Origin: an uncultured Acidobacteriota bacterium
Lineage (GTDB): Bacteria > Acidobacteriota > CAIWXX01
Length of the DNA: 64,000 nt
NCBI GenBank assembly: GCA_903916735.1
Contig: CAIWXX010000028.1
Coordinates: forward strand, 62,001 to 126,000
Direction: 5' to 3'
Shown here: positions 1 to 64,000 of the stretch, piece by piece
How the letters are laid out: every line of letters starts with the position of its first letter
Position numbering within the stretch: position 1 is the first letter of the stretch
The notes under the pieces: model-generated
Database searches by the model: none
What the model was told of the DNA's origin: nothing
What the model saw: only the letters and a program-made list of their open reading frames with translations
Program-made: the position numbers and the translations under genes

Positions 1-151
1 CCAGATCGGGATCCGCTTCCCCGGCAGGGCGCAACTTATTGTCCTTCGCTTCTTTTCTCTGGTTGCGACGTTCCTGCTTTTCCTTCTGTTTCTCCAGCTT
101 GGCTCTTTCACGAATACGCTTTCCCTGGGTCGCTCTTCCGGGCTTGGCCAT
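1..151 (-). CDS. Small basic protein, C-terminus outside window
   Basis: An open frame starts at an ATG at 149-151, behind a GGAGGTC Shine-Dalgarno, and runs off the left edge. The ~50 visible residues begin MAKPGRATQGKRIRER and continue with an almost unbroken run of Lys, Arg, Glu and Gln, so the segment should be helical and nucleic-acid friendly. Short Lys/Arg-rich proteins of this sort are often found beside DEAD-box helicases, and one lies just upstream here on the same strand. I recognise no family and give no function. Confidence 0.6.
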   Translation of the reverse strand, partial: MAKPGRATQGKRIRERAKLEKQKEKQERRNQRKEAKDNKLRPAGEADPDL

Positions 152-308
152 CGAGACCTCCTTATACGTAGAAATGCATGATGTGCTCAAAATCACGCAT
201 GTGATCTATTGAGATGACGGTGAGCCGGTAGAGCCGACGCGACAACTTAGAAAGTAAAAATCTCATTCGCGTTACATCCGGAATTTTTTGCTTCGCATAT
301 TCACGGCC

Positions 309-1409
309 TTATTGATGACTGTGACGAGGCCCGGCGTACATATGAGAAATCCTGCGCCACTGACTCAGGTCTTCTGGTATCACGAGGCAGAGGGATTCCC
401 CTTCGGCTCCAGCGCGGGCGGTTCTTCCAATGCGATGAACGTAATCCTCCGGCACATGAGGTATGTCGTAGTTAATGACATGAGCAATATGCGGAATGTC
501 CAGGCCTCGCGCAGCGATGTCGGTCGCCACAAGAATCCGGTAGGCACCGGATCGAAAGCCTTGAATCGCGTGGTTGCGCTGGCTCTGGCTTCGGTCTCCG
601 TGGATGTGGGCTACTGAATGGCCGAATCGCGCCAGGTGCCGGGCCAGGCGATCGGTCCTCCGCTTAGTCCTGGTGAAGATCAGGACCGAGCCTTTTCTCT
701 CCTTGAGCTCATCCATCAGCACGTCGTTCTTGGCGGCGCCGGTTGTCCGAACCATGGACTGCTTGACTTCCTTGACCGGCTGGGACACGGCCCCGACGTT
801 GATTCGCACGGGGTCCTTAAGGAATTTTTCCGCCAGCCCGAGGATGTTGTCCGGGATCGTGGCAGAGAAAAGCATCGTTTGCCTGGATCCGGGCAGGTAG
901 CGCCGGATTTCGTCGAGCTGCGGGGCGAAGCCCATGTCGAGCATTCGGTCGGCTTCATCCAGAACAAGGATTTCGGACGTCCATAGCATGGCCGTGCCAC
1001 GGTGGAGGTGGTCCAGAAGCCTCCCAGGAGTCGCAACGATGATCCTGGGCTTTCGCGCGAGCATCCGGATTTGCTGCTGCATTGAGGCTCCGCCGATCAG
1101 AAGCGCGGAGGTGATGCCGGGTGTTGCAATGGTGAGTTTCTCAACGATGTTGATGATCTGTTCAGCCAACTCGCGTGTCGGCGCGAGAATCAGTGCCGAT
1201 TTCCGTGGGGCATTCAGCAGGTGGATGATCAGCGGTATGGAAAAAGCTGCGGTCTTTCCGGTCCCGGTTTGAGCGCAGCCGATGAGATCTCGGTTGGAGA
1301 GCGCGACTGGGATGGCTTGAGCCTGAATGGGGGTCGGTGTTTGGAAGTGCATTGCTTCCAGCGCCTGTTCGATAGAAGCAGGCAAGTTCATTTTCGTAAA
1401 GTCAGACAA
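309..1409 (-). CDS. rhlE: DEAD-box RNA helicase, RhlE-like
   Basis: ATP-dependent RNA helicase of 366 residues, likely acting in RNA remodelling, ribosome assembly or decay. Visible motifs in order: Q motif ending TPTPIQ (about 24-29), Walker A AQTGTGKT (46-53), PTRELAEQ (77-84), TPGR (127-130), DEAD (151-154), SAT (182-184) and HRIGRTARAG near the C-terminus. The start is taken as TTG at 1407-1409 because AGGA lies at good spacing just upstream; the next ATG is six codons in. It lacks the long basic C-terminal tail of many RhlE proteins. The gene upstream, an RRM protein, ends in a terminator, so this gene probably has its own transcript. The family is certain; the exact orthologue is less so. 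Confidence 0.93.
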   Translation of the reverse strand: MSDFTKMNLPASIEQALEAMHFQTPTPIQAQAIPVALSNRDLIGCAQTGTGKTAAFSIPLIIHLLNAPRKSALILAPTRELAEQIINIVEKLTIATPGITSALLIGGASMQQQIRMLARKPRIIVATPGRLLDHLHRGTAMLWTSEILVLDEADRMLDMGFAPQLDEIRRYLPGSRQTMLFSATIPDNILGLAEKFLKDPVRINVGAVSQPVKEVKQSMVRTTGAAKNDVLMDELKERKGSVLIFTRTKRRTDRLARHLARFGHSVAHIHGDRSQSQRNHAIQGFRSGAYRILVATDIAARGLDIPHIAHVINYDIPHVPEDYVHRIGRTARAGAEGESLCLVIPEDLSQWRRISHMYAGPRHSHQ

Positions 1410-1424
1410 TTTGTTTCCTAATTA

Positions 1425-1473
1425 AAAGTAAAAAATCACCCGCCATGAGAACCATGAAGCTCCCATGGCAGGG
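1425..1473 (-). terminator. Rho-independent terminator after the RRM gene
   Basis: An imperfect hairpin (arms CCCTGCCATGGGA and TCTCATGGCGGG on the minus strand) is followed by TGATTTTTTACTTTT. It lies between the stop of the RRM gene and the start of the helicase, in the orientation that would end the RRM transcript. Confidence 0.7.
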
Positions 1474-1566
1474 GAATACAGGGACACACGGATCGGGCAG
1501 AGACAAGGATCCCTGCGTACTGTGCAGAGCCCGTTCGGAAAAAGGTCGGTCTCAGAGGAGCGTCGA

Positions 1567-1893
1567 TTAGTAGCGCCGGCCGTAGCCACTGCCACTGCGG
1601 CTTCCGCGGTCCCGGTTGCCGCCGCCGAATCCGTCGGTGCGGGGGGCCATCGGCTTGGCTTCATTGACGGTCAGCGGACGGCCGTCTTGGTTGTAGCCGC
1701 TGAATTTCTTGATCGCATTGGCCGCTTCCTCTTCAGTCGACATCTCGACGAAACCAAAGCCCTTGCTCCGGCCGGTATCACGGTCGTTGATGACTTTGGC
1801 CGATTCGACCGTGCCGCATTGAGAAAACGTGTCATTGAGGAACTGGTCGGTTGCGGTGAAGGGGAGATTTCCGACGAATAACTTTTTGCCCAT
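1567..1893 (-). CDS. RRM-domain RNA-binding protein with Gly-rich tail
   Basis: A 108-residue single-RRM protein of the bacterial cold-inducible / glycine-rich RNA-binding type. RNP2 is LFVGNL (5-10) and RNP1 is KGFGFVEM (44-51). The tail from about 89 is rich in Gly, Arg and Ser and ends YGRRY. Start: ATG behind AAGGAGG with a five-base spacer. It has an extended -10 promoter upstream (1971-1979) and a terminator downstream, so it is monocistronic. The leader of about 70 nt can form a GGGCA/TGCCC hairpin and a GGCTG/CAGCC hairpin just before the ribosome site. Family knowledge links such proteins to RNA chaperone roles, often at low temperature; regulation here is inferred. Confidence 0.93.
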   Translation of the reverse strand: MGKKLFVGNLPFTATDQFLNDTFSQCGTVESAKVINDRDTGRSKGFGFVEMSTEEEAANAIKKFSGYNQDGRPLTVNEAKPMAPRTDGFGGGNRDRGSRSGSGYGRRY

Positions 1894-1970
1894 ATTAGCC
1901 TCCTTAAGGCTGACAGCCGCTAAAGAGGTATGGGCACCATTGCCCGCAGACTCAGTCGCGACAAGAACCC

Positions 1971-1979
1971 ATTATAGCA
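1971..1979 (-). promoter_or_regulatory. Extended -10 promoter of the RRM gene
   Basis: On the minus strand TGCTATAAT gives a perfect TATAAT preceded by TGn. No convincing -35 lies 16-18 bases upstream, as is common for extended -10 promoters. It sits about 78 bases before the RRM start codon. Confidence 0.55.
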
Positions 1980-2149
1980 CAGTGGACAATAAAATACATA
2001 GTCATGGTCAATCTCGTCTGCTGATGGCGTGAAAAGGACCGCGGAGACTGAGGAATAGATATCATCTGTATTCCATCTGTTTCCCCTGTCAGCTCGACCG
2101 AACCTCCGGCTGGGAACCGGGAATTGCAGGCTGGTTACTCTATCGCCGT

Positions 2150-2965
2150 TCAATCCTCTTCTTCTTCGGCTGGTTCATGTGCGGCCAGTTCCAGTGCTTT
2201 TTCCGTCGTCTTTCGATAGACGTCGCTCATTATTTTCTCGAATGTCGCCGCCTCGCGCCAGAACCTTGGCTTGCCGAGCCTCTTCAGCACAGCCGTTTCG
2301 ACCTCTGGTGGCTGGATGCTGACCCAGAATTCGTAGAGTCGCGGACCTGTTCTCCAGAAGAGCTCAGGATCTGCAGGCAGCGCTGTCTGTCCGGATTTCT
2401 CCTGGGCGCCGAATCTCCCGCCGCCGCGACGTTCGCGGAGCGCTTCCAGCAGATTCTCTTTCGACATCCCGCGGAGCTTGAAGATCATGAATGGATCGTG
2501 ATCGAACTCATCGGCCGCAATATAGTGGACCGCCGCGATGTGTTTACAGGGATTGACGTGGTCTGGGCAGCTACAGGAGGCGACGAAGTCTTTCTCCTCA
2601 CGCGGCAGCAGCGGCGCTCTCGCCTGCTCAAACGCCTTTTCGATATTCTGCGGCATTTCGCCGGCCAGCAGCTTTGCCGTGAAGGAAGCCCTCTGCGCCA
2701 TGATATAGACGATTCTCCGCCATTCCTTCAGCGGGATCACGTGGAGATGAATTTCCACCTGGTAGGGGTCGGGCCGAGTGCCCTGGACAAGGGCGGTGAT
2801 GATGCCGGGTTCGACGTTGATCTTGAGGACGTGCCCATTGAGCGCATAGTTCTTGCCTCGCCTCAGTCGCGTCTCCCACCCGAAAGATTCCAGCGCCTTG
2901 ATCCACAACCCCGACCACCATCGCTCACCGAACCGTCGCTTGCGCGGGCGCTTCTTCATGGTCAT
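2150..2965 (-). CDS. SWIM zinc-finger protein, partner of SNF2 ATPase
   Basis: A 271-residue protein with a SWIM motif CxCx6CxH at residues 131-142 (Cys131, Cys133, Cys140, His142). The N-terminus is very basic and the C-terminus very acidic. Its ATG overlaps the stop of the upstream SNF2 gene in an ATGA arrangement, so the two are translationally coupled. SWIM proteins paired with SNF2 ATPases are common in bacteria, where they are thought to help DNA or protein contact; the biological role remains unknown. Only family and pairing are supported. Confidence 0.9.
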   Translation of the reverse strand: MTMKKRPRKRRFGERWWSGLWIKALESFGWETRLRRGKNYALNGHVLKINVEPGIITALVQGTRPDPYQVEIHLHVIPLKEWRRIVYIMAQRASFTAKLLAGEMPQNIEKAFEQARAPLLPREEKDFVASCSCPDHVNPCKHIAAVHYIAADEFDHDPFMIFKLRGMSKENLLEALRERRGGGRFGAQEKSGQTALPADPELFWRTGPRLYEFWVSIQPPEVETAVLKRLGKPRFWREAATFEKIMSDVYRKTTEKALELAAHEPAEEEED

Positions 2966-5900
2966 ATTTCAATCACCGCATCTTTCTGCAAGGTGAACAT
3001 CGTGGCGAGCTCGTCGGTCGAGTACTCCGTCAGCCAGTTTTCGCCGGCTCCGATCAGCCCATCGGCCATCTGCTTTTTTGATTCAATGAGCGCATCGATT
3101 TTCTCTTCGACCGTGCCTGCGCAGACGAATTTATGAACCATGACATCGCGCGTCTGGCCGATTCGGAAAGCGCGATCGGTTGCCTGATTTTCGACGGCCG
3201 GGTTCCACCACCGGTCAAAATGAAAAACACGATTGGCGCGTTCCAGGTTGAGCCCTGTGCCGCCGGCCTTGAGCGACAGGACGAAAATTTGTGGGCCGTT
3301 TTCCTCTTCCTCGAAACGCTCCACCATTCTCGTCCGGTGCTTCGCTTCGATTCCTCCATGCAGAAACAACACTTCACGACCGAAGCGGTTCTGGAGATGC
3401 CGGGTCAGGATATCGCCCATGATTTTAAACTGGGTGAAGATGAGCATGTGATCGCCTTCTTCGAGTGCCTCTTCGACCATCTCTTCGAGTCGTATGAGCT
3501 TGCCGGAACGGTCTGGTATGGGAGTGCCGTCGTTGAGCAGATGTGCGGGGTGGTTGCAGACCTGCTTGAGTCGAACGATCGCCGCCAGAATGGCCCCCTT
3601 GCGCTGGATCCCGATGGAGCCGGAAATCTTCTTCATCGATTCGCTCTCGATTGCCTTGTACAGCGCCGCCTGCTCTTTCGTCAAACCGCAGTACACCTTC
3701 ATTTCGTGTTTCTCAGGAAGGTCCTGGATGATGTCCTTGTCGGTCTTCAGACGTCGTAGCATGAACGGTTGCACCAGCTTCTGCAGCTGCTCAATGGCCC
3801 GGCGATCCCGGTTGACTTTGATGGGAAGATAGAATCTCCGACGAAACTCCGGGGCTTTCCCAAGATAACCAGGGTTGAGAAATTCCAAGATTGACCACAG
3901 TTCGCCGGGATGGTTCTCAACAGGAGTTCCTGTCAACGCAACTCGATAGTGGCCTTTAATGGATCGAGCTGCTCGCCACTGCTTTGTCGAATGATTCTTG
4001 ATGTTTTGCGCTTCGTCGAGCACGAACCCATTCCAGGTCATTGATGTCAGATCGGAGATATCACGAGCCAGCAAGCTGAATGTGCTCAAGACGACATCCA
4101 CCTTCATGGCCGCTTCTCTGAATGGAATGCCTTTCAGTCGGGAACCTCCATGATGGACATGCATCGTCAAAGACGGCGCGAATCGTTTCAATTCACGTTC
4201 CCAGTTCCCGAGCACGGATGTCGGGCAGATGAGCAGAGTCGGGCTGTTATGTATTGCCAGAGCTTGCTGATAGAGAAGCAGCGCGATCATTTGAATGGTC
4301 TTGCCGAGACCCATGTCGTCGGCGAGGCATGCGCCGAGGCCATATTTGCTGAGAAAATCGAGCCATGAAAAGCCGCGTTCCTGATAGGGTCGCAGCTCAC
4401 CAACAAAAGCAGCCGGCTGTTTCAAGAGAACGAGGCGTTCCGGATTGGCCAGCTTTGACAGAAGTTCGTCGAGCCACCCAGTGGCGACCGCGCCGGTGAC
4501 AGGAAGTCCGGCGACAGTGGCTCCTTTGCCGCCGCCCATACGCAAAGCATCCCGCAGAGTTATCGTTGCGGTCCTTTTGGTTGCGAGGAGGCGCATCGCC
4601 GTGGCGACTTCATCGCGCCCGATGAGAACCCATCGCCCATCGACTTCGATCAGAGGCACCGGTTTCTCGGCGAGCGACTCCAGTTCTTTCCGATCGATCG
4701 GCACATTTCCGATGGCCAACTCCCAGTCGAAATTGACGGGCATGTCCATGCTGAGCGGCGCGGGCTCGGCGGAAAATTTCCCTCGAATGCCCAGTCGCAC
4801 AGCGGTGGCCGGATCGAGGCTCGCGGGCAGAAATATTCCGAATCCGCTCTCTCGGAGAAGTGGCGCGCCTTCAGAAAGAAATTTATATGTCAGATCCGGT
4901 CGCAATGACACCGCTTCCGGACGCCGACGCCGGAGGCTGCGTTCGATCGGAGAGAAGAGACGAGCAGCGCGCCCCAGATCGCCCAGCAGCTTTTCCTGCG
5001 GATGATGGAGCCTTCGGCCAGATGCGATCATCACCTCGCCGCGCTCTCTCCACACTACCCGCGCCTGAACGATCACGGCCGGATCATCGGCTGCCTGAAG
5101 GTGGTAGCTGAGCGCCCATGCGTCAGGCTCCCTCGGATTGTGAAAGAGCTCATTCCCCGGTGGATCCAACCTGAGGCACGTCCGTGCTCCCGATCGATCG
5201 ATTTCCATACGAACAGCGGCGGTCCAATCGAGGACCTCCCGATATGTGATCGTACCGATTCCAGTCCCCTTGTCTGTCGGCCGGCCTAGGAGTGCAGCAA
5301 CCCATCGGATCAAGTCGTCAGTGGATGAAGAAGCCGATCCGCGTTGCTGTTCGGCTTCCTCCTTCAGAGGTAAATCCATCGCCTGGCTCCACCGCTTGAT
5401 GCTGCTATCAACCGTTGTCGTCAGGAAACTGGCGAGAAGATTGTGAACAGGTTGAGGAGGGTTGGAAAAGGCTCGACAGATGCTCGGCATATTCTCCGCG
5501 AGTGTTACGACACGATTGGCGACTTCGGTGTCTCCGAGAATAGGACGCCATAGCGGTATCGGTTGATCGGTACCTCCATCTTTAAGGAGGGTCGGGACGA
5601 ATCGTTGCCGAGCGAGTATTTCAATAGCGAGGAGGGCTGGTTGCGACCAGTAACGAAGATCATCGGCGATGAGGAGCCCGGGCCGGCCATCGAAATCTTC
5701 GTTGATGCGAGAGGCCAGGAGCGGCAGCGCGGTATCGACACCAAGTTCGATTCCTTCAATCAGCCATGGCGCAAGTGCGGCATCGCCCCAGTCGCCAATT
5801 TCGTGATAGGCCGAAAAAAGCGGCGATGGGAGAGGACTTTCGCCGGATGAAGGGAGAACTCCGACTCGGTGGGCCACCGGTATCGATCCTGTGACCACGG

Positions 5901-6072
5901 CTTCCTGATCCTGAAGCGCCAGAAAGACAAATGCCGGAGGGGCCGTGAATGGGTGAGTCGGCGCTCCGGCGTCGGCTGACCATACGGCGCTTGTGGTTCC
6001 GGCCTTCATCTCTCCCCAGATGAAGAAAGAACCACCTGTGTTCGAAGGAATCCAGGTGCCATGCAGCACCAT
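2962..6072 (-). CDS. SNF2-family helicase-like ATPase
   Basis: A DNA translocase of the bacterial SNF2/HepA-like class, 1036 residues from the chosen start. The N-terminal half matches the layout of the bacterial SNF2-associated region. The ATPase core has DDMGLGKT (about 585), DEAQ (about 687), and a C-terminal lobe ending in DRAFRIGQ (about 970). The start at MVLHGTW is preferred over an upstream ATG at 6282 because the product then begins like related SNF2 proteins and AAGG precedes it; the extra 70 residues look non-coding. It is coupled to the SWIM gene by a 4-base overlap. Likely role: remodelling protein-DNA or RNA polymerase complexes. Confidence 0.93.
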   Translation of the reverse strand: MVLHGTWIPSNTGGSFFIWGEMKAGTTSAVWSADAGAPTHPFTAPPAFVFLALQDQEAVVTGSIPVAHRVGVLPSSGESPLPSPLFSAYHEIGDWGDAALAPWLIEGIELGVDTALPLLASRINEDFDGRPGLLIADDLRYWSQPALLAIEILARQRFVPTLLKDGGTDQPIPLWRPILGDTEVANRVVTLAENMPSICRAFSNPPQPVHNLLASFLTTTVDSSIKRWSQAMDLPLKEEAEQQRGSASSSTDDLIRWVAALLGRPTDKGTGIGTITYREVLDWTAAVRMEIDRSGARTCLRLDPPGNELFHNPREPDAWALSYHLQAADDPAVIVQARVVWRERGEVMIASGRRLHHPQEKLLGDLGRAARLFSPIERSLRRRRPEAVSLRPDLTYKFLSEGAPLLRESGFGIFLPASLDPATAVRLGIRGKFSAEPAPLSMDMPVNFDWELAIGNVPIDRKELESLAEKPVPLIEVDGRWVLIGRDEVATAMRLLATKRTATITLRDALRMGGGKGATVAGLPVTGAVATGWLDELLSKLANPERLVLLKQPAAFVGELRPYQERGFSWLDFLSKYGLGACLADDMGLGKTIQMIALLLYQQALAIHNSPTLLICPTSVLGNWERELKRFAPSLTMHVHHGGSRLKGIPFREAAMKVDVVLSTFSLLARDISDLTSMTWNGFVLDEAQNIKNHSTKQWRAARSIKGHYRVALTGTPVENHPGELWSILEFLNPGYLGKAPEFRRRFYLPIKVNRDRRAIEQLQKLVQPFMLRRLKTDKDIIQDLPEKHEMKVYCGLTKEQAALYKAIESESMKKISGSIGIQRKGAILAAIVRLKQVCNHPAHLLNDGTPIPDRSGKLIRLEEMVEEALEEGDHMLIFTQFKIMGDILTRHLQNRFGREVLFLHGGIEAKHRTRMVERFEEEENGPQIFVLSLKAGGTGLNLERANRVFHFDRWWNPAVENQATDRAFRIGQTRDVMVHKFVCAGTVEEKIDALIESKKQMADGLIGAGENWLTEYSTDELATMFTLQKDAVIEI

Positions 6073-6331
6073 CGGCTTGCCTTCGAGCCGATCCGACTCA
6101 GTCCCGGGTTGTTCCTGTGGCTGCATCCATCTCCGATAGGCATTGGCATAATGCACCACTGCCTTTTCAGCGTGCCGGGAATTGCGCTGCCCGGCTTGCA
6201 GCACCGTCTCGCTCACTGATCCCTGACGGCAAGAGCTATTCTGCCATAGGAGACCGCGCAACGCAAGCGAGCGAATTATCAAAAGTGCACGATAAAATTA
6301 TTGCCGGCAAAGAAAAAGCCTTGAACCCACT

Positions 6332-6398
6332 GATCAACGCGGATGAACACGGATCGGATGCCGGGCATCTGTGCTTATTTGTGTTTATCTGTGGCTCC
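6332..6398. repeat. Low-complexity intergenic palindrome-like segment
   Basis: The text GGATGAACACGGAT is followed within 30 bases by variations of ATCTGTG and GTTTATCTGTGGCTCC, giving a loose inverted arrangement. Similar wording is seen between genes in many unrelated genomes. It lies in the 436-base stretch between the SNF2 start and the flavin reductase stop; I see no gene in the rest of that gap. Confidence 0.3.
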
Positions 6399-6559
6399 AT
6401 TCAGGGCGCTAAATTATCAGTATGCAATTTTTCTGACGAACACCCAATTATCAAATTCGATGGCGACTCGTTTTGTTATCAACGGCGTTCTGGGAAATCG
6501 TTCTTTCCGACGAGCATCCCCCTCGAACAGCATCAAGCGATGTCAGGGGTTGCCTGAGG

Positions 6560-7123
6560 CTACCTGGTGAATGATTTTCCAGTATTCCACGCCTTGCCGA
6601 TGCATTGGCCAACGGCCCAATAGCGGTTGTCCGGAATACTGACTGTAAACGGGGCGATCTTTTCGATGTCCGGTTTGCCGTCGGTAAGAAATTTCTCGCC
6701 ACACCAGACACTCACGAGCTCCCCGATAAAAAGATCGCTATTCAATAGATCAACTATCTTGAACATTCGGAATTCCATATTGAGTGGGCATTCCTTGATC
6801 ATCGGCGCGTGTTTGAGCTCTCCATAGAATGTCTCGAATAGACGTGACTTATCAACATCGGCTCCGGAGACGAGGCCGATATGATCGGTTGCCTGGAGCA
6901 GGTCCTGCCCGGGAATGGAAATGCTGAACTCCCCATGCTCACGGATTCCTTTATTGGTGTCATGGCTTCTTCCCAGGGCAACAGCGAACATCATCGGGTT
7001 GAAGCCGACCGGCGTGACCCAGGCCACCGCCATGTAGTTCGGTTTCTTTGCCACCTCAGCGCCGACAATGATCATCGGCATCGGGTAGATGAACGCCTGT
7101 TTGTCGAGCTTAACCTTTTCCAT
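6560..7123 (-). CDS. Flavin reductase-like domain protein
   Basis: A 187-residue protein of the flavin reductase-like / FMN-binding split-barrel class. It begins MEKVKLDKQAFIYPMP and contains the typical NYMAVAWVTPVGFNPMMFAVAL stretch of residues that bind FMN, a SISIPG segment, and an E-x-V region near LFIGELVSVW. Start: ATG at 7121-7123 with GGAGG eight bases upstream; an upstream in-frame ATG lacks a ribosome site. Members reduce flavin with NAD(P)H or simply bind FMN, so the substrate is not predictable. It stands alone, with a decayed gene on the other side of its promoter. Confidence 0.85.
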   Translation of the reverse strand: MEKVKLDKQAFIYPMPMIIVGAEVAKKPNYMAVAWVTPVGFNPMMFAVALGRSHDTNKGIREHGEFSISIPGQDLLQATDHIGLVSGADVDKSRLFETFYGELKHAPMIKECPLNMEFRMFKIVDLLNSDLFIGELVSVWCGEKFLTDGKPDIEKIAPFTVSIPDNRYWAVGQCIGKAWNTGKSFTR

Positions 7124-7279
7124 GTTTCCTCCAGGTTTCACTATTATAAATACCATTGCGAAGAAGTGGGTAGGAGAATCTGCGATTCAGACACACCTGG
7201 ACCTTGCGCAATGCCTGAGTGCATCGAACCGTTGCCGAAGTGGGGTTGGCCAGACAGCGTTGCTTGGCGTGCCGACGGC

Positions 7280-7315
7280 GCGCCTTCCCTGGGAGGGCGC
7301 CGCTCCTGCGGCGCC
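7280..7315. repeat. Tandem GC-rich hairpins
   Basis: Two adjacent hairpins: GCGCCTTCCC with GGGAGGGCGC at 7280-7300, then GGCGCCGC-tcct-GCGGCGCC at 7296-7315, a perfect 8-bp stem with a 4-base loop. They share bases, so only one can form at a time. They precede the decayed Lcl-type gene and may be an inserted REP-like element. Confidence 0.5.
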
Positions 7316-7337
7316 TGTCATCTCTGCTGCTGGTGGC

Positions 7338-7850
7338 CGATTCATCGACAACGGCGACGGGACGGCTACCGACAACCAGACTGACCTGATGTGGGCGGCG
7401 AAGTACAATCGGCAAGATATCAAATGGGACGATGCTAAACGCTATTGCAAAAACTACACAAGGGGCGGCTCAAGCTACCACTGCAGTGCCCAATAGATCA
7501 GGCGGTCGCACCATAGAACAACCCGAGCAAAAATCCTCGAAAAACGATGGTTTCATGGACTGTATCATTCTGAGCAAATCCTGGTTTGATGCACCAATTG
7601 GGTTGACAGGGGAGGTTATTGGTTCTGTCGGAGTTACTCCACTCGTCGTATGGCAGGTCCCACCTGGCACTCCTCAGCCTTCCAACAAACATCAACGCAG
7701 CCTTGATCAACAAGTATTTCGAAGTCGATTGTAGTGGCAATGCTTCGCCTTCTACTTCTCCGATTCGCCAGGCTCCTCCAATACAGAACAGATCGGGAAT
7801 GCACACAACACTCTCGATCGTTTACCTACAACAGCATTGGAGGTGCTGAA
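7338..7850 (+). pseudogene. Decayed DUF1566/Lcl C-terminal-type gene
   Basis: One frame reads GRFIDNGDGTATDNQTDLMW followed by W..AKRYC, the hallmark opening of the Lcl C-terminal (DUF1566) domain seen in secreted proteins. The frame stops at 7494-7496. Later pieces of the domain appear in other frames: SWFDAPIG and VTPLVVW in one, then TNINAALINKYFEVDCSGN in another. No single frame carries the domain and no signal peptide is visible. I read this as a remnant with several frameshifts. Limits are approximate. The stretch from about 7850 to 8093 holds nothing I can name. Confidence 0.6.
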
Positions 7851-8093
7851 GTGGCTGATGAACCCCTCTGAGGATCGGCGGCGCTGGTGGTCGAAGCCAT
7901 CGTGTCCGGTTGCAGCTCTGCCAGGTAAAGACTTTTTTGAAGGACTTGCATTTTTCTCTGCAATCGCCTCAGAATATCCCTCGGGCGTAAAAGTGCGGCG
8001 CGGTGTTTATCCATGCCCGAGTCTTATTCTCAATTGAATGGCGATGCCAACCCTTGGACAGCGCCTTGATTTGATCGGAGGTTGCTTCTCGAC

Positions 8094-8993
8094 ATGAGCA
8101 ATTTTGAACAATCCACTTCCTTCCAAAGGCCTTCCCGTATTAGGGCTCTCGTTCCATGGGCACTGGCTGTTGTCCTGACCCTCGCTTCGGTTGTGTTCCA
8201 ACGCGTGACCGGCCCGACATATCCGATTCGGGGTTCATATATGCTGGCCGGCGAGAAAATCAGATATAAACTTCCGCGGAGTCATGGCGGTGAATCGGGG
8301 GCTGTTATCAGCATTCCAGCCCCGACTGCCGATGCAACCGGCGTCCTTCGCTACCGCCGATTCAAAGTGAATGAGCCCTTTAAAGAGACGCCCTTGCAGC
8401 TCGAGGGTGGCCATCTCTCGGCGACGCTCCCTCATCAGCCACCCGCCGGTAAGCTTGAATACCAACTCCTTGTGAACTCCGGCGCGGAATCTGTTTTCAT
8501 CCCTTGTGAACACACAGCTGACATCAGATTCAAGGGTGATGTCAGCGCCTGGGTTCTGGTCCCGCACATTTTCCTGATGTTCTTCGGAATGCTGCTGGCT
8601 GTCCGCGCCGGCATCGAGGCTCTCCAGCCGGACGCCGATCTGCGGTTGATGGCCTGGTGGGCCTTTGGTTTGCTGACAGCCGGCGGCATGTTGCTGGGGC
8701 CGATTGTTCAACAGCAGGCATTCGGCGCCTATTGGACAGGGGTGCCCTTCGACTGGGACCTCACCGACAACAAGACCCTCATCGCTTTCGGTCTGTGGCT
8801 GGTGGCGTGCATCAGTATCGGCACACGATCTCGACCCGTCTCTTCTTCCGTGCGATGGCTCACCTTCGCAGCCGCTCTTCTGACGATTGTCGTGTTTATG
8901 ATCCCTCACAGCATGTTCGGCAGCAGACTGGATTACACAAAAATCGATCAAGGGATCTCATCTTCTCAATCGATCAATACTCAAAAGCGATAA
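8094..8993 (+). CDS. Membrane protein of unknown function
   Basis: A 299-residue protein I do not recognise. There is one N-terminal membrane segment (about 17-37), a soluble, probably periplasmic beta-rich part (about 40-145), then four further membrane segments (about 151-172, 182-204, 226-243 and 253-271). The ATG at 8094 is preferred because GGAGG lies 12 bases upstream; a TTG at 8082 would abut that site. It precedes aat by about 50 bases on the same strand and may be cotranscribed with it. No catalytic motif is visible. Confidence 0.75.
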   Translation: MSNFEQSTSFQRPSRIRALVPWALAVVLTLASVVFQRVTGPTYPIRGSYMLAGEKIRYKLPRSHGGESGAVISIPAPTADATGVLRYRRFKVNEPFKETPLQLEGGHLSATLPHQPPAGKLEYQLLVNSGAESVFIPCEHTADIRFKGDVSAWVLVPHIFLMFFGMLLAVRAGIEALQPDADLRLMAWWAFGLLTAGGMLLGPIVQQQAFGAYWTGVPFDWDLTDNKTLIAFGLWLVACISIGTRSRPVSSSVRWLTFAAALLTIVVFMIPHSMFGSRLDYTKIDQGISSSQSINTQKR

Positions 8994-9044
8994 GGCAAAA
9001 TAGAACCAAGCCGAGCTGATCGTTGGCGCGTGAGGTGATGCCGC

Positions 9045-9737
9045 ATGCCGATTATTCGATTTCCAGATCCGCGCAGCGCAGGACCTGAGGGAATTGTTGC
9101 TGTCGGCGGCGATCTTCATCCCGATTCCCTCCTGCTCGCTTATCGAAACGGAATTTTCCCATGGCCCATCGACGATGACCCGCTTGTCTGGTTCAGCCCT
9201 GAGATCCGAGGAATTCTTAATTTCTCCGACCTGCACATCCCACGAAGACTTTCCGGAATTCGCCGAACAATCTCACTGACCTTCACGATCGATGCCGACT
9301 TTGAAGGAGTCATTCGAAGTTGCGCCGGTGTTCACGGCGAACAGAAGGAAGAAGGAACATGGATCCTGCCCGAAATGATTCATGCCTACTGTGCCTTTCA
9401 TCGCCGGGGCCATGCTCACAGCGTGGAAGCCTGGCATGGGCTGCGCCTGGTTGGAGGCATTTATGGAGTGGATGCCGGGGGCGCTTTCTCCGCGGAGAGC
9501 ATGTTTTACATCGAGCCGAATGCTTCAAAATTGGCGCTCCTTCATCTCATCGACCACCTGCAGAGTCGTGGCTTGGACTGGATGGATATCCAGGTCATGA
9601 CTCCGCACATGGAACGGTTCGGCGCCACACCAATGCCACGCGATCACTTTTTAGAGCTTCTCTCTTCAACTCTGTCGAGAGGATTGGAGCTTTTTCCACA
9701 GTCGATATCCTTTGGTGAGAAACCCCTATTGCGGTGA
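9045..9737 (+). CDS. aat: Leucyl/phenylalanyl-tRNA--protein transferase
   Basis: A 230-residue enzyme that adds Leu or Phe from aminoacyl-tRNA to N-terminal Arg or Lys, feeding substrates to ClpS/ClpAP (N-end rule). Family signatures: FPDP near the start, GLVAVGGDL-like GIVAVGGDL, AYRNGIFPW, WFSPEIRG, and later HSVEAWHGLRLVGGIYGV and AESMFY. The length is normal for the family. GAGG lies nine bases before the ATG. The downstream gene coaX is convergent. Confidence 0.97.
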   Translation: MPIIRFPDPRSAGPEGIVAVGGDLHPDSLLLAYRNGIFPWPIDDDPLVWFSPEIRGILNFSDLHIPRRLSGIRRTISLTFTIDADFEGVIRSCAGVHGEQKEEGTWILPEMIHAYCAFHRRGHAHSVEAWHGLRLVGGIYGVDAGGAFSAESMFYIEPNASKLALLHLIDHLQSRGLDWMDIQVMTPHMERFGATPMPRDHFLELLSSTLSRGLELFPQSISFGEKPLLR

Positions 9738-9826
9738 GCAATAAAAATGCCACCGCGACATTCCAAAATATGGTCAGCCGGGATTAGCGCCTGCCACGGG
9801 AAGACAGGAGGATATGTCCGGATGTT

Positions 9827-10621
9827 TCACGCGCTCAGAGGTGGAAGATTCCGCTCGTAGATAATGCGGAGGCCGTCCAGAGTCAAGTCGGGATCGACTC
9901 GATCAATGAGCTTGATCTCCGGCGAAAGAACTGTGGCGAGTCCACCTGTTGCGATGATGGTGGTCTTGTCTCCCATCTCTTTTTTCATCCGGCGAAGGAT
10001 TCCTTCGACGAGGCCGATATAGCCGTAGTAAAGTCCGCTCTGCATGCTCGTGACCGTTGACTTTCCGATGACGCCATCCGGCTTGCGGATTTCCACTCGC
10101 GGCAGCCTCGCCGCTCGTTGGAAAAGCGCTTCGGCTGATATCATGATTCCGGGAGCAATTGCGCCGCCAAGATATTCTCCACGTTCGGAAATGGCATCAA
10201 ATGTCGTCGCCGTGCCGAAGTCCACGATGATCGCCGGGCTGCCATATTTTTCACACGCCGCCACACCATTCACGATCCGATCGGCGCCGACTTCCTGAGG
10301 CTTGTCGTAGATGATCGGCATACCGGTTTTCACGCCGGGTTCCACCATAAAAGCGTCCTGGTCGAAATACCGGCGGGCGACGCGTTCAAGGATCGGCGTC
10401 AGCGGCGGGACGACGCATGAGACTGCGAAGCCGCCTATTTTTTCAAAATCAATCCTGCCCAGGGACAAGAGATTACGGATCGTGACGCCATACTCATCCA
10501 CAGTCCGCTCCCGCTGCGTCGAAATGCGCCAGTGAGCCTGCAGCTTTGTATGAGAAAAAACACCGATCACCGTATGGGTGTTGCCGACATCCAACACGAG
10601 AAGCATTTTCCCTTTCAACAT
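9827..10621 (-). CDS. coaX: Type III pantothenate kinase
   Basis: Phosphorylates pantothenate in the first step of CoA synthesis. The 264-residue product shows DVGNTHTVIGVF near the start (phosphate-binding motif), GADRIVN, and VDFGTATTFD, all typical of CoaX. The ATG at 10621 has GGAGAG at good spacing; an in-frame ATG at 10606 and one far upstream at 10711 have no good site. It is last in the valS-nadC-birA-coaX run, 22 bases after birA, so the biotin ligase and CoA genes are likely cotranscribed. coaE lies elsewhere in this window at 47.7 kb. Confidence 0.96.
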   Translation of the reverse strand: MLKGKMLLVLDVGNTHTVIGVFSHTKLQAHWRISTQRERTVDEYGVTIRNLLSLGRIDFEKIGGFAVSCVVPPLTPILERVARRYFDQDAFMVEPGVKTGMPIIYDKPQEVGADRIVNGVAACEKYGSPAIIVDFGTATTFDAISERGEYLGGAIAPGIMISAEALFQRAARLPRVEIRKPDGVIGKSTVTSMQSGLYYGYIGLVEGILRRMKKEMGDKTTIIATGGLATVLSPEIKLIDRVDPDLTLDGLRIIYERNLPPLSA

Positions 10622-10643
10622 CAAATCTCTCCAGTCTGTGTTG

Positions 10644-11558
10644 TCATTGATCCGAAGGATATCCGTTGCAGCATTTCGTGCGCTCCCTGGGGCTGTCTCC
10701 CGCTCTTCCATGCAGAGCCAGCGTCACTGGCTGCCCGTAGATACGCTCTCGTCGGCCGTCGGCATGTTCGACGAGCAAAGAGCCATCGTCTTCAACATCG
10801 ACGGCGATGGCCTCAACCGATCGGCCGTCATCATGGGAGATCCGCACCGGCTTCCCGGAACGCTGCAGACATCGCGAACGATACTGGTCCAGGATGGCCA
10901 TTGCGCGGCCACGGCGCAAATGAGTGTAGTTCGTTTCGATTGCATTGAGCAGTTCTGAGATGAGGTCTTCACGTGGCGTGTTGCATCCAATGCATGCGGC
11001 CCTCATGGCGATCTCCGGCGGCCATCCTCCCTCCGGTTCCTGGACATTGATTCCGATGCCGGCGGCAATATGCTGAATCCGCCCCTCTCGAACCTGTGAC
11101 TCTGCGATGACTCCTCCGAGTTTGCGCCCCTTCAGAATCAGATCGTTCGGCCACTTCAATTCGACGATGTGCGCCGAAACAGCTTCGACTGCCTGGGCCG
11201 CGGAGAGACCCAGGGCGAGAGGAATCAGCGCGACGGTTCGGAAATCGGGACGCAGAAGGACCGACACGTAGAGTCCGGTTCCTGCGGGCGAAAACCACCG
11301 ATCTCCTTGACGCCCCCTTCCGGCCGTCTGGCATCCTGCAACAAGAACAAATCCTTCCGGCTCGCCTTGTTCAGCCCGCCGGAGAATCTCATCCTGAGTC
11401 GAGTCGATGGTGGGAACCAGCTCGATTTTTCTACCAATGTGGTATGTTTGGAGTTTCCGGATGAGCCGAGCGGCTTCCAGAAAAGCGCCGCCGTTTTCAT
11501 AAATAGACCGAGAGAGCCTTGGCATCACACCGGAGGTTCCTCTGAGAGTCGGATCCAT
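10644..11558 (-). CDS. birA: Biotin--[acetyl-CoA-carboxylase] ligase
   Basis: Activates biotin with ATP and transfers it to a lysine of biotin carrier proteins. Signatures: STQDEILRRA, GRGRQGDRWFSPAG, KWPNDLI and KLGGVIAE, then GIGINV. At up to 304 residues it has the catalytic and C-terminal SH3-like domains but no N-terminal winged helix, so it should not act as a repressor. The start is uncertain: ATG at 11558, or ATG at 11525 closer to the conserved part. It sits between nadC and coaX, a common grouping. Confidence 0.94.
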   Translation of the reverse strand: MDPTLRGTSGVMPRLSRSIYENGGAFLEAARLIRKLQTYHIGRKIELVPTIDSTQDEILRRAEQGEPEGFVLVAGCQTAGRGRQGDRWFSPAGTGLYVSVLLRPDFRTVALIPLALGLSAAQAVEAVSAHIVELKWPNDLILKGRKLGGVIAESQVREGRIQHIAAGIGINVQEPEGGWPPEIAMRAACIGCNTPREDLISELLNAIETNYTHLRRGRAMAILDQYRSRCLQRSGKPVRISHDDGRSVEAIAVDVEDDGSLLVEHADGRRERIYGQPVTLALHGRAGDSPRERTKCCNGYPSDQ

Positions 11559-11594
11559 GAATGACTGTGTTTCCCCGGTCTGCCGGCTTGGCTA

Positions 11595-12437
11595 TTATCG
11601 GACCAGGGTCATCTCAAAGGAGATGTCGGAAGCGGGAGCCGAATGCGTCAGCGAACCGATCGAAATAAGATCGACATTCGTTTCGGCATAGGCTCGGATG
11701 TTTTCGAGGGTCATGCCACCGCTGGCTTCTAGAGTGGCGCGGCCGGCGGTGATCTTGACGGCCTCGGTAACCATGTCAACGGTCATGTTATCGAGGAGGA
11801 TGATCTCGGCGTTCTCGGCGATGGCTTCCTCAAGCTGGGTCAGATTTGTGACTTCAACTTCGGTCGGGAGTTCCGGCTGCGGCGTGCCGCGCCGCACGCT
11901 CCAGATGGCTTTCTTCACGCTGCCCGCGATCATGATGTGGTTGTCCTTGATAAGGATGCCGTCAAAGAGGCCGAAGCGATGATTGCGGCCGCCGCCCATT
12001 CGGACGGCATATTTTTCGAGTGCCCGCAGCGTCGGGACGGTTTTTCGTGTATCTGTAATCTGGGCTTTTGTTCCCTTGACGGCCGTGACGAACTGGTGCG
12101 TCAATGTCGCGATTCCGCAGAGGTGTTGTAGAAAATTCAACGCCACCCGTTCAGCTGTCAGAAGCGATGCCGCGCGACCTCGGATCTCGCAGAGAACGTC
12201 GCCACGCGTCACCGATTCACCGTCGTTTTTCTTCACAATGGATTGCAGGTCCGGGTCGAGCTTTTGAAAAACTTTGATGAAAATGTCGAGGCCGGCGAGC
12301 ACGAAATCACCTTTGGCGCAGGCGAGACCAACCGCCTGTTCGTCGCCCCGGACAATCAGACTGGTCGTCAGATCGCCATGACCGATGTCCTCCCGCAACG
12401 CCGATTGAATAAGATTGTCCAGATATCCTGAATGCAT
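11595..12437 (-). CDS. nadC: Nicotinate-nucleotide pyrophosphorylase
   Basis: Converts quinolinate and PRPP to nicotinate mononucleotide in de novo NAD synthesis. The 280-residue product has EDIGHGDLTT near the start, LNFLQHLCGIAT, DTRKTVPTLRALEKYAV, GGGRNHRFGLFDGILIKDNH pieces, and EASGGM near the end. The ATG at 12437 follows GGAGG by eight bases and overlaps the valS stop by one base (TGATG), so the two are coupled. Confidence 0.97.
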   Translation of the reverse strand: MHSGYLDNLIQSALREDIGHGDLTTSLIVRGDEQAVGLACAKGDFVLAGLDIFIKVFQKLDPDLQSIVKKNDGESVTRGDVLCEIRGRAASLLTAERVALNFLQHLCGIATLTHQFVTAVKGTKAQITDTRKTVPTLRALEKYAVRMGGGRNHRFGLFDGILIKDNHIMIAGSVKKAIWSVRRGTPQPELPTEVEVTNLTQLEEAIAENAEIILLDNMTVDMVTEAVKITAGRATLEASGGMTLENIRAYAETNVDLISIGSLTHSAPASDISFEMTLVR

Positions 12438-15058
12438 CACCCCAGCCTCCGTAGCATGTCTTCAAGTTTATCTTTTCGTGCCACGACGTCGCGGTGCCGT
12501 TGCTGAGTATCTTTCACCACTTTCCCGGGGGCCTTTTCGAGGAAATCGTGATTACTCAATTTGCGGGTCAATCCGGCTGCTTCCTCTTCCGCCCTACGTA
12601 TCTCGCGTTCGACTCGCGCCTTCTCCGCGGCCAGATCGGTGACATCGGAAAGTGGAATCGCGAATTCAAAGGCTCCCGAGACCGCTCGCAGAGCCTTCTT
12701 GTCGTCGGGGAGCGATGTGGCCACCGTCAGGGATTTCGCTCGGCAGAGGTTGCAGATGTGCAGGCGCATTGTGTTAAGAAAATTTCGATCGCGTTCAGAA
12801 AGCGATGCACAGATGAGCTCAATTTTACGGGCCGGATCAAGGTTGTTCTCTGCGCGCAGATTCCTGATGGCGACGACGAGTGCCTGGAGAGATTCCATTT
12901 CGCGGATGGCATCGAGATCGATGGCCGCTTGATCACCTTCGGGGAAGCGACTCACCATGAGAGCCGGCTCGTCATGTGGCAGCTTCTGATAGAGCTCTTC
13001 AGTGATAAATGGCATGAACGGGTGCAGAAGCTTCAGGACGTCGCGGAGGGATTGCATGAGAATCGAGTTCGATGCCGGCGAATCCCCGGCCATCAGATTC
13101 GGCTTCACCATCTCGATATACCAGTCACAGTACTCATGCCAGAGGAAATGGTAGAGTGTGTCGGCCGCTTCATAGAATTTATATTCCGAGAGGGACAAAT
13201 TGACCTTGAGGGCCACCTGGTTGAGCCGTGAGATGATCCAGCGGTCGGCGAACGTCGGTTCTCCGGATATCGTGGTGCCGGCGATGTTCTCCGGGAGATT
13301 CATGATGACGAATCGCGATGCATTCCAGAGCTTGTTGGCAAACGCGCGATACCCTTTCATCCGGCCTGTGTGCAGAGGAATATCCGTGCCGGGCACCGCC
13401 TGAATCGCGAGTGCAAAGCGCATGGCGTCGGTGCCGAACTCGCGCATGAGCTCATCCGGCGTGATCGTGTTGCCCCGGCTCTTACTCATCTTCTGCCCCT
13501 CGGCGTCACGAATCAGACCCGTTAAGAAAACCTCACGGAAGGGCACCTGGCCGGTGAATTTGAGTCCCGCCATGACCATGCGAGCCACCCAGAAGAAGAT
13601 GATATCGAAGCCGGTGATGAGAACGTCGGTTGGATAGAATCGGCGGAGATCGGGTGTGTTCTCAGGCCAGCCAAGCGTGCTGAAGGGCCAGAGCCATGAA
13701 CTGAACCAAGTATCGAGTACATCTTCGTCTTGATGAAGGCGTGTGCTCCCGCAGGTGCATGCCGTGGGGTCAGTGACATCGCAGATGACGGCTCCGCAAT
13801 CGTCGCAATACCAGACGGGGATCCGATGCCCCCACCAGAGCTGCCTCGAAATGCACCAATCCCGAATATTCTCAAGCCAATCAAAGTACGTCTTGGACCA
13901 GTTCTCCGGGATGATGCGGATCGAACCGTCTTTGACGGCATTGATGGCGGGCTCGGCAAGACTCTTCATCTTCACAAACCATTGTGTCGATTGAGTCGGT
14001 TCAACCACCGTGTCGCATCTCTGGCAGTGGCCCACCATGTGAGTGTGCTCGTCGATCTTGACAAGGAGTTTCTGCTTCTTCAGCTGATTGACGATCTCCT
14101 TACGCGCCTGGAAACGGTCCTTGCCGGCATAGGGGCCGGCGTTCTCATTCATTTTCCCTGCTCCGTCCATGATGGTGAGCCCGGGAAGTGAATGGCGCTT
14201 GCCCACTTCGAAATCGTTGGGATCGTGAGCCGGTGTGACTTTCACCACACCTGTGCCGAACTCGCGATCAACAAACTCGTCTTCAATGACTGGGATTTCG
14301 CGATTCATGATCGGCAGGATGACCAGCGCTCCTTTCAATAATGCCGCCCTCTCATCCTCGGGATGCATGGCGACGGCCGTATCGCCAAGCATCGTTTCGG
14401 GGCGTGTTGTGGCGACAACCACATAATCCTTACCGCCTTTGATGGGGTACTTGATGTGATACAGCTTACCAGCCGTTTCTTTTGGAATCACTTCAAGGTC
14501 CGAGAGCGCGGTCTGGCAACGCGGGCACCAATTGACGATGTATTCTCCGCGATAGATTAATCCTTCTTTGTGAAGCGTGACGAAGACGGTTCGCACGGCC
14601 TGCGAAAGACCGGGATCCATCGTGAACCGTTCGCGGCTCCAATCGCAGCTTGAACCAAGGCCGCGGAGCTGAGCCGTGATCCGGCCTCCATATTCCGCTT
14701 TCCATTGCCAGACTCTTTCAACGAACTTCTCCCGGCCGATGTCCCGTCGAGATGTTTTTTCGATATGGAGCTGTTTCTCGACGACTGTCTGTGTTGCAAT
14801 GCCGGCGTGATCGGTCCCGGGGAGCCATAAAGCGGCATAGCCGCGCATCCGTTTCCACCGCGTGATGATATCGTGGAGAGTGTACTGGAGGGCATGACCC
14901 ATGTGAAGTGAGCCGGTGATGTTGGGCGGAGGGATGGAGATTGAAAACCGCGGCCGCCCATCATCGTCATGCGGCGCGAACCACCCACCTCGCTCCCATG
15001 ACTCGTAAATCCGTTTTTCGAAAGTCTGGGGCTCGTACGTCTTGGTAAGATTATCCAA
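12437..15058 (-). CDS. valS: Valyl-tRNA synthetase
   Basis: Charges tRNA-Val. The 873-residue class I synthetase has HMGH (52-55), KMSKS at about residue 523, an editing domain between them, an anticodon-binding domain, and a C-terminal coiled-coil arm rich in Glu, Arg and Lys. The start is TTG at 15056-15058: AAGGAG lies six bases before it, and the first residues ([13 protein letters not shown]) match ValS N-termini. An upstream ATG would add 49 implausible Arg-rich residues. It is followed by nadC with a one-base overlap. Confidence 0.97.
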
Positions 15059-15119
15059 CAGGGACTCCTTAATATGAATGAGGAATGATGGCCTGTACCC
15101 GCAGAAGTGACGAGAGAGG

Positions 15120-17567
15120 CTACATGCCCTTCTGGAGTCTCTCGATTTCCTTCTTGATGAGCGTCTCGGCGAGGTCCGGCACGACCTCCCATGCAATCTG
15201 CTCAATCATTTTTTCCGAGAGCATCGATACAGCGCGCCTCGCAATCGCGTTCACCATCTCTTCCGGCAGAGCATCAAGCCTGAGCATCTGCGGGCCGGCT
15301 TTGAAGATATCCGGAAGCGTCTCCATATAGGACGGCCTCATCGCAGGCTGTTCGGCGTCTTCAGGAACACCGGCAAACTCGCTTGGAGCTTCTACAGGTT
15401 TCGCTGCTTTGACTGCGATTGACGGCGCAAACTCTTCAATCGGTGCTTCCTCCACTGGAAGCGAGATTTCAGCCGACTGTTCATCCACGGCCAGAGGTTC
15501 TTCCTGTAAGTGAAGCTCTTCGGAAGGAGCCGGTGCAGCGATTTCTTCCTCGGTCACTACCGGCGCCGGTTGTTCGTCGACAGCCGGCACCGCGACATCC
15601 TCTATCTGTTCCACTTGTTCATCACCTGGGGCTGCTTCGATAGATTCGCTGACGGGAGATATCTCCAGAATCTCCGGAGGGACGACAGCCTCCTCTGCCG
15701 GAGGCTCGATAGAAACGATGTCCTGTGGAGGTTCAACAGATGCTTCTGCCGTTTCGGGAACAGCAACCTCAAGAGGCTCTTCGAAAGAAGGGGCTTCCTC
15801 GGTGATCGCAGCCGCTGCTTCCGCCCATGGGAACTCCTCCTCTTTTTGAGGAGCTGCCATCGGCTCGATTTGTAAGGTCGGGACAATCGGCGGGGCTTGT
15901 GAGATTTCACTACGTATCATGGGTATGCGAAGAGGCATTGTGTTCGAAAAAATGACCTGCGGCTCGTTGATATACGGCACTTCGATCGGTTGTTCTCCCG
16001 CTTTCTCACGTGCCTCACCCGGCATCACGGCCTCTCGTGTGAAGTCCAGATTCTCATCTGTGACTGGCCCTGGTGTCAGATCCAGCTTCTGGACAACCAC
16101 TTCTTCGTCTGTAATGACCCGAGAAAAAGGCGCCAGCGGCTCGTCGATGATGAAGTCCGGCTCAGGAGCCGTTGCCTCTTCCGAAATAAGTATCTCCTGT
16201 AGTGCCGTGGCGACTGCTTCGTGAGGGGCGGGAACGAATTGCTCTTCCTCCGGTTGCAGCTCCACCGCAGTCTCCGACGACTCATCGGTCACCGGGATCT
16301 GCGCCGGCTCGCCTGTGGATGTCATCTCTTCCAACGTGAATTCGCGTTCGTAATTCTCTCGAATATATCCATAATCCTGAAGAGGCGGTGCGAGATCGGC
16401 CGCTGCCGCGGGTTCGTCCACTTCAGATATCAGCTCGAAAGGCTCGGTGGATGTTTCCACCACTTGCGGGGGTTCTTCACCCGGTATCGGTTCTCCCTCA
16501 ATATACAGCTCTGGTTCGACACGGTATGGCTCTTCCACAAGGATTGTTGGTTCTCCGAGCGGGGAAACCTCTTCAGTGAGTGGCTGTTCCTCAGTCTCTG
16601 GTTGCTCTTCGACAACCGCCTCGCCCGGCAGTTCGGGAACAGCGGCTTCGTGGATCGCATGAGTCAATCGTGGAAGGGGGTTCGTGTCGAGGGACTCGTG
16701 CGTGCGCGCCAATTCCGGACGCAACACCGGAGCTCCCGGAATGGCTAACGGCGTTGGCTCAATACGCCATAACGGCAACGGCTCGATGATTGGAGCAGGC
16801 GGGGCTTTCGACGCCGGCTTTTGGGGCAGTTCCACTTTCAGAGGAAAGATCGGTTCCGCCGGCATGGTTGTCGCAGACTCAGGTGGAAGGACAGGCGCTT
16901 TCCGATGGCCACTCTGGCTCCGCTCCCATTCCTTCAGATCATCTGCGAGATCGGCAAAACTGGCTTCAATTGGGGGTCTTGGAGGTGGAAGCTTATCAGC
17001 CGAGATCGCCGGCTGTGATGTTGATGCAAAATCTTCGAACCCGATTCCATCCAATGCGCGGACTTCCTTAAAAGCGGGGAAAATGATTGTTTCATCAGGT
17101 TTCGACACTTGTGGAGTTTTCGTGACGGGCTTCGCGATGTCCGGTGCTGCCTCTGCCATGATCGGCTCCGGCGTCGACGGCGGAGCTGCTGCCATTGTGG
17201 CAGCATTTAGAAGCTCATTGATGCGAGTCACTAGGCCGCGTGAATCGAATGGCTTTGAGAGAAAGCCGTCACTTCCAGCTCTCTGCGCACGCTCTCTATC
17301 AAACGGCTCGAAAGAACCCGCCATCAAGAGCACGGGAATGGCGGAGAGATTCGGATCGGCTTTTACAAACTCACAAATGTCATATCCATCTTTGCCCGGC
17401 ATGATGACATCGAGAAGTATTACATCGGGCCGACGCTCGCGGATTTTCTGCAGGGCGAGCTCACCGTTGGGAACGGCGACGACTTCGAAGTCCGAATCGG
17501 CGAAGGTCAGCTCCACCACTTTCCTGATGGTATGGCTGTCGTCGGCCAAGAGAATTCTTCGACCCAT
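15120..17567 (-). CDS. Receiver-domain protein with long acidic linker and C-terminal helix
   Basis: An 815-residue protein. Residues 1-120 are a receiver domain with the Asp pair in LLADDSH, phosphoacceptor in [11 protein letters not shown] (about 53), and Lys in KPFD. Residues about 125-735 are an extremely Glu/Pro/Ala-rich, probably disordered linker with many short EEP and PxxE repeats. The last ~70 residues are helical, ending [18 protein letters not shown], which resembles the oligomerising end of PopZ/DUF2497 proteins by eye. Start: ATG after AAGGAGG. It is 61 bases upstream of valS and has a promoter at 17612-17639. Function unknown; a phosphorylation-controlled scaffold is my inference. 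Confidence 0.88.
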
Positions 17568-17611
17568 TTCACGCCCTCCTTGATTGCCGCGGGAGCTAGC
17601 TTCGGCTTGAA

Positions 17612-17639
17612 ATTATCATCGACTTGCGCATTTTGTCAA
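17612..17639 (-). promoter_or_regulatory. Sigma-70 promoter for the REC protein
   Basis: On the minus strand, TTGACA (17634-17639), 16 bases, then GATAAT (17612-17617). It lies about 45 bases upstream of the start codon and could drive the REC-valS-nadC-birA-coaX run. Confidence 0.6.
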
Positions 17640-17688
17640 GGTATTGACCTGAGTAGAATCAAGCAATCCGAGGATTGCACTTTAGCTC

Positions 17689-17704
17689 TGTGATGTAGAT
17701 CACT
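17689..17704. promoter_or_regulatory. CRP-like dyad
   Basis: TGTGATGTAGATCACT fits TGTGA-N6-TCACA except for the last base. Its centre is about 92 bases upstream of the likely transcription start of the minus-strand promoter at 17612-17639, a class I-like position. Whether this organism has a CRP with this specificity is unknown. Confidence 0.35.
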
Positions 17705-18031
17705 GAAACCCACGCAAAATCCAAAGTTGTCCGGCTCGATATTATGGAGCCCTGCAAAATCCAGCCGGGAGTTTTGAACCAATATGAGAAGCCTGATCAA
17801 CAGGGAGCGCCGTTGAAAGAGGTGGGTCCCATACACTGATAGAAATCTTCTTACATTTTCAAAGATAGCTTTCATTTTACATATCTTCAAAGTCCGCTGC
17901 AATGATATCAGGCCATGCACGTAAAACAACTCCGAGAGTGCTGTTCAGCACAAAAAGAGGAAGCGAAAAAAGCCCTGGCGATTGCCGATGACTGATCAGA
18001 GGCGGCTACCGGTATATGGGGGATTTTGTCG
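17705..18031. other. Intergenic stretch without a recognised gene
   Basis: Between the CRP-like dyad and the stop of the exonuclease gene I see no recognisable coding signal. A 97-codon minus-strand frame at 17636-17929 has no family resemblance, overlaps the promoter, and lacks a ribosome site, so I do not call it. Confidence 0.5.
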
Positions 18032-18928
18032 TCATTCATTTTCGTCATCGAAAAGGCCGGATTGGCGAGGCTGTTGAGTCTCGGGAGTGCGACTCAGAGA
18101 GGTGAACCCCAGACGTTGAAACAGATCCTTGAGAGGGCCATGGTCAAATGACTGAACTCTTAATTGGTCGATGCTGATGGAGAGTGGCACATCCCGGTGC
18201 ATCGTCGCCAGCCAGCGGCTCATATAGGCTTGTTCCCGCTGACTTTCGATGCTTTTGCGCACTCTCTTGTTTTCGATTGCCTCGATATTCTGATAAACGA
18301 GATCCAGCGTGCCAAACCGTTCAATCAGTCTTCGCGCAATCTTGGCGCCGATTCCTTCAACGCCGGGGATATTATCCGAGCTATCGCCCATCAGTGCCAG
18401 AAGGTCGGGGATGGCAGCCGGCGGCACTCCGAGGATCTCTTCCGCCGCAGCGACATCGATCCGCTTTCCTCCCTTTCGTGGATTGTAGAGAGAGACGTTC
18501 TCTTGCAGAAGCTGATAAAAATCCTTGTCCTGACCGACGATAACGGTTCCAATTTTTAGTTGAAGAGCCTTCGTCGTCAGCGTCGCAATTATGTCATCGG
18601 CTTCATATCCGGCCAATTCAATCGCTCTCAATCCATGCCCGCTGACAATTTCCTTGATCGCCGGAATCTGCGAAATCATCTCCGGCGGTGGAGGCTTGCG
18701 TGTGGCCTTATATTCAGAAAAAGCTTCGTGCCGGAATGTCGGGGCAGGCAGATCAAAGGCGACGGCGCCGTGAGTTGGCTTTTCGGCATCCAGGAGCCGC
18801 CGAAGCATCAGCGCGAATCCGAAGGCGGCACCCGATGGCACACCTTTGCTTGTCCGCAAATCCTTAAAAGCGTAGTAACTGCGATAAATTTCGGCGGTGC
18901 CGTCAATGAGGAGCAACAATTGTTTCAT
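18032..18928 (-). CDS. Stand-alone 5'-3' exonuclease (Pol I N-domain type)
   Basis: A 298-residue protein matching the N-terminal exonuclease/flap nuclease domain of DNA polymerase I, with no polymerase part. Acidic metal-binding residues are visible in LLLIDGTAEIYRSYYAF, VAFDLPAPTFRHE, YEADDIIATL and VGQDKDFYQLL, followed by the H3TH region DSSDNIPGVEGIGAKIA. Likely roles are removal of RNA primers or flaps. It could be the sole copy or an extra to a full-length polA outside the window. Ribosome site weak; ATG at 18928 is the only sensible start. Confidence 0.93.
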   Translation of the reverse strand: MKQLLLLIDGTAEIYRSYYAFKDLRTSKGVPSGAAFGFALMLRRLLDAEKPTHGAVAFDLPAPTFRHEAFSEYKATRKPPPPEMISQIPAIKEIVSGHGLRAIELAGYEADDIIATLTTKALQLKIGTVIVGQDKDFYQLLQENVSLYNPRKGGKRIDVAAAEEILGVPPAAIPDLLALMGDSSDNIPGVEGIGAKIARRLIERFGTLDLVYQNIEAIENKRVRKSIESQREQAYMSRWLATMHRDVPLSISIDQLRVQSFDHGPLKDLFQRLGFTSLSRTPETQQPRQSGLFDDENE

Positions 18929-19002
18929 CTTAGTAGCCGGCGATTCAAGAATTTTCTGTTGACCTGGAATCTTTGAGATCGTTTGTCCATATAAAACAAA
19001 TC

Positions 19003-20691
19003 CTAGGACGCGCCGTTTGTTGGGGAAATTCCGACCGATTCGAGCCAGACGTGGCCTTCTGTTCCAGCCGCTACTGATCTACGATCGAACACCAGGTAGA
19101 TGCCGGTAATTTTGCCTGGGTCCAGAGTCCTCCCTGCCATTTCGGGGACTGGTTGGAGATCCGTCATTTTGACGACCTGAAGCGACGCCTCCACGTGACT
19201 CTTCACTGATGCACGAAAAATCATCTCACCTTGGTGTACCTGAAGCCAGATGCGATAGATACGATCGGAGTGCAGGCGGATGACAAAGGAATCGGATGTT
19301 GCGAGTTGCAAAGGCGTTCGAAGACAGAGAGCGACGACCGGCCATGCTCGTGGATCCCGCGACTGGCCTATGCGAAAATGAAGATGAGACCCATCATAGT
19401 TCGCCCTGCTCAAATAATCAGCTTCGGCGTGAAAACGCCTGGATTCGAAGAGAAGCTTTTCGGGCGCGAGTCCCGGCGCCTTCGATAGGGGAGGTTGATC
19501 CGCATATTGCGCGCCCACAAAAATTGGATTTGAAAGAATCCAAGGCACATTCGGATCGAACGGATGGCTGCGTTTGGGCCTGTAGACTTCAGCTCGATAG
19601 GCGCCCGAATCGATTGTGACAAAGCTGACACGGCCGTCCCCGGAAGCGACTTCGATCCCATTGCGCATGATTCTGATCCGGCAGCCGGCCTCCGTCAGAG
19701 CTTCGATCCGCACAGGCCCGCGTGGCACAACATCCCCCATCGCATAAGACACCTTCCCATCCAAGGCCTTGAACCCGAATCCGGTTCCCGAAGCGATGCC
19801 GTCGATAGAAATATAAAAGGATCCGTGGCGTAAGGCGGCAATAATCGCTTCGCGCGTTTTCGGCACTTTCCCTGGAATCCTGATTCGAAGCGTTTTGAAA
19901 AGTGGAAGATAGTCGGGTATGTGGAGCACCATCTGTTGGGAGAGCTCGATGCGAGCGTGCGCGTCGAGCCCGGCAAAGAGAAGGAAATGCCTCTGAGCCG
20001 CTTCATGATCGAAAGCCCGAATCGATTCGGTTGGATAGTGCAGGAACTTCAGATGGAAGTAAACCGGATTGAGCCAATAGAGAGGCAGCGAGGTTGCGAT
20101 TTTCATCCATGAGGCGCCTCGCCAATCGCTGTCTGCATTGATGACTTCCATTCCATCTGCCGGTGGAAGAGGCCACTGTTCCCATGGCGTTTTCATGTGG
20201 AATGGGTGGGCAATGACACTGAACCCACCTTCGCTCGCAATATCCTCCACCGCCTGATCCGGCACCGGCGAAAATTCATACGCCGGCGGTGTATTACCGA
20301 TTGCCAGCATATGTCCCGCGTCGGTCGATACCTCGCTGCCGATGATGAACAATGGTGAATCAGGAGGCTTTTCCTCCGGCCTGGTTGGGCTCCCATGATC
20401 AGTCATGACAACAAAATCAAGGCCGGCCAGCGATGCCTTTCCAGCGATGGCCGCGAAACTCCCGCCTCCGTCGGAATGCGTCGAATGGACATGAATGACA
20501 CCGATCAGCTCAGTGCCGGCGCGTTCCTCCGGTGAGTACCGTGAAATCTTCGTGACAAAAGCGGAAAGAAAAAGAAGGAGGATACAGACGAATCCAGTGA
20601 GGATGCGTCTGAGTTTGCGGGATGGTGGTTCGGTCAACAGCTGTTTCCGTCGCTGTTCGGGACGACTCGAAAGATGCCTTCCGGCCGGCAT
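19003..20691 (-). CDS. Membrane-anchored PHP-domain phosphoesterase
   Basis: A 562-residue protein with a basic N-terminus, one membrane segment (about 29-48), then a PHP metal-dependent hydrolase domain. Metal ligands appear in VIHVHSTHSDGG (about 65-76), VMTDHGSP, GSEVSTDAGHML, VIAHPFH and GLDAHA. The order fits the CehA/McbA-type subgroup. The C-terminal ~250 residues look like beta-rich carbohydrate- or membrane-associated modules. The catalytic part should be outside the cytoplasm. Substrate unknown. Confidence 0.85.
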   Translation of the reverse strand: MPAGRHLSSRPEQRRKQLLTEPPSRKLRRILTGFVCILLLFLSAFVTKISRYSPEERAGTELIGVIHVHSTHSDGGGSFAAIAGKASLAGLDFVVMTDHGSPTRPEEKPPDSPLFIIGSEVSTDAGHMLAIGNTPPAYEFSPVPDQAVEDIASEGGFSVIAHPFHMKTPWEQWPLPPADGMEVINADSDWRGASWMKIATSLPLYWLNPVYFHLKFLHYPTESIRAFDHEAAQRHFLLFAGLDAHARIELSQQMVLHIPDYLPLFKTLRIRIPGKVPKTREAIIAALRHGSFYISIDGIASGTGFGFKALDGKVSYAMGDVVPRGPVRIEALTEAGCRIRIMRNGIEVASGDGRVSFVTIDSGAYRAEVYRPKRSHPFDPNVPWILSNPIFVGAQYADQPPLSKAPGLAPEKLLFESRRFHAEADYLSRANYDGSHLHFRIGQSRDPRAWPVVALCLRTPLQLATSDSFVIRLHSDRIYRIWLQVHQGEMIFRASVKSHVEASLQVVKMTDLQPVPEMAGRTLDPGKITGIYLVFDRRSVAAGTEGHVWLESVGISPTNGAS

Positions 20692-20767
20692 TCGCTGAGG
20701 CTCCCTGATTTAAATTTCTGTGATGAGTTATTCACAATTCGTTCATGTGTCAAGTATTGAGGCGGAT

Positions 20768-21487
20768 TCAGGCGGGGCGAGCAGCCGCTCGATCGATCAA
20801 TGACTTTAGCCCGACGACCGCCGGTCCGATGCCGTCGATGATGGCTCTCGCAAAAAAGAGCCGGCCGATATGCAGCTCATCCAACTCCGGAATGCCGGCG
20901 AGTCGCCTCATCGAGGCTGCGGTCAGGCCGCGACCGGCCCATGTCTGCAGGTTGAGTTTGTGCGCGAGCCGTGCGCATTCACGGAGAACCTGCAAGTCCT
21001 CTTCACGACCTGATTCCGCGAACTTCAACGTGTTGAGCTCGACTCGGGCAATATCCAGTTTGTGGCACGATTTAATCTGATCAATCGATGGGTTGATGAA
21101 TGCCGCCACATCGATGCCGGATTCCCGCAACATCATCTGTGCCCTCTTGACCTGTGTCTGATTGAGAACGACGTCCAGTCCGTCTTCCAGAGGGAGATCT
21201 TCGCGCCGTTCAGGCAGGAGAACCACAGCCGCCGGCTTGAGGCTCACAGCGAATTTCACAAGCTCATTCGATGTTGAAATCTTGAGAATGAACGGAACCT
21301 TGAGAACATCCCGCAGCAACAGGCAGTCGCGCTCGCCGATGTAGCTCCGTTCTCCTTTCACATTGACGCCGATCACATCGGCGCCGGCACGCGTTGCCAG
21401 CAGTGCCAGCTCCACCGGATCCGGCTCAGGTGGACCCACAACCGCACGAATCGCTGCCGCGGTTGTCAGGTCCAGTGCAAGTTTCAT
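20768..21487 (-). CDS. pdxJ: PdxJ homologue with degenerate active site
   Basis: A 239-residue TIM-barrel protein aligning end to end with pyridoxine 5'-phosphate synthase (PDPVELALLATRAGAD, ITVHLRED-equivalent segment, GLDVV, IPELDELHIGR). Residues known in the E. coli enzyme are replaced: His45 by Asn42, Arg47 by Lys44, His52 by Tyr49, Glu72 by Lys69, His193 by Arg186, and Asn9/Asp11/His12/Arg20 are also lost. The fold is kept, so this is probably a non-PdxJ activity or a regulatory relic. Position next to glmM is the usual pdxJ position. ATG at 21487 has GGAG six bases upstream. Confidence 0.85.
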   Translation of the reverse strand: MKLALDLTTAAAIRAVVGPPEPDPVELALLATRAGADVIGVNVKGERSYIGERDCLLLRDVLKVPFILKISTSNELVKFAVSLKPAAVVLLPERREDLPLEDGLDVVLNQTQVKRAQMMLRESGIDVAAFINPSIDQIKSCHKLDIARVELNTLKFAESGREEDLQVLRECARLAHKLNLQTWAGRGLTAASMRRLAGIPELDELHIGRLFFARAIIDGIGPAVVGLKSLIDRAAARPA

Positions 21488-21548
21488 AGTTGACTCCATT
21501 TGAGGTTCCTGAGGACTGAGGGCGGGGAACCCGGGACCATGAGTGTGC

Positions 21549-22859
21549 TCACTTCCCGAGCTGCTCTCCGATCAGCGCTGCCAGTCCCGCGGCCATCCCC
21601 TCGATCTCTCCATGATTCTCCCCTTCAATCATGATGCGGGCCATCATTTCGGTCCCTGAGTACCGGAGAACAAGGCGCCCCCTCCCCTGGAGCTCCTTCT
21701 CGATCATTCCCGCTTTTTGATGGATCTCTGGAATTTCATCAAACACTTTCTTTTCGCGAACCGGCACGTTGAGCAGCACTTGTGGGAATTTCCGCATTGG
21801 GGCGCAGAGCTGGGAAAAGGGCCTGTCGGCGGCCGTCAGAATGTTAAGCACTACAATTGTAGTAAGAAGTCCGTCTCCGGCCGGCTGCATATCGAGGAGG
21901 ATCGTATGGCCGGACTGTTCTCCGCCCAGGGTGGCGCCACGCTTTTCCATCTCCGCCAGAACATACCGATCGCCGACGGTTGTCTTGATGAGGGTGATTC
22001 CGGCTTCCCGCAGGGCGACATCGAGGCCCATGTTGGCCATGACGGTGCTGACGACGAGATTTCCCGGCAGATTCCCGGATGAGGACATGGCGCGGGCGAG
22101 TATGTAGAGAGTGTAATCGCCGTCACGTACTTGTCCCGTTTCATCGACGAAAATAGCACGATCTCCATCGCCGTCGAGCGCAACGCCGATTTCAGCGCCT
22201 GTTTCCCGGACGATGTTTTGCAAGGAGGCCGGATGAAGCGATCCGCACTGGTCGTTAATGTTCCTGCCGTCGGGCGAATCATTGATAATCATGGCATCCA
22301 GCGGCGCGAAGAGCTTCTGAGCGGCTTTCGCCGATGCGCCGTTGGCGCAGTCGATTGCGATTCGAGGGATGCGCTTGAAGTCTGCGTGACGCTTCAGGGC
22401 TGCGACATAATCATTGATGTAGGCTGCTGTCGATGCGCCCGCCGTCGTCGCCATAGGGACGGCATGTGATGGAGATTGTGCAATGGCAGATTCAATAGCC
22501 AGCTCCTCTTCGTCGGGGAGTTTCTTGCCGCCCGCTCCAAAGATCTTGATCCCGTTGTCTTCGTACGGATTGTGCGACGCGGATATGGAGACTGCGGCGC
22601 CAAAAGAGTGTTTCTGAGCGAGCACTGCTGCTGCGGGCGTCGGCAGCACGCCGCCGGGGATGACGTGCCCGCCTGCCTGCTGAATACCGGCGGCGAGAGC
22701 CGCATAGATGGACGTCGAGCTCTGTCGCGTATCCCAACAGATGAAGACGCTTCTGGCGCCTGTTCCGAGTACCGATCCGAGTCGGATGAGTGTGTCGTCG
22801 TCAAGCGGATAAACTCCCGCTTTCCCGCGGATGCCGTCTGTGCCAAAGAGTGCTCCCAT
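21549..22859 (-). CDS. glmM: Phosphoglucosamine mutase
   Basis: Interconverts glucosamine-6-phosphate and glucosamine-1-phosphate for peptidoglycan and LPS precursors. The 436-residue product has FGTDGIRG at the start, the phosphoserine loop ISASHNPYEDNGIK, the metal loop DGDGDRAIF, GGEQSGH, and the phosphate-binding RYSGTE near the end. It follows the cdaR homologue by seven bases on the same strand. GlmM is a known partner of CdaA/CdaR in other bacteria, which fits this cluster. Confidence 0.97.
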   Translation of the reverse strand: MGALFGTDGIRGKAGVYPLDDDTLIRLGSVLGTGARSVFICWDTRQSSTSIYAALAAGIQQAGGHVIPGGVLPTPAAAVLAQKHSFGAAVSISASHNPYEDNGIKIFGAGGKKLPDEEELAIESAIAQSPSHAVPMATTAGASTAAYINDYVAALKRHADFKRIPRIAIDCANGASAKAAQKLFAPLDAMIINDSPDGRNINDQCGSLHPASLQNIVRETGAEIGVALDGDGDRAIFVDETGQVRDGDYTLYILARAMSSSGNLPGNLVVSTVMANMGLDVALREAGITLIKTTVGDRYVLAEMEKRGATLGGEQSGHTILLDMQPAGDGLLTTIVVLNILTAADRPFSQLCAPMRKFPQVLLNVPVREKKVFDEIPEIHQKAGMIEKELQGRGRLVLRYSGTEMMARIMIEGENHGEIEGMAAGLAALIGEQLGK

Positions 22860-22866
22860 AGGTTGC

Positions 22867-23784
22867 CTATCTTACAGCAACTTTGATCTTTTCCGGCTGG
22901 ATTTCAAGGACCTTGAAAATATTGTCGGCATAGTTGCTGAAAACGATATGTGGCGCCAGTTCGTGTTGTCCCGATGCCAGCGTCGCCACATCGATCCGCG
23001 CTCGGATCTCCTCTGACCGAAGATATCGCAATTTGGAGATCGGTCCTTGAACCCTGATCTGGACCGTTGTTGGAGAAACGGTTACCTGCTTCGATCCAGG
23101 CACGGTCTCGACGGGGACATCCATCAGGGTTCGGTACTCCTGCTTCTCAATGATGGTGATGTCGAGCTGTGCGGAGTTCTCCTCGGGGAGTCGACATGAG
23201 GGATCCGGTACAACCAGGGCCACGCGCTGGCTGAGGGATGTGACGAGTCCTTCGACCGAGACCGCTTCTGTCGTCACCGAGCTCAACCGCCGGACTCGCG
23301 ATTGCGGCCCTTCAACGAGAACGCGGGCAGGAGAGGCGTTGAGCGATACAATCTCAAACCCCTCGGCAACCCGGCCTTCCAGGCGAGGACTCACAGCGAC
23401 ACTGCGGCTGTCGCGTTCCTCAATCGCAATGTCAAATCCGGTGGGATTAATCCGGATGACCTGGCATCCGAACGGAAGATCGAAGTTGTCGGCGTTCAGC
23501 GCAATGAGTCGCGTGCCGGGTCTGACGAGACGCATGTCGATTCGAGCGACGAGGCCGGTTTCCCAGATCTTGCGCATGATGGTTGACGACGTCCGAATCC
23601 TGATTTGAACCTGGCTGGGCGGATCGCCGGCAATTTCGAGCGATGGGGGTATATTCACAAATTCGACCGGCGCACGAAAAATCGCCTCCGACATCTCCTC
23701 TCGGGCGACAATAAACCACAAGGTTGTGGCCATGGCCAGCGAAAGCACCTTCAGGCCGATGTTGCGAGTCGGATGAATGGCCAC
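22867..23784 (-). CDS. cdaR: YbbR-domain protein, CdaR-like
   Basis: A 305-residue protein with one N-terminal membrane helix (LKVLSLAMATTLWFIVA) followed by about three YbbR repeats, recognisable from recurring V.GP...V and hydrophobic beta patterns. Starts at GTG (23784) behind GAGAG. Lies between cdaA (12 bases upstream) and glmM (7 bases downstream), the canonical cdaA-cdaR-glmM order. The homologue in Firmicutes modulates diadenylate cyclase; the same role is inferred here. Confidence 0.92.
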   Translation of the reverse strand: MAIHPTRNIGLKVLSLAMATTLWFIVAREEMSEAIFRAPVEFVNIPPSLEIAGDPPSQVQIRIRTSSTIMRKIWETGLVARIDMRLVRPGTRLIALNADNFDLPFGCQVIRINPTGFDIAIEERDSRSVAVSPRLEGRVAEGFEIVSLNASPARVLVEGPQSRVRRLSSVTTEAVSVEGLVTSLSQRVALVVPDPSCRLPEENSAQLDITIIEKQEYRTLMDVPVETVPGSKQVTVSPTTVQIRVQGPISKLRYLRSEEIRARIDVATLASGQHELAPHIVFSNYADNIFKVLEIQPEKIKVAVR

Positions 23785-23796
23785 GATCTGTTCTCT

Positions 23797-24573
23797 CTAT
23801 CTGAGCTCTTCCAGGACGCGCTGCTTGAGAGCATCCCCGGTTAGGTTACGGACAAGGCGGCCTGTGCGGACGAGTGAAATGATACCGGTCTCTTCGGAGA
23901 CGACAAGAATCACGGCATCAGTTTCTTCACTCAGCCCAATCGCTGCGCGATGTCGGGTTCCCAGATCCTTGCTGAGATCATGGCTGAGTGTCAGCGGCAA
24001 AAAACAGGCGGCTGCGGAAATTCGGTTTCCCTGAACAATGGCGGCGCCGTCGTGGAGAGGGGAGGAAGGATTGAACACTGACAGCAGAAGATCGTAAGTG
24101 ACATGCGCATCCAGTGTGACACCGCCTTCAATGTAATTCTTCAACCCGACCTCGCGCTCGATCGCCACAATTGCGCCCATTCTCTGGCTGGCGAGGGTCG
24201 TGCATGCGATCAGGATTTCATCAACAATTTTTTCAGTGGTTGAACGGACGACCCTCGCAAAGAACGGGTTACGCCCGAAACTCGCCAGCCCCTTCTTGAT
24301 CTCTGTTTGGAACAGGACAATGACGATGATGACGATATAAGTGAAGAAATTCCTGAGCAGCCAGTTGACCGTCCGGAGGTGAAAAAATTGCGAACCGTAA
24401 TAGAAAGCGACCATGACGGCTATCCCGAGCACCATCTGGTAGGCCCTCGTGCCGCGGATCAGAGTCAGCACGTTGTAGATGAGGATGGCGATGATGAGAA
24501 TATCGACGATGTCGCTCAATCGAAGGTTCGTCGAGTGCAGGAAGGCCGACAGGCGTTCGATAAAGAGGCTCAT
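23797..24573 (-). CDS. cdaA: Diadenylate cyclase CdaA
   Basis: Makes c-di-AMP from two ATP. The 258-residue protein has three N-terminal membrane helices (about 20-95) and a DAC/DisA_N domain with the catalytic pieces LHDGAAIV and GTRHRAAIGLSEETDA. GAGG lies seven bases before its ATG, which overlaps the folP stop by four bases. c-di-AMP usually governs osmotic balance and cell-wall homeostasis; the cdaR and glmM neighbours support that. Confidence 0.96.
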   Translation of the reverse strand: MSLFIERLSAFLHSTNLRLSDIVDILIIAILIYNVLTLIRGTRAYQMVLGIAVMVAFYYGSQFFHLRTVNWLLRNFFTYIVIIVIVLFQTEIKKGLASFGRNPFFARVVRSTTEKIVDEILIACTTLASQRMGAIVAIEREVGLKNYIEGGVTLDAHVTYDLLLSVFNPSSPLHDGAAIVQGNRISAAACFLPLTLSHDLSKDLGTRHRAAIGLSEETDAVILVVSEETGIISLVRTGRLVRNLTGDALKQRVLEELR

Positions 24574-25433
24574 GACCGCACCTCGGCGCCATCAACACTC
24601 CTCTCGATTGCGAGCCAGACATCCAGTGCGCGCTTGACGGCAGCCACATCATGGACGCGCAGAATGTGAGCTCCCTGCGCGACGGCGTAGAGAGACGAGG
24701 CGATGGTGCCATCGATACGAGCTTCGGGCAGGTCCTGTCCCGTGATGCGTCCGATGAATGCTTTGCGGCTGGTGCCGATGACGACAGGCATTCCGAGAGA
24801 CGCGATTGCCGAAAGGTTCCGAAGCAGCAGCAAATTGTGTTGGAGAGTTTTCCCGAAACCGATTCCGGGATCGATGGCGATGTGATCACGACCGATGCCG
24901 GCGCTCACGGCAGCCGTGACGCGCGCATCGAGAAACGCGCGGATATCACCGACCACATCCTCATACTGTGGATCGGCCTGCATTGCGCGGGGAGTGCCCT
25001 TCATGTGCATGAGAATAATTCCCGCGCCTGTTCCGGCGACGACTCGAAGCATCTCCCGATCCCCACAACCGGCTGTCACGTCATTCACGATCGATGCGCC
25101 GCATTCGATGGCGCCGGCAGCGACATCGGCCTTCGTTGTGTCAATGGAGAGTGGAATATGAATTTTCTGCCGCAGCTCCCTGATGACCGGCAGCACTCTG
25201 TTCATCTCCTCGGTTGCCGAAACCGGATCACTTCCAGGCCGCGTGCTCTCGCCACCGATATCGACGGCATCCGCGCCTTCGCGGGCAAGCCTTTCTGCAT
25301 GTTCGATGGCCCGATCCAGCGAAGCGAATTGGCCTCCATCGGAAAACGAATCAGGCGTGACATTCAGGATTCCCATGATGAAGACACGTTGGGCTCGAAG
25401 ATCCCATGACCCATCGAGAAAATGAAACGCCAC
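24570..25433 (-). CDS. folP: Dihydropteroate synthase
   Basis: Condenses p-aminobenzoate with the pterin pyrophosphate in folate synthesis. Motifs: GILNVTPDSFSDGG, DIGGESTRPGS, SIDTTKADVA, NDVTAG, DPGIGFGKT and GTSRKAFIG. I prefer GTG at 25433, which follows AGAGGAG, giving 287 residues; a TTG at 25451 is possible but has no ribosome site. Coupled to cdaA by a 4-base overlap. Confidence 0.95.
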   Translation of the reverse strand: MAFHFLDGSWDLRAQRVFIMGILNVTPDSFSDGGQFASLDRAIEHAERLAREGADAVDIGGESTRPGSDPVSATEEMNRVLPVIRELRQKIHIPLSIDTTKADVAAGAIECGASIVNDVTAGCGDREMLRVVAGTGAGIILMHMKGTPRAMQADPQYEDVVGDIRAFLDARVTAAVSAGIGRDHIAIDPGIGFGKTLQHNLLLLRNLSAIASLGMPVVIGTSRKAFIGRITGQDLPEARIDGTIASSLYAVAQGAHILRVHDVAAVKRALDVWLAIERSVDGAEVRS

Positions 25434-25630
25434 TCTTCTCCTCTGATTCAAAAAGCCATCGTCAAAACGAATCTATCGCAAAGGCGGGGCAACGCCAAGA
25501 GGAAAACGTCACAATGGGCAAATAAATGTGAGAATGACGATCCGTTGGTTGAGGTGAGATGATATCCGAAATCGAGGGTTTATGGGCGGTAACGACTCCA
25601 TTCACAATTGGCGTTCATGAATCATTTGCG

Positions 25631-26635
25631 CTAGGGCAAATCCTGGGCGGCAAAAAGCCGGCCCTTAAAGCTGACTGCCAGGAGAATCCCCAGACCGGCG
25701 CGATCAGAAGTCAGCCGCCAGATATCCCGATGTTGCGGAGGCAATCCATCGTTCAGCTCCGACCAAGTTGAACCTCCGTCGGTGCTTCTGAAAACGCCTC
25801 CTGTGCCGCGTCCATCGGAATACGTTCCGGCACATAGGGCTTTCGGATAGCCGGTGCTGAATGTCAGGCAGGAGACATCCCTCTTTGAGAGACCGGCAAA
25901 GGTCCAGTTTTCGCCCAGATCCAGAGTCATATAGGCGCCATTCTTGCTCTTCATCATCCCAACGCCATACCTTGCGCCATAGAGCCGATAGGGATGCTTT
26001 GGATCCATAGCAAGCCCGCCGCAGAGATCATATGGCATCATGATGGAAAAAGTACTCATGCCATATTCACTCCATGTCTCTCCTCCATCGATACTCCTAC
26101 CGACACCAGACGCGTACTGTACATACACAAATTGGGGATTTTTTTCAAAAACAAGGATGTGTTTTGGAAAGCCTGCCTGGGACGCCATCTGATTGCAGGA
26201 TAGGCCTCCGTCCGTGCTCTTCCAACTTTCGAATCCAACTGCGAAAATGGTGTCGGGAGAATGAGGGTTGATGGCCATTGCTTCAATTGAATCATATCCT
26301 CCCCACACCTGCTGCCATGTTCGACCGCTATCAACGCTCTTCACGATCAGGCCTTCACCACCGGCATAGATGATTTCCGGATTGGTTGGGTGTGTAGAGG
26401 CATCTTTGATATTTGCCCCTTTTAGCCCCCTATTCATCGGCTCCCATATATCTCCTGACGCTTCATATTTGGCAACGCCTGTGCCGTATGTTCCGGCCAA
26501 AACCATCTTACTTTCTCCGGAACCTGTTGCTGCGATTGTCATTAAAGGACTGATGGTCTCTTTGCCAAATGGCTTCCATGAGGTGCCACTATACAGAGTT
26601 ACATAAGCACCCTTTGATGTCGCTGCACAGAGCAT
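25631..26635 (-). CDS. Asp-box (BNR/sortilin-like) beta-propeller protein, likely N-truncated
   Basis: A 334-residue protein built of BNR/Asp-box repeats: SVDSGRTW, STDGG, SIDGGETW, LDLGENW and STDGGSTW are visible. Such proteins are normally exported, yet no signal peptide is present. The same frame stays open upstream, without another start codon, back to the ftsH stop codon, and that extra segment still reads like propeller sequence. No ribosome site precedes the ATG. I take it as a 5'-truncated gene joined behind ftsH, possibly not expressed. Confidence 0.6.
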   Translation of the reverse strand: MLCAATSKGAYVTLYSGTSWKPFGKETISPLMTIAATGSGESKMVLAGTYGTGVAKYEASGDIWEPMNRGLKGANIKDASTHPTNPEIIYAGGEGLIVKSVDSGRTWQQVWGGYDSIEAMAINPHSPDTIFAVGFESWKSTDGGLSCNQMASQAGFPKHILVFEKNPQFVYVQYASGVGRSIDGGETWSEYGMSTFSIMMPYDLCGGLAMDPKHPYRLYGARYGVGMMKSKNGAYMTLDLGENWTFAGLSKRDVSCLTFSTGYPKALCAGTYSDGRGTGGVFRSTDGGSTWSELNDGLPPQHRDIWRLTSDRAGLGILLAVSFKGRLFAAQDLP

Positions 26636-26671
26636 CCCCGGGCTTGATCTGCCTACTAAGTCAACGTCCTC

Positions 26672-28582
26672 TCAGATCTTCACGGGTTGCGGTGCGAGAG
26701 GCATGGCGGGGCCTTCCGCTGAATGTGGCTCATCGGCTTTGATCGCCGATGACGGCGGCATCGATGCCGATGTCGGGCGAGGCTTCCGTTCCTCCAGGGG
26801 CTTTCCTTGGATGATCAGCAGGAGCTCATGCGATTCGAGCACTTCGCGTTCCAGCAGCGTATCAGCGATTGCCTGCAATATATGTCGCCGGTTGCTCAGG
26901 ATATCCTGCGCCCGGTCGTAATTGCGGCGAACGATTTTGTTGATCTCCTGGTCGATTCTCACTGCAGTCGATTCACTGTAGTCCTTGTGAGCGACGAGCT
27001 CCTTGCCGAGGAAAATCTGCTCTTCCTTGCCGCCGAATGTAAGAGGCCCGAGTTCCGACATGCCCCATTCACAGACCATTTTTCGTGAAAGCTCAGTGGC
27101 CCGCTCCAGATCATTCCCGGCGCCGGTGGTCATGTGATCCAGCATCAGCTCTTCGGCGATGCGCCCGCCCATCAGGATCGTGATCTGGTCTTCCAGGTAA
27201 TCACGCGAATAATTGTATTTATCGTCGGTCGGGAGTTGCTGGGTGAGCCCAAGAGCCATTCCGCGAGGGATGATAGTCACCTTGTGGATCGGATCGGCGT
27301 TCGGAAGCATGGAAGCGACAAGGGCGTGGCCGGCTTCATGAATGGCTGTGTTCTTCTTTTCCTTTTCGGAGATGATCATGCTCCGGCGTTCCGCACCCAT
27401 CATGACTTTGTCTTTGGCGCCTTCGAAATCGGACATCGTCACGAATTTCTGGTTGCTTCGTGCCGCCAGCAAAGCAGCTTCGTTGACGAGATTCGCCAAA
27501 TCGGCGCCTGAAAATCCCGGAGTTCCTCGTGCAAGAATCTGAATGTCGACGTCATCACCCATCGGAATTTTCTTGGTGTGGACCCCGAGGATGCCTTCAC
27601 GGCCGCGCACATCAGGGCGACTGACGACTACTCGACGATCGAACCGGCCTGGCCTGAGCAGCGCTGGATCCAGAACATCTGGACGGTTTGTGGCCGCCAT
27701 CAGGATAACGCCTTCGTTGGAATCGAAGCCGTCCATTTCGACGAGGAGCGCGTTCAGTGTCTGTTCACGCTCATCATGCCCGCCCCCAAGGCCGGCGCCG
27801 CGATGGCGCCCGACGGCGTCGATTTCGTCGATGAAGACGATGCAGGGCGCGTTCTTCTTGCCCTGCTCGAAAAGATCCCGCACACGACTCGCTCCCACAC
27901 CCACAAACATTTCGACAAAATCCGATCCGGAGATCGAGAAAAACGGCACATTGGCTTCGCCGCTGATGGCCCTGGCGAGAAGTGTCTTGCCGGTTCCCGG
28001 CGGCCCCATGAGCAGGACGCCACGAGGAAGTCGCCCGCCCAGCCTCTGGAATTTTTGTGGATCCTTTAAAAACTCGATGATCTCCTGAAGCTCATCCTTG
28101 GCTTCATCGACCCCCGCCACGTCCTTGAACGTGACCTTCTTCTGCTGACTGTTGCTCAGCTTCGCCCTGCTTTTTCCAAAAGACAACGCCTTGTTGCCGC
28201 CTGTCTGCATCTGCCTCATGAAGAAGATCCAGAAACCGATCAGGATCAGGATCGGAGCATAGGAGAAGAGAAACGAGATCCACTGCCCCTGATTGGGAGG
28301 CTTGGCCGAAAATTTGACTTTGTGCTGCCGCAGGACCGGGACCAGCCCGTCGTAATCCGGTGGGGTGATGGTCTTGAACGCGTCGTTGTTGATAAATTTC
28401 CCTTTGATCTCATTTGCTACGATCGTTACTTCCGTGACCTGCCCGGCTTCGACCTGGTCCATGAATTCCGAAAACGTGATGGCCTTCTCCTGCTCGAACG
28501 ATTTCTGCATGAAAGACCACATGATAATGATCAGAATGGCTGCGATCAGCCACAACAAGATGTTCTTAACTAGAGAATTCAA
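26672..28582 (-). CDS. ftsH: ATP-dependent membrane zinc protease FtsH
   Basis: A 636-residue AAA+ metalloprotease for membrane-protein quality control. Two membrane segments flank a periplasmic part (first at about 5-22, second at about 100-120). Walker A GPPGTGKT, Walker [14 protein letters not shown], and zinc motif HEAGH are present. The start is TTG at 28580-28582 with AGGAGG six bases upstream; the product then begins with the first membrane helix. It is 10 bases downstream of hpt. Confidence 0.97.
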
Positions 28583-28592
28583 GCCACGCCTC

Positions 28593-29114
28593 CTATGCCG
28601 TTTCTCTTTCGGCAAGGAAAGGAAGGTTTCGGTAGCAACCATCCACGTCCAGACCGTAGCCAACCAGAAATTGGTCGGGAACGACGAACCCTGAATAATC
28701 GCAAGTAAACTCCACCTTCCTCTTTTGTATCTTGTCGAGAAGGAAGCAGCTTTTCAAAGATGCCGGAGCCTGCAACTCCATTTGCCTGAGCAGATAATCC
28801 TGTGTGATGCCAGTGTCGATGACCGATCCGACAAGCAGAACATCCCGGCCTTCCAGCTTAGTGTCGCTCAGAAAATGGATCTCCGTCAGATTGTGGCGAT
28901 TACCGGCACCCGTCTCTTTAACAACCCTGACGAAATAGCACGAAACAGGAACATCGAGCTCACGGACGAGATCGGCCAAAAAGACAAACGAGCTGTTCAG
29001 TATCCCGATGGCCGTGATCTCTCGGCCGTCATAATCCCGGCTGATAGACTTGCCGAGCTCTCTGACCTTCTCGGCAATCTGCTCCCGGGAGTACACAACC
29101 CTTAATTCACTCAA
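28593..29114 (-). CDS. hpt: Hypoxanthine phosphoribosyltransferase homologue, altered active site
   Basis: A 173-residue HPRT-fold protein. The overall layout is kept, with [16 protein letters not shown] and YRNLPFL matching the family. But the PPi loop LKGS/LRGS is LNSS (Asn40-Ser41), and the ribose-phosphate motif EDIIDTG is GSVIDTG (Gly96-Ser97), so the two acidic residues that contact PRPP are gone. It starts at TTG (29112-29114) behind GGAGG. The position hpt-ftsH is common. Function may differ from classical salvage. Confidence 0.88.
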
Positions 29115-29198
29115 ATGAAGATTCCTCCATGAACCGGCGTTCCGACTCCATTATCCGTTAGGCTCACTCCAAATTCAATAGCGTTCATGTGCCCCCAT

Positions 29199-29335
29199 GG
29201 TGACGCCAAAGTCAAGCCGGAGTTTCATCAGGAATTTCAAAATTGGTGACGTCTCAGCAAGAAGCAAAAAGTAAAAAGGCAACCCTCAATCAAAACGCCT
29301 CGGGAAATTCTTACTCTTTGCATTTAGCTTCGCTC
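29199..29335 (+). repeat. Dispersed repeat family A, copy 1
   Basis: About 135 bp, from GTGACGCCAAAGTCAAGCCGG through CCCTCAATCAAAACGCCT to GACTTCG-like TAGCTTCG. A second full copy is at 54765-54899 in the same orientation, a diverged partial copy is at 39084-39160 inverted, and a left-half copy is at 32477-32532. It lies in the gap between the hpt start and the PAS gene stop. Confidence 0.7.
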
Positions 29336-29401
29336 TATCAACATATTATTGCCGACTTTGACCGAGACTTGAGTGCCTCTTATCTCGCGAAGCAGATGCG
29401 A

Positions 29402-30859
29402 TCAGAGATTCCGATCCCGCGGGTGATCCCTGCCACAAAGGCGCATATCCTGAACTTTCTTTTCCGGGATTTCCTCATCAGGCTGCTTTCCACTTTCGTC
29501 GCGCTCCCGGCGAAGGGTTTCTTCCATCTGCTTCCTCTTCGTGATGTTGGTGAAGAAGACGGCGAGGCCATCTCCGAGCTTGACGGCCATGTTCCGATAC
29601 CAGGTGCTTGTGGCTCCTGATTTCACCCGGAAGTCCGATTCGTGCGGTTTTCCTGTCTCAACGACCTTGACGTAGCTGTGAAAGATACTCGCCAGTTGTT
29701 CTGAGTTGCTGAACACTTCGCACAGCCTGTTGCCGATCAAGTCCTCCGGAGTCGCCCACAGCATCTGCAACGCCGCGGGATTGGCGTACTCCCATTCGAA
29801 ATCCGTGATCGCCCCATCGCTTTCCCGGAGACTGCGCAAAATTGAAAATCCATCAGGCGAAAGCTCTTCCGCCACGCGGAACCGTTCTTCGCTTTCCCGC
29901 AGCGCTTCCTCGGCTTGTTTCCTCCGGGTGATGTCGATCCCGATCGCAATGCCGGTGCCGTCTGACAGCCTGACAATCCGCCAGGAACAGAGCGCCGATC
30001 CTTCCCGCGTTCGCAATTCAATGTCCTGCCATTCGGATGTGGCTTCGTTGATAAAGTCCCAGAGTCGCCGGCGGAAGGCCGGATCGGGACTGCTCAATGC
30101 CAGCACATCGATCTGCCTCGCATCCTCCAGCGACCATCCGATCACGCGTTCGAATTCCCGGTTAAGAAGTCTGATCTTCATGTCGGAATTGAAAAAGCAG
30201 AGCATCACCGGGATTTGATCGATGATCGTTTGAAGAAGCTCCCGATGGCGATTCAGAATCTGCTGGGCTTCCGCTGATTCGGTGATTTGGTGAGAAAGCT
30301 GTTGATTGGCGGCGGTCAATTCCTTTGTGCGCTTCTTGACCCGTCGCTCAAGGTCATCATGGGCCTTATGAAGCAATTCTTCATCGTGTTTACGGTTGGA
30401 GATATCTCTGAAAAGACCCTGCAGAATCTTCCGGCCATGGAAGTCGATCGTACTGCCAGTGATATCGACGGGAACGACCCGGCCGTCTTTTCTGACGACG
30501 CGTGTGTCGTTGAGTGTCCCGAATCCCTTCCTCAGAATCACCTTGAACGCGCGGATGACGCGCCGATGCTCCTCATCGGGGTGGATCATGTTGATGTTCA
30601 TGCGAGAAAGGGGTTTTCCGGTGTAGCCGAGCAGCTTTTCGGCCTGCCTGTTCGTTTCGACGACATTCCCTTGTTCATCGGCCAGGATGATGGCATCGCT
30701 CGCATGCCGCATGAGCGAACGATATTTTTCTTTGGAAATTCGCAAAGCGCTTTCGATCCGTCTCCTCTCCGCTTTCTCCTCCCGCCATCTCCTGTCGGCG
30801 CTTGGCCGGCTGGTCGAAGCCGCCTTCTTTTGCTTGCTCCTCTTCCCTGTCGTGCTCAT
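29402..30859 (-). CDS. Multi-PAS sensory protein without visible output domain
   Basis: A 485-residue protein with a basic N-terminus, a PAS domain at about 45-160 (ending GLFRDISNRKHDEELL), a short coiled coil, a PAS at about 210-320 (ending IGIDITRRKQAEE), and another at about 330-445 (ending FFTNITKRKQMEE). After that only ~35 residues remain, and no histidine kinase, GGDEF or other output domain follows. The stop is about 65 bases from a repeat copy, so truncation or frameshift is likely. It may otherwise be a stand-alone PAS adaptor. Confidence 0.75.
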   Translation of the reverse strand: MSTTGKRSKQKKAASTSRPSADRRWREEKAERRRIESALRISKEKYRSLMRHASDAIILADEQGNVVETNRQAEKLLGYTGKPLSRMNINMIHPDEEHRRVIRAFKVILRKGFGTLNDTRVVRKDGRVVPVDITGSTIDFHGRKILQGLFRDISNRKHDEELLHKAHDDLERRVKKRTKELTAANQQLSHQITESAEAQQILNRHRELLQTIIDQIPVMLCFFNSDMKIRLLNREFERVIGWSLEDARQIDVLALSSPDPAFRRRLWDFINEATSEWQDIELRTREGSALCSWRIVRLSDGTGIAIGIDITRRKQAEEALRESEERFRVAEELSPDGFSILRSLRESDGAITDFEWEYANPAALQMLWATPEDLIGNRLCEVFSNSEQLASIFHSYVKVVETGKPHESDFRVKSGATSTWYRNMAVKLGDGLAVFFTNITKRKQMEETLRRERDESGKQPDEEIPEKKVQDMRLCGRDHPRDRNL

Positions 30860-31045
30860 TTTCTCAAATCCCGGCTTTCAGGATGTTCGACTCGCCGGCC
30901 TGTCCACGCCCCACTCTCCGTGAATCCTAACATTTTCCTTTCGAATTCACATCTCAACGATGCGCTCTTTCGCCTATCGACAATGTTCACGTGTGAAAAA
31001 TGGGGAAGATCATCATGCCCATCGATTCATGTGGGCTCGTGATCA

Positions 31046-32416
31046 TTACAGGAATTTGAATCGAATCTCCAGTACCTGCCGAGTTGAACGGGTTACTTTG
31101 AATTCGTCGGCGACGGGCAGGCCCGGTATCCAACAAATCCGGGAATCGTTGGAGATGACCGGCAGTATGGACGCGAGGCATGCTGGAATTTTCCGATTGC
31201 TGAGCATTTTCTTCACCTGCCGCGGAAGGCTTTCGCCGCATGGAGTGTAGGTTTCATCAAGCCGACGGTTCCGAACCACGAAATGGCTGCCTGTTTTGTC
31301 GAAATCCATATAGCAGGCGCGGGAATCATCGATGTCGGGTTTCGGAGGGAAATCAGCTGGATAAAGCAAACGAGATTCCAGAATGCCGGATGGAGTATCG
31401 ATGCCCCCGGGGATAGGCAATTCAGCGAGAAATTCGGGGGCGTGTCGGGTCTTACGCGCGAGCCAAATGACGCCGCCTTGACGGAATGCATGAACCCCCC
31501 TCGGCAATGCTCCGCTGAAGGCCGCGGGTGCTCCTGGATCCAGGCTCCAGTGAATGAGTCTCTCGGTGACTTTGAATTCCAAGTGACTTTTTAATTGGGC
31601 CGCGGCGAGTCGAAGAACTCGGGAGATCAGAGGCAGCGGGAGTTCTGCAAGCTTCTGCCTTACGATGCCGGTGGCTTGACGGCTTTTGTGTTGGCAGCAT
31701 CGATCGAATGCGTCCTGTGCGAGTCCCTTCAGATAGGATTCTTCCCACTGCAAAATGGCGATGGTTGACTTGATTCGCTCCAGGCTCCCGGAAGAGATCG
31801 CTTCCAGCTGCGGAATCAGCCCGGCACGGAGATGGTTTCGTAAAAACCGCGTGTCTGTATTGGATGAATCGATGACAAATGAAAGGCCGTGTTCGTGGAG
31901 GTAGTCGATCAGCAGCGCTTTTCTGATGTCGATGAGAGGCCGGACGAAGATGCCGTGAACGGGAGCGATCGCCGTCAACCCGGTGCGTCCACTCCCACGC
32001 ATCAGTTTCATGAAGAAAGTTTCGATGAGGTCGTCAGTGGTGTGGCCCAGGGCGATTTTTCCAGCGCCGCATTGCGTGGCGGAAGAGCGCAGAAAAGATC
32101 GGCGCAAACGTCGTGCGCAGTCTTCCAGGTTGCCCCGCTCACGCCGCGATGTTTCCGCAACATCCGCTTCGCCGGAAAAGAACTCGAATCCCAGAGAGGC
32201 TGCAAGGTCGCGGACAAACCCGGCATCCCGATCAGACTCGGCACCACGCAGATGGTGATTGAAATGCGCCACTGCAAGTTCCAACCCCATTTCTCGAAGG
32301 AGATAGAGGAGTGCTGTCGAGTCAGGGCCGCCGGAACATGCGACAAGCACTTTTTCAGGCGGCGAAAACATTTTGTGTTTTTCCACGGTGGCGCGGACAA
32401 TTTCCAGAAGTTCCAT
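31046..32416 (-). CDS. tilS: tRNA(Ile)-lysidine synthase
   Basis: Modifies C34 of tRNA-Ile(CAU) to lysidine so that it reads AUA. The 456-residue protein has the PP-loop SGGPDS (about 30-35), FNHHLRGAESD, the N-terminal N-type ATP pyrophosphatase domain, and C-terminal TilS domains. An ATG start without a clear ribosome site. A CAT tRNA gene lies about 500 bases upstream on the same strand, possibly its substrate or tRNA-Met. Confidence 0.96.
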   Translation of the reverse strand: MELLEIVRATVEKHKMFSPPEKVLVACSGGPDSTALLYLLREMGLELAVAHFNHHLRGAESDRDAGFVRDLAASLGFEFFSGEADVAETSRRERGNLEDCARRLRRSFLRSSATQCGAGKIALGHTTDDLIETFFMKLMRGSGRTGLTAIAPVHGIFVRPLIDIRKALLIDYLHEHGLSFVIDSSNTDTRFLRNHLRAGLIPQLEAISSGSLERIKSTIAILQWEESYLKGLAQDAFDRCCQHKSRQATGIVRQKLAELPLPLISRVLRLAAAQLKSHLEFKVTERLIHWSLDPGAPAAFSGALPRGVHAFRQGGVIWLARKTRHAPEFLAELPIPGGIDTPSGILESRLLYPADFPPKPDIDDSRACYMDFDKTGSHFVVRNRRLDETYTPCGESLPRQVKKMLSNRKIPACLASILPVISNDSRICWIPGLPVADEFKVTRSTRQVLEIRFKFL

Positions 32417-32476
32417 AATGCACTATGAAGGTTGCACAGTCCTGAAAAAATCACAAGGGAAATCCGGTGAGAACCA

Positions 32477-32532
32477 GGATCATGTCAAGGTGAAGCCGTT
32501 GCTTCATCAGGATATTTTGAATCGGTGAATAA
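32477..32532 (+). repeat. Repeat family A, left-half copy
   Basis: A 56-bp segment reading GTCAAGGTGAAGCCG..TTCATCAGGA..TTTTGAATCGGTGA that matches the left third of the copy at 29199 with clear divergence. It sits between tilS and repeat B copy 1. Confidence 0.45.
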
Positions 32533-32584
32533 ACGGATATCCCGGTGTCGGACGCGTTCTTAACTCCATTCCTCACTGGTTATA

Positions 32585-32785
32585 CCTAACCCGGCGTAGC
32601 CAGAACCAAAGACGGGGGCCGCACCAATCGCAGCCCCCGGACTTCTCAGGAAGCGAGGAAGGGAGGAATGCAGGAACGGATTTTGATATCGACCAGTGGT
32701 GGTTCCATAAACTATTCCTGGCTTCCTAAGAGGAATTCACGATCCTACCTGCTCACAATTTTCGCCATTTTATGCACAGATTTCC
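32585..32785 (+). repeat. Dispersed repeat family B, copy 1
   Basis: A ~200-bp element beginning CCTAACCCGGCGTAGCCAGA, with an internal inverted pair CTCAGGAAGC..AGGAA and TTCCTGGCTTCCTAAGAG, and ending GCCATTTTATGCACAGATTTC. The copy at 55149-55363 (inverted) matches along its whole length, and the copy at 40328-40540 matches most strongly in the first 110 bases. No open frame spans it. It fills part of the gap between tilS and the tRNA. Confidence 0.8.
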
Positions 32786-32915
32786 CGGGGTAACACATTA
32801 ATGGCTCTTTTAATGAACGCCGGAAAATATTTCGGATATGACACCAGAGCAGGGTTTTTGCTTTATTGAGTCGAGCTTTGGACGCGGCACTAGCCTGTTT
32901 TAGTGGGAATCATCA

Positions 32916-32992
32916 TGGTGGCGGTGCAGGGACTCGAACCCCGGACGCCGCGGATATGAGCCGCGTGCTCTAACCAACTGAGCTACACCGCC
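32916..32992 (-). tRNA. tRNA with CAT anticodon (Met, or Ile2)
   Basis: A 77-nt cloverleaf: acceptor GGCGGTG/CACCGCC, D-arm AGCTCAGTTGGTTAGAGC, anticodon stem CGCGG/CCGCG with loop CTCATAT (anticodon CAT), T-arm with GGTTCGAGTCC, discriminator A, and encoded CCA. Body sequence resembles elongator tRNA-Met. Because tilS is next door, the isoleucine tRNA that needs lysidine cannot be excluded by eye. Confidence 0.93.
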
Positions 32993-33110
32993 TCGAACGC
33001 GCCTAATCGTAGAAGACATATCAAATGGTGTCAAGAGCTGCGGTTGAGGCCTCATCCAGAGGCGAGGTTTTCGCTCACGTCGGCGTCAGCGTCGACGATT
33101 CGACTGCAGC

Positions 33111-35210
33111 TTATCTGCTTTGCGGCTGCTCAGGAGGCTTGACGCCGCTTAGCAGGAGCCGAACCAGCAGGAACAGCAGAACCACTGTCGCGACGATAAG
33201 CATTCCCCAAAAAAGCCGCTTCTGCAGCGGCGCGGCGCTGGTGGCAGGAGACAAAATGGTTTCTGGAGAGAGTGATAGTTCATGCGCAGCCGCCCCCGTC
33301 AGACGTGGTGCCAACAGCGCAAGATCATACCGCGGGCGACTGAGAGAGGGCGCTCCATAGTAAAGTGTCAAGCTGGCCCCTGCGCCGTGGAAAAACCGGA
33401 GCCGGTAGGATGGAAACAGCAGTTGGATGCTTTTGATCGGTAGCGGGCTGTTGTCTCCTTCATCAATTGAAATTGTCAGCTGTGATGTCAGTAGCTCGGC
33501 AAGATCTAGGACAAGCAATGGATCGGCTCGGTCTTCGGCGAGGTGCCGCCACCTGGCCGAAGCCAAAGTTTCAACGCGAGACTCTGCTCGTCGATCCTCC
33601 GATGTTCTTTCGGCGTTGATCGTTACCATCCGGTCAAAAACCCGGGCCACGGTAGAGAGGACCAATCGGCAGGATGGCAGCGAATCAAACTGGAGATCGA
33701 CCTTGTATGTCGACAGATAGTTGGACGTACGATCTTTTCTGCCGGAGATCCTTTTGTGGATTTTAAGCTTGAGCACCAACGGCTCATCGCGCTTTTCGAG
33801 AAGATAGGGAACCTGGCGTCCGCTCGAATCAGCGATTCGTAGGTCGTCCAGATCGCTGTGAGCAAGGACGGCGGCATCGAGAGTCACCGCGCTGAGCCCG
33901 GGATCGCCCGCCATGATCCGTCTCGAGTACCGGAACTGCTTCCCATCAATGGGCGCACCGATCAGTGGGAGAGGGCTGGTTTGTGGAAGCGTGGCGCTGA
34001 GCGGAATCAAGTCATTGACCTCTCCCCATTGAGCATCCGAACACTTCGTCTCTGGAAGCAAATTCCTCTCGGCTTCCAGATCATACTGAGGCGGCGGCAT
34101 ATGGCCGGCTCCAAATCTCGCCATGATCGGTTCCCCATTCTCGGATTCGAAAAAGATCCATGGGAGTGGAGCGAGCTCGGCGCGAACGCCGCTCAAATCG
34201 AGCGGCGGATTGTCACCGTCATCGACGACCAGTTCAAACTCGGGCTCCTTCGGTGCCGTGATCGGTATGCGAAGATCCGCAGCGACCAGGTCGCCGTGCC
34301 CAGCACGTCGGATAGTGGCCGTGCCGAGCGGCAACGATGCCACCTCTTCTCCGGAGAGAGTTGCTTCAGTGATCATTGCCTGCCTGAGGAGCGGCCCCCC
34401 GCGGACAAGAAGTTCGATGGCTTGGATTGGGAAGTGTGGGCCGGGAAGCTGGATGACAAATCGACTCTTCCCGGGTTCACTCACAATGCGTTTGAAAGGA
34501 ACATCAATGCGCAGCGGTGGCGCCGGAAGAACGGCGCCTGGCGATCGAGCTTCCGCAATTCGAGGAACCGGCACGCGCGCGCTGGTACGGTCATCCCATG
34601 TGAATCGGAAGTAGCGATACTCGCCTGCCATGAAACTGATCACCGTCCGTTTGAGGTTCTCATCGGGAAGGTCAAATATCGTGCCTTCGTCTTCGAGGAC
34701 CGTCCAGCGGCTGCGATCGCCACTCCCTTCCAGATGGAATTTTTTCAGGAATGGCGCTGGGATGCCTATCAGGCGGAGGTGATCGGCAAGGCGAAGCACC
34801 GATAGATCAACTTCGAAGCCGCTGCTCTTATCCTTTTTCGGCGTGATCGGCAGAATCGTTCCGGATATCCACCGCGCAGCCGGTGATGGAGGGGGAACGA
34901 GCAGGTAGGGGATTTCGCGGTCCGCCTTGTCGAAAAAACGCAGATCGGCCAACCCTCCTACAAAAACCTGCCACTCCTTGCCGTCCGCATCCCGATAGCC
35001 GACATATTCCAGAGGATCGGAGCCGACGAGCAGCGGCACATCGATCTCGATGCGATTGGCTCCCTTGGCTCCCGGCGCCGCGGGGCGCTCATAACGAAAG
35101 TCGGCCCTGGATGCCGGCAAGGTCTGATCTTGCGCAATCGCGGGATTAAGTAAAATTGTTCCTGCCACGATCGCCCATGTGCACCGCGCGACGAACCCCA
35201 CGTTCTTCAT
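33111..35210 (-). CDS. DUF3999 family protein
   Basis: A 699-residue exported protein with a signal peptide (MKNVGFVARCTWAIVAG..AIAQ) and a large beta-rich ectodomain with repeated DLRIAD..G..VPYLLE-like units. It has one C-terminal membrane helix (LFWGMLIVATVVLLFLLVRLL). ATG at 35210 overlaps the stop of the DUF2339 gene in an ATGA arrangement, and a signal peptide follows at once, so this start is preferred over an earlier ATG at 35324. DUF2339 and DUF3999 commonly pair; the function of the pair is unknown. Confidence 0.85.
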   Translation of the reverse strand: MKNVGFVARCTWAIVAGTILLNPAIAQDQTLPASRADFRYERPAAPGAKGANRIEIDVPLLVGSDPLEYVGYRDADGKEWQVFVGGLADLRFFDKADREIPYLLVPPPSPAARWISGTILPITPKKDKSSGFEVDLSVLRLADHLRLIGIPAPFLKKFHLEGSGDRSRWTVLEDEGTIFDLPDENLKRTVISFMAGEYRYFRFTWDDRTSARVPVPRIAEARSPGAVLPAPPLRIDVPFKRIVSEPGKSRFVIQLPGPHFPIQAIELLVRGGPLLRQAMITEATLSGEEVASLPLGTATIRRAGHGDLVAADLRIPITAPKEPEFELVVDDGDNPPLDLSGVRAELAPLPWIFFESENGEPIMARFGAGHMPPPQYDLEAERNLLPETKCSDAQWGEVNDLIPLSATLPQTSPLPLIGAPIDGKQFRYSRRIMAGDPGLSAVTLDAAVLAHSDLDDLRIADSSGRQVPYLLEKRDEPLVLKLKIHKRISGRKDRTSNYLSTYKVDLQFDSLPSCRLVLSTVARVFDRMVTINAERTSEDRRAESRVETLASARWRHLAEDRADPLLVLDLAELLTSQLTISIDEGDNSPLPIKSIQLLFPSYRLRFFHGAGASLTLYYGAPSLSRPRYDLALLAPRLTGAAAHELSLSPETILSPATSAAPLQKRLFWGMLIVATVVLLFLLVRLLLSGVKPPEQPQSR

Positions 35211-38200
35211 GTTGTTTTCTCTTTGGAACCGAGTATGAATTTCTGGAAGAGGACGGCAACAAGCGCCAGGCAGATGGCAAGCCCTGCCAGAGAACCGACG
35301 CGAAAAAGCCCGCCGAGCCGCCATAGATCAAACACGAAACACTTGAAGATTGTCACACTCAACAAGATGATCGACGCGATTCGTGTCCCACGGCTGGCGG
35401 TGATAATTCCCGCGATCAACAGTCCGATGGCAAACAGGCCCCATCCGATTGTATACGTCAGGTTCTGAGAAAGGTCGGCGGAAAAATTGAAGGTGAGTGC
35501 CGAGCCTGACGAGTAGAAGTCAGCGATCTCGATATTGAGGAGCAGGAACAGGAGGAATGTTGCGCCGGCTGGGAGAAGATTCGATAGTCGGATTCCTCCG
35601 AGTCGATCCTCGGTGCGGCGCAAAAGTCGAGCGCCCGCGAAGAACGCAGCGGCCGAGACCAGGTAGCCGTACAGATACCAATTCCAGATTGGAAAGTCAC
35701 CTCGCGGGTGATAGTCAAAAACAGCCGTGTTGAAAACGAGCCTCACAAAAACGGCGATGAATAGCCCTGTTGACCACAAGAGGAGCCCACGGTGCGGGAT
35801 CTTGCGATAGAGCCATGTCATTGCTGCCGCCTGCAATGCCCAGCCGATTGTGATCCACTGCTTTTCAAGCTGCAGTGGAATCGCAGCTGTGATGAAAGCA
35901 AGCGCGGTGCCTGAGATGAGTGCCAGTCGGCCGATCTGGCGTGCACCCGCCGGTTCCAGGCTCAATAGCCGCCACAGGAGAATCAACATGATGGCTGCCT
36001 GGCTGACCGGGAGGAGGCCGATGACTCCGCCGAACCCACCCTGCAGCATCGCATCGCGCGCCAGGAAAAAGAAGACCGCACTCGCGAGAACCGCAGCGAC
36101 GTAAGGCTGGATGAGCTTCTTCACTCGGTCACCGAGCAGAAGCGGAAAAGCGATGTAGGCACCGTAGATGGCGCCGGCGAAGGCAAATTCCTCTTGCCAG
36201 AGACCAGGATGAGCCTCCCGCCAGAAAACAACTGCCAACGCTGTCGGGACAACACTAAAGATCGAAATTGTGTACCATCGGGTCAGCCATGCCATGCTGA
36301 ACAAGGCCACAAGCAGTATCATGTGGACGGGAACGAGCGCGCTCATCCCGATCCTCTGGTCGGTACCGGCCGCCAGGATGGCAACGATCTGCGCGAGAAA
36401 GAGGCCGGCGACGGGTGCTTGCGCAAAACGATTCTGATCGCTCTCTTGCGTCGATGTTGTCAGGACTCTTCGTGCCAGGAAAAACCACGCGATCGCGAAA
36501 AATGCAACAGCCGTTGAACAATACATCGATACTTGAGGCCAGGGGGCGTCGTGGATGGCTGCGATCCAGGCAAAAATGATGACTTGCGACGCGCAGACGG
36601 CGGCTGTATGCAGGGCGGTGCGGCGAGTGTAAAGCGCCGCCACACCGATCGCCAGATCAAGCACGGCCAGGATCGCAAGGAATGGCCACGGCGGTACAGC
36701 GAGGCGTGCTTGCGTTGCAACGAAGAAAATGAAGAAATGCCCCGCAAGAGCCAGATAAAGTCCGCTCGTTGATTCAGGTGTCTCTTTTCCAGCACGCTTC
36801 TGCAACCATATATTTCCACCCATAACCAACACGGCGAAGCCGGCGACGACCAGAAGAGCCGGTATCAGAATGGCGGTGATCGTTGCTGTCCACCACCAGA
36901 CAGCGATGACAATCCAGGAAAGAACGATGCCGAAAATTCGGAGGATCGGCCAGTGCCCAGCGGCGCCTTCGATGAATAGCCCCAGGTTCAAGATCATCAA
37001 GAGGAGAGCCATGCCCCAAAGCGCGATTTGAGCAACAGTCCCGGCAGCCAGGAAAAGCAGCAGGCCGATGCTCAGGAGCAGAATGATCGATCCTGTGCCT
37101 TCCGGTTTCAAGGATTTGTGGAAAGAGCGCGCGGCCATCGGCACGCCCAGGTAAAAAACGCCGAACCCGGCATAGATAATGAGGGCGGGAAGGAGCCGCT
37201 CGGGCACCAGATATCTGGTTGACCAGACAGCCTCAGCGGCAACCGCAAATAACGCGCCGATAAAATAAAGCGCCCCTTCTTCAGTGGCGATCGCCACGGC
37301 TGCCAGGATGGCCAGCAGAAAAAAAAGAACTCCAAAGAAAAGCCCTGGAGATGCAGTCGCCGGTTCGATGGCCGCGAGCGCGGCGAATGTGAAGAGGAGC
37401 ACCGGGGCCGTGAGAGAGGCCCGCGCGGCAGCGTCGCTGAATGGCCGATCGAATCGGCGTGCAACCATACCGGCGACGGCGTACAGGATGACGCAAAGCG
37501 CCACAAAGATGAGAATCCCGGGCCAGGCATTGGAGCTGTAGGACGTATTCATCCAGATCGCGAAGACGATGACCGTGGAAATGGCTCCGGCGACGTGCAG
37601 CATGTCCAAACCGCGGGCGATAGCGATCGCCGCAAGCCCGATGTCGATAACGAAGAGGAATCCGAAAAGCATGCCGTACTGAGAGCCATAGGCCGGGATC
37701 GCCGAGAGGTACACGGCGAAGAGAAGAGGCAGAGTTGTGGCAGCGGCAACTGTCTTGCCGAAAATGGGATGCTTTTCCTTGGCCGTCTGATCGCGCGAAC
37801 CAAGCAAGAGCCCCGCAAAACTGATGACAGGGAACAGCAAGAAAATGCCGATGGCGATCGGGAGTTGCCCTGCCGTCAAAAATTTCATCACCCATCCCCA
37901 TTGATACAGAACGGTGAAGACAAGAGACAGCGCCGTCAGGTGCGGCCAGTTTTTCTTGTAGGCGACCCAGGCAAGTCCGACGTTCAACAAAAGAAGATAT
38001 CCAAAAAGTCCGAATGGCTTGTTTTCACCGGTCGAGAGAAGAGCGGGTGTCGCAAAGCCACCCAGGAGTCCGAGGAGAGCAATGAAGACGGAATCATGAC
38101 GGATGGACAGCAATACGGCCACGGCTGTCACGAGAACCATCAGGCCGAAGGCGGGGATTGAATCGACCAATTTCCAGAGTGCATGGGATGCGAAGAATGT

Positions 38201-38947
38201 GGAGAACAGGATGGCGATGCCGGCTGCGTCCATGGCGTTGGCTGTGATGTGATAGCGACGCGCCATCTTCAATTCGCAGAAGACGAGCAGAGCGACGCCG
38301 ACAAAAACTCCGATGACCATCCGCACGGCCGGTGTCAGCCACCCCTGATCAATGGAATAGCGGAGGAAAAAGATCGCCGCCAAAACGAGCGCGATTCCTG
38401 CAATCCATGAAAACAGCTTCACACCGATCAGGCCTTCCCAGTCGAAAGCGGAGAGCCTGGAGGCGGGCGGAGCGGCACGTGGAGGCGGTATCAGCGGCGG
38501 CGGTGTCACAGGGCGAGGCTTTTCGGGAACGGCAGGAGGCCGTGGCGGCATTTCAAGAGCCGCTTTCTCAGGGGCTTTGTCGATAGGAGGGGCGGCACGT
38601 GGTGGAGTCGGCGGCGGCGGCAGTGGTGGTGGTGGTTGCACGAGGATTTCCGTTCTCGGTATCGCTGAGGCTGCGACACCGGCAAGCGGTAGAGCCTCCT
38701 CTCCATGCACCGCCGCATCCTGTTGAGCTTCGGCTGCCTCTGTGGCGCCCGGCGCATCCGGCACACTCGCTTTGCGGAACTGCTGTATCTCTTTTTGCTG
38801 TTCGCCAAGCATTCGCTGCAAGCGTGCGATCTGTGCCGAGAAGGATTGCAGAGTCGCTTCCATTTCCTCTTGCTTCCGCTGCAAATTCCTCGAATAGTTC
38901 AGCGCAATAAGCGAGAGCACAAGGGTGATGAGCACAAAAAATATCAT
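35207..38947 (-). CDS. DUF2339 family polytopic membrane protein
   Basis: A 1246-residue protein. It has an N-terminal anchor helix (MIFFVLITLVLSLIALNY), a short coiled coil (RKQEEMEATLQSF), a Pro-rich linker (about 70-160), then over thirty hydrophobic helices continuing to the C-terminus, as in DUF2339. I chose ATG at 38947; the 71 codons upstream belong to a dispersed repeat and look non-coding. It is translationally coupled to the DUF3999 gene. No catalytic motif is visible. An envelope role is only inferred from topology. Confidence 0.88.
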   Translation of the reverse strand: MIFFVLITLVLSLIALNYSRNLQRKQEEMEATLQSFSAQIARLQRMLGEQQKEIQQFRKASVPDAPGATEAAEAQQDAAVHGEEALPLAGVAASAIPRTEILVQPPPPLPPPPTPPRAAPPIDKAPEKAALEMPPRPPAVPEKPRPVTPPPLIPPPRAAPPASRLSAFDWEGLIGVKLFSWIAGIALVLAAIFFLRYSIDQGWLTPAVRMVIGVFVGVALLVFCELKMARRYHITANAMDAAGIAILFSTFFASHALWKLVDSIPAFGLMVLVTAVAVLLSIRHDSVFIALLGLLGGFATPALLSTGENKPFGLFGYLLLLNVGLAWVAYKKNWPHLTALSLVFTVLYQWGWVMKFLTAGQLPIAIGIFLLFPVISFAGLLLGSRDQTAKEKHPIFGKTVAAATTLPLLFAVYLSAIPAYGSQYGMLFGFLFVIDIGLAAIAIARGLDMLHVAGAISTVIVFAIWMNTSYSSNAWPGILIFVALCVILYAVAGMVARRFDRPFSDAAARASLTAPVLLFTFAALAAIEPATASPGLFFGVLFFLLAILAAVAIATEEGALYFIGALFAVAAEAVWSTRYLVPERLLPALIIYAGFGVFYLGVPMAARSFHKSLKPEGTGSIILLLSIGLLLFLAAGTVAQIALWGMALLLMILNLGLFIEGAAGHWPILRIFGIVLSWIVIAVWWWTATITAILIPALLVVAGFAVLVMGGNIWLQKRAGKETPESTSGLYLALAGHFFIFFVATQARLAVPPWPFLAILAVLDLAIGVAALYTRRTALHTAAVCASQVIIFAWIAAIHDAPWPQVSMYCSTAVAFFAIAWFFLARRVLTTSTQESDQNRFAQAPVAGLFLAQIVAILAAGTDQRIGMSALVPVHMILLVALFSMAWLTRWYTISIFSVVPTALAVVFWREAHPGLWQEEFAFAGAIYGAYIAFPLLLGDRVKKLIQPYVAAVLASAVFFFLARDAMLQGGFGGVIGLLPVSQAAIMLILLWRLLSLEPAGARQIGRLALISGTALAFITAAIPLQLEKQWITIGWALQAAAMTWLYRKIPHRGLLLWSTGLFIAVFVRLVFNTAVFDYHPRGDFPIWNWYLYGYLVSAAAFFAGARLLRRTEDRLGGIRLSNLLPAGATFLLFLLLNIEIADFYSSGSALTFNFSADLSQNLTYTIGWGLFAIGLLIAGIITASRGTRIASIILLSVTIFKCFVFDLWRLGGLFRVGSLAGLAICLALVAVLFQKFILGSKEKTT

Positions 38948-39083
38948 TGGATCACTGTCCTGGTTCGTTGAGATTATGATAGGGCCGATCCGGGAGTCAA
39001 ATCGATCTGGAGAGCCCCGGCTCCCGCGCCAATCCGGAAATCCGCCGGATTTCCGGTTATCGTGCGTTGGTTTTGGGGAGTGA

Positions 39084-39160
39084 GAAGTGAAAAGCAAAAA
39101 TAATAATTTCCGGAAACGCTTTAATTGATGTTTTCCCTCTCGCTTCTCACTGTCTGCCAT
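39084..39160 (-). repeat. Repeat family A, diverged inverted copy
   Basis: The minus strand reads AGGGAAAACATCAATTAAAGC and CGGAAATTATTA, corresponding to CCCTCAATCAAAACGCCT..GGGAAATTCTTA in copy 1, with GCAAAA tracts flanking it. It sits in the ~280-base divergent gap between the DUF2339 gene and the CDP-alcohol transferase. Confidence 0.45.
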
Positions 39161-39230
39161 CCTCGGACCCCATTTTTATCCCTGTTGCCTCTGAGCCCTA
39201 TTCAAGGTAATCTTCCCCCCTGCGGATCAT

Positions 39231-39902
39231 ATGGAAAAGCCGGGGTTCAAAGATGCGACTCGGGCTCAGGCGAGCCTCCTCGCTCCACTCGAAAAAAAAT
39301 GCCTCATCTGGTTTGCTCGCCATATGCCTGCCTGGATCAATTCGGACCACCTGACCATCATCGGCATCATGGGCATGTTGTTAGCGGGAGTCAGCTACTG
39401 GCTGGCACGCTGGAATCGCAACGCGCTGCTTCTCGCCATTTTTTTCCTGGCTGTTAATTGGTTCGGCGACAGCATGGATGGGACTCTCGCCCGCGTACGA
39501 CAGAAGCTCCGCCCGCGCTATGGCTTCTATGTCGATCACGTAGTCGATGCATTCGGCCAGTTTTTTCTACTGGGCGGCCTTGGGCTGTCCGGGTATATGA
39601 GCCCCTGGGTGGCGATGGGGTTCCTTATCGTATTTTACGTCCTCTCGATTGAGGTTTATCTTGCCACGTATTGCCTCGGCACTTTCCATCTTTCGCACTG
39701 GAAGCTGAGCCCCACTGAACTACGCGTGTTGCTGGCGATTGGCAACATCGCCTTATTTTATCATCCACGAGTAACGATTGCCGGCGGGCGATACCTTCTT
39801 TTCGACGTTGGTGGCGTCGCCGGGATGGTCGGAATGACCCTGATGCTCCTGGTCGCTGTCTGGAGGCATACTCGGACGCTTTACCGGGAGGAGCCCGTTT
39901 GA
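39231..39902 (+). CDS. CDP-alcohol phosphatidyltransferase family enzyme
   Basis: A 223-residue integral membrane enzyme. The signature D-x2-DG-x2-AR-x9-G-x3-D-x3-D is intact: DSMDGTLAR, then GFYVDHVVD. About six membrane helices are expected. The family transfers a phospho-alcohol from CDP-diacylglycerol or CDP-alcohol to an acceptor alcohol, including inositol, glycerol-phosphate and choline types; the acceptor is not evident. Its stop shares a base with the downstream GtrA gene (TGATG). Confidence 0.88.
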   Translation: MEKPGFKDATRAQASLLAPLEKKCLIWFARHMPAWINSDHLTIIGIMGMLLAGVSYWLARWNRNALLLAIFFLAVNWFGDSMDGTLARVRQKLRPRYGFYVDHVVDAFGQFFLLGGLGLSGYMSPWVAMGFLIVFYVLSIEVYLATYCLGTFHLSHWKLSPTELRVLLAIGNIALFYHPRVTIAGGRYLLFDVGGVAGMVGMTLMLLVAVWRHTRTLYREEPV

Positions 39903-40330
39903 TGGATCGCCTGTTCGGTTCTTTGGGCGACTTAAGCCGGCACTTCTGGAGATTCAACATCGTCGGGATTATCGGCATCGGTGTGCAACTGGCTGTCCTG
40001 ACGGCATTGGCCAACGGCCTTCGCATCAATTATCTCCTGGCGACGATGATCGCCGTTGAAGTGGCGGTGCTGCATAATTTCGCGTGGCATCAAAAATGGA
40101 CCTGGGTCGATCGTCTGGCGGAATCACGAGGGGAAGTGGCGGCACGGTTTTTATGGTTCAATCTGACGAACGGCGGGCTTTCCATCATCGGCAATCTCAT
40201 CCTGATGCGCATTTTTGTCGGGAAAGTACATCTTCACCTTATCCTGGCCAACATCATGACGATTGGAATCTGCTGGCTGGCCAACTTTCTCCTGAGTGAC
40301 CGGGTTGTTTTCCGGATGCGTGCAGCCTGA
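39902..40330 (+). CDS. GtrA-family membrane protein
   Basis: A 142-residue protein with four predicted membrane helices and the GtrA pattern F..VG..G......L..L; NF.W.. appears as HNFAWHQKWTW. GtrA proteins are usually linked to flipping or handling of polyprenyl-linked sugars. The ATG at 39902 overlaps the preceding gene by one base; a TTG one codon earlier is also possible. Coupling with a CDP-alcohol transferase suggests a shared lipid or lipid-linked glycan job. Confidence 0.85.
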   Translation: MDRLFGSLGDLSRHFWRFNIVGIIGIGVQLAVLTALANGLRINYLLATMIAVEVAVLHNFAWHQKWTWVDRLAESRGEVAARFLWFNLTNGGLSIIGNLILMRIFVGKVHLHLILANIMTIGICWLANFLLSDRVVFRMRAA

Positions 40331-40540
40331 CCTGGCGGAGCCGGAACCAGAGACGGTGGCCGCACCACCCAAGACTCCGGACCTCTCAGGAAGCCAGGAA
40401 GGGAGGAATGCAGGAACGGAAGGCGGGTGTGCTGGCAATGGTCGGTTCGTTCCTGGTTTCTTTATTTTCTGCATTCCTAAGAGGTTCGGATGGGATCTTG
40501 CATGTTCCGAAGATCTTGCCATTTCGTGTCGACATTTCGC
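40328..40540 (+). repeat. Dispersed repeat family B, copy 2
   Basis: Begins CCTGACCTGGCGGAGCCGGA, contains GGACCTCTCAGGAAGCCAGGAA and later GCATTCCTAAGAGG, an inverted pair, and ends near TTGCCATTTCGTG. Its middle differs from copies 1 and 3. It starts inside the stop codon region of the GtrA gene and fills the gap to the SDR gene. Confidence 0.75.
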
Positions 40541-40576
40541 CGTTGAGACACTAAAGTTCACGAGGGAAGCTTGAAA

Positions 40577-41464
40577 ATGGACAGATTGAAGAGCCGGGTT
40601 GTGGTTGTGACCGGGGCGTCGTCTGGAATCGGCGCCGAGTGCGCTCGTTCGCTGGCTCAGGAAGGCGCGCATGTTGTGATGTCGGCGCGGCGATCCGATC
40701 GCCTTGCCGACCTCCACGACGAGATCGCCTTTGCCGGCCATGGCGAGACGACCGTGGTGGCAGCGGATATCACGCGGCCCGGAGATCGTGAGCACCTTGT
40801 CAATGAGACAATGTCTCGTTTCGGGAGGATCGATGGGCTCGTTAATAACGCAGGGTATGGTCAGCCGGGACCGGTCGAAATTGTTCCAATCGAACGAGTT
40901 CGGCAGAACTTCGAGACGAACGTGTTTTCACTGATCGCACTGACACAGCTTGTTATTCCAATCATGCGGACTCAGGGCAGCGGCCGGATTATCAACATCG
41001 GATCGGTTGCCGGCAAAATTGCCCGGCCCTACTCATCGATTTATGATGCCACGAAACATGCGTTGGAGGCCATCTCCGATGGCATGCGCTGTGAATTAGC
41101 CCCCTTTGGAATCACCGTCAGCCTCATCCGGCCCGGCATTGTCACAACCAATTTTTTAAGCGTTTCCCGCGATTCGTATCGAGAAACAAATGGTGACTAC
41201 TCTCTCTATCCGGGCTTTTTGAGCACGGTTGAGAGAGAATATGCGGATATCCTGTACATTGCCGGAAGCCCCGAAAGTATCGCACAGAAGATTGTCCGTG
41301 CACTCATCTCCAAGCACCCCTCAGCACGCTACGCAGCGCCCGGCCACGCTCATCTGCTGCTCGCCCTGGAATGGCTCCTTCCAGATCGGCTCATGGAGGC
41401 TCTCATCCGCCGCTTTGGCCAACCACCGGGAAAAGCAAAAAGCAAGAAAGATGAAGTGTCCTAA
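40577..41464 (+). CDS. Short-chain dehydrogenase/reductase
   Basis: A 295-residue classical SDR. Residues GASSGIGAE form the cofactor loop, NNAGYG the core, IGSVAG contains the catalytic Ser, and YDATK is the YxxxK motif. ARRSDRL after beta-2 suggests NADP(H). The C-terminal ~100 residues (ESIAQKIVRALISKHPSARY) are like SDR enzymes acting on lipid or sterol substrates. ATG at 40577 has GGGA nine bases upstream; a TTG two codons earlier is possible. Substrate unknown. Confidence 0.9.
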   Translation: MDRLKSRVVVVTGASSGIGAECARSLAQEGAHVVMSARRSDRLADLHDEIAFAGHGETTVVAADITRPGDREHLVNETMSRFGRIDGLVNNAGYGQPGPVEIVPIERVRQNFETNVFSLIALTQLVIPIMRTQGSGRIINIGSVAGKIARPYSSIYDATKHALEAISDGMRCELAPFGITVSLIRPGIVTTNFLSVSRDSYRETNGDYSLYPGFLSTVEREYADILYIAGSPESIAQKIVRALISKHPSARYAAPGHAHLLLALEWLLPDRLMEALIRRFGQPPGKAKSKKDEVS

Positions 41465-41628
41465 ATCCGCCGCTTTAGCCGCACGGAATTTGTCGGAGTG
41501 CGACGATCGTCACCCGGACGCCGATTCAATTCCGATCAATGCTGTATCGTCAACTTCCTTTCTTGAGCAATCTGCCGCCATCAACTCTTTGCCAGCACTT
41601 CATCAGTTGTTCATTCCGGGAAATCAAT

Positions 41629-41655
41629 GGAACATTGCTAAGATCCGGCGCGTAA
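41629..41655 (+). promoter_or_regulatory. Possible ECF-sigma promoter
   Basis: GGAAC at 41629-41633, a 17-base spacer, then CGTAA at 41651-41655, as for many ECF-type promoters. It would start transcription about 30 bases before the ECF sigma gene and allow autoregulation. The pattern is short, so chance is a real alternative. Confidence 0.35.
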
Positions 41656-41690
41656 GTTGGATGAACGGAACGCCGGCAAGAGAGGCGCGA

Positions 41691-42260
41691 ATGAACTCAG
41701 ACGGGGCCGACGCAGAACAGGAATTGATCCGGCGGCTGAAGACCGGGGATGTGGATGCTTTGGGAGAATTAATGGACTGCCATGGTGAAAACCTCATGCG
41801 ATACCTGCACGCAATACTTGGCCGAAAAGAGATGGCGGAAGACGTCTTTCAAGATACCTGGCTGCGAGTGATGCAGAAGGCCGGCTCTTTCCGAACAGGG
41901 AATCCTGTTGCACCATGGCTTTTCAGGATCGCGCGCAATCACGCATACGATATGCTTCGGCGCGACAGGAATCGCTGGCTTTCGTTGAATGATGGTATGG
42001 GCGTATCGGCCACTGCCGAAGAAGCTGATGCGCAGGGCTTTTCGGAACAATATGAACGCCGGGAGTTGGTCGAACGGCTTCTGCCGAAACTCGACCCGGG
42101 TTTTCGCGAGATTTTATGGCTGAGGTTTTTTCATGATGAATCCTATGACAGTCTCGCCAAAATCCTCGGCATTCCGATTGGAACCGTCAAGAGCAGGCTC
42201 CGGCGAGCCCTGGATCAACTGGCATCGGTCTCGCGCGATTTGGAAGGAGTCAACATATGA
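41691..42260 (+). CDS. ECF-type RNA polymerase sigma factor
   Basis: A 189-residue sigma-70 family factor of the ECF class. Region 2 covers about 24-94 (EDVFQDTWLRVM, WLFRIARNHAYDMLRR) and region 4 about 130-180 (FREILWLRFFHDESYDSLAKILGIPIGTVKSRLRRALDQL pieces). ATG at 41691 follows AGAGG; the frame is open far upstream through the SDR gene, but that part is not homologous. It overlaps the anti-sigma gene by four bases, the standard arrangement. Confidence 0.93.
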   Translation: MNSDGADAEQELIRRLKTGDVDALGELMDCHGENLMRYLHAILGRKEMAEDVFQDTWLRVMQKAGSFRTGNPVAPWLFRIARNHAYDMLRRDRNRWLSLNDGMGVSATAEEADAQGFSEQYERRELVERLLPKLDPGFREILWLRFFHDESYDSLAKILGIPIGTVKSRLRRALDQLASVSRDLEGVNI

Positions 42261-42754
42261 CCGACAGCGGAAATAAATGTCCTGAGATTCAAAAGGCATT
42301 GCTGGACGGCGTTGCCGATGGTGGACGAACCTGGAGCCCGCCGGCCGATTTGCTGGTTCACATTCATCGGTGTGAGGAGTGCAGCCGTTATTTGAGAGGC
42401 CTCATGATGACGGGCGATCTTTTCAACAGATCTGATCTCTATTCCGTGGCCTTGCGACAGGGAACCTTGAGAAGGGTACGGCAACAATCCGATTCTCGAA
42501 TAGACTGGGGTTCGAAATTCATACCACTCTGGGCGATCCTGGCGACCGGGTTTTCTTTTGTCATCCCTGTATGGGTTCTCATGCATATCTTCAACGCCTG
42601 GCTGCAATCACCTGTTGTGTCGTTGTGCATTTCGTTGACGGCTCAGACGATGATAGGGATCGTCATCAGTTGCGTGTGCGGGGTCTTCTTTGTCGGAAAT
42701 AGTTCTCGATCCGTCACCGTGCGTAGCTTATCCTTGGAGGAAAATCATGCATAA
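42257..42754 (+). CDS. Zinc-finger anti-sigma factor
   Basis: A 165-residue protein with a ZAS-type H-x3-C-x2-C motif (HIHRCEEC, about 35-42) in a cytoplasmic N-terminus, followed by two membrane helices (about 91-110 and 120-150). It should hold the upstream ECF factor inactive at the membrane. Overlaps the sigma gene by four bases and the next gene by eight. Confidence 0.85.
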   Translation: MTDSGNKCPEIQKALLDGVADGGRTWSPPADLLVHIHRCEECSRYLRGLMMTGDLFNRSDLYSVALRQGTLRRVRQQSDSRIDWGSKFIPLWAILATGFSFVIPVWVLMHIFNAWLQSPVVSLCISLTAQTMIGIVISCVCGVFFVGNSSRSVTVRSLSLEENHA

Positions 42755-43220
42755 GAAGCTCGTCAAGAAACTTGTCATATATTATTTGCTGTCTCTTATC
42801 CTGCTCTGCAGCTCGTTCGCTTTCGTCTTTTTCACCAATCAACATCCCGAATTACCTCTTTTAGTATTTATCTTCTTTGGCTGTGTCGTCGGGATGGCCA
42901 TTCTCTTTCTCAACATTGGAATCGGCCATTTCGTGTACCATGATTCCAAATCACGAGGCATGAATTGTGTGCTCTGGACGTTGGCGGCAATTTTCGTGCC
43001 CTATCTCATCGGGATTATCATCTATCTGGTCGTGAGAACCCCGATTCTTATTATCTGCCCGGCGTGTGGAGCGGTTTCGCCTCATATGGCCTCATTTTGT
43101 GCCAAATGTGGTCATCCCTTGCAATCACGGTGCACACAATGCCATGCTTCGTTGCGCGACACAGACATCTTCTGTCCGAATTGCGGGGCACGTGTAAATC
43201 CGGTCGCGGATCATCAATAA
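42747..43220 (+). CDS. Membrane protein with C-terminal double zinc ribbon
   Basis: A 157-residue protein with three hydrophobic helices (about 8-28, 36-60 and 75-98) and two C-terminal zinc ribbons: CPACG...CAKCG and CTQC...CPNCG. GGAGG lies eight bases before the ATG, which is nested in the end of the anti-sigma gene. It is third in the ECF operon, so it may sense or transmit the same signal; that is inference. Confidence 0.82.
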   Translation: MHKKLVKKLVIYYLLSLILLCSSFAFVFFTNQHPELPLLVFIFFGCVVGMAILFLNIGIGHFVYHDSKSRGMNCVLWTLAAIFVPYLIGIIIYLVVRTPILIICPACGAVSPHMASFCAKCGHPLQSRCTQCHASLRDTDIFCPNCGARVNPVADHQ

Positions 43221-43270
43221 TCGGAATCAGCCGAGCTGTCTTGAGACGACATGCTTTTGAAGGCGCCCGC

Positions 43271-44647
43271 TTAACGATTCCTTGATCCGATCCGCCTGTA
43301 GAGCACCATGCGCCTCTGATCGGATCGGAAGATTTCGGCCGTTTCATATGATGACGTGAACCATCCATCGGCTTCGAGTCTCGATGCGATGTCGCTCGCC
43401 AGCAGAAGATAATCAGATTGAACATGGCGGATCGCGCCGATGAAGTCGAGTCGGGCGCGGTAGCCGACGAGTGCCGGCGTGATGAGACCCGCGAAGTCAT
43501 CGACTCGCAGGTGCGAATAATAGCCGAGATACCCAATGTCCTTGATGAAGAGCGTCGATCCTGCAGGAGCGATATGACCGACGGCGCTGCCGGTGCTGTG
43601 CAGGAACGCGCCCAGAGCCACGGATTCCTTCAAATCCCTCTGGTACATTCTCAGAATTCCGAAAAGAGACGCTGCTGCAAGAAGGGAGAAAGCGATGGGG
43701 GCGAGCCGGCGGAGCCTCTGCAATTGAAACATACCTGATAGACCTGCGGCTGCCAGCGGGAGGTACCCGATAGAAGCCGGCGGGTAATACCACGGATGCA
43801 GCTGAGATCGAGTCAACGTATAGGCAAGGATGTAAGCGGCGGCGAAGAATGACCAGGCGGAGAACAATTCGCGCCGCGCCCAGAAGATCGCGCATGCCGC
43901 CGATATGAGGAGAAGAGCGCCGATGGGAGTCCCGGGGTGGAAAAAGCCCTTGATGAGAATATTGACGATCGCATCGAAAAGTCCGGTTTTGGGGAGAGCG
44001 GCTTTCGCGAAGACGGATTGGGGAATCGGGTTGCCGAAGTAAAGCCCCGCGAAGATCGTCCACGGCGCCAGGATGAGCACCATGATGAGCATCGACAGCC
44101 ATGGCATCTTCCGTCGACGAAAAAGGTGGTGAACAAAGAGAACGAGTACGAGCAACCCCGCGTCGATGCGGATGAGAACAGCGATGGCTGATATAGCCGC
44201 CGATGCTGTGAGCTGCTCTTTTTCATAAAAATACAGCGCCAGTGCAATGGCACAGCAAAAGAGGCCGGTTTCCATTCCCGATGCCGACCAAAAGGCGTTC
44301 ATCGGGCTGAGGGCGTAGAGAGTCGGTGCCAACATGAGCCGGTCGGCATGCGGGCGGCGAGAGAGAATCGGTGCCACGAGGCTGTCGGCGATGACGTTGA
44401 GGAGCGGCCCGACAAGCATGGGCTTTAACCCGATGAGGGCGCAGAAAGCCAGTATCAGCGTGTAGAGAGGAGTGGTGACACCGAGGATGTGTTCGCCTGG
44501 ATTGTAGACAAACCCAAGGCCCGCAGCGATGTTTTCGGCGTATCGATACGTAATGAAGGCATCGTCGGTTGTTTGGGCCATGAAAGGATAACGCGCCATA
44601 ACCGAGACGACGAAAAGCAGCATCAGAATTTTATGTGATTGCTTCAT
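43271..44647 (-). CDS. GT-C-like polytopic membrane protein
   Basis: A 458-residue protein with about ten membrane helices. The N-terminal DDAFITYRYAENIAAGLGF contains the acidic pair usual in the first periplasmic loop of lipid-linked sugar transferases, followed by NPGE and TTPLYTL. The C-terminus is a soluble domain. Probably a glycosyltransferase using a polyprenyl-phosphate sugar donor, acting on the outer face of the inner membrane; acceptor unknown. Confidence 0.75.
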   Translation of the reverse strand: MKQSHKILMLLFVVSVMARYPFMAQTTDDAFITYRYAENIAAGLGFVYNPGEHILGVTTPLYTLILAFCALIGLKPMLVGPLLNVIADSLVAPILSRRPHADRLMLAPTLYALSPMNAFWSASGMETGLFCCAIALALYFYEKEQLTASAAISAIAVLIRIDAGLLVLVLFVHHLFRRRKMPWLSMLIMVLILAPWTIFAGLYFGNPIPQSVFAKAALPKTGLFDAIVNILIKGFFHPGTPIGALLLISAACAIFWARRELFSAWSFFAAAYILAYTLTRSQLHPWYYPPASIGYLPLAAAGLSGMFQLQRLRRLAPIAFSLLAAASLFGILRMYQRDLKESVALGAFLHSTGSAVGHIAPAGSTLFIKDIGYLGYYSHLRVDDFAGLITPALVGYRARLDFIGAIRHVQSDYLLLASDIASRLEADGWFTSSYETAEIFRSDQRRMVLYRRIGSRNR

Positions 44648-44727
44648 CAGTTAATTCTATTTCAGGGCCATTCCTGCAGTCCATGTGATTTTTGCAATGG
44701 TTCGACCTGATGGTAGCGTTGTTTGCC

Positions 44728-44756
44728 TTGACACATTTATGGTTCGGCCCTAGATT
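44728..44756 (+). promoter_or_regulatory. Sigma-70 promoter for fhs
   Basis: TTGACA (44728-44733), 17-base spacer, TAGATT (44751-44756). It lies about 150 bases upstream of the fhs start codon and leaves a leader of about 145 nt. Confidence 0.6.
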
Positions 44757-44780
44757 CAATCTATGACCCGCAAGACGTCG

Positions 44781-44808
44781 TCTGCGAGGTGAACAGTCAC
44801 CTTGCAGA
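44781..44808 (+). other. Stable hairpin in the fhs leader
   Basis: TCTGCGAGGTG-aacagt-CACCTTGCAGA forms an 11-bp stem with one G-U pair and a six-base loop. No U-run follows, so it is not a terminator. It lies about 100 bases before the fhs start and just after the predicted transcription start. Confidence 0.55.
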
Positions 44809-44908
44809 TACTCCGGTTGCATGGCGATGTCGACGTGAAAGTGAAATCATCCTCGGAAAAACACTCAACATCAGCGCCTGAACTTTTGAAAAGCGCATAG
44901 GAGGAAAC

Positions 44909-46552
44909 ATGAGCAATGAACCTACACCCCGCCCGATTGTGGACATCGCATCGGATCTCGGTATTCAGCGGGACCATGTTGTTCTCTATGGCAATGATAA
45001 GGCAAAAATCAAGCTTGATGCATTAAACTCGGGGAGGCCGTGGGGCAAGCTCGTTCTCGTTTCGGCCATTACGCCGACCGATGCAGGAGAGGGAAAAACA
45101 ACGACCTCGATCGGCCTCGCTCAGGGCCTCGCCGCCATCGGACAGCATGCCTGCCTGGCGTTGCGCGAACCATCGTTGGGGCCAACCTTCGGCCTCAAGG
45201 GCGGCGCCACCGGCGGAGGCAAATCGCGCATCGTGCCCGAAGCCGACATCAATCTCCATTTCACGGGCGATTTCCATGCGATCTCGACGGCCCACAATCT
45301 GCTCGCAGCCATTCTCGATAATCACATCCACCACGGCAATGCGCTCGGCATCGATCCTCGTCGCGTCCTCTGGCGCCGCGTCATCGACATGAATGACCGC
45401 GCTTTGCGGCACGTCGTCATCGGGCTCGGAGGTGTGCTCGAGGGTGTGCCTCGTGAAACCGGCTTTGACATTACGCCGGCCTCGGAAATCATGGCCGCTC
45501 TCTGCCTCGCCGAAGAGGCCGACGATCTGAGGCAGAGGCTTTCGCGCATCATCGTCGCCCTGACCTCCGATAAGACCCCTGTCACGGCTGCCGATCTGAA
45601 GGCTGTCGGTGCGATGATGGTGGTTCTCAAGGACACAATTATGCCCAATCTCGTGCAGACGATGGAAGGCGTGCCGGCCTTCGTGCATGGTGGTCCTTTT
45701 GCGAATATCGCTCACGGCTGCAACTCAGTGATCGCCACCAAGATGGCTTTGGCCCATTCGGATTGGGTCGTGACAGAAGCCGGTTTCGGGTTTGATCTCG
45801 GCGCCGAAAAATTCTTCGACATCAAGTGCATATCGGCCGGTCTCGACACCGCCGCCGTCGTCCTCGTCGCCACCGTCCGCGCTCTCAAGCTGCATGGCGG
45901 AGTCGACAAGACGGCTCTGACAGCGCCCGATCCGGCCGCGGTTGAACGCGGTATCAGCAACTTGGTTAAGCATATCGAAAATATTCGTCATTTCTGCGAA
46001 CCTCCTGTGGTCGCGCTCAATCGCTTTGCCACCGACACCGAGGATGAGATCGCCGTCGTGCGGAAAGCGTGCGAAGCGATGGGCGCAACTTTCGCTGTTT
46101 CCGATGTGTTTTCGCGCGGCGGTGACGGCGGCCGGGAACTGGCTGAAGCCGTCATGACCTATTCGGAAAAGCGATCCCGGCATTTTTGCCCCCTCTATTT
46201 GTGGACGGAACCGATTATAACGAAGATGTTGCGAATCGCGCGTGTCATCTATGGCGCTCGCGAAGTGATCTGGAGCAAGGAAGCGGAGAAAGATCTTGAG
46301 TTGATCAAGAAGTTCGGGTACGAAGATCTGCCGCTGTGCGTGGCGAAAACCCAGAAGTCTCTTTCGGACGATCCACAATTGCTCGGGCGGCCTGCGGACT
46401 TTGAAATCCATGTGAGAAACGTCGTTCTGGCCGCCGGCGCCGGCTACCTCGTCCCCATGCTTGGAGATATCATGCGGATGCCGGGCCTGCCGGTTTCACC
46501 ACAGGCGGAGCGTATGGATTTGGTCAACGGCTCGGTTGTGGGCATGATGTAA
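44909..46552 (+). CDS. fhs: Formate--tetrahydrofolate ligase
   Basis: Makes 10-formyl-THF from formate, ATP and THF. The 547-residue product has the P-loop TDAGEGKTTTSIGLAQGL, EPSLGPTFGLKGGATGGG, DINLHFTGDFHAI, NLLAAILDNHIHHGN and later GFDLGAEKF, all family signatures; length is normal. Starts at ATG behind GGAGG. folD follows 190 bases downstream, completing conversion to methylene-THF, so this is a C1 module. Confidence 0.97.
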   Translation: MSNEPTPRPIVDIASDLGIQRDHVVLYGNDKAKIKLDALNSGRPWGKLVLVSAITPTDAGEGKTTTSIGLAQGLAAIGQHACLALREPSLGPTFGLKGGATGGGKSRIVPEADINLHFTGDFHAISTAHNLLAAILDNHIHHGNALGIDPRRVLWRRVIDMNDRALRHVVIGLGGVLEGVPRETGFDITPASEIMAALCLAEEADDLRQRLSRIIVALTSDKTPVTAADLKAVGAMMVVLKDTIMPNLVQTMEGVPAFVHGGPFANIAHGCNSVIATKMALAHSDWVVTEAGFGFDLGAEKFFDIKCISAGLDTAAVVLVATVRALKLHGGVDKTALTAPDPAAVERGISNLVKHIENIRHFCEPPVVALNRFATDTEDEIAVVRKACEAMGATFAVSDVFSRGGDGGRELAEAVMTYSEKRSRHFCPLYLWTEPIITKMLRIARVIYGAREVIWSKEAEKDLELIKKFGYEDLPLCVAKTQKSLSDDPQLLGRPADFEIHVRNVVLAAGAGYLVPMLGDIMRMPGLPVSPQAERMDLVNGSVVGMM

Positions 46553-46743
46553 CGGAAGAAGTCGCTGTTCAAGTAGAGAATGAGACACCTGCCGATCAAT
46601 CGGAGCAGTCCCCGTTGATGAGATCCCACACCTCCTCGTTGACACCCACAAGTGATCTCCTTGCAGCGGCATGAACCTGCAAGGAGAACCCGCGCATGAG
46701 TTGATCATTCCGTTCATTGGCTGGTAGACTGTGATGGAAAATT

Positions 46744-47670
46744 ATGACACTCAGAATTTTGGACGGCAAACAGATCGCTGATGAAATCAAGGCTGAGGTC
46801 GCGCGGGAAGTTAAGGAGCTGATCCATCAAGGAACGCGGCCTCCTCAACTCACCGCCGTGCTTGTTGGAGAAAATCCGGCCAGCCGGGTTTATGTCAAGA
46901 ATAAAGGCCATACGGCCGAAGAGCTGGGAATCGAGTCTGCCACGATTCATCTGCCAGAGACGACACCGACGGAGCTTTTGCTGGAAGAAGTTCGCCGTCT
47001 GAATCGCGATGATGAAGTTGATGGAATCCTGGTTCAGCTCCCGCTCCCGCGGATCATCAATGCCGATCAGATCCTCGATGAAATCGATGTGAAAAAGGAT
47101 GTCGACGGTATCCATCCAGCTAACCTCGGCCGGCTGGTGCTCGGCCAGCCATGCCTTGAGCCCTGCACTCCTGCAGGCATCATCCAGATCCTCGAAAGAA
47201 GCGGCATCCGGATCGCCGGTGTTCGTGCCTGCGTCCTCGGGCGGAGCCGCATTGTGGGAAAGCCGGTGGCGGCGATGCTTCTCAACCGTCACGCGACTGT
47301 CACGATCTGTCATTCCAAGACTCCCGAGCTGGCATCGGTCACTCGCGAAGCCGATATTCTCATCGCGGCCATTGGGCGGCCGGGGTTTGTGACAGGCGAT
47401 ATGATCGGGCCTGGAGCCACAGTCATTGATGTGGGCATCAACGAAATCTCCAGCCAGACGGATCTCGCACGATTCTTTGATGGAGAAGAATTGGAACGTC
47501 GTTCGGTTGTCGTCGCGCGCAAAGGCCGGACTCTGGTGGGTGATGTTGAATGGAAATCGGCGATAGCGGTTGCCGGCCTGATCACGCCTGTGCCCGGAGG
47601 CGTCGGACTGCTCACGATCGCCATGTTGATGAAGAATGTTCTCGAAGCGCGGAAGGCGAAAGGTCGGTGA
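46744..47670 (+). CDS. folD: Methylenetetrahydrofolate dehydrogenase/cyclohydrolase
   Basis: A 308-residue bifunctional enzyme converting methylene-THF to formyl-THF. Signatures: VGENPASRVYVKNK with the active-site Lys, DGILVQLPLP, KDVDGIHPANLG, PCTPAGI, GRSRIVGKPVA and GVGLLTIAML near the end. It is slightly longer than usual through an insert around DLARFFDGEELERRS. The coaE start codon GTG overlaps its TGA. Confidence 0.97.
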   Translation: MTLRILDGKQIADEIKAEVAREVKELIHQGTRPPQLTAVLVGENPASRVYVKNKGHTAEELGIESATIHLPETTPTELLLEEVRRLNRDDEVDGILVQLPLPRIINADQILDEIDVKKDVDGIHPANLGRLVLGQPCLEPCTPAGIIQILERSGIRIAGVRACVLGRSRIVGKPVAAMLLNRHATVTICHSKTPELASVTREADILIAAIGRPGFVTGDMIGPGATVIDVGINEISSQTDLARFFDGEELERRSVVVARKGRTLVGDVEWKSAIAVAGLITPVPGGVGLLTIAMLMKNVLEARKAKGR

Positions 47671-48329
47671 GCGACGACCGACCGGCGCCCATCCTCCGCG
47701 TCGGCTTGACCGGAGGCATTGCCTGCGGCAAGAGCATCGTCTCGCGCGAACTCCAACGGCTCGGCTGCTACATCATCGACGCCGATCAGATCGCGCGCGA
47801 TATTGTGGAACCAGGCCAACAGGGCTGGTGCCGTCTCATCGAAAATTTTGGCGAATCGATCCTTCTTCCCGAACAGAAAATCAACCGGCAAGCACTTGGC
47901 CGGTTGATTTTTTCGGATCCAGCCAAGCGTGCCATGCTCAACGCCATTCTCCATCCGCTGATTCTCACAGCCGAAGAGGACCGAATCTACTGGCTGGGGA
48001 AGGGCGGCTTCCATGGGATCGTCATCGTCGAAGCGGCACTCATGATCGAGACCGGCACCTATGAAAATTATGATCATCGCATTGTCGTTTTCTGCGATCC
48101 TCTCGTGCAACTCAAACGGTTGCAACTACGCAACGGGCTCGACATCGAAGAGGCCCGGCGGCGGATCGAATCACAGTTGAGTGTTGAAGAGAAAAAGAAA
48201 TTTGCAACACACCTCATCGACACCACCGGCAGCCTCCGGAGCACTCACGAACAGGTTCGCAAGATCTATTACTCGCTGCTCGACGCCTTCCTTCGTCGTG
48301 ATGCCGGCGCATCCGAACCCCTTGCCTGA
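47667..48329 (+). CDS. coaE: Dephospho-CoA kinase
   Basis: Last step of CoA synthesis. The 220-residue protein has the P-loop GLTGGIACGKS at about 13-23, DADQIAR, and IVEAALMIETG. The GTG at 47667 overlaps the folD stop (GTGA) with AAGG upstream, so it is coupled to folD. coaX is elsewhere in the window. Confidence 0.95.
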   Translation: MSDDRPAPILRVGLTGGIACGKSIVSRELQRLGCYIIDADQIARDIVEPGQQGWCRLIENFGESILLPEQKINRQALGRLIFSDPAKRAMLNAILHPLILTAEEDRIYWLGKGGFHGIVIVEAALMIETGTYENYDHRIVVFCDPLVQLKRLQLRNGLDIEEARRRIESQLSVEEKKKFATHLIDTTGSLRSTHEQVRKIYYSLLDAFLRRDAGASEPLA

Positions 48330-48524
48330 ATCGATATTAATTCCGTTCTCTCCTCTGAGGAGCCAGGGAACCGTTATGTAAAGCTTTTGGGGTTCTATAA
48401 CCAATCTACTTATGAATGATACTCACATTTTCGGAGGGGGCAGCCGAGCAAGAATCCGGGATCGATTTTTTATCCGTCCCTTCCCTCTCTGCCAAAATTC
48501 CATCTGGGGAAATTAGGCCTAAGC
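48330..48524 (+). other. Intergenic stretch, nothing recognised
   Basis: Between coaE and the truncated secreted-protein fragment I see no gene, terminator or known repeat. CTCTGAGGAGCCAGGGAACC is the only mildly structured piece. Confidence 0.4.
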
Positions 48525-48716
48525 ATGAAAATCAAATGTCGCCTATGCATCAGCATCATGGTTGCATTCGTCGAAGCCTCATTTGTGTCATCAATCTGTA
48601 TGAGCGACACAACATGGGGTAAGCTGATCGGTAATAACAGCCACACGGAAGTTGGGAACGATATCGAGTCGGTTAGCGAGAACGGTTATGTTGCAACCGG
48701 CTGGGAATTCCACTAG
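48525..48716 (+). pseudogene. N-terminal stub of a secreted repeat protein
   Basis: A 63-codon frame with a signal-peptide-like start (MKIKCRLCISIMVAFVEASF) followed by WGKLIGNNSHTEVGNDIES and GYVATG. This matches the first unit of secreted propeller-type repeats that read W.K..GG...D.G.SI..T.DGGY.V.G. Only one unit remains and the frame stops 17 bases before the left inverted repeat of the Tn3-like element, so insertion probably cut the gene. AGG lies before the ATG. Confidence 0.55.
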
Positions 48717-48732
48717 TTACTATTTACAAGCT

Positions 48733-48775
48733 GAGTGCATTTAAACAAACGGCACCAAAGTCCCACATGATTTTG
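48733..48775 (+). repeat. Left terminal inverted repeat
   Basis: Reads GAGTGCATTTAAACAAACGG, then CACCAAAGTCCCACATGATTTTG. Its inverted partner at 50343-50385 differs at eight positions. Confidence 0.8.
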
Positions 48776-48777
48776 CC

Positions 48778-48948
48778 TTACTCCCCATGCAGGTTGATGT
48801 GCTTCCAGGTTATGACCGAGCCGTTGCGGACCGCCTCGATCAGTTCAGCCTTTCGTTCCTCGTCGTCCAGCGTGGCGAGCTCTGTTGAAGACAGGAGGCA
48901 AGTCAAAAGCTTCTGTACCATGGTGTTGAGGATCTTCATTTTGGGCAT
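48778..48948 (-). pseudogene. tnpA: Tn3-type transposase C-terminal remnant
   Basis: A 56-codon frame ending ITWKHINLHGE then TAA. The W.HINL.GE/RY ending is characteristic of Tn3-family transposase C-termini. An in-frame TGA lies four codons before the ATG, so the rest of the gene is gone, and the usual final YDF-type residues are replaced by the stop. Its stop is two bases from the left inverted repeat. Confidence 0.7.
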
Positions 48949-49038
48949 AAGACCGTCTCACGAATTGGAAAATGCTATGGGGAGTCTATGCTGAAAACGA
49001 TCATTTATTGATGGAAAATTTTTAGCGAAACTCGTTGT

Positions 49039-49082
49039 AACCCTAATAATCTTTTTTATAGAATAAGGGTGGTATTAGGGTT
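49039..49082. promoter_or_regulatory. Candidate res site / recombinase operator
   Basis: A 44-bp AT-rich dyad: AACCCTAATA at 49039 and TATTAGGGTT ending at 49082, with a further AATAAGGG inside. It is 34 bases upstream of the serine recombinase start, where resolvase binding sites are found in Tn3 elements. Confidence 0.6.
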
Positions 49083-49115
49083 TTTTGTGAACACAAACGG
49101 AGAAGTCGAATTCGA

Positions 49116-49739
49116 ATGAAAGGTCACTCACACAAGACGGTCGCTTATCTGAGGGTGTCCACTCTGGACCAGGATATCGAGAAGAACAAGGCGGACATCC
49201 TTCATCTGGCGAACAACAAGAATCTTGGCCAGGTCCATTTCGTCGAAGAGAAGGCTTCTGGGAAGGTTCTCTGGAAGAGCAGGCGGATTGCCGGGATAAT
49301 CGAGGATCTCCACGAAGGAGATAATCACCTGGTCAGTGAGCTGTCGCGGCTTGGCCGAAGCATGCTGGAGTGTATGGAGATACTTTCCGTCGCGGCTCAG
49401 AAAGGGATCAATATCTACGCCATAAAAGGAAACTGGCAGTTGGATCACTCTATCCAAAGCGAAATTTTCGCCATGGCCTCTGAAATCGAGAGGGATCTGA
49501 TATCGAAGCGGATCCAAGAGGCTCTCCGGGCGAAAAAAGCCGCCGGCATGAAGCTGGGGCGTCCGCCAGGTCCTGGCAAAAGCAAGTTGGACGCATACAA
49601 GCCGGAAATCGAGGCGTCACTGGCCAGTGGATCGACCCATAAATTCATCGCCAGCCGATATGGGACCACCGGGGCTAATCTTCATGGATGGCTGAAAAAG
49701 CGCGGCATCAAGAGAGCGTGCCTGATAAACCATGGCTGA
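49116..49739 (+). CDS. tnpR: Serine recombinase (resolvase/invertase family)
   Basis: A 207-residue small serine recombinase. Catalytic Ser15 is in YLRVST; Arg-rich catalytic pieces are in SELSRLGRS and EIERDLISKRI; the C-terminal helix-turn-helix covers about 165-200 (SGSTHKFIASRYGTTGANLHGWLKKRG). The body resembles the Mpi-type invertase subgroup as much as Tn3 resolvases. Its last codons overlap the next gene by eight bases, so three genes form one operon inside the transposon remnant. Confidence 0.92.
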   Translation: MKGHSHKTVAYLRVSTLDQDIEKNKADILHLANNKNLGQVHFVEEKASGKVLWKSRRIAGIIEDLHEGDNHLVSELSRLGRSMLECMEILSVAAQKGINIYAIKGNWQLDHSIQSEIFAMASEIERDLISKRIQEALRAKKAAGMKLGRPPGPGKSKLDAYKPEIEASLASGSTHKFIASRYGTTGANLHGWLKKRGIKRACLINHG

Positions 49740-50067
49740 AATGATGGAGAAGCTCCCGTGTAAATATCTGGGTGGGTTCGTGGAGTGGACTGCAGAACGT
49801 GAAGGACACATTGCGGACAATCATCCCGACCTCATGCCCGCACACCGAGGCAAGATAGCAGAAACACTCGCCGACCCGGACCAGGTACGCAGGAGCGTCC
49901 GGCTTGGCAGTGCCAGACTCTTTTCGCGTTGGTTCTCGGGCGTCAAGGGCGGTAAGCATGTGGTGGTCGTGGTTGTCAGCGATGTGGCGAAGCAGCGCCA
50001 CTGGATCATTACCGCGTACATTGCCAGAAAGCTGGCGGAGGGAGAATTGGAATGGAAGAAAAACTGA
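49732..50067 (+). CDS. Small BECR-fold-like protein, candidate toxin
   Basis: A 111-residue protein. Visible pattern: HIADNHPDLMPAHRGKIAE, ADPDQVRRS, ARLFSRWF, a VVVVVVSD strand, and ITAYIARK ending in ELEW. This order (His-rich helix, PD, Arg/Phe strand, V-strand, ITAY) resembles Barnase/EndoU/ColicinE5-D/RelE-like nuclease folds by eye. It overlaps the recombinase gene by eight bases and the DUF2283 gene by sixteen. Toxin activity is inferred from fold-like pattern, size, overlap and transposon context; none is shown by the sequence. Start codon may be 49732, 49741 or 49744. Confidence 0.7.
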   Translation: MAEMMEKLPCKYLGGFVEWTAEREGHIADNHPDLMPAHRGKIAETLADPDQVRRSVRLGSARLFSRWFSGVKGGKHVVVVVVSDVAKQRHWIITAYIARKLAEGELEWKKN

Positions 50068-50288
50068 GCTTCAGCTACGACCGAGTAGCGGATGTTCTCT
50101 ATATCAGCAAGGTAACACCTTATCCGGAGCAGGAGTCCGAGGAGCTGGGGGACGAAGTGATCGCGCGGTTGAACCCCAAAACTGGCGACGTGGAAAACCT
50201 GGAAATCTTGTTCTTCTCAACGCGCCTTCTCCGAGGTGATCTGTTCGCGATTCCGCTCAAGGCTAACCTTCGGCTGGTCACGCAGTAG
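50052..50288 (+). CDS. DUF2283 family protein, candidate antitoxin
   Basis: A 78-residue protein with the DUF2283 pattern: SYDRVADVLYISK, EELGDEVIARLNPKTGDV, LEILFFSTR. These small proteins often accompany small basic partner genes in TA-like pairs. The ATG overlaps the end of the preceding gene by sixteen bases. I infer an antitoxin-like partner role; direct evidence is lacking. Confidence 0.75.
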   Translation: MEEKLSFSYDRVADVLYISKVTPYPEQESEELGDEVIARLNPKTGDVENLEILFFSTRLLRGDLFAIPLKANLRLVTQ

Positions 50289-50342
50289 CCAGATAGCTCA
50301 AAAAACATCGGTTGAAGACGGCAAAATCCCCAGCGCCCACCC

Positions 50343-50385
50343 CCAAATCCTCTGGGACATTAGTGCCGTTAGTTAAAATGCACCC
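50343..50385 (-). repeat. Right terminal inverted repeat
   Basis: On the minus strand reads GGGTGCATTTTAACTAACGG and then CACTAATGTCCCAGAGGATTTGG. Just outside it, TTGGGTGCATT at 50400-50410 repeats the outer end in the opposite direction, making an 11-bp stem with AATGCACCCAA. Confidence 0.8.
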
Positions 50386-50450
50386 AAAAGTAAAGAAGCG
50401 TTGGGTGCATTACAATATCCTCTAGCCGCTCTTCGTTCGAATTGCGAGCA

Positions 50451-50489
50451 AAGAAAAAGGCAGGCAGCGACATTTGTCTGCTGCCTGCC
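50451..50489 (-). terminator. Rho-independent terminator of the OPT-pqqD-pepD operon
   Basis: On the minus strand GGCAGGCAGC, an 11-base loop, GCTGCCTGCC, then TTTTTCTTTG. It starts 15 bases after the pepD stop. The stem is 10 bp and perfect. Confidence 0.9.
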
Positions 50490-50504
50490 GTTGTTTCGAT
50501 TCTA

Positions 50505-51962
50505 TTAGTTGATATTCTTCAGGATTGTAACCAGGAGATTCCAGAACTTCTCGACCGTGTCAACGTAGATTTTTTCATCCGGCGAATGCACGGCTTCGAG
50601 AGTGGGGCCGAAAGAGACCATATCCATGCCTGGATATTTTTCGCCGATGATTCCGCATTCGAGACCGGCGTGAATCGCCTTCACATGAGGCATCTTCCCG
50701 TAGAGCGAGTGATATGTCGTTTTGGCGATTTCCAGAATCTTCGATGCGAGATCCGGTTTCCATCCGGGATACCCATGGCTATGCACGGGTTGGGCGCCGC
50801 CGAGCTCGAAAACGGTTTCCACAGCGGCTGCAATCTCCTGGATTTCCGAGGCAACCGAGCTCCTCTGGCTTGTGACCACTTCGATCGTCTTCCTTCCGGT
50901 TTTGATGACGGCGAGGTTCGTCGATGTTTCGACAAGTTCCGGAATATCGGCGCTCATCTTGTCGACGCCGTGTGGCATGATGGCCAGCGTCTGGAGCAGC
51001 CTTCTCTGCTGGCCTTTCTTGATGACCTTCACCTTTTTCTTGCCGGGCAGTTCGGTCAGTGTGATGGTGAGATCCGGTTCGACTGTCGCGAGTTCGGCCT
51101 TGATTGCTTTTCCAATTTCTTGGATGGCGGCCTTGGCCTCATCCACGGCTTTCTTGGGCAGTGCAATGACCGCATCTGCTTCTCGCGGGATTGCATTATG
51201 TTTATTGCCCGCATCCAGGCTTGACAGCCGTCCGCCCAGATCTTCGAGGCGCCGGAGGATCCGGTTGACAATTTTGATGGCATTGCCGCGACCTTTGTCG
51301 ATCTCCAGGCCGGAGTGCCCACCCTTGAGCCCTCGGACCATGATTCGATAGGGGGCCGTCTTGCCGGGAGCATCATCCAAATCAACCTTCCATGTGCCAG
51401 CCGTGTCGATGCCCCCCGAGCAGCCGACATACAAAGCCCCTTCTTCTTCGGAATCCAGATTGAGGAGCATCTTGCTCTCGAGCAGTGCCGGATCCAGGTT
51501 GTTGGCGCCTGTCAGCGCTGTCTCCTCGTCGATCGTAAAGAGAAATTCCAGCGGCCCGTGCTCGATGCTCTTTTCCTCCATGAGCGCGAGGTTCGTGGCG
51601 ACGGCAACTCCGTTATCGGCCCCGAGCGTTGTCCCATTCGCCATGAGCACATTGTCCTTGCGAACGAGCTCGATCGGGTCCTTTAGAAAATCATGTACCT
51701 TGTCCTGATTTTTTTCGCAGACCATATCCAGGTGCCCCTGGAGGCAAACTCGATGAGCGTGCTCGTGGCCCGGCGTGGCCGGTTTGCGAACGATGACGTT
51801 TCCGATCTTATCCTGTTTGGCTTCCAAGCCCAGCCTTTTTGCCGTGCTCATCACATACCTGGCGATAGCGGCTTCGTTTGACGAGCCCCTTGGAATGCGC
51901 GAAATTTCGCCGAAATACTTCCACAATAGTTCCGGTTTCAAACCTTCCAGAGCGTTAGACAC
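50505..51962 (-). CDS. pepD: Aminoacyl-histidine dipeptidase PepD (M20C)
   Basis: A 485-residue cytoplasmic metallopeptidase cleaving Xaa-His and other dipeptides. Metal ligands and catalysis: CLQGHLDMV, GADNGVAVA, DEETALTGA, SEEEGALYVG, and a His near the C-terminus (VKAIHAGLECGI). Length is normal. It ends the operon with the PqqD-like gene and the OPT transporter; a terminator follows. Confidence 0.96.
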   Translation of the reverse strand: MSNALEGLKPELLWKYFGEISRIPRGSSNEAAIARYVMSTAKRLGLEAKQDKIGNVIVRKPATPGHEHAHRVCLQGHLDMVCEKNQDKVHDFLKDPIELVRKDNVLMANGTTLGADNGVAVATNLALMEEKSIEHGPLEFLFTIDEETALTGANNLDPALLESKMLLNLDSEEEGALYVGCSGGIDTAGTWKVDLDDAPGKTAPYRIMVRGLKGGHSGLEIDKGRGNAIKIVNRILRRLEDLGGRLSSLDAGNKHNAIPREADAVIALPKKAVDEAKAAIQEIGKAIKAELATVEPDLTITLTELPGKKKVKVIKKGQQRRLLQTLAIMPHGVDKMSADIPELVETSTNLAVIKTGRKTIEVVTSQRSSVASEIQEIAAAVETVFELGGAQPVHSHGYPGWKPDLASKILEIAKTTYHSLYGKMPHVKAIHAGLECGIIGEKYPGMDMVSFGPTLEAVHSPDEKIYVDTVEKFWNLLVTILKNIN

Positions 51963-52003
51963 GGATGAACTCCTTGTATAACTTGTTTAATCTTGCCGAA
52001 CAG

Positions 52004-52402
52004 TCATTCAACTGCGTCGGCCCCCTGAGTGCTCACTGTGCGACATGCATCCACATCGATGATGAGCAGATTTTCCTGATGAAGCTTCCGGATGAACCTT
52101 TCTATCCGGGCATAGAGAGGTTCAACCGATTCGCCGAATCGTTCCTTCAGCTTTTCGCCGATCTGCTGGATCGTCGTACCGCCGTCGCAATGCTGCCAGA
52201 TAAAGCTGCCGATGTCGTCGAGTTTGAGGCGGAAATTAGGTCGTTTCAGGTGGCGCATGAACCATCGCCCAAGATAGCCGCCTGAGAACCTCGGAACGAG
52301 CAGCACGATGAGATCGGCGTTCGCTTCCCATTGCACATTTTGACGCGGTTTCAGATCAAGCAGGTTGACTGGTTCCGGATTCGTTGTCCTCTTGAATTTC
52401 AC
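52004..52402 (-). CDS. PqqD-like protein
   Basis: A 132-residue protein whose middle and C-terminus (LDDIGSFIWQHCDGGTTIQQ, then KLKERFG, ARIERFIRKLHQENLL) match the PqqD fold, the RiPP-recognition element used by radical SAM and other modifying enzymes. No precursor peptide or modifying enzyme is visible nearby. It starts at GTG behind AGGG and lies between the OPT transporter and pepD, so a role with peptides is plausible. The N-terminal ~55 residues are of no known type to me. Confidence 0.8.
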   Translation of the reverse strand: MKFKRTTNPEPVNLLDLKPRQNVQWEANADLIVLLVPRFSGGYLGRWFMRHLKRPNFRLKLDDIGSFIWQHCDGGTTIQQIGEKLKERFGESVEPLYARIERFIRKLHQENLLIIDVDACRTVSTQGADAVE

Positions 52403-52453
52403 TTGTCCCTACCGTGATCCAATGGAACGTGCTCCACTGATTCTCGAAATCAC

Positions 52454-54538
52454 TTACATGATCGCCGTTGGAGGCGCCGGTTCATCGGCTTTCCCGGCTT
52501 TCGACAGCGGGATGAAAATGAGATACCAGCCGAGGAAGATGAACACGGGAATCGCCAGCCATGGTGCCACAGACTCGAAGCCCGAGATCAGCCAGAAACG
52601 GTTCGAGCTTCGCAAGCCGACGACGGCAGCGATGAGCAGGCCGAGCAAAGCCTCACCAGCGATCAACCCTGAGGCTGCGAGTATCCCGGCGTTTTCCACG
52701 CGCGCCTTCTGAGCCGCGTTGAAATCGCGCCGTGCGGCAAGTCGATCCACGACACCGCGGATGATTCCACCGATGAAGATCGCGAAGGTTGTTTCGACCG
52801 GCAAGTACATGCCGACCGAGAAGAGCATTGGGCTGCGGACCTTGATCATGATCAGCGAAAACCCCATGGCGATGCCCACGATAACCAGAGGCCATGCCAT
52901 TTCGCCGCCGACGATGCCCGAGGAGAGAGCAGCCATGAGCCCGGCTTGGGGTGCCGGATAGGTTCGTCCGCCGAAGCCTCCCGCGGCGCCGAGCTGCGCG
53001 ACATCAGCGTTGTGCATCAAGTACAGCGGCCAGAACATGATGGAACCTGCAATGATGACGCCGATGATATCCCCGACCTGCATCTTCCATGGAGTACCGC
53101 CGAGGATATGCCCGACTTTCAGGTCCTGCAGCATTTCGCCGGCGACGGCAGCCGAGACGCAACCGATGGCTGCGACACCAAGAGTCGCCATGATGCCTCG
53201 TTCACCAGCCATTCCAGCGATCACCATCGTGAGCGCCGCGACAATGGTTGTCGCCAGTGTCAAACCGGAGATCGGGTTGTTTGAGGAACCGATCATGCCC
53301 ACGAGGTTCCCTGAAACAGCCGCGAAGAAGAAGCCGAAAACGAGAATCACAATGCCGGCAAGAATCGCCGCGCCAATCGCTTGAGTGAAATAGAAGTAAA
53401 GGGCGATCATCATCAGAACAACGGCTGCAATTCCCAGAAGGACGACTTTGAAGGAAATGTCATGTTCGGTGCGCAGCTCCGGCGCCTCCGACGTCGCCGA
53501 CTTCCTGACATCGGCGATTCCTCGCTTGATGCCGATGATCAGGTTATTTCGCATTCTGTAGAGTGTATAGCAGGCGCCGACGAGCATCCCGCCGACGGCG
53601 ATCGGGCGCACGATGAATCGGTAGATGTGACCGGTCAAGGCAATCCATCCTTCCGGAGTGTCCCCACCATAAGAACCGATCAGCTGCGGTCCGAGGAAGT
53701 ACACGAGGAGAGGCACAAACAGGCCCCATGCCAACAAGCTGCCGGCGAAGTTCAGTGCGCCGAGCTCGGGTCCGATGATGTAGCCGACGCCGAGATAGGC
53801 TGGAGTCGCCGCAGGGGCGCTGAATGTCGTAACGCCTCCGGCCTGGATGATACGATCACCGCCGAGCCGAACGATGCTTTCCTTAAATTTTCCAACGTGA
53901 ATCTGGAATCGATGAACGGCGTCATAGATCCCCAACCCATCGAAGGTTTCGGCATCTGTACGGCCGAGCAGCTTGACCAAGGCTCCGACGCCCATCGCCC
54001 TGAAGAGCTGCATGGCGGCTTCGGCGCCGCGCTGGCCTGCTTTATGAATCTCGCTGGCGGCCACCGATTCCGGAAACGGCAGCGACGCATCTTCGACCAT
54101 CACGCGACGCAGGATGGTGACAAAGAGAATCCCGAGGATGCCGCCGAGGATCATAAGGGCTGAAGCAAGCAGATATTCCTTGAGCATCGTCGCCGGCTCG
54201 AATTTCCACATCTTGAGAATGACAAATGCCGGGATCGTGAAAATCGCCCCGGCCGCCACCGACTCGCCGATGGAGCCGACCGTACGAGCGAAGTTCTCTT
54301 CGAGCATGGACCCCTTCAGGATCTTGAGGAGCGCCATTCCGATGACTGCCGCCGGATAGGTTGCGGCGATTGTCATGCCGGCGCGCAAACCGAGATAAGC
54401 GTTGGCCATGCCAAGGATGATGCACATGACGAGCCCGATCAGCAGCGCCCGTACCGTGAATTCGCTCATCGAGGTTTCAGCGGAAACATAGGGTTTGTAC
54501 TTGAGGCCCGAGCCTCCAGTCGCCTGGTTTTCAGCCAT
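52454..54538 (-). CDS. OPT-family oligopeptide transporter
   Basis: A 694-residue secondary transporter with about sixteen membrane helices. Pieces typical of the bacterial OPT family: YVSAETSMSEFTVRALLIG, NAYLGLRAGMTI, NPISGLTLATTI and ILGGTPWKMQ. It imports peptides or metal chelates with protons. ATG behind AAGGAG. It leads the pqqD-pepD operon, so imported peptides are probably then hydrolysed by PepD. Upstream 54539-54764 should hold its promoter, which I cannot pinpoint. Confidence 0.95.
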   Translation of the reverse strand: MAENQATGGSGLKYKPYVSAETSMSEFTVRALLIGLVMCIILGMANAYLGLRAGMTIAATYPAAVIGMALLKILKGSMLEENFARTVGSIGESVAAGAIFTIPAFVILKMWKFEPATMLKEYLLASALMILGGILGILFVTILRRVMVEDASLPFPESVAASEIHKAGQRGAEAAMQLFRAMGVGALVKLLGRTDAETFDGLGIYDAVHRFQIHVGKFKESIVRLGGDRIIQAGGVTTFSAPAATPAYLGVGYIIGPELGALNFAGSLLAWGLFVPLLVYFLGPQLIGSYGGDTPEGWIALTGHIYRFIVRPIAVGGMLVGACYTLYRMRNNLIIGIKRGIADVRKSATSEAPELRTEHDISFKVVLLGIAAVVLMMIALYFYFTQAIGAAILAGIVILVFGFFFAAVSGNLVGMIGSSNNPISGLTLATTIVAALTMVIAGMAGERGIMATLGVAAIGCVSAAVAGEMLQDLKVGHILGGTPWKMQVGDIIGVIIAGSIMFWPLYLMHNADVAQLGAAGGFGGRTYPAPQAGLMAALSSGIVGGEMAWPLVIVGIAMGFSLIMIKVRSPMLFSVGMYLPVETTFAIFIGGIIRGVVDRLAARRDFNAAQKARVENAGILAASGLIAGEALLGLLIAAVVGLRSSNRFWLISGFESVAPWLAIPVFIFLGWYLIFIPLSKAGKADEPAPPTAIM

Positions 54539-54764
54539 ACACGTCTCCTTTAGTTTTTTCTCGCAGTCGAATATGAGAATAAAGCGTTTGCTTTGCTGAT
54601 CTCAAAGAATGCTTCATCGCGGATAGGAGATTACAAGACCATCATCACTGTGAACATCAACGAAGAGAATTTCAATACCCCTTACATCCGAATCAGAATC
54701 TCAAATCGCCTCCTTTTATACCATAGCGCGTGCCGGAGGAACAACCAAGTTTCGGGCAGAAACA

Positions 54765-54899
54765 GGGTAACGTCCAAGTCAAGCCGGCGCCTCAACAGGA
54801 AACTTTGACGTGGTGAAGTCTGGCAAAAAGCAAAAAAGGAAACCCTCAATCAAAACGCCTCTGGAAATTTTTACTTTCACTTTCTACTTTTGACTTCGA
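54765..54899 (+). repeat. Dispersed repeat family A, copy 2
   Basis: Reads GTAACGTCCAAGTCAAGCC, then CCCTCAATCAAAACGCCTCT and TGACTTCG, matching copy 1 at 29199-29335 over its whole length with scattered changes. It sits in the divergent gap between the OPT gene and the M19 dipeptidase. Confidence 0.7.
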
Positions 54900-54940
54900 A
54901 AAATCAGCACATTTCCGGGATGTTCCCCCCAAAAAAACAA

Positions 54941-55039
54941 ATGCCATCCTGAGCAAAGCGAAGGAACTCCTGTTTCAATCACTCCGCGGTTCAATGCGTG
55001 AGATCCTTCGGTCGCATGTGGCTCCATCAGGATGATGCC
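54941..55039. repeat. Palindromic CATCCTGAGC-type intergenic element
   Basis: ATGCCATCCTGAGCAAAGCG at the left end and the inverted CCATCAGGATGATGCC at the right, with GAAGGAACTCC facing GAGATCCTTCGG. A widespread type of intergenic palindrome in bacteria, seen here once. Confidence 0.55.
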
Positions 55040-55148
55040 GTGAGCGGAAGCCCGACCCCTATGGAAGAGGTCTCTTTTCTCATCAACGACACCCAAAGAG
55101 TCGAGTCGCTTTGCATCATCAATCGCTTTCTCTTAGAATTTGATAGGT

Positions 55149-55363
55149 GAAATCTGTGCACAAAATGGCAAAAGTTGTGATAGGGCAGGATCGTGAATTC
55201 CTCTCAGGAAGCCAGGAAGAAAGGAATGCCGAAATGACTTATGAAACCACCGCTGGTCGATATGATAATCCGTTCCTGCTTTCATTTCTTCCAGCATTCC
55301 TGAGAGGTCCGGAGTCGCGGGTGGTGCGCCCACCATCTTTTATTCTGGCTCCGCCAGGTTAGG
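55149..55363 (-). repeat. Dispersed repeat family B, copy 3 (inverted)
   Basis: The minus strand begins CCTAACCTGGCGGAGCCAGA and ends CATTTTGTGCACAGATTTC, matching copy 1 along its length. The internal inverted pair (GGACCTCTCAGGAATGC.. and TTCCTGGCTTCCTGAGAGG) is well kept. It lies immediately upstream of the dipeptidase start, so it may influence that promoter. Confidence 0.8.
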
Positions 55364-55381
55364 ATACCAGGGGTTGCACAA

Positions 55382-56575
55382 ATGATACGTCTTCGAATCG
55401 CACATGCCGCCATTCTGCTGTTTTTCCTGCTTCGGGCGGCTGTTTTTGCACAGGTCATCGATGAACGCGCTCTGCGAATCCATCGTGAAGCGATCGTTGT
55501 CGACGCTCACGCGGATTCTCTGACACGCATCATTGATGCCGGCGACGATCTCGGTGCTCGCACCGACCATGGCGATATCGACATCCCGCGGCTGCGAGAA
55601 GGAGGCGTTGACTGCCAGTTCTTTTCGATCTTCGCCGCGCCTATTTTTCGCACGTACGGCTTCTTCAAGAGGTCCATCGACCTCCTGGATGTTTATCACA
55701 ATTTTGTCGAACGTTATTCGCAGGCACTCGCCCCGGCCCGCACGATCGCCGACGTCAGGTTGGCGGTTGCTCAGGGGAAGATCGCAACAATGCTCGGCGT
55801 CGAAGGCGGGCAGTCCATCGACAACGATCTCCACATTCTTTCGATTTTTTCGAGGCTTGGTGTCCGTTATATGTCTTTGACATGGTCGTTTTCGATGGAC
55901 TGGGCCGGATCGAGTGGGGAGGCTGCCGGGGAGAATCTCGGGCTGACGGCTTTTGGTAAAAATGTCGTTCATGAAATGAATCGACTCGGCATCGCCGTTG
56001 ATGTCTCACACCTGTCGGACAAGGCCTTCTACGACGCATTGGAAGCATCGAGCAAGCCGATCATCGCGTCGCACAGCAGTTGCCGCGCTCTGGCGGCTCA
56101 CCCACGCAATCTTTCGGATGATATGCTGCGGGCGCTGGCGGCCAGAGGAGGAGTCGTCGGGATTAACTACTATCCCTGTTTCCTCGATGATCGTTTTCGC
56201 AAAGATTTCAATGCACTGGAAGAACATCTGGCGCCACGCATCAAACAGATTCGCGATTCATACAGAAGCAGGCCGGCGCTAGGCTGGGCCGAACAGGAAA
56301 TTTTCCTGCGGCAAGAGTCGAAAGTTCTTCACCGTGTCTCAATCGGACGATTGGCTGATCATATCGAGCACGCTGTCAAAGTGGCCGGTGTCGATCATGT
56401 CGGGCTTGGATCCGATTTCGATGGAACCGATGCCCAAATCCAGGGGCTCGAAGACTGCTCCAAGCTGCCGGCATTGACAGCGGAACTACTGCACCGCGGA
56501 TTCTCTGAATCGGACGTAAAGAAAATCCTTGGCGAAAATTTTCTCCGAGTTTTTCAGGAAATTATTGGAAAATGA
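55382..56575 (+). CDS. Membrane dipeptidase, M19 family
   Basis: A 397-residue zinc dipeptidase (renal dipeptidase type). A signal peptide (IAHAAILLFFLLRAAVFAQ) makes it exported. Metal ligands: VDAHADS (HxD), MLGVEGGQS (Glu), DVSHLS and ASHSSCRAL (two His), GLGSDFDG (Asp). Normal length. It stands beside the peptide uptake operon but on the other strand, after repeat B. Likely cleaves external dipeptides. Confidence 0.95.
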   Translation: MIRLRIAHAAILLFFLLRAAVFAQVIDERALRIHREAIVVDAHADSLTRIIDAGDDLGARTDHGDIDIPRLREGGVDCQFFSIFAAPIFRTYGFFKRSIDLLDVYHNFVERYSQALAPARTIADVRLAVAQGKIATMLGVEGGQSIDNDLHILSIFSRLGVRYMSLTWSFSMDWAGSSGEAAGENLGLTAFGKNVVHEMNRLGIAVDVSHLSDKAFYDALEASSKPIIASHSSCRALAAHPRNLSDDMLRALAARGGVVGINYYPCFLDDRFRKDFNALEEHLAPRIKQIRDSYRSRPALGWAEQEIFLRQESKVLHRVSIGRLADHIEHAVKVAGVDHVGLGSDFDGTDAQIQGLEDCSKLPALTAELLHRGFSESDVKKILGENFLRVFQEIIGK

Positions 56576-56589
56576 TCGGCCTCTCGATA

Positions 56590-58530
56590 TCATTTCCATT
56601 CGAATCGAGCCTCCTGATTTCTGCGTGTTGAGATCCGTGCGCTGAAGGCGGAATTCGGCGCGTGCCCTACTGTCACGAATAGCCGCGGCTGGCCTCCCCA
56701 CGCCGGCTTGATGAGCCCCGGAGCGAACTCGATCACGTATGATCCTCCTTCCGGAGGCAACGAAATCGGTATGCCGACGGTCGCCGTCTGACCGGAACCG
56801 AAATCACCAGTTAATGCAGGTTGCCGGTGTTCGCATAGCTGAAAATCATGCTGCGCCAGCACGCGATAACTGATCGTCAATGGATAGTGCATGCCGGTGC
56901 GGCGATGACTGAACGTCGCTGTGCCCTGGTTGGTCATCGCAATAACAACAGTCAGGTTGGGCGCTTCGACGTGGCTCGGAAACTCCAGAATACGCAATCG
57001 TACGGACTGTCGAGTTTCTTTCGTTGTCGGAGGCGGAGCGCCATGATGCGGATCAACGATGGCTCCAGATGGTGGCGTCAGGAAAAAAAGTCCTTTGTGC
57101 CGTTCATACTGATTTCGAATTCTTTCGAAATAAATTCCTTCAACCCGAAAAATATCGGGTAGCTGAGCCAGGCTTTTGGAATCAATCAGAAGCTTCCGGA
57201 CGCTTCCATCCCTTGAAATGTAGGCGATCGGGAGCCATTGGCCATAGTCGAGATCTGCTCCTAATTGCCGCTCCGCGAAAATCTCAGGGTCTGGGTGATA
57301 GAGATAAGGGGCATGATCGAGTATGAAGGCGGCGAGAGGCTGCTGGGTGCCACCCGCATCAGAACGATCACCCGCAATCAGAACGAGTGCCTGAATGGCA
57401 ATTCCGGCTATCGCCGTGATCCCCAGGAGGCGATTGAATGGAAGATATTCCGCGACGAGCCAGGCGAAGATCGGCAGCGTCCACACGGCGTACCGCATCA
57501 TCCCGGCGCATCCGGAATTCCAATTGGCTGTCATCTCGCTGGTCACGATCATTGCGGCGAGTGTCCCACATGTCGCCAGGCCGGTTCGATTGAGTGTCAG
57601 GGCAATCCGAAGCACGGCCGCTGCCGCCAGCGCCAGAAGGAGAGGAGCGTAAGGGAGTATCCCCTGGTTGAAGTCAGTGAGGAAGCTCCATGTCCGCCCC
57701 CATGAGATGAAGTTATAGTCGGCAGCCCCTTTGGCGATGATGGGATTGGCGGTGCCGAATACGACATAAGAGAAAAGAACGGGGACGAAGGAAAGAAGTC
57801 CGGCCGCTCCCGCCGCAATTCCTGTCCTGATTTTTTTTTCGCCGAACGACAGCAGGACCATGAGTCCTGTCAGGAAAATAACCGGAGGATTCTGCATGGC
57901 GCCCAGTGAGGCCCAAACGGAGCCTTGCAAAAATCTTCGATGGCCGAGGTGGACCAGGGAGATCAAGACAAAAGCCCATGTCGCCGCTTCAGGATGCATC
58001 CAACACAGATACCAGAGAACCGGGCTGACTCCGGCGAAGCCTGTTAAAACCAATCGCTGGTGGATGGAAGAGCGGTTTCTAAAGAGGGCTGTGTAGAGGG
58101 CGACGAGAAAAATGAATGCGTTTGTCACCTGAAAAGCGGCCAGCTCATTTGCGGAAACGATCCGCAGGATTGCCTTCGCGGGAAGTGCCAGGAGGGAGTA
58201 GAGCCAAAAATGCTGCGAGTAGAATCGCCCGTCTTTGGAACGAATGAAAAAGCCGAAGGGATCCGGCAGCGAAATCTGATTGGCGCGGAGAAGAGGGGCC
58301 AGTTTCTCGACATCTTCAGCTCGCAGGTCCGGCGTGCCGTGATCGGACCAGGCTTGAAGTGTGTAGACGTATTCAAGGCTGTCGCCCGGATGGATTGGTT
58401 TTATGAAGAATGCGAAACCGGCGAGGAGGATGATACCAAAAAGCCCAAAGACAGCATGGTGCCAGGGTCGAGTCGCCGTTTGTCCGAGCCTGGATCTCTT
58501 CGATTGAATGCCGGGATTTGTTTCTCCCAT
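56590..58530 (-). CDS. Large membrane protein, GT-C-like N-terminus
   Basis: A 646-residue protein with about ten membrane helices between residues 28 and 390. The pattern GDSLEYVYTLQAW near the first loop and PDPFGFF, FYSQHFWLYSL resembles lipid-linked sugar transferase family proteins; a C-terminal soluble region of about 250 residues ends in a beta-rich domain. I do not recognise a specific enzyme. No neighbour gives the function. Downstream of the M19 gene, convergent. Confidence 0.6.
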   Translation of the reverse strand: MGETNPGIQSKRSRLGQTATRPWHHAVFGLFGIILLAGFAFFIKPIHPGDSLEYVYTLQAWSDHGTPDLRAEDVEKLAPLLRANQISLPDPFGFFIRSKDGRFYSQHFWLYSLLALPAKAILRIVSANELAAFQVTNAFIFLVALYTALFRNRSSIHQRLVLTGFAGVSPVLWYLCWMHPEAATWAFVLISLVHLGHRRFLQGSVWASLGAMQNPPVIFLTGLMVLLSFGEKKIRTGIAAGAAGLLSFVPVLFSYVVFGTANPIIAKGAADYNFISWGRTWSFLTDFNQGILPYAPLLLALAAAAVLRIALTLNRTGLATCGTLAAMIVTSEMTANWNSGCAGMMRYAVWTLPIFAWLVAEYLPFNRLLGITAIAGIAIQALVLIAGDRSDAGGTQQPLAAFILDHAPYLYHPDPEIFAERQLGADLDYGQWLPIAYISRDGSVRKLLIDSKSLAQLPDIFRVEGIYFERIRNQYERHKGLFFLTPPSGAIVDPHHGAPPPTTKETRQSVRLRILEFPSHVEAPNLTVVIAMTNQGTATFSHRRTGMHYPLTISYRVLAQHDFQLCEHRQPALTGDFGSGQTATVGIPISLPPEGGSYVIEFAPGLIKPAWGGQPRLFVTVGHAPNSAFSARISTRRNQEARFEWK

Positions 58531-58666
58531 GCGTTTCCAGTTGTTGCCGTTCAGTTCCTGTTAATGCAGGCATTCCGCCTGTTTTGCTCTATGCATGACG
58601 AGATGGCCGCAATCATCATATTGCGCCCTGCCGGCGACGCCTGCACCGCGCCAGCGCCTCTCTCTC

Positions 58667-59464
58667 CTATTTCATGATTGAAGAAGGCCATCCAAGAGGC
58701 AGTTCCGGCCAATTCAGCATCTGGATAAGGCTCTCCAGGAATTCTTCTCTTTCGCTTCCCGAGATGACGAATCGAGGCGCCGCCCAGATTACGCGCTTCA
58801 GAGTTTCCGGGGCTATTGTGGCATTAGTGGCCAGAAGAGCTTCCCTGATATCGGCGGGCAGTTTTTCGAGGAAGAGGCGCTCTCGAGCCGTTGGTTCACG
58901 TTCACCGGGTTGGAGTTGTTGCCGCACATCCTTGACGGTCACTTCGCGGAACCCGGAAGCACGGAGCACTTCTTCAGCGCGCTTTTCTTCTGCCGGTGAA
59001 GCGGCATAGATGGGTTCAAATTCGGCGAGAGTCACTCGAGGCGTCCGAACCCGATTGCTTGTGGCGATCGTGAAAAAATGCCCGTCGATTGCGATTCCAA
59101 TTTCCGCGATATACTCAGTGTCCGGTTCCGCCAGCAACCACCACTCCAGCGCCGGGCCGACCAGAAAGATAAAAGTATCCCGCGTGGCGATTCGGGTGAT
59201 CTGCAAAGCGATCTGGCCGTTCTTGAATCCAAGTTGACTAGCCTTCTGGCCGGTTCGCTCAGATCCGGGCCCGGATAATTCCCAGAAAAGGTAGATACGA
59301 TATGGATCCTGCACCAACATGCGGATCATATCGACATCGTAACCTTGAGGGAGTGGGAGGCCGTTATCGATGAAGATATTTTTGTTGGATTCGGATGCGG
59401 TGGTGGCGCTCTCCGCCGACGCATGATCCGGAGACTCCGCCGGAAAAAAGCCTCTATCTTCCAT
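58667..59464 (-). CDS. DUF4912-domain protein
   Basis: A 265-residue protein whose central part (MIRMLVQDPYRIYLFWELSG, then RIATRDTFIFLVGP, EWWLLAEPDTEYIAEIGI, NRVRTPR) matches DUF4912. The N-terminus is acidic and disordered; the last ~60 residues are helical. ATG at 59464 is chosen because upstream codons look non-coding. No ribosome site is obvious. Function unknown; it faces the chemotaxis-type operon divergently. Confidence 0.75.
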   Translation of the reverse strand: MEDRGFFPAESPDHASAESATTASESNKNIFIDNGLPLPQGYDVDMIRMLVQDPYRIYLFWELSGPGSERTGQKASQLGFKNGQIALQITRIATRDTFIFLVGPALEWWLLAEPDTEYIAEIGIAIDGHFFTIATSNRVRTPRVTLAEFEPIYAASPAEEKRAEEVLRASGFREVTVKDVRQQLQPGEREPTARERLFLEKLPADIREALLATNATIAPETLKRVIWAAPRFVISGSEREEFLESLIQMLNWPELPLGWPSSIMK

Positions 59465-59762
59465 GGAGCAGAAGCTTATCGTTCGACGTTTTAAAATGCA
59501 AGCTGAAGATGAGAGCGTGAAGCTTGGTGGGGGGAAATAGAGGGACGATGAGAGCGTGCATCCCACTCTCTGGCTGCTATTCCATAGCCCCTTTCTCTCT
59601 GATCTCTTGCTTCATCCCGGACCGAAGTCGAGATCGATTGCGCTTTTTTCCTCTGCTTCCGCGCTGGTCTTGAAAATGAGGCCAAAACCTCCTATGCTAC
59701 AAATAAGATTTTTAGTATATGAGCAACTCCCAAGAATCTCTCAAGAATATGACAGATCGTGA

Positions 59763-59951
59763 GAAGACGATAGGAGATTTGGGATTGCGGTTGATCGACT
59801 CCTTGGGCAGGAAGAAATTGTCATTAAGTCGCTCGGTGATTATCTCTGTGACATCAAGGGAATTGCCGGCGTCGCAATCATGGGTGATGGACGAGTGACC
59901 TTGATAACTGACACGGCACAGCTTCTGTCTCTCCTCCGGCATGCGGGATGA
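59763..59951 (+). pseudogene. cheA: CheA C-terminal (P5) remnant
   Basis: A 62-codon stretch after an in-frame stop reads RRFGIAVDRLLGQEEIVIKS, LGDYLCDIKGIAGVAIMGDG and RVTLITDTAQLL, the end of the CheW-like P5 domain of CheA kinases. Everything before it (kinase core, Hpt) is missing, and there is no start codon or ribosome site at the front. Its TGA overlaps the cheR ATG (ATGA), as for an intact cheA-cheR pair. A deletion has removed the 5' part. Confidence 0.75.
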
Positions 59952-60817
59952 GTACTCAGGCTTTCGGCACCTCCTCCTCTTCCTCCGCCGTTACTAACGA
60001 CGGGCTTTTCGAACTCCGTGATCTCATCTATGAAGCCTGCGGAATTTTCTTTCCCGACGGAAAACGCTATTTCCTTGAAAGCCGTTTTGCCAGGCGCATG
60101 GAAGCGGTGGGGGTTTCTTCTTATTTCGAATATCTGCGCTATCTCCGTCAGTCTCCCCAAAAAAACGAGGAGATGAAGAAACTGATCGAGGAGATCACGA
60201 CCAACGAGACATCCTTCTTCCGCAATATGCCGCAATTCCAGGCGCTGCAAACCATCATTCTGCCGAAGATTGTGGAGACAAAAGGAAAAGCCGGTTTTAA
60301 AAAGCTCAAACTCTGGTCGGCCGCCTGCAGCTCGGGGGAGGAACCCTATACACTCGCCATGATCCTCAACGAGAAATTGCCAACTCTCCTCGCGGGTTGG
60401 ATGTTCGATATCCACGCCACCGACATCAATGATCAAGTTCTGGCGAAAGCTCGCGAGGGTATCTATGGCGATTATGCCCTGCGTTCGACCGTCGATTACT
60501 TCAAAAATAAATATTTCACCCAACAGGGCCCAAATTACATCATTACTCCTAACCTGAAAAAGTACATCCGATTCCAGAACCTGAACCTCTATGATGACAG
60601 CAAAATGGTTTTTATGAAGGGATTTGATATCATCTTCTGCTGTAATGTTCTGATCTATTTTGACCAGAGCTCGAAAAAGAAAGTGGTTCAGCATTTCTTC
60701 GGCAACCTCAATCAGGGTGGATATCTCTTCATCGGACATTCTGAATCTCTTTACGGCATCAACAACGATTTCAAACTGCACCACTTTCCAGGTGGCGTGG
60801 TTTATCAGAAGCCATAA
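59948..60817 (+). CDS. cheR: CheR-type protein-glutamate methyltransferase
   Basis: A 289-residue SAM-dependent methyltransferase acting on chemoreceptor glutamates. N-terminal helical domain followed by the SAM fold: LWSAACSSGEEPYTLAMIL, ATDINDQVLAKAREGIY, and DIIFCCNVLIYFD. Begins in the tail of the cheA remnant. The downstream HDOD gene starts two bases after its stop. Confidence 0.95.
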   Translation: MSTQAFGTSSSSSAVTNDGLFELRDLIYEACGIFFPDGKRYFLESRFARRMEAVGVSSYFEYLRYLRQSPQKNEEMKKLIEEITTNETSFFRNMPQFQALQTIILPKIVETKGKAGFKKLKLWSAACSSGEEPYTLAMILNEKLPTLLAGWMFDIHATDINDQVLAKAREGIYGDYALRSTVDYFKNKYFTQQGPNYIITPNLKKYIRFQNLNLYDDSKMVFMKGFDIIFCCNVLIYFDQSSKKKVVQHFFGNLNQGGYLFIGHSESLYGINNDFKLHHFPGGVVYQKP

Positions 60818-60819
60818 AT

Positions 60820-61701
60820 ATGGATCAACAGAAACAGACGGCAATGGAGCTCCGGCTCGCCCAGCTCCCGGACCTGCCGACGCTCCCCGTGATCGTTCTC
60901 AAAATCGTCGAACTGATGAACAAGCCGGAGATATCCATCCTGGAGATCGCGAAGCTTGTTTCGGCGGACCAGGTCATTACATCGAAGATCATCAAGGTCG
61001 TCAATTCGCCCTTCTATGCGCTCCGGCAGGAAATCACTAACCTCCAGCATGCACTCACGTACCTTGGACTGGACAAAGTGAAGAGTCTCGTTCTGACCTG
61101 TTCCTTGATCACTCATCTGGAGGGCAAGGGCGGCGGCTTCAACATGAAGACTTTTTGGGAGCATTCTTTCGGCTGTGGGATTGTCTGCCGGATTATTGCC
61201 GAAAAGATCAAGGCGGGACCGGTCGAGAATGTCTATCTGGCGGGACTCGTGCATGATCTCGGGGAAATCGCCATCAGCACTGGGTTTAAGGCCGAGTTCC
61301 CGGCGATTTTGCGACTCGTTCAGACCGAAGGTTATTCGTTCCATGCCGCCGAGCAGGCCGTACTTGGGTACACACACTGCGAAGTGGGCGGTTGGCTGGC
61401 CCGCCGGTGGCGTTTCCCCGAGGATCTTGTCGATACAATGGAACATCATCACGACCCCACCAGCGCCACGACAGCTCCGACAACCGTTGCGATCGTCAAC
61501 CTGGCCGATCTCTTCTGCCGGGTCCGAAGCCTCGGTTATGGGTTTTTCGAGAACCTGGATGTGTCCTTCGAAGAGGAGCCCGGCTGGAAGATGCTCAAGG
61601 CGAACCATCCATCGCTCGACGGAATGGATCTAGAACGCTTCACGTATGAGCTGGATGAAAAAATGGAGGAAGTCCTGGCCCTGATCGCATCGGTGTATTA
61701 G
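60820..61701 (+). CDS. HDOD-domain protein
   Basis: A 293-residue HDOD protein (metal-free HD-related helical domain) covering about 10-215: LPTLPVIVLKIVELM, SADQVITSKIIKVVNSPFY, GLVHDLGEIAI. HDOD proteins are signalling adaptors near receivers and chemotaxis genes. Here it is second in the cheR-HDOD-receiver-cheX operon. No catalytic role expected; partner unknown. Confidence 0.9.
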   Translation: MDQQKQTAMELRLAQLPDLPTLPVIVLKIVELMNKPEISILEIAKLVSADQVITSKIIKVVNSPFYALRQEITNLQHALTYLGLDKVKSLVLTCSLITHLEGKGGGFNMKTFWEHSFGCGIVCRIIAEKIKAGPVENVYLAGLVHDLGEIAISTGFKAEFPAILRLVQTEGYSFHAAEQAVLGYTHCEVGGWLARRWRFPEDLVDTMEHHHDPTSATTAPTTVAIVNLADLFCRVRSLGYGFFENLDVSFEEEPGWKMLKANHPSLDGMDLERFTYELDEKMEEVLALIASVY

Positions 61702-61702
61702 G

Positions 61703-62113
61703 ATGACGCAACCCATCATGAACAGTGACAACGTGAAGAGGCTCATCAAGATTCTGGCTGTCGACGATTCTGCATTCATGCTGACTGCGATCACGAAGAT
61801 GATCCGCTCGGATCCGGAGCTCGACGTTGTGAGCACGGCGCGCGATGGATATAAAGCCCTCTTCAAGCTCAGCCAGACTCGGGTTGACCTGATTATCGGT
61901 GGTGTTAATATGCCTGATATGGACGGGTTGGAATTCGTCCGCAATCTGAACGACATGAAACTTGAACCTCCAATCCCCATTATTATGATCACAACAGAAG
62001 GAACAGAGTCCAAGGTTGCTGATATACTCTCGTTCGGGGCGATCGCCTGCATCGCCAAGCCTTTCACTTCCGACCAATTGAGAGAAAAGATTGGTAGGGT
62101 GTTCGCCACATGA
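61703..62113 (+). CDS. CheY-like receiver lacking the phosphoacceptor Asp
   Basis: A 136-residue single receiver domain. The acidic pair Asp21-Asp22 (AVDDSAF), Thr97 (MITTEG) and Lys119 (AKPF) are kept, but the phosphoacceptor position reads GGVNMPDMDG, that is Gly67 for Asp, codon GGT at 61901-61903, one base from GAT. Hence it should not accept a phosphoryl group in the usual way. It overlaps cheX by four bases if the first ATG of cheX is used. Confidence 0.88.
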   Translation: MTQPIMNSDNVKRLIKILAVDDSAFMLTAITKMIRSDPELDVVSTARDGYKALFKLSQTRVDLIIGGVNMPDMDGLEFVRNLNDMKLEPPIPIIMITTEGTESKVADILSFGAIACIAKPFTSDQLREKIGRVFAT

Positions 62114-62124
62114 GGAGGACCGAC

Positions 62125-62586
62125 ATGAACCCAACAATTCTCAAGGATCTCGTCGACTCTACATTGGAGGTCTTCTCCAAGATGGTCGCCATCCAGCTGG
62201 CGCCGAATCCGGAACTACGCCCTGAGGAGGATGTGCAAAAATGCCAGATCACAGGCATGATCGGCTTGGCGGGCAAATCCATGGGCATCGTCTCCGTCCA
62301 CTGCAGTCCCCGGATGGGCATGACCATCACATCCAACATGCTGGGCATGGATGTCACGACTCTGAACGACGACGTGAAAGACGCTGTCGGCGAAGTCACG
62401 AACATGGTCGCTGGGAACTTCAAGACCAAGATGAGCAAGAATGGAAAGTTATTTGATCTCTCCGTCCCCACTGTGATCGTCGGAGAAAAATACACGACCA
62501 AGACAATGACGGATGCGCCGTCTGTCGTGATCGAGTTCCAGTGGCAGGAAGAGAAGCTCTACGTCAAGCTGAATCTGAAAACGTAA
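62125..62586 (+). CDS. cheX: CheX-like phosphatase
   Basis: A 153-residue CheX/CheC-fold protein. The phosphatase motif E-x2-N is seen in VGEVTNMVAGNFK. CheX dephosphorylates CheY-P. ATG at 62125 is chosen for AGGAGG upstream; an ATG at 62110 overlaps the receiver stop. With the neighbouring receiver lacking its Asp, CheX must act on another receiver, bind the pseudo-receiver without catalysis, or be idle. Last gene of the operon; trxB is convergent. Confidence 0.88.
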   Translation: MNPTILKDLVDSTLEVFSKMVAIQLAPNPELRPEEDVQKCQITGMIGLAGKSMGIVSVHCSPRMGMTITSNMLGMDVTTLNDDVKDAVGEVTNMVAGNFKTKMSKNGKLFDLSVPTVIVGEKYTTKTMTDAPSVVIEFQWQEEKLYVKLNLKT

Positions 62587-62661
62587 CGATTGACGATCTG
62601 CTTGCAAAAGCGTTCCGGCGGATGATTGCTGCTTGGACGACGGCGGCGGCGGCGGGCGGCA

Positions 62662-63597
62662 CTATTTCAGAGCTGGAATCAATCCTGAATTCTCGAGCCA
62701 AAGCTCCACCGACATGGCGGCTGTGACTCCATCCCCGACCGATGTTGCGATCTGCCGGTAGGAGGCGCTGCGCACATCGCCCGCGACGAAGATGCCGGGC
62801 GCGGATGTGGCCATCTGGTGAGTCGCCAGTACAAAGCCGTTTTCGTCCAGTTTGACCAGAGGGCGGAGAAACCCTGAGTTGGGCGTCATTCCGATCGCGA
62901 CAAAGACGGCAGATAGGGCGATCTCGGATCGCTCGCCGGTCTTGACATTTTTCACCCGCACCGATGTGACCTCTTTTTCGCCGACAATCTCTTCGAGGAC
63001 CGTATTCCAGCAGAAGGAGATGTTGGAGGCGGCGATCGCGCGTTCTTGGAGAATTTGTTCGGCCCGCAGCTCGTCTCGGCGATGGATGATGTAAACCTGG
63101 CGGCAAAGATTTTTCAGAAAAATGGCTTCGGTGAGCGCTGAGTCGCCGCCTCCGATGACCGCGACGATTTGGTCCTTGAAAAATGCGCCGTCGCACGTCG
63201 CGCAGACCGAAACGCCTTTCCCCCAGAGCTCCTTTTCACCCGGGACGCCGATGTGGCGATGGCTGCTGCCCGTCGCGACGATGATCGATAGTGTGTGATA
63301 GGTTTCTTCCCCGGTCACGATCTCGTACCCATCGGCGTTGGGCCGCAGATCGTGGACTTCACCATAGGCCAATTCAGCGCCGAATTTTTGGGCCTGTTCC
63401 AGAAAAGTTTCCATGAGCCGGCCTCCCTCAGTCTGGAGGATGCCGGGATAGTTTTCGACGTAATCCGTCAGAAGAAGCTGGCCGCCCGTCGCAACCTTTT
63501 CCAGAACGAGGGTCCGGAGTCGGGCACGCCCGGTGTAGATAGCAGCCGCTAGGCCCGCCGGTCCGCCTCCGATGATGATCGTCTTGTAAATATCCAT
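62662..63597 (-). CDS. trxB: Thioredoxin reductase
   Basis: A 311-residue FAD/NADPH enzyme reducing thioredoxin. GGGPAGLAAAIY (FAD), CATCDG redox disulfide (CxxC), GGGDSA (NADPH), and GIFVAGDVR near the C-terminus are visible. Its start is two bases after the trxA stop, so the pair is one operon. Confidence 0.97.
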   Translation of the reverse strand: MDIYKTIIIGGGPAGLAAAIYTGRARLRTLVLEKVATGGQLLLTDYVENYPGILQTEGGRLMETFLEQAQKFGAELAYGEVHDLRPNADGYEIVTGEETYHTLSIIVATGSSHRHIGVPGEKELWGKGVSVCATCDGAFFKDQIVAVIGGGDSALTEAIFLKNLCRQVYIIHRRDELRAEQILQERAIAASNISFCWNTVLEEIVGEKEVTSVRVKNVKTGERSEIALSAVFVAIGMTPNSGFLRPLVKLDENGFVLATHQMATSAPGIFVAGDVRSASYRQIATSVGDGVTAAMSVELWLENSGLIPALK

Positions 63598-63599
63598 CG

Positions 63600-63929
63600 T
63601 TATGAGATATGCCTGTCGACCATCTTCGCCAGCTGTTCTTTGGATTGAACTCCGACGACCTGTTCAGCGACTTTCCCGTTCTTGAAGAGCAGAAGCGTTG
63701 GAATCCCACGGATCCCATATTGTCCGGAAACATTTGGATTTTCATCAACGTTGAGCTTGCCGACGACCAGCTTGCCAAGATACTTCTCTGCGAGTGCTTC
63801 AACATGGGGTACGATCATTCGGCAGGGGCCACACCAGGATGCCCAGAAATCCACCAGTACCGGTGTTGTCGATTTCAGGACTTCACCATCCCAGTTGTCT
63901 GATGTGAATGTTTTGACGTTCGCGCTCAT
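63600..63929 (-). CDS. trxA: Thioredoxin
   Basis: A 109-residue thioredoxin with [10 protein letters not shown] active site, the Pro in GIPTLLLF (cis-Pro loop), and KNGK. Reduced by the adjacent trxB product. ATG behind AAGGAG; the stop of the upstream gene overlaps (ATGA), so it is coupled to that gene. Confidence 0.97.
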
Positions 63930-64000
63930 GGTCTTACTCCTTCCTGATAATGGATGAAACGCTGATGCTGTGCTTGTGCGCGCCGATAAAGTTCGATGTA
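63926..64000 (-). CDS. C-terminal end of an upstream gene
   Basis: Twenty-four codons ending QEGVRP then TGA, the stop overlapping trxA in an ATGA arrangement. Residues read [18 protein letters not shown]. The body lies beyond the window; I cannot name it. Coupling implies an operon with trxA and trxB. Confidence 0.6.

Follow-up and report, generated by a model that had tools for sequence, protein, structure and literature searches.

We observed that the gene directly following glmM in the genome of an uncultured Acidobacteriota bacterium encodes an intact PdxJ barrel with a replaced active site. Comparison with related genomes gives good support to the conclusion that this protein, which we call pdxJ*, has lost PdxJ catalysis and is retained for another function. 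In the account that we favor, an ancestral pdxJ would have lost its PNP synthase activity once PdxST made PLP, and would have been kept with a new pocket.

pdxJ* lies in a cell-envelope/c-di-AMP gene cluster

The window analysed here is the whole stretch of 64,000 nucleotides from this genome. On its minus strand the genes are ordered ftsH, a repeat ORF, folP, cdaA, ybbR, glmM, pdxJ*, a PHP-type hydrolase and a 5'-3' exonuclease:

20768-21487, minus strand: pdxJ*, PdxJ fold with remodelled active site, 239 aa, ATG at 21487
21549-22859, minus strand: glmM, phosphoglucosamine mutase, directly upstream of pdxJ* with a 61 bp gap, TIGR01455 above cut-off
22867-23784, minus strand: ybbR/cdaR-like gene, PF07949
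23797-24573, minus strand: cdaA diadenylate cyclase, TIGR00159 above cut-off
24570-25451, minus strand: folP dihydropteroate synthase, profile matches
19003-20691, minus strand: PHP/CehA-type metallohydrolase-like gene, directly downstream of pdxJ*, in the same place and 52% identical in the sister genome
18032-18928, minus strand: 5'-3' exonuclease (PolI N-terminal type), the conserved next gene in the sister genome

The sister is JACPPM01 ('Acidobacteria bacterium NC_groundwater_627_Ag_B-0.1um_62_56'), of the same family (f1); these two genomes represent their order in the set compared. They have the cluster from ftsH through folP-cdaA-ybbR-glmM to pdxJ* in common. The sequence-only reading had placed the gene beside glmM with a good ribosome site, and both points hold: pdxJ* is directly 3' of glmM, and a GGAG Shine-Dalgarno lies 6 nt upstream of the ATG at 21487. 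The longest frame spans 20768-21499 on the minus strand, with the start given by the ORF finder. We preferred 21487 over 21499 because of this Shine-Dalgarno and because it matches the start of the sister gene, a GTG at the equivalent codon, which overlaps the glmM stop.

Several further features were noted around the cluster. The ORF between ftsH and folP (25631-26635, minus strand) encodes 334 aa with repeats that look beta-propeller-like by eye, and a similar ORF in the sister sits outside the cluster (L077:16801-18099). Upstream of ftsH are homologues of tilS and hpt (31061-32404 and 28596-29114, minus strand), separated by ~1.9 kb in the window and adjacent in the sister. Between pdxJ* and the PHP gene (~20690-20760, minus strand) we saw by eye a TTGACA-like sequence with a weak -10, and here the PHP gene may be transcribed from a promoter of its own.

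The PdxJ fold is complete

The Pfam PdxJ profile (PF03740) matched pdxJ* over profile positions 1-233 with 172 bits against a cut-off of 24.5 (1.3e-50), and E. coli PdxJ (1m5w/1ho1) matched over nearly the whole length (~9e-36). This is the single PF03740 match in the window genome, and no second PdxJ is present in an assembly that is 98.7% complete. pdxJ* falls below every NCBIfam PdxJ cut-off, scoring 175.3 against 190 for the equivalog NF003625 and 146.9 against 192.75 for TIGR00559.

An AlphaFold2 model, built with 46 window and locus sequences, confirmed the full-length barrel that had been proposed from an alignment by eye. It has eight strands, a pLDDT of 94.2 and a pTM of 0.91, and its best Foldseek matches in the PDB are all PdxJ, with TM 0.92-0.93 to 3gk0 and 1ho1. 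Other phosphate-binding barrels come next, below the PdxJ structures, with TM mostly 0.6-0.7. Proteins such as ribulose-phosphate 3-epimerase, IGPS, TrpA and thiamin phosphate synthase have the same general barrel, in which the phosphate site is formed at strands 7 and 8, but are only 11-17% identical to pdxJ*, and no shared catalytic motif was identified.

The catalytic residues and most ligand residues are replaced

In E. coli PdxJ, H45, E72 and H193 are catalytic, and the other residues considered here are substrate ligands. Residues 6-239 of the E. coli reference sequence used match 1m5w. On alignment to this reference, every loss claimed in the sequence-only reading was found: H45 is N, E72 is K and H193 is R, and among the ligands N9 is D, D11 is T, H12 is T, R20 is V, R47 is K and H52 is Y. 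Beyond that list, T102 is P and H216 is R; E153, T156, G194 and G215 are kept. The sister shares D9, T11, N45, K47, K72, P102, R193 and R216, and carries C12, A20 and Q52 where the window protein has T, V and Y. A new lysine stands at the end of strand 3, and the formal net charge summed over 15 ligand positions, -1 in E. coli, is +2/+3 in family f1. The canonical PdxJ sequences compared, from Acidobacteriota, Verrucomicrobia and E. coli, all keep H45, E72 and H193 where readable, and the replacements in pdxJ* are therefore far beyond chance.

pdxJ* thus resembles PdxJ (PF03740, TIGR00559; E. coli 1ho1/1m5w) in fold, length, lid segment (PERRE...GLDV), phosphate-site glycines and place after glmM. 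It differs in its catalytic trio and other listed side-chain ligands, in that the sister has no PdxA, and in that PdxST supplies PLP.

The new pocket is conserved

Between the two f1 genomes, pdxJ* is 61% identical, compared with 62% for glmM, 59% for folP and 60% for ybbR. With pN at 0.254 and pS at 0.675, the dN/dS of pdxJ* is ~0.18, a value that is approximate because dS is near saturation. We defined the catalytic face as the positions at the C-terminal strand ends, using secondary structure and not ligand-complex coordinates. On this face 36/40 positions (90%) are identical; the opposite face has 15/38 (39%) and the whole protein 143/238 (catalytic face versus the rest, Fisher 1.2e-5). 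The comparison is of one pair because only two genomes carry this version. When we searched the contigs of named genomes for further copies with a two-row profile, the sister and ordinary PdxJ were the only matches. In pairs of working PdxJ with comparable overall identity, the values are 0.78-0.88 for the catalytic face and 0.45-0.61 for the opposite one. Near-invariant on the f1 catalytic face are D10, T12, N46, K48, K73, S75-T76-S77, N136, K159, R190, H210 and R213, counted from the ORF start at 21499. By this measure, the f1 pocket is conserved just as well as that of a working PdxJ, yet it is a different pocket.

Together, the dN/dS and the pocket conservation indicate that pdxJ* is not decaying but is under strong purifying selection. 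The earlier claim that the gene is no relic is upheld by these two tests, although the clean reading frame on which it had leaned is a weak argument.

PdxST replaces PdxJ in Acidobacteriota

A genome search for PLP genes, which had been suggested as a check, revealed no canonical pdxJ in the window genome. It revealed PdxA above the TIGR00557 cut-off and a complete pdxR-pdxS-pdxT operon, encoding a PdxR-like MocR regulator, PdxS and PdxT, which indicates that PLP comes from the alternative, PdxST-dependent route. Enzymes of the PdxA type can act in the catabolism of sugar acids. In the sister, PdxS is present, and PdxA was looked for and not found.

Among 396 Acidobacteriota, PdxJ occurs in 287, PdxS (over cut-off) in 104 and both in 14. 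PdxJ is accordingly found in 14/104 genomes with PdxS, compared to 273/292 of the others (Fisher 4e-54, not corrected for relatedness), and a repeat PF03740 search, covering 73 of the 90 genomes that have PdxS but no PdxJ, gave no match over cut-off. From this near mutual exclusion we conclude that PdxST replaces PdxJ in the phylum. PdxH was dropped as a pathway marker since it is absent from most of the checked Acidobacteriota with a working PdxJ and is uninformative. As a separate observation, G168, G127, G005, G025 and other genomes have PdxJ and PdxA with no PF10590-type PNP oxidase match, which leaves a pathway hole.

A survey of PLP pathways took pdxJ to be the signature gene for DXP-dependent synthesis and listed ten genomes with both routes, in which the DXP-dependent one looked incomplete (PMC9997740). 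Its passages on these both-route genomes contain no discussion of PdxJ active-site loss (PMC9997740). We found no description of a degenerate PdxJ in the literature searched, which was thin in subscription journals.

Other families also carry degenerate PdxJ

Both E72 and H193 are lost in 7/14 genomes that have PdxS and PdxJ, and the remaining 7/14 are intact at both positions. The seven fall into five families: the window genome and its sister (f1), G070 (f40, locus L100), G278 (f79, L101), G109 (f53, L102), and G197 and G371 (f67, L103/L104). Among 61 sequences checked from PdxS-negative Acidobacteriota, a few of them partial, none has lost E72 or H193 where the position can be read. PdxA is missing from 6/7 degenerate genomes, while the seven intact ones all have it (Fisher 0.005).

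L100-L104 resemble pdxJ* in the loss of E72 and H193, in the presence of PdxS and in the place of the gene, which directly follows glmM in 7/7 degenerate genomes. Their genomes lack PdxA, as does the f1 sister. Unlike f1, they keep D11, R20, R47 and mostly H45 and H52, and where catalytic residues are lost, f40, f53, f79 and f67 differ in what replaces them. The most divergent copy, L103, is still modelled as an intact barrel (pLDDT 95.1). The f67 pair is 82% identical, with a dN/dS of ~0.03 at nearly saturated synonymous sites, and is evenly constrained on its two faces (0.85 and 0.81). Catalytic-face identity is 0.57 between the f40 copy and a canonical f17 copy and 0.60 between f79 and f53. 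With these lower values for the f40, f53 and f79 pockets, the new function may differ between families.

Variants with N9-N11-K12-D194 (L081-L085, L099 and others) were considered as degenerate and ruled out, as H45, E72 and H193 are kept. They belong to a separate PdxJ variant group (L081-L085, L099, L136, L137, L139, L141-L143, L145-L147, L149, L150 and L153), in which N11, mostly K12 (one A12) and D194 replace D11, H12 and G194; L083, the member tested, scored best with NF003626.

Degenerate copies probably arose more than once

A tree of PdxJ proteins had been proposed as a check for a conserved clade. The f1 pair shares its key replacements. A common clade with the other degenerate copies is unstable: the seven group together in a 78-row tree with active-site columns removed (85/89), whereas a 35-row tree sets the f1 pair apart and recovers all seven together in 3% of bootstraps. 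A tree of the neighboring genes (ftsH, folP and cdaA) rejects one clade of degenerate genomes (AU p 2e-5) and points to a separate origin of L100-L104 and f1. Based on these two results we set aside a single origin for the degenerate copies. It is likelier that PdxJ was inactivated independently at least twice, with long branches and the f1 sister placement as caveats. The neighbor-gene tree places f1 with f5, a grouping that PdxJ itself rejects (AU p 2e-4). The glmM of G340 (locus L112) is ~43% identical to those of two family-mates, themselves 80% identical, while the neighboring genes agree; a gene replacement is possible.

A pocket proposed to bind a phospho-metabolite, and the alternatives

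Most likely, the PdxJ barrel was co-opted after the PdxST takeover, with a more anionic phospho-metabolite as the compound that it binds or converts. The ancestral pdxJ would have stayed in place after glmM. Once PdxST provided PLP in this lineage, the protein would have lost PNP synthase activity, and its TIM barrel would have been retained with the pocket rebuilt. Its phosphate site, formed by the backbone at G191 and G212, would still be used, and the added basic groups K73, R190 and R213, with K48 replacing R47, would bind a ligand with more negative charge than either substrate of PdxJ, to serve a new reaction or sensing. We rank a new enzyme activity ahead of pure sensing or scaffolding, because the pocket and not the surface is conserved.

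A non-catalytic pseudoenzyme, in which the barrel would be a partner, structural or regulatory, of another protein (GlmM or CdaA, for example) or a phospho-metabolite sensor, is a less likely explanation, though one to be taken seriously. The place directly after glmM in all seven degenerate genomes would fit such a partner, as would the replacements that differ among f40, f53, f79 and f67, expected if chemistry no longer matters, and the even constraint on both faces in f67; however, working pdxJ has the same ancestral place, and f1 conserves its pocket rather than its outside. Plant PDX1.2-type pseudoenzymes of the PdxS family are catalytically dead PLP synthase relatives that are kept by selection and act in complex with active PDX1. 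Like pdxJ*, they are kept relatives of PLP-synthesis enzymes, but from a different family (PdxS, not PdxJ).

It is very improbable that pdxJ* is still a PNP synthase with an alternative residue set. The full-length fold, the phosphate-binding glycines, E153 and T156 are preserved in the window genome, which also keeps PdxA, but the catalytic trio and all listed side-chain ligands are gone, every NCBIfam PdxJ cut-off is missed, PdxST is present, and PdxA is absent from the sister and five other degenerate genomes. We consider a relic decaying under relaxed selection hardly more credible: the PLP route has been replaced and most PdxS genomes have no pdxJ, yet the frame is open in two divergent genomes, the pocket is 90% identical and dN/dS is low in both f1 and f67 (for the latter with dS saturated in places). 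Both f1 genomes are draft assemblies and the sister is a MAG, but an assembly or binning artefact is next to inconceivable given the same operon and replaced residues in two genomes with flanking genes of matching divergence.

The sequence-only reading had also raised a new function within the envelope/c-di-AMP cluster. Its first half, a new function, is well supported by PdxST, the PdxA-less sister and the strong purifying selection on the new pocket, but the link to the cluster is one of position. Canonical pdxJ lies right after glmM in most genomes checked of f17, f38, f45, f30, f21 and f5; since presumably working pdxJ has this place too, the place is inherited and lends no support to a c-di-AMP link. 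The neighborhood suggests the amino-sugar phosphates of the GlmM step as candidate ligands, if weakly. In Firmicutes, CdaA and GlmM form a complex, and CdaA-GlmM inhibition is known (PMC8573169). By analogy, a role for pdxJ* in CdaA-GlmM regulation is conceivable. More speculatively, and in our opinion doubtfully, a second, non-vitamin role of the glmM-locus PdxJ might have kept the gene in at least two lineages (f1; f40/f53/f79/f67) while the active site was rebuilt; in f1 the result would be a new enzyme or sensor for a phospho-metabolite, acting on the cell-envelope/c-di-AMP pathway.

Significance

Each of L100-L102 clears one or more of the NCBIfam equivalog cut-offs for PNP synthase, so that predicted pathways will be wrong in genomes of this kind. 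If pdxJ* has been repurposed, it would be a clear example from nature of a biosynthetic enzyme that was set free when its pathway was replaced and then acquired a new pocket; for comparison, the same phylum contains both working and partly degenerate forms.
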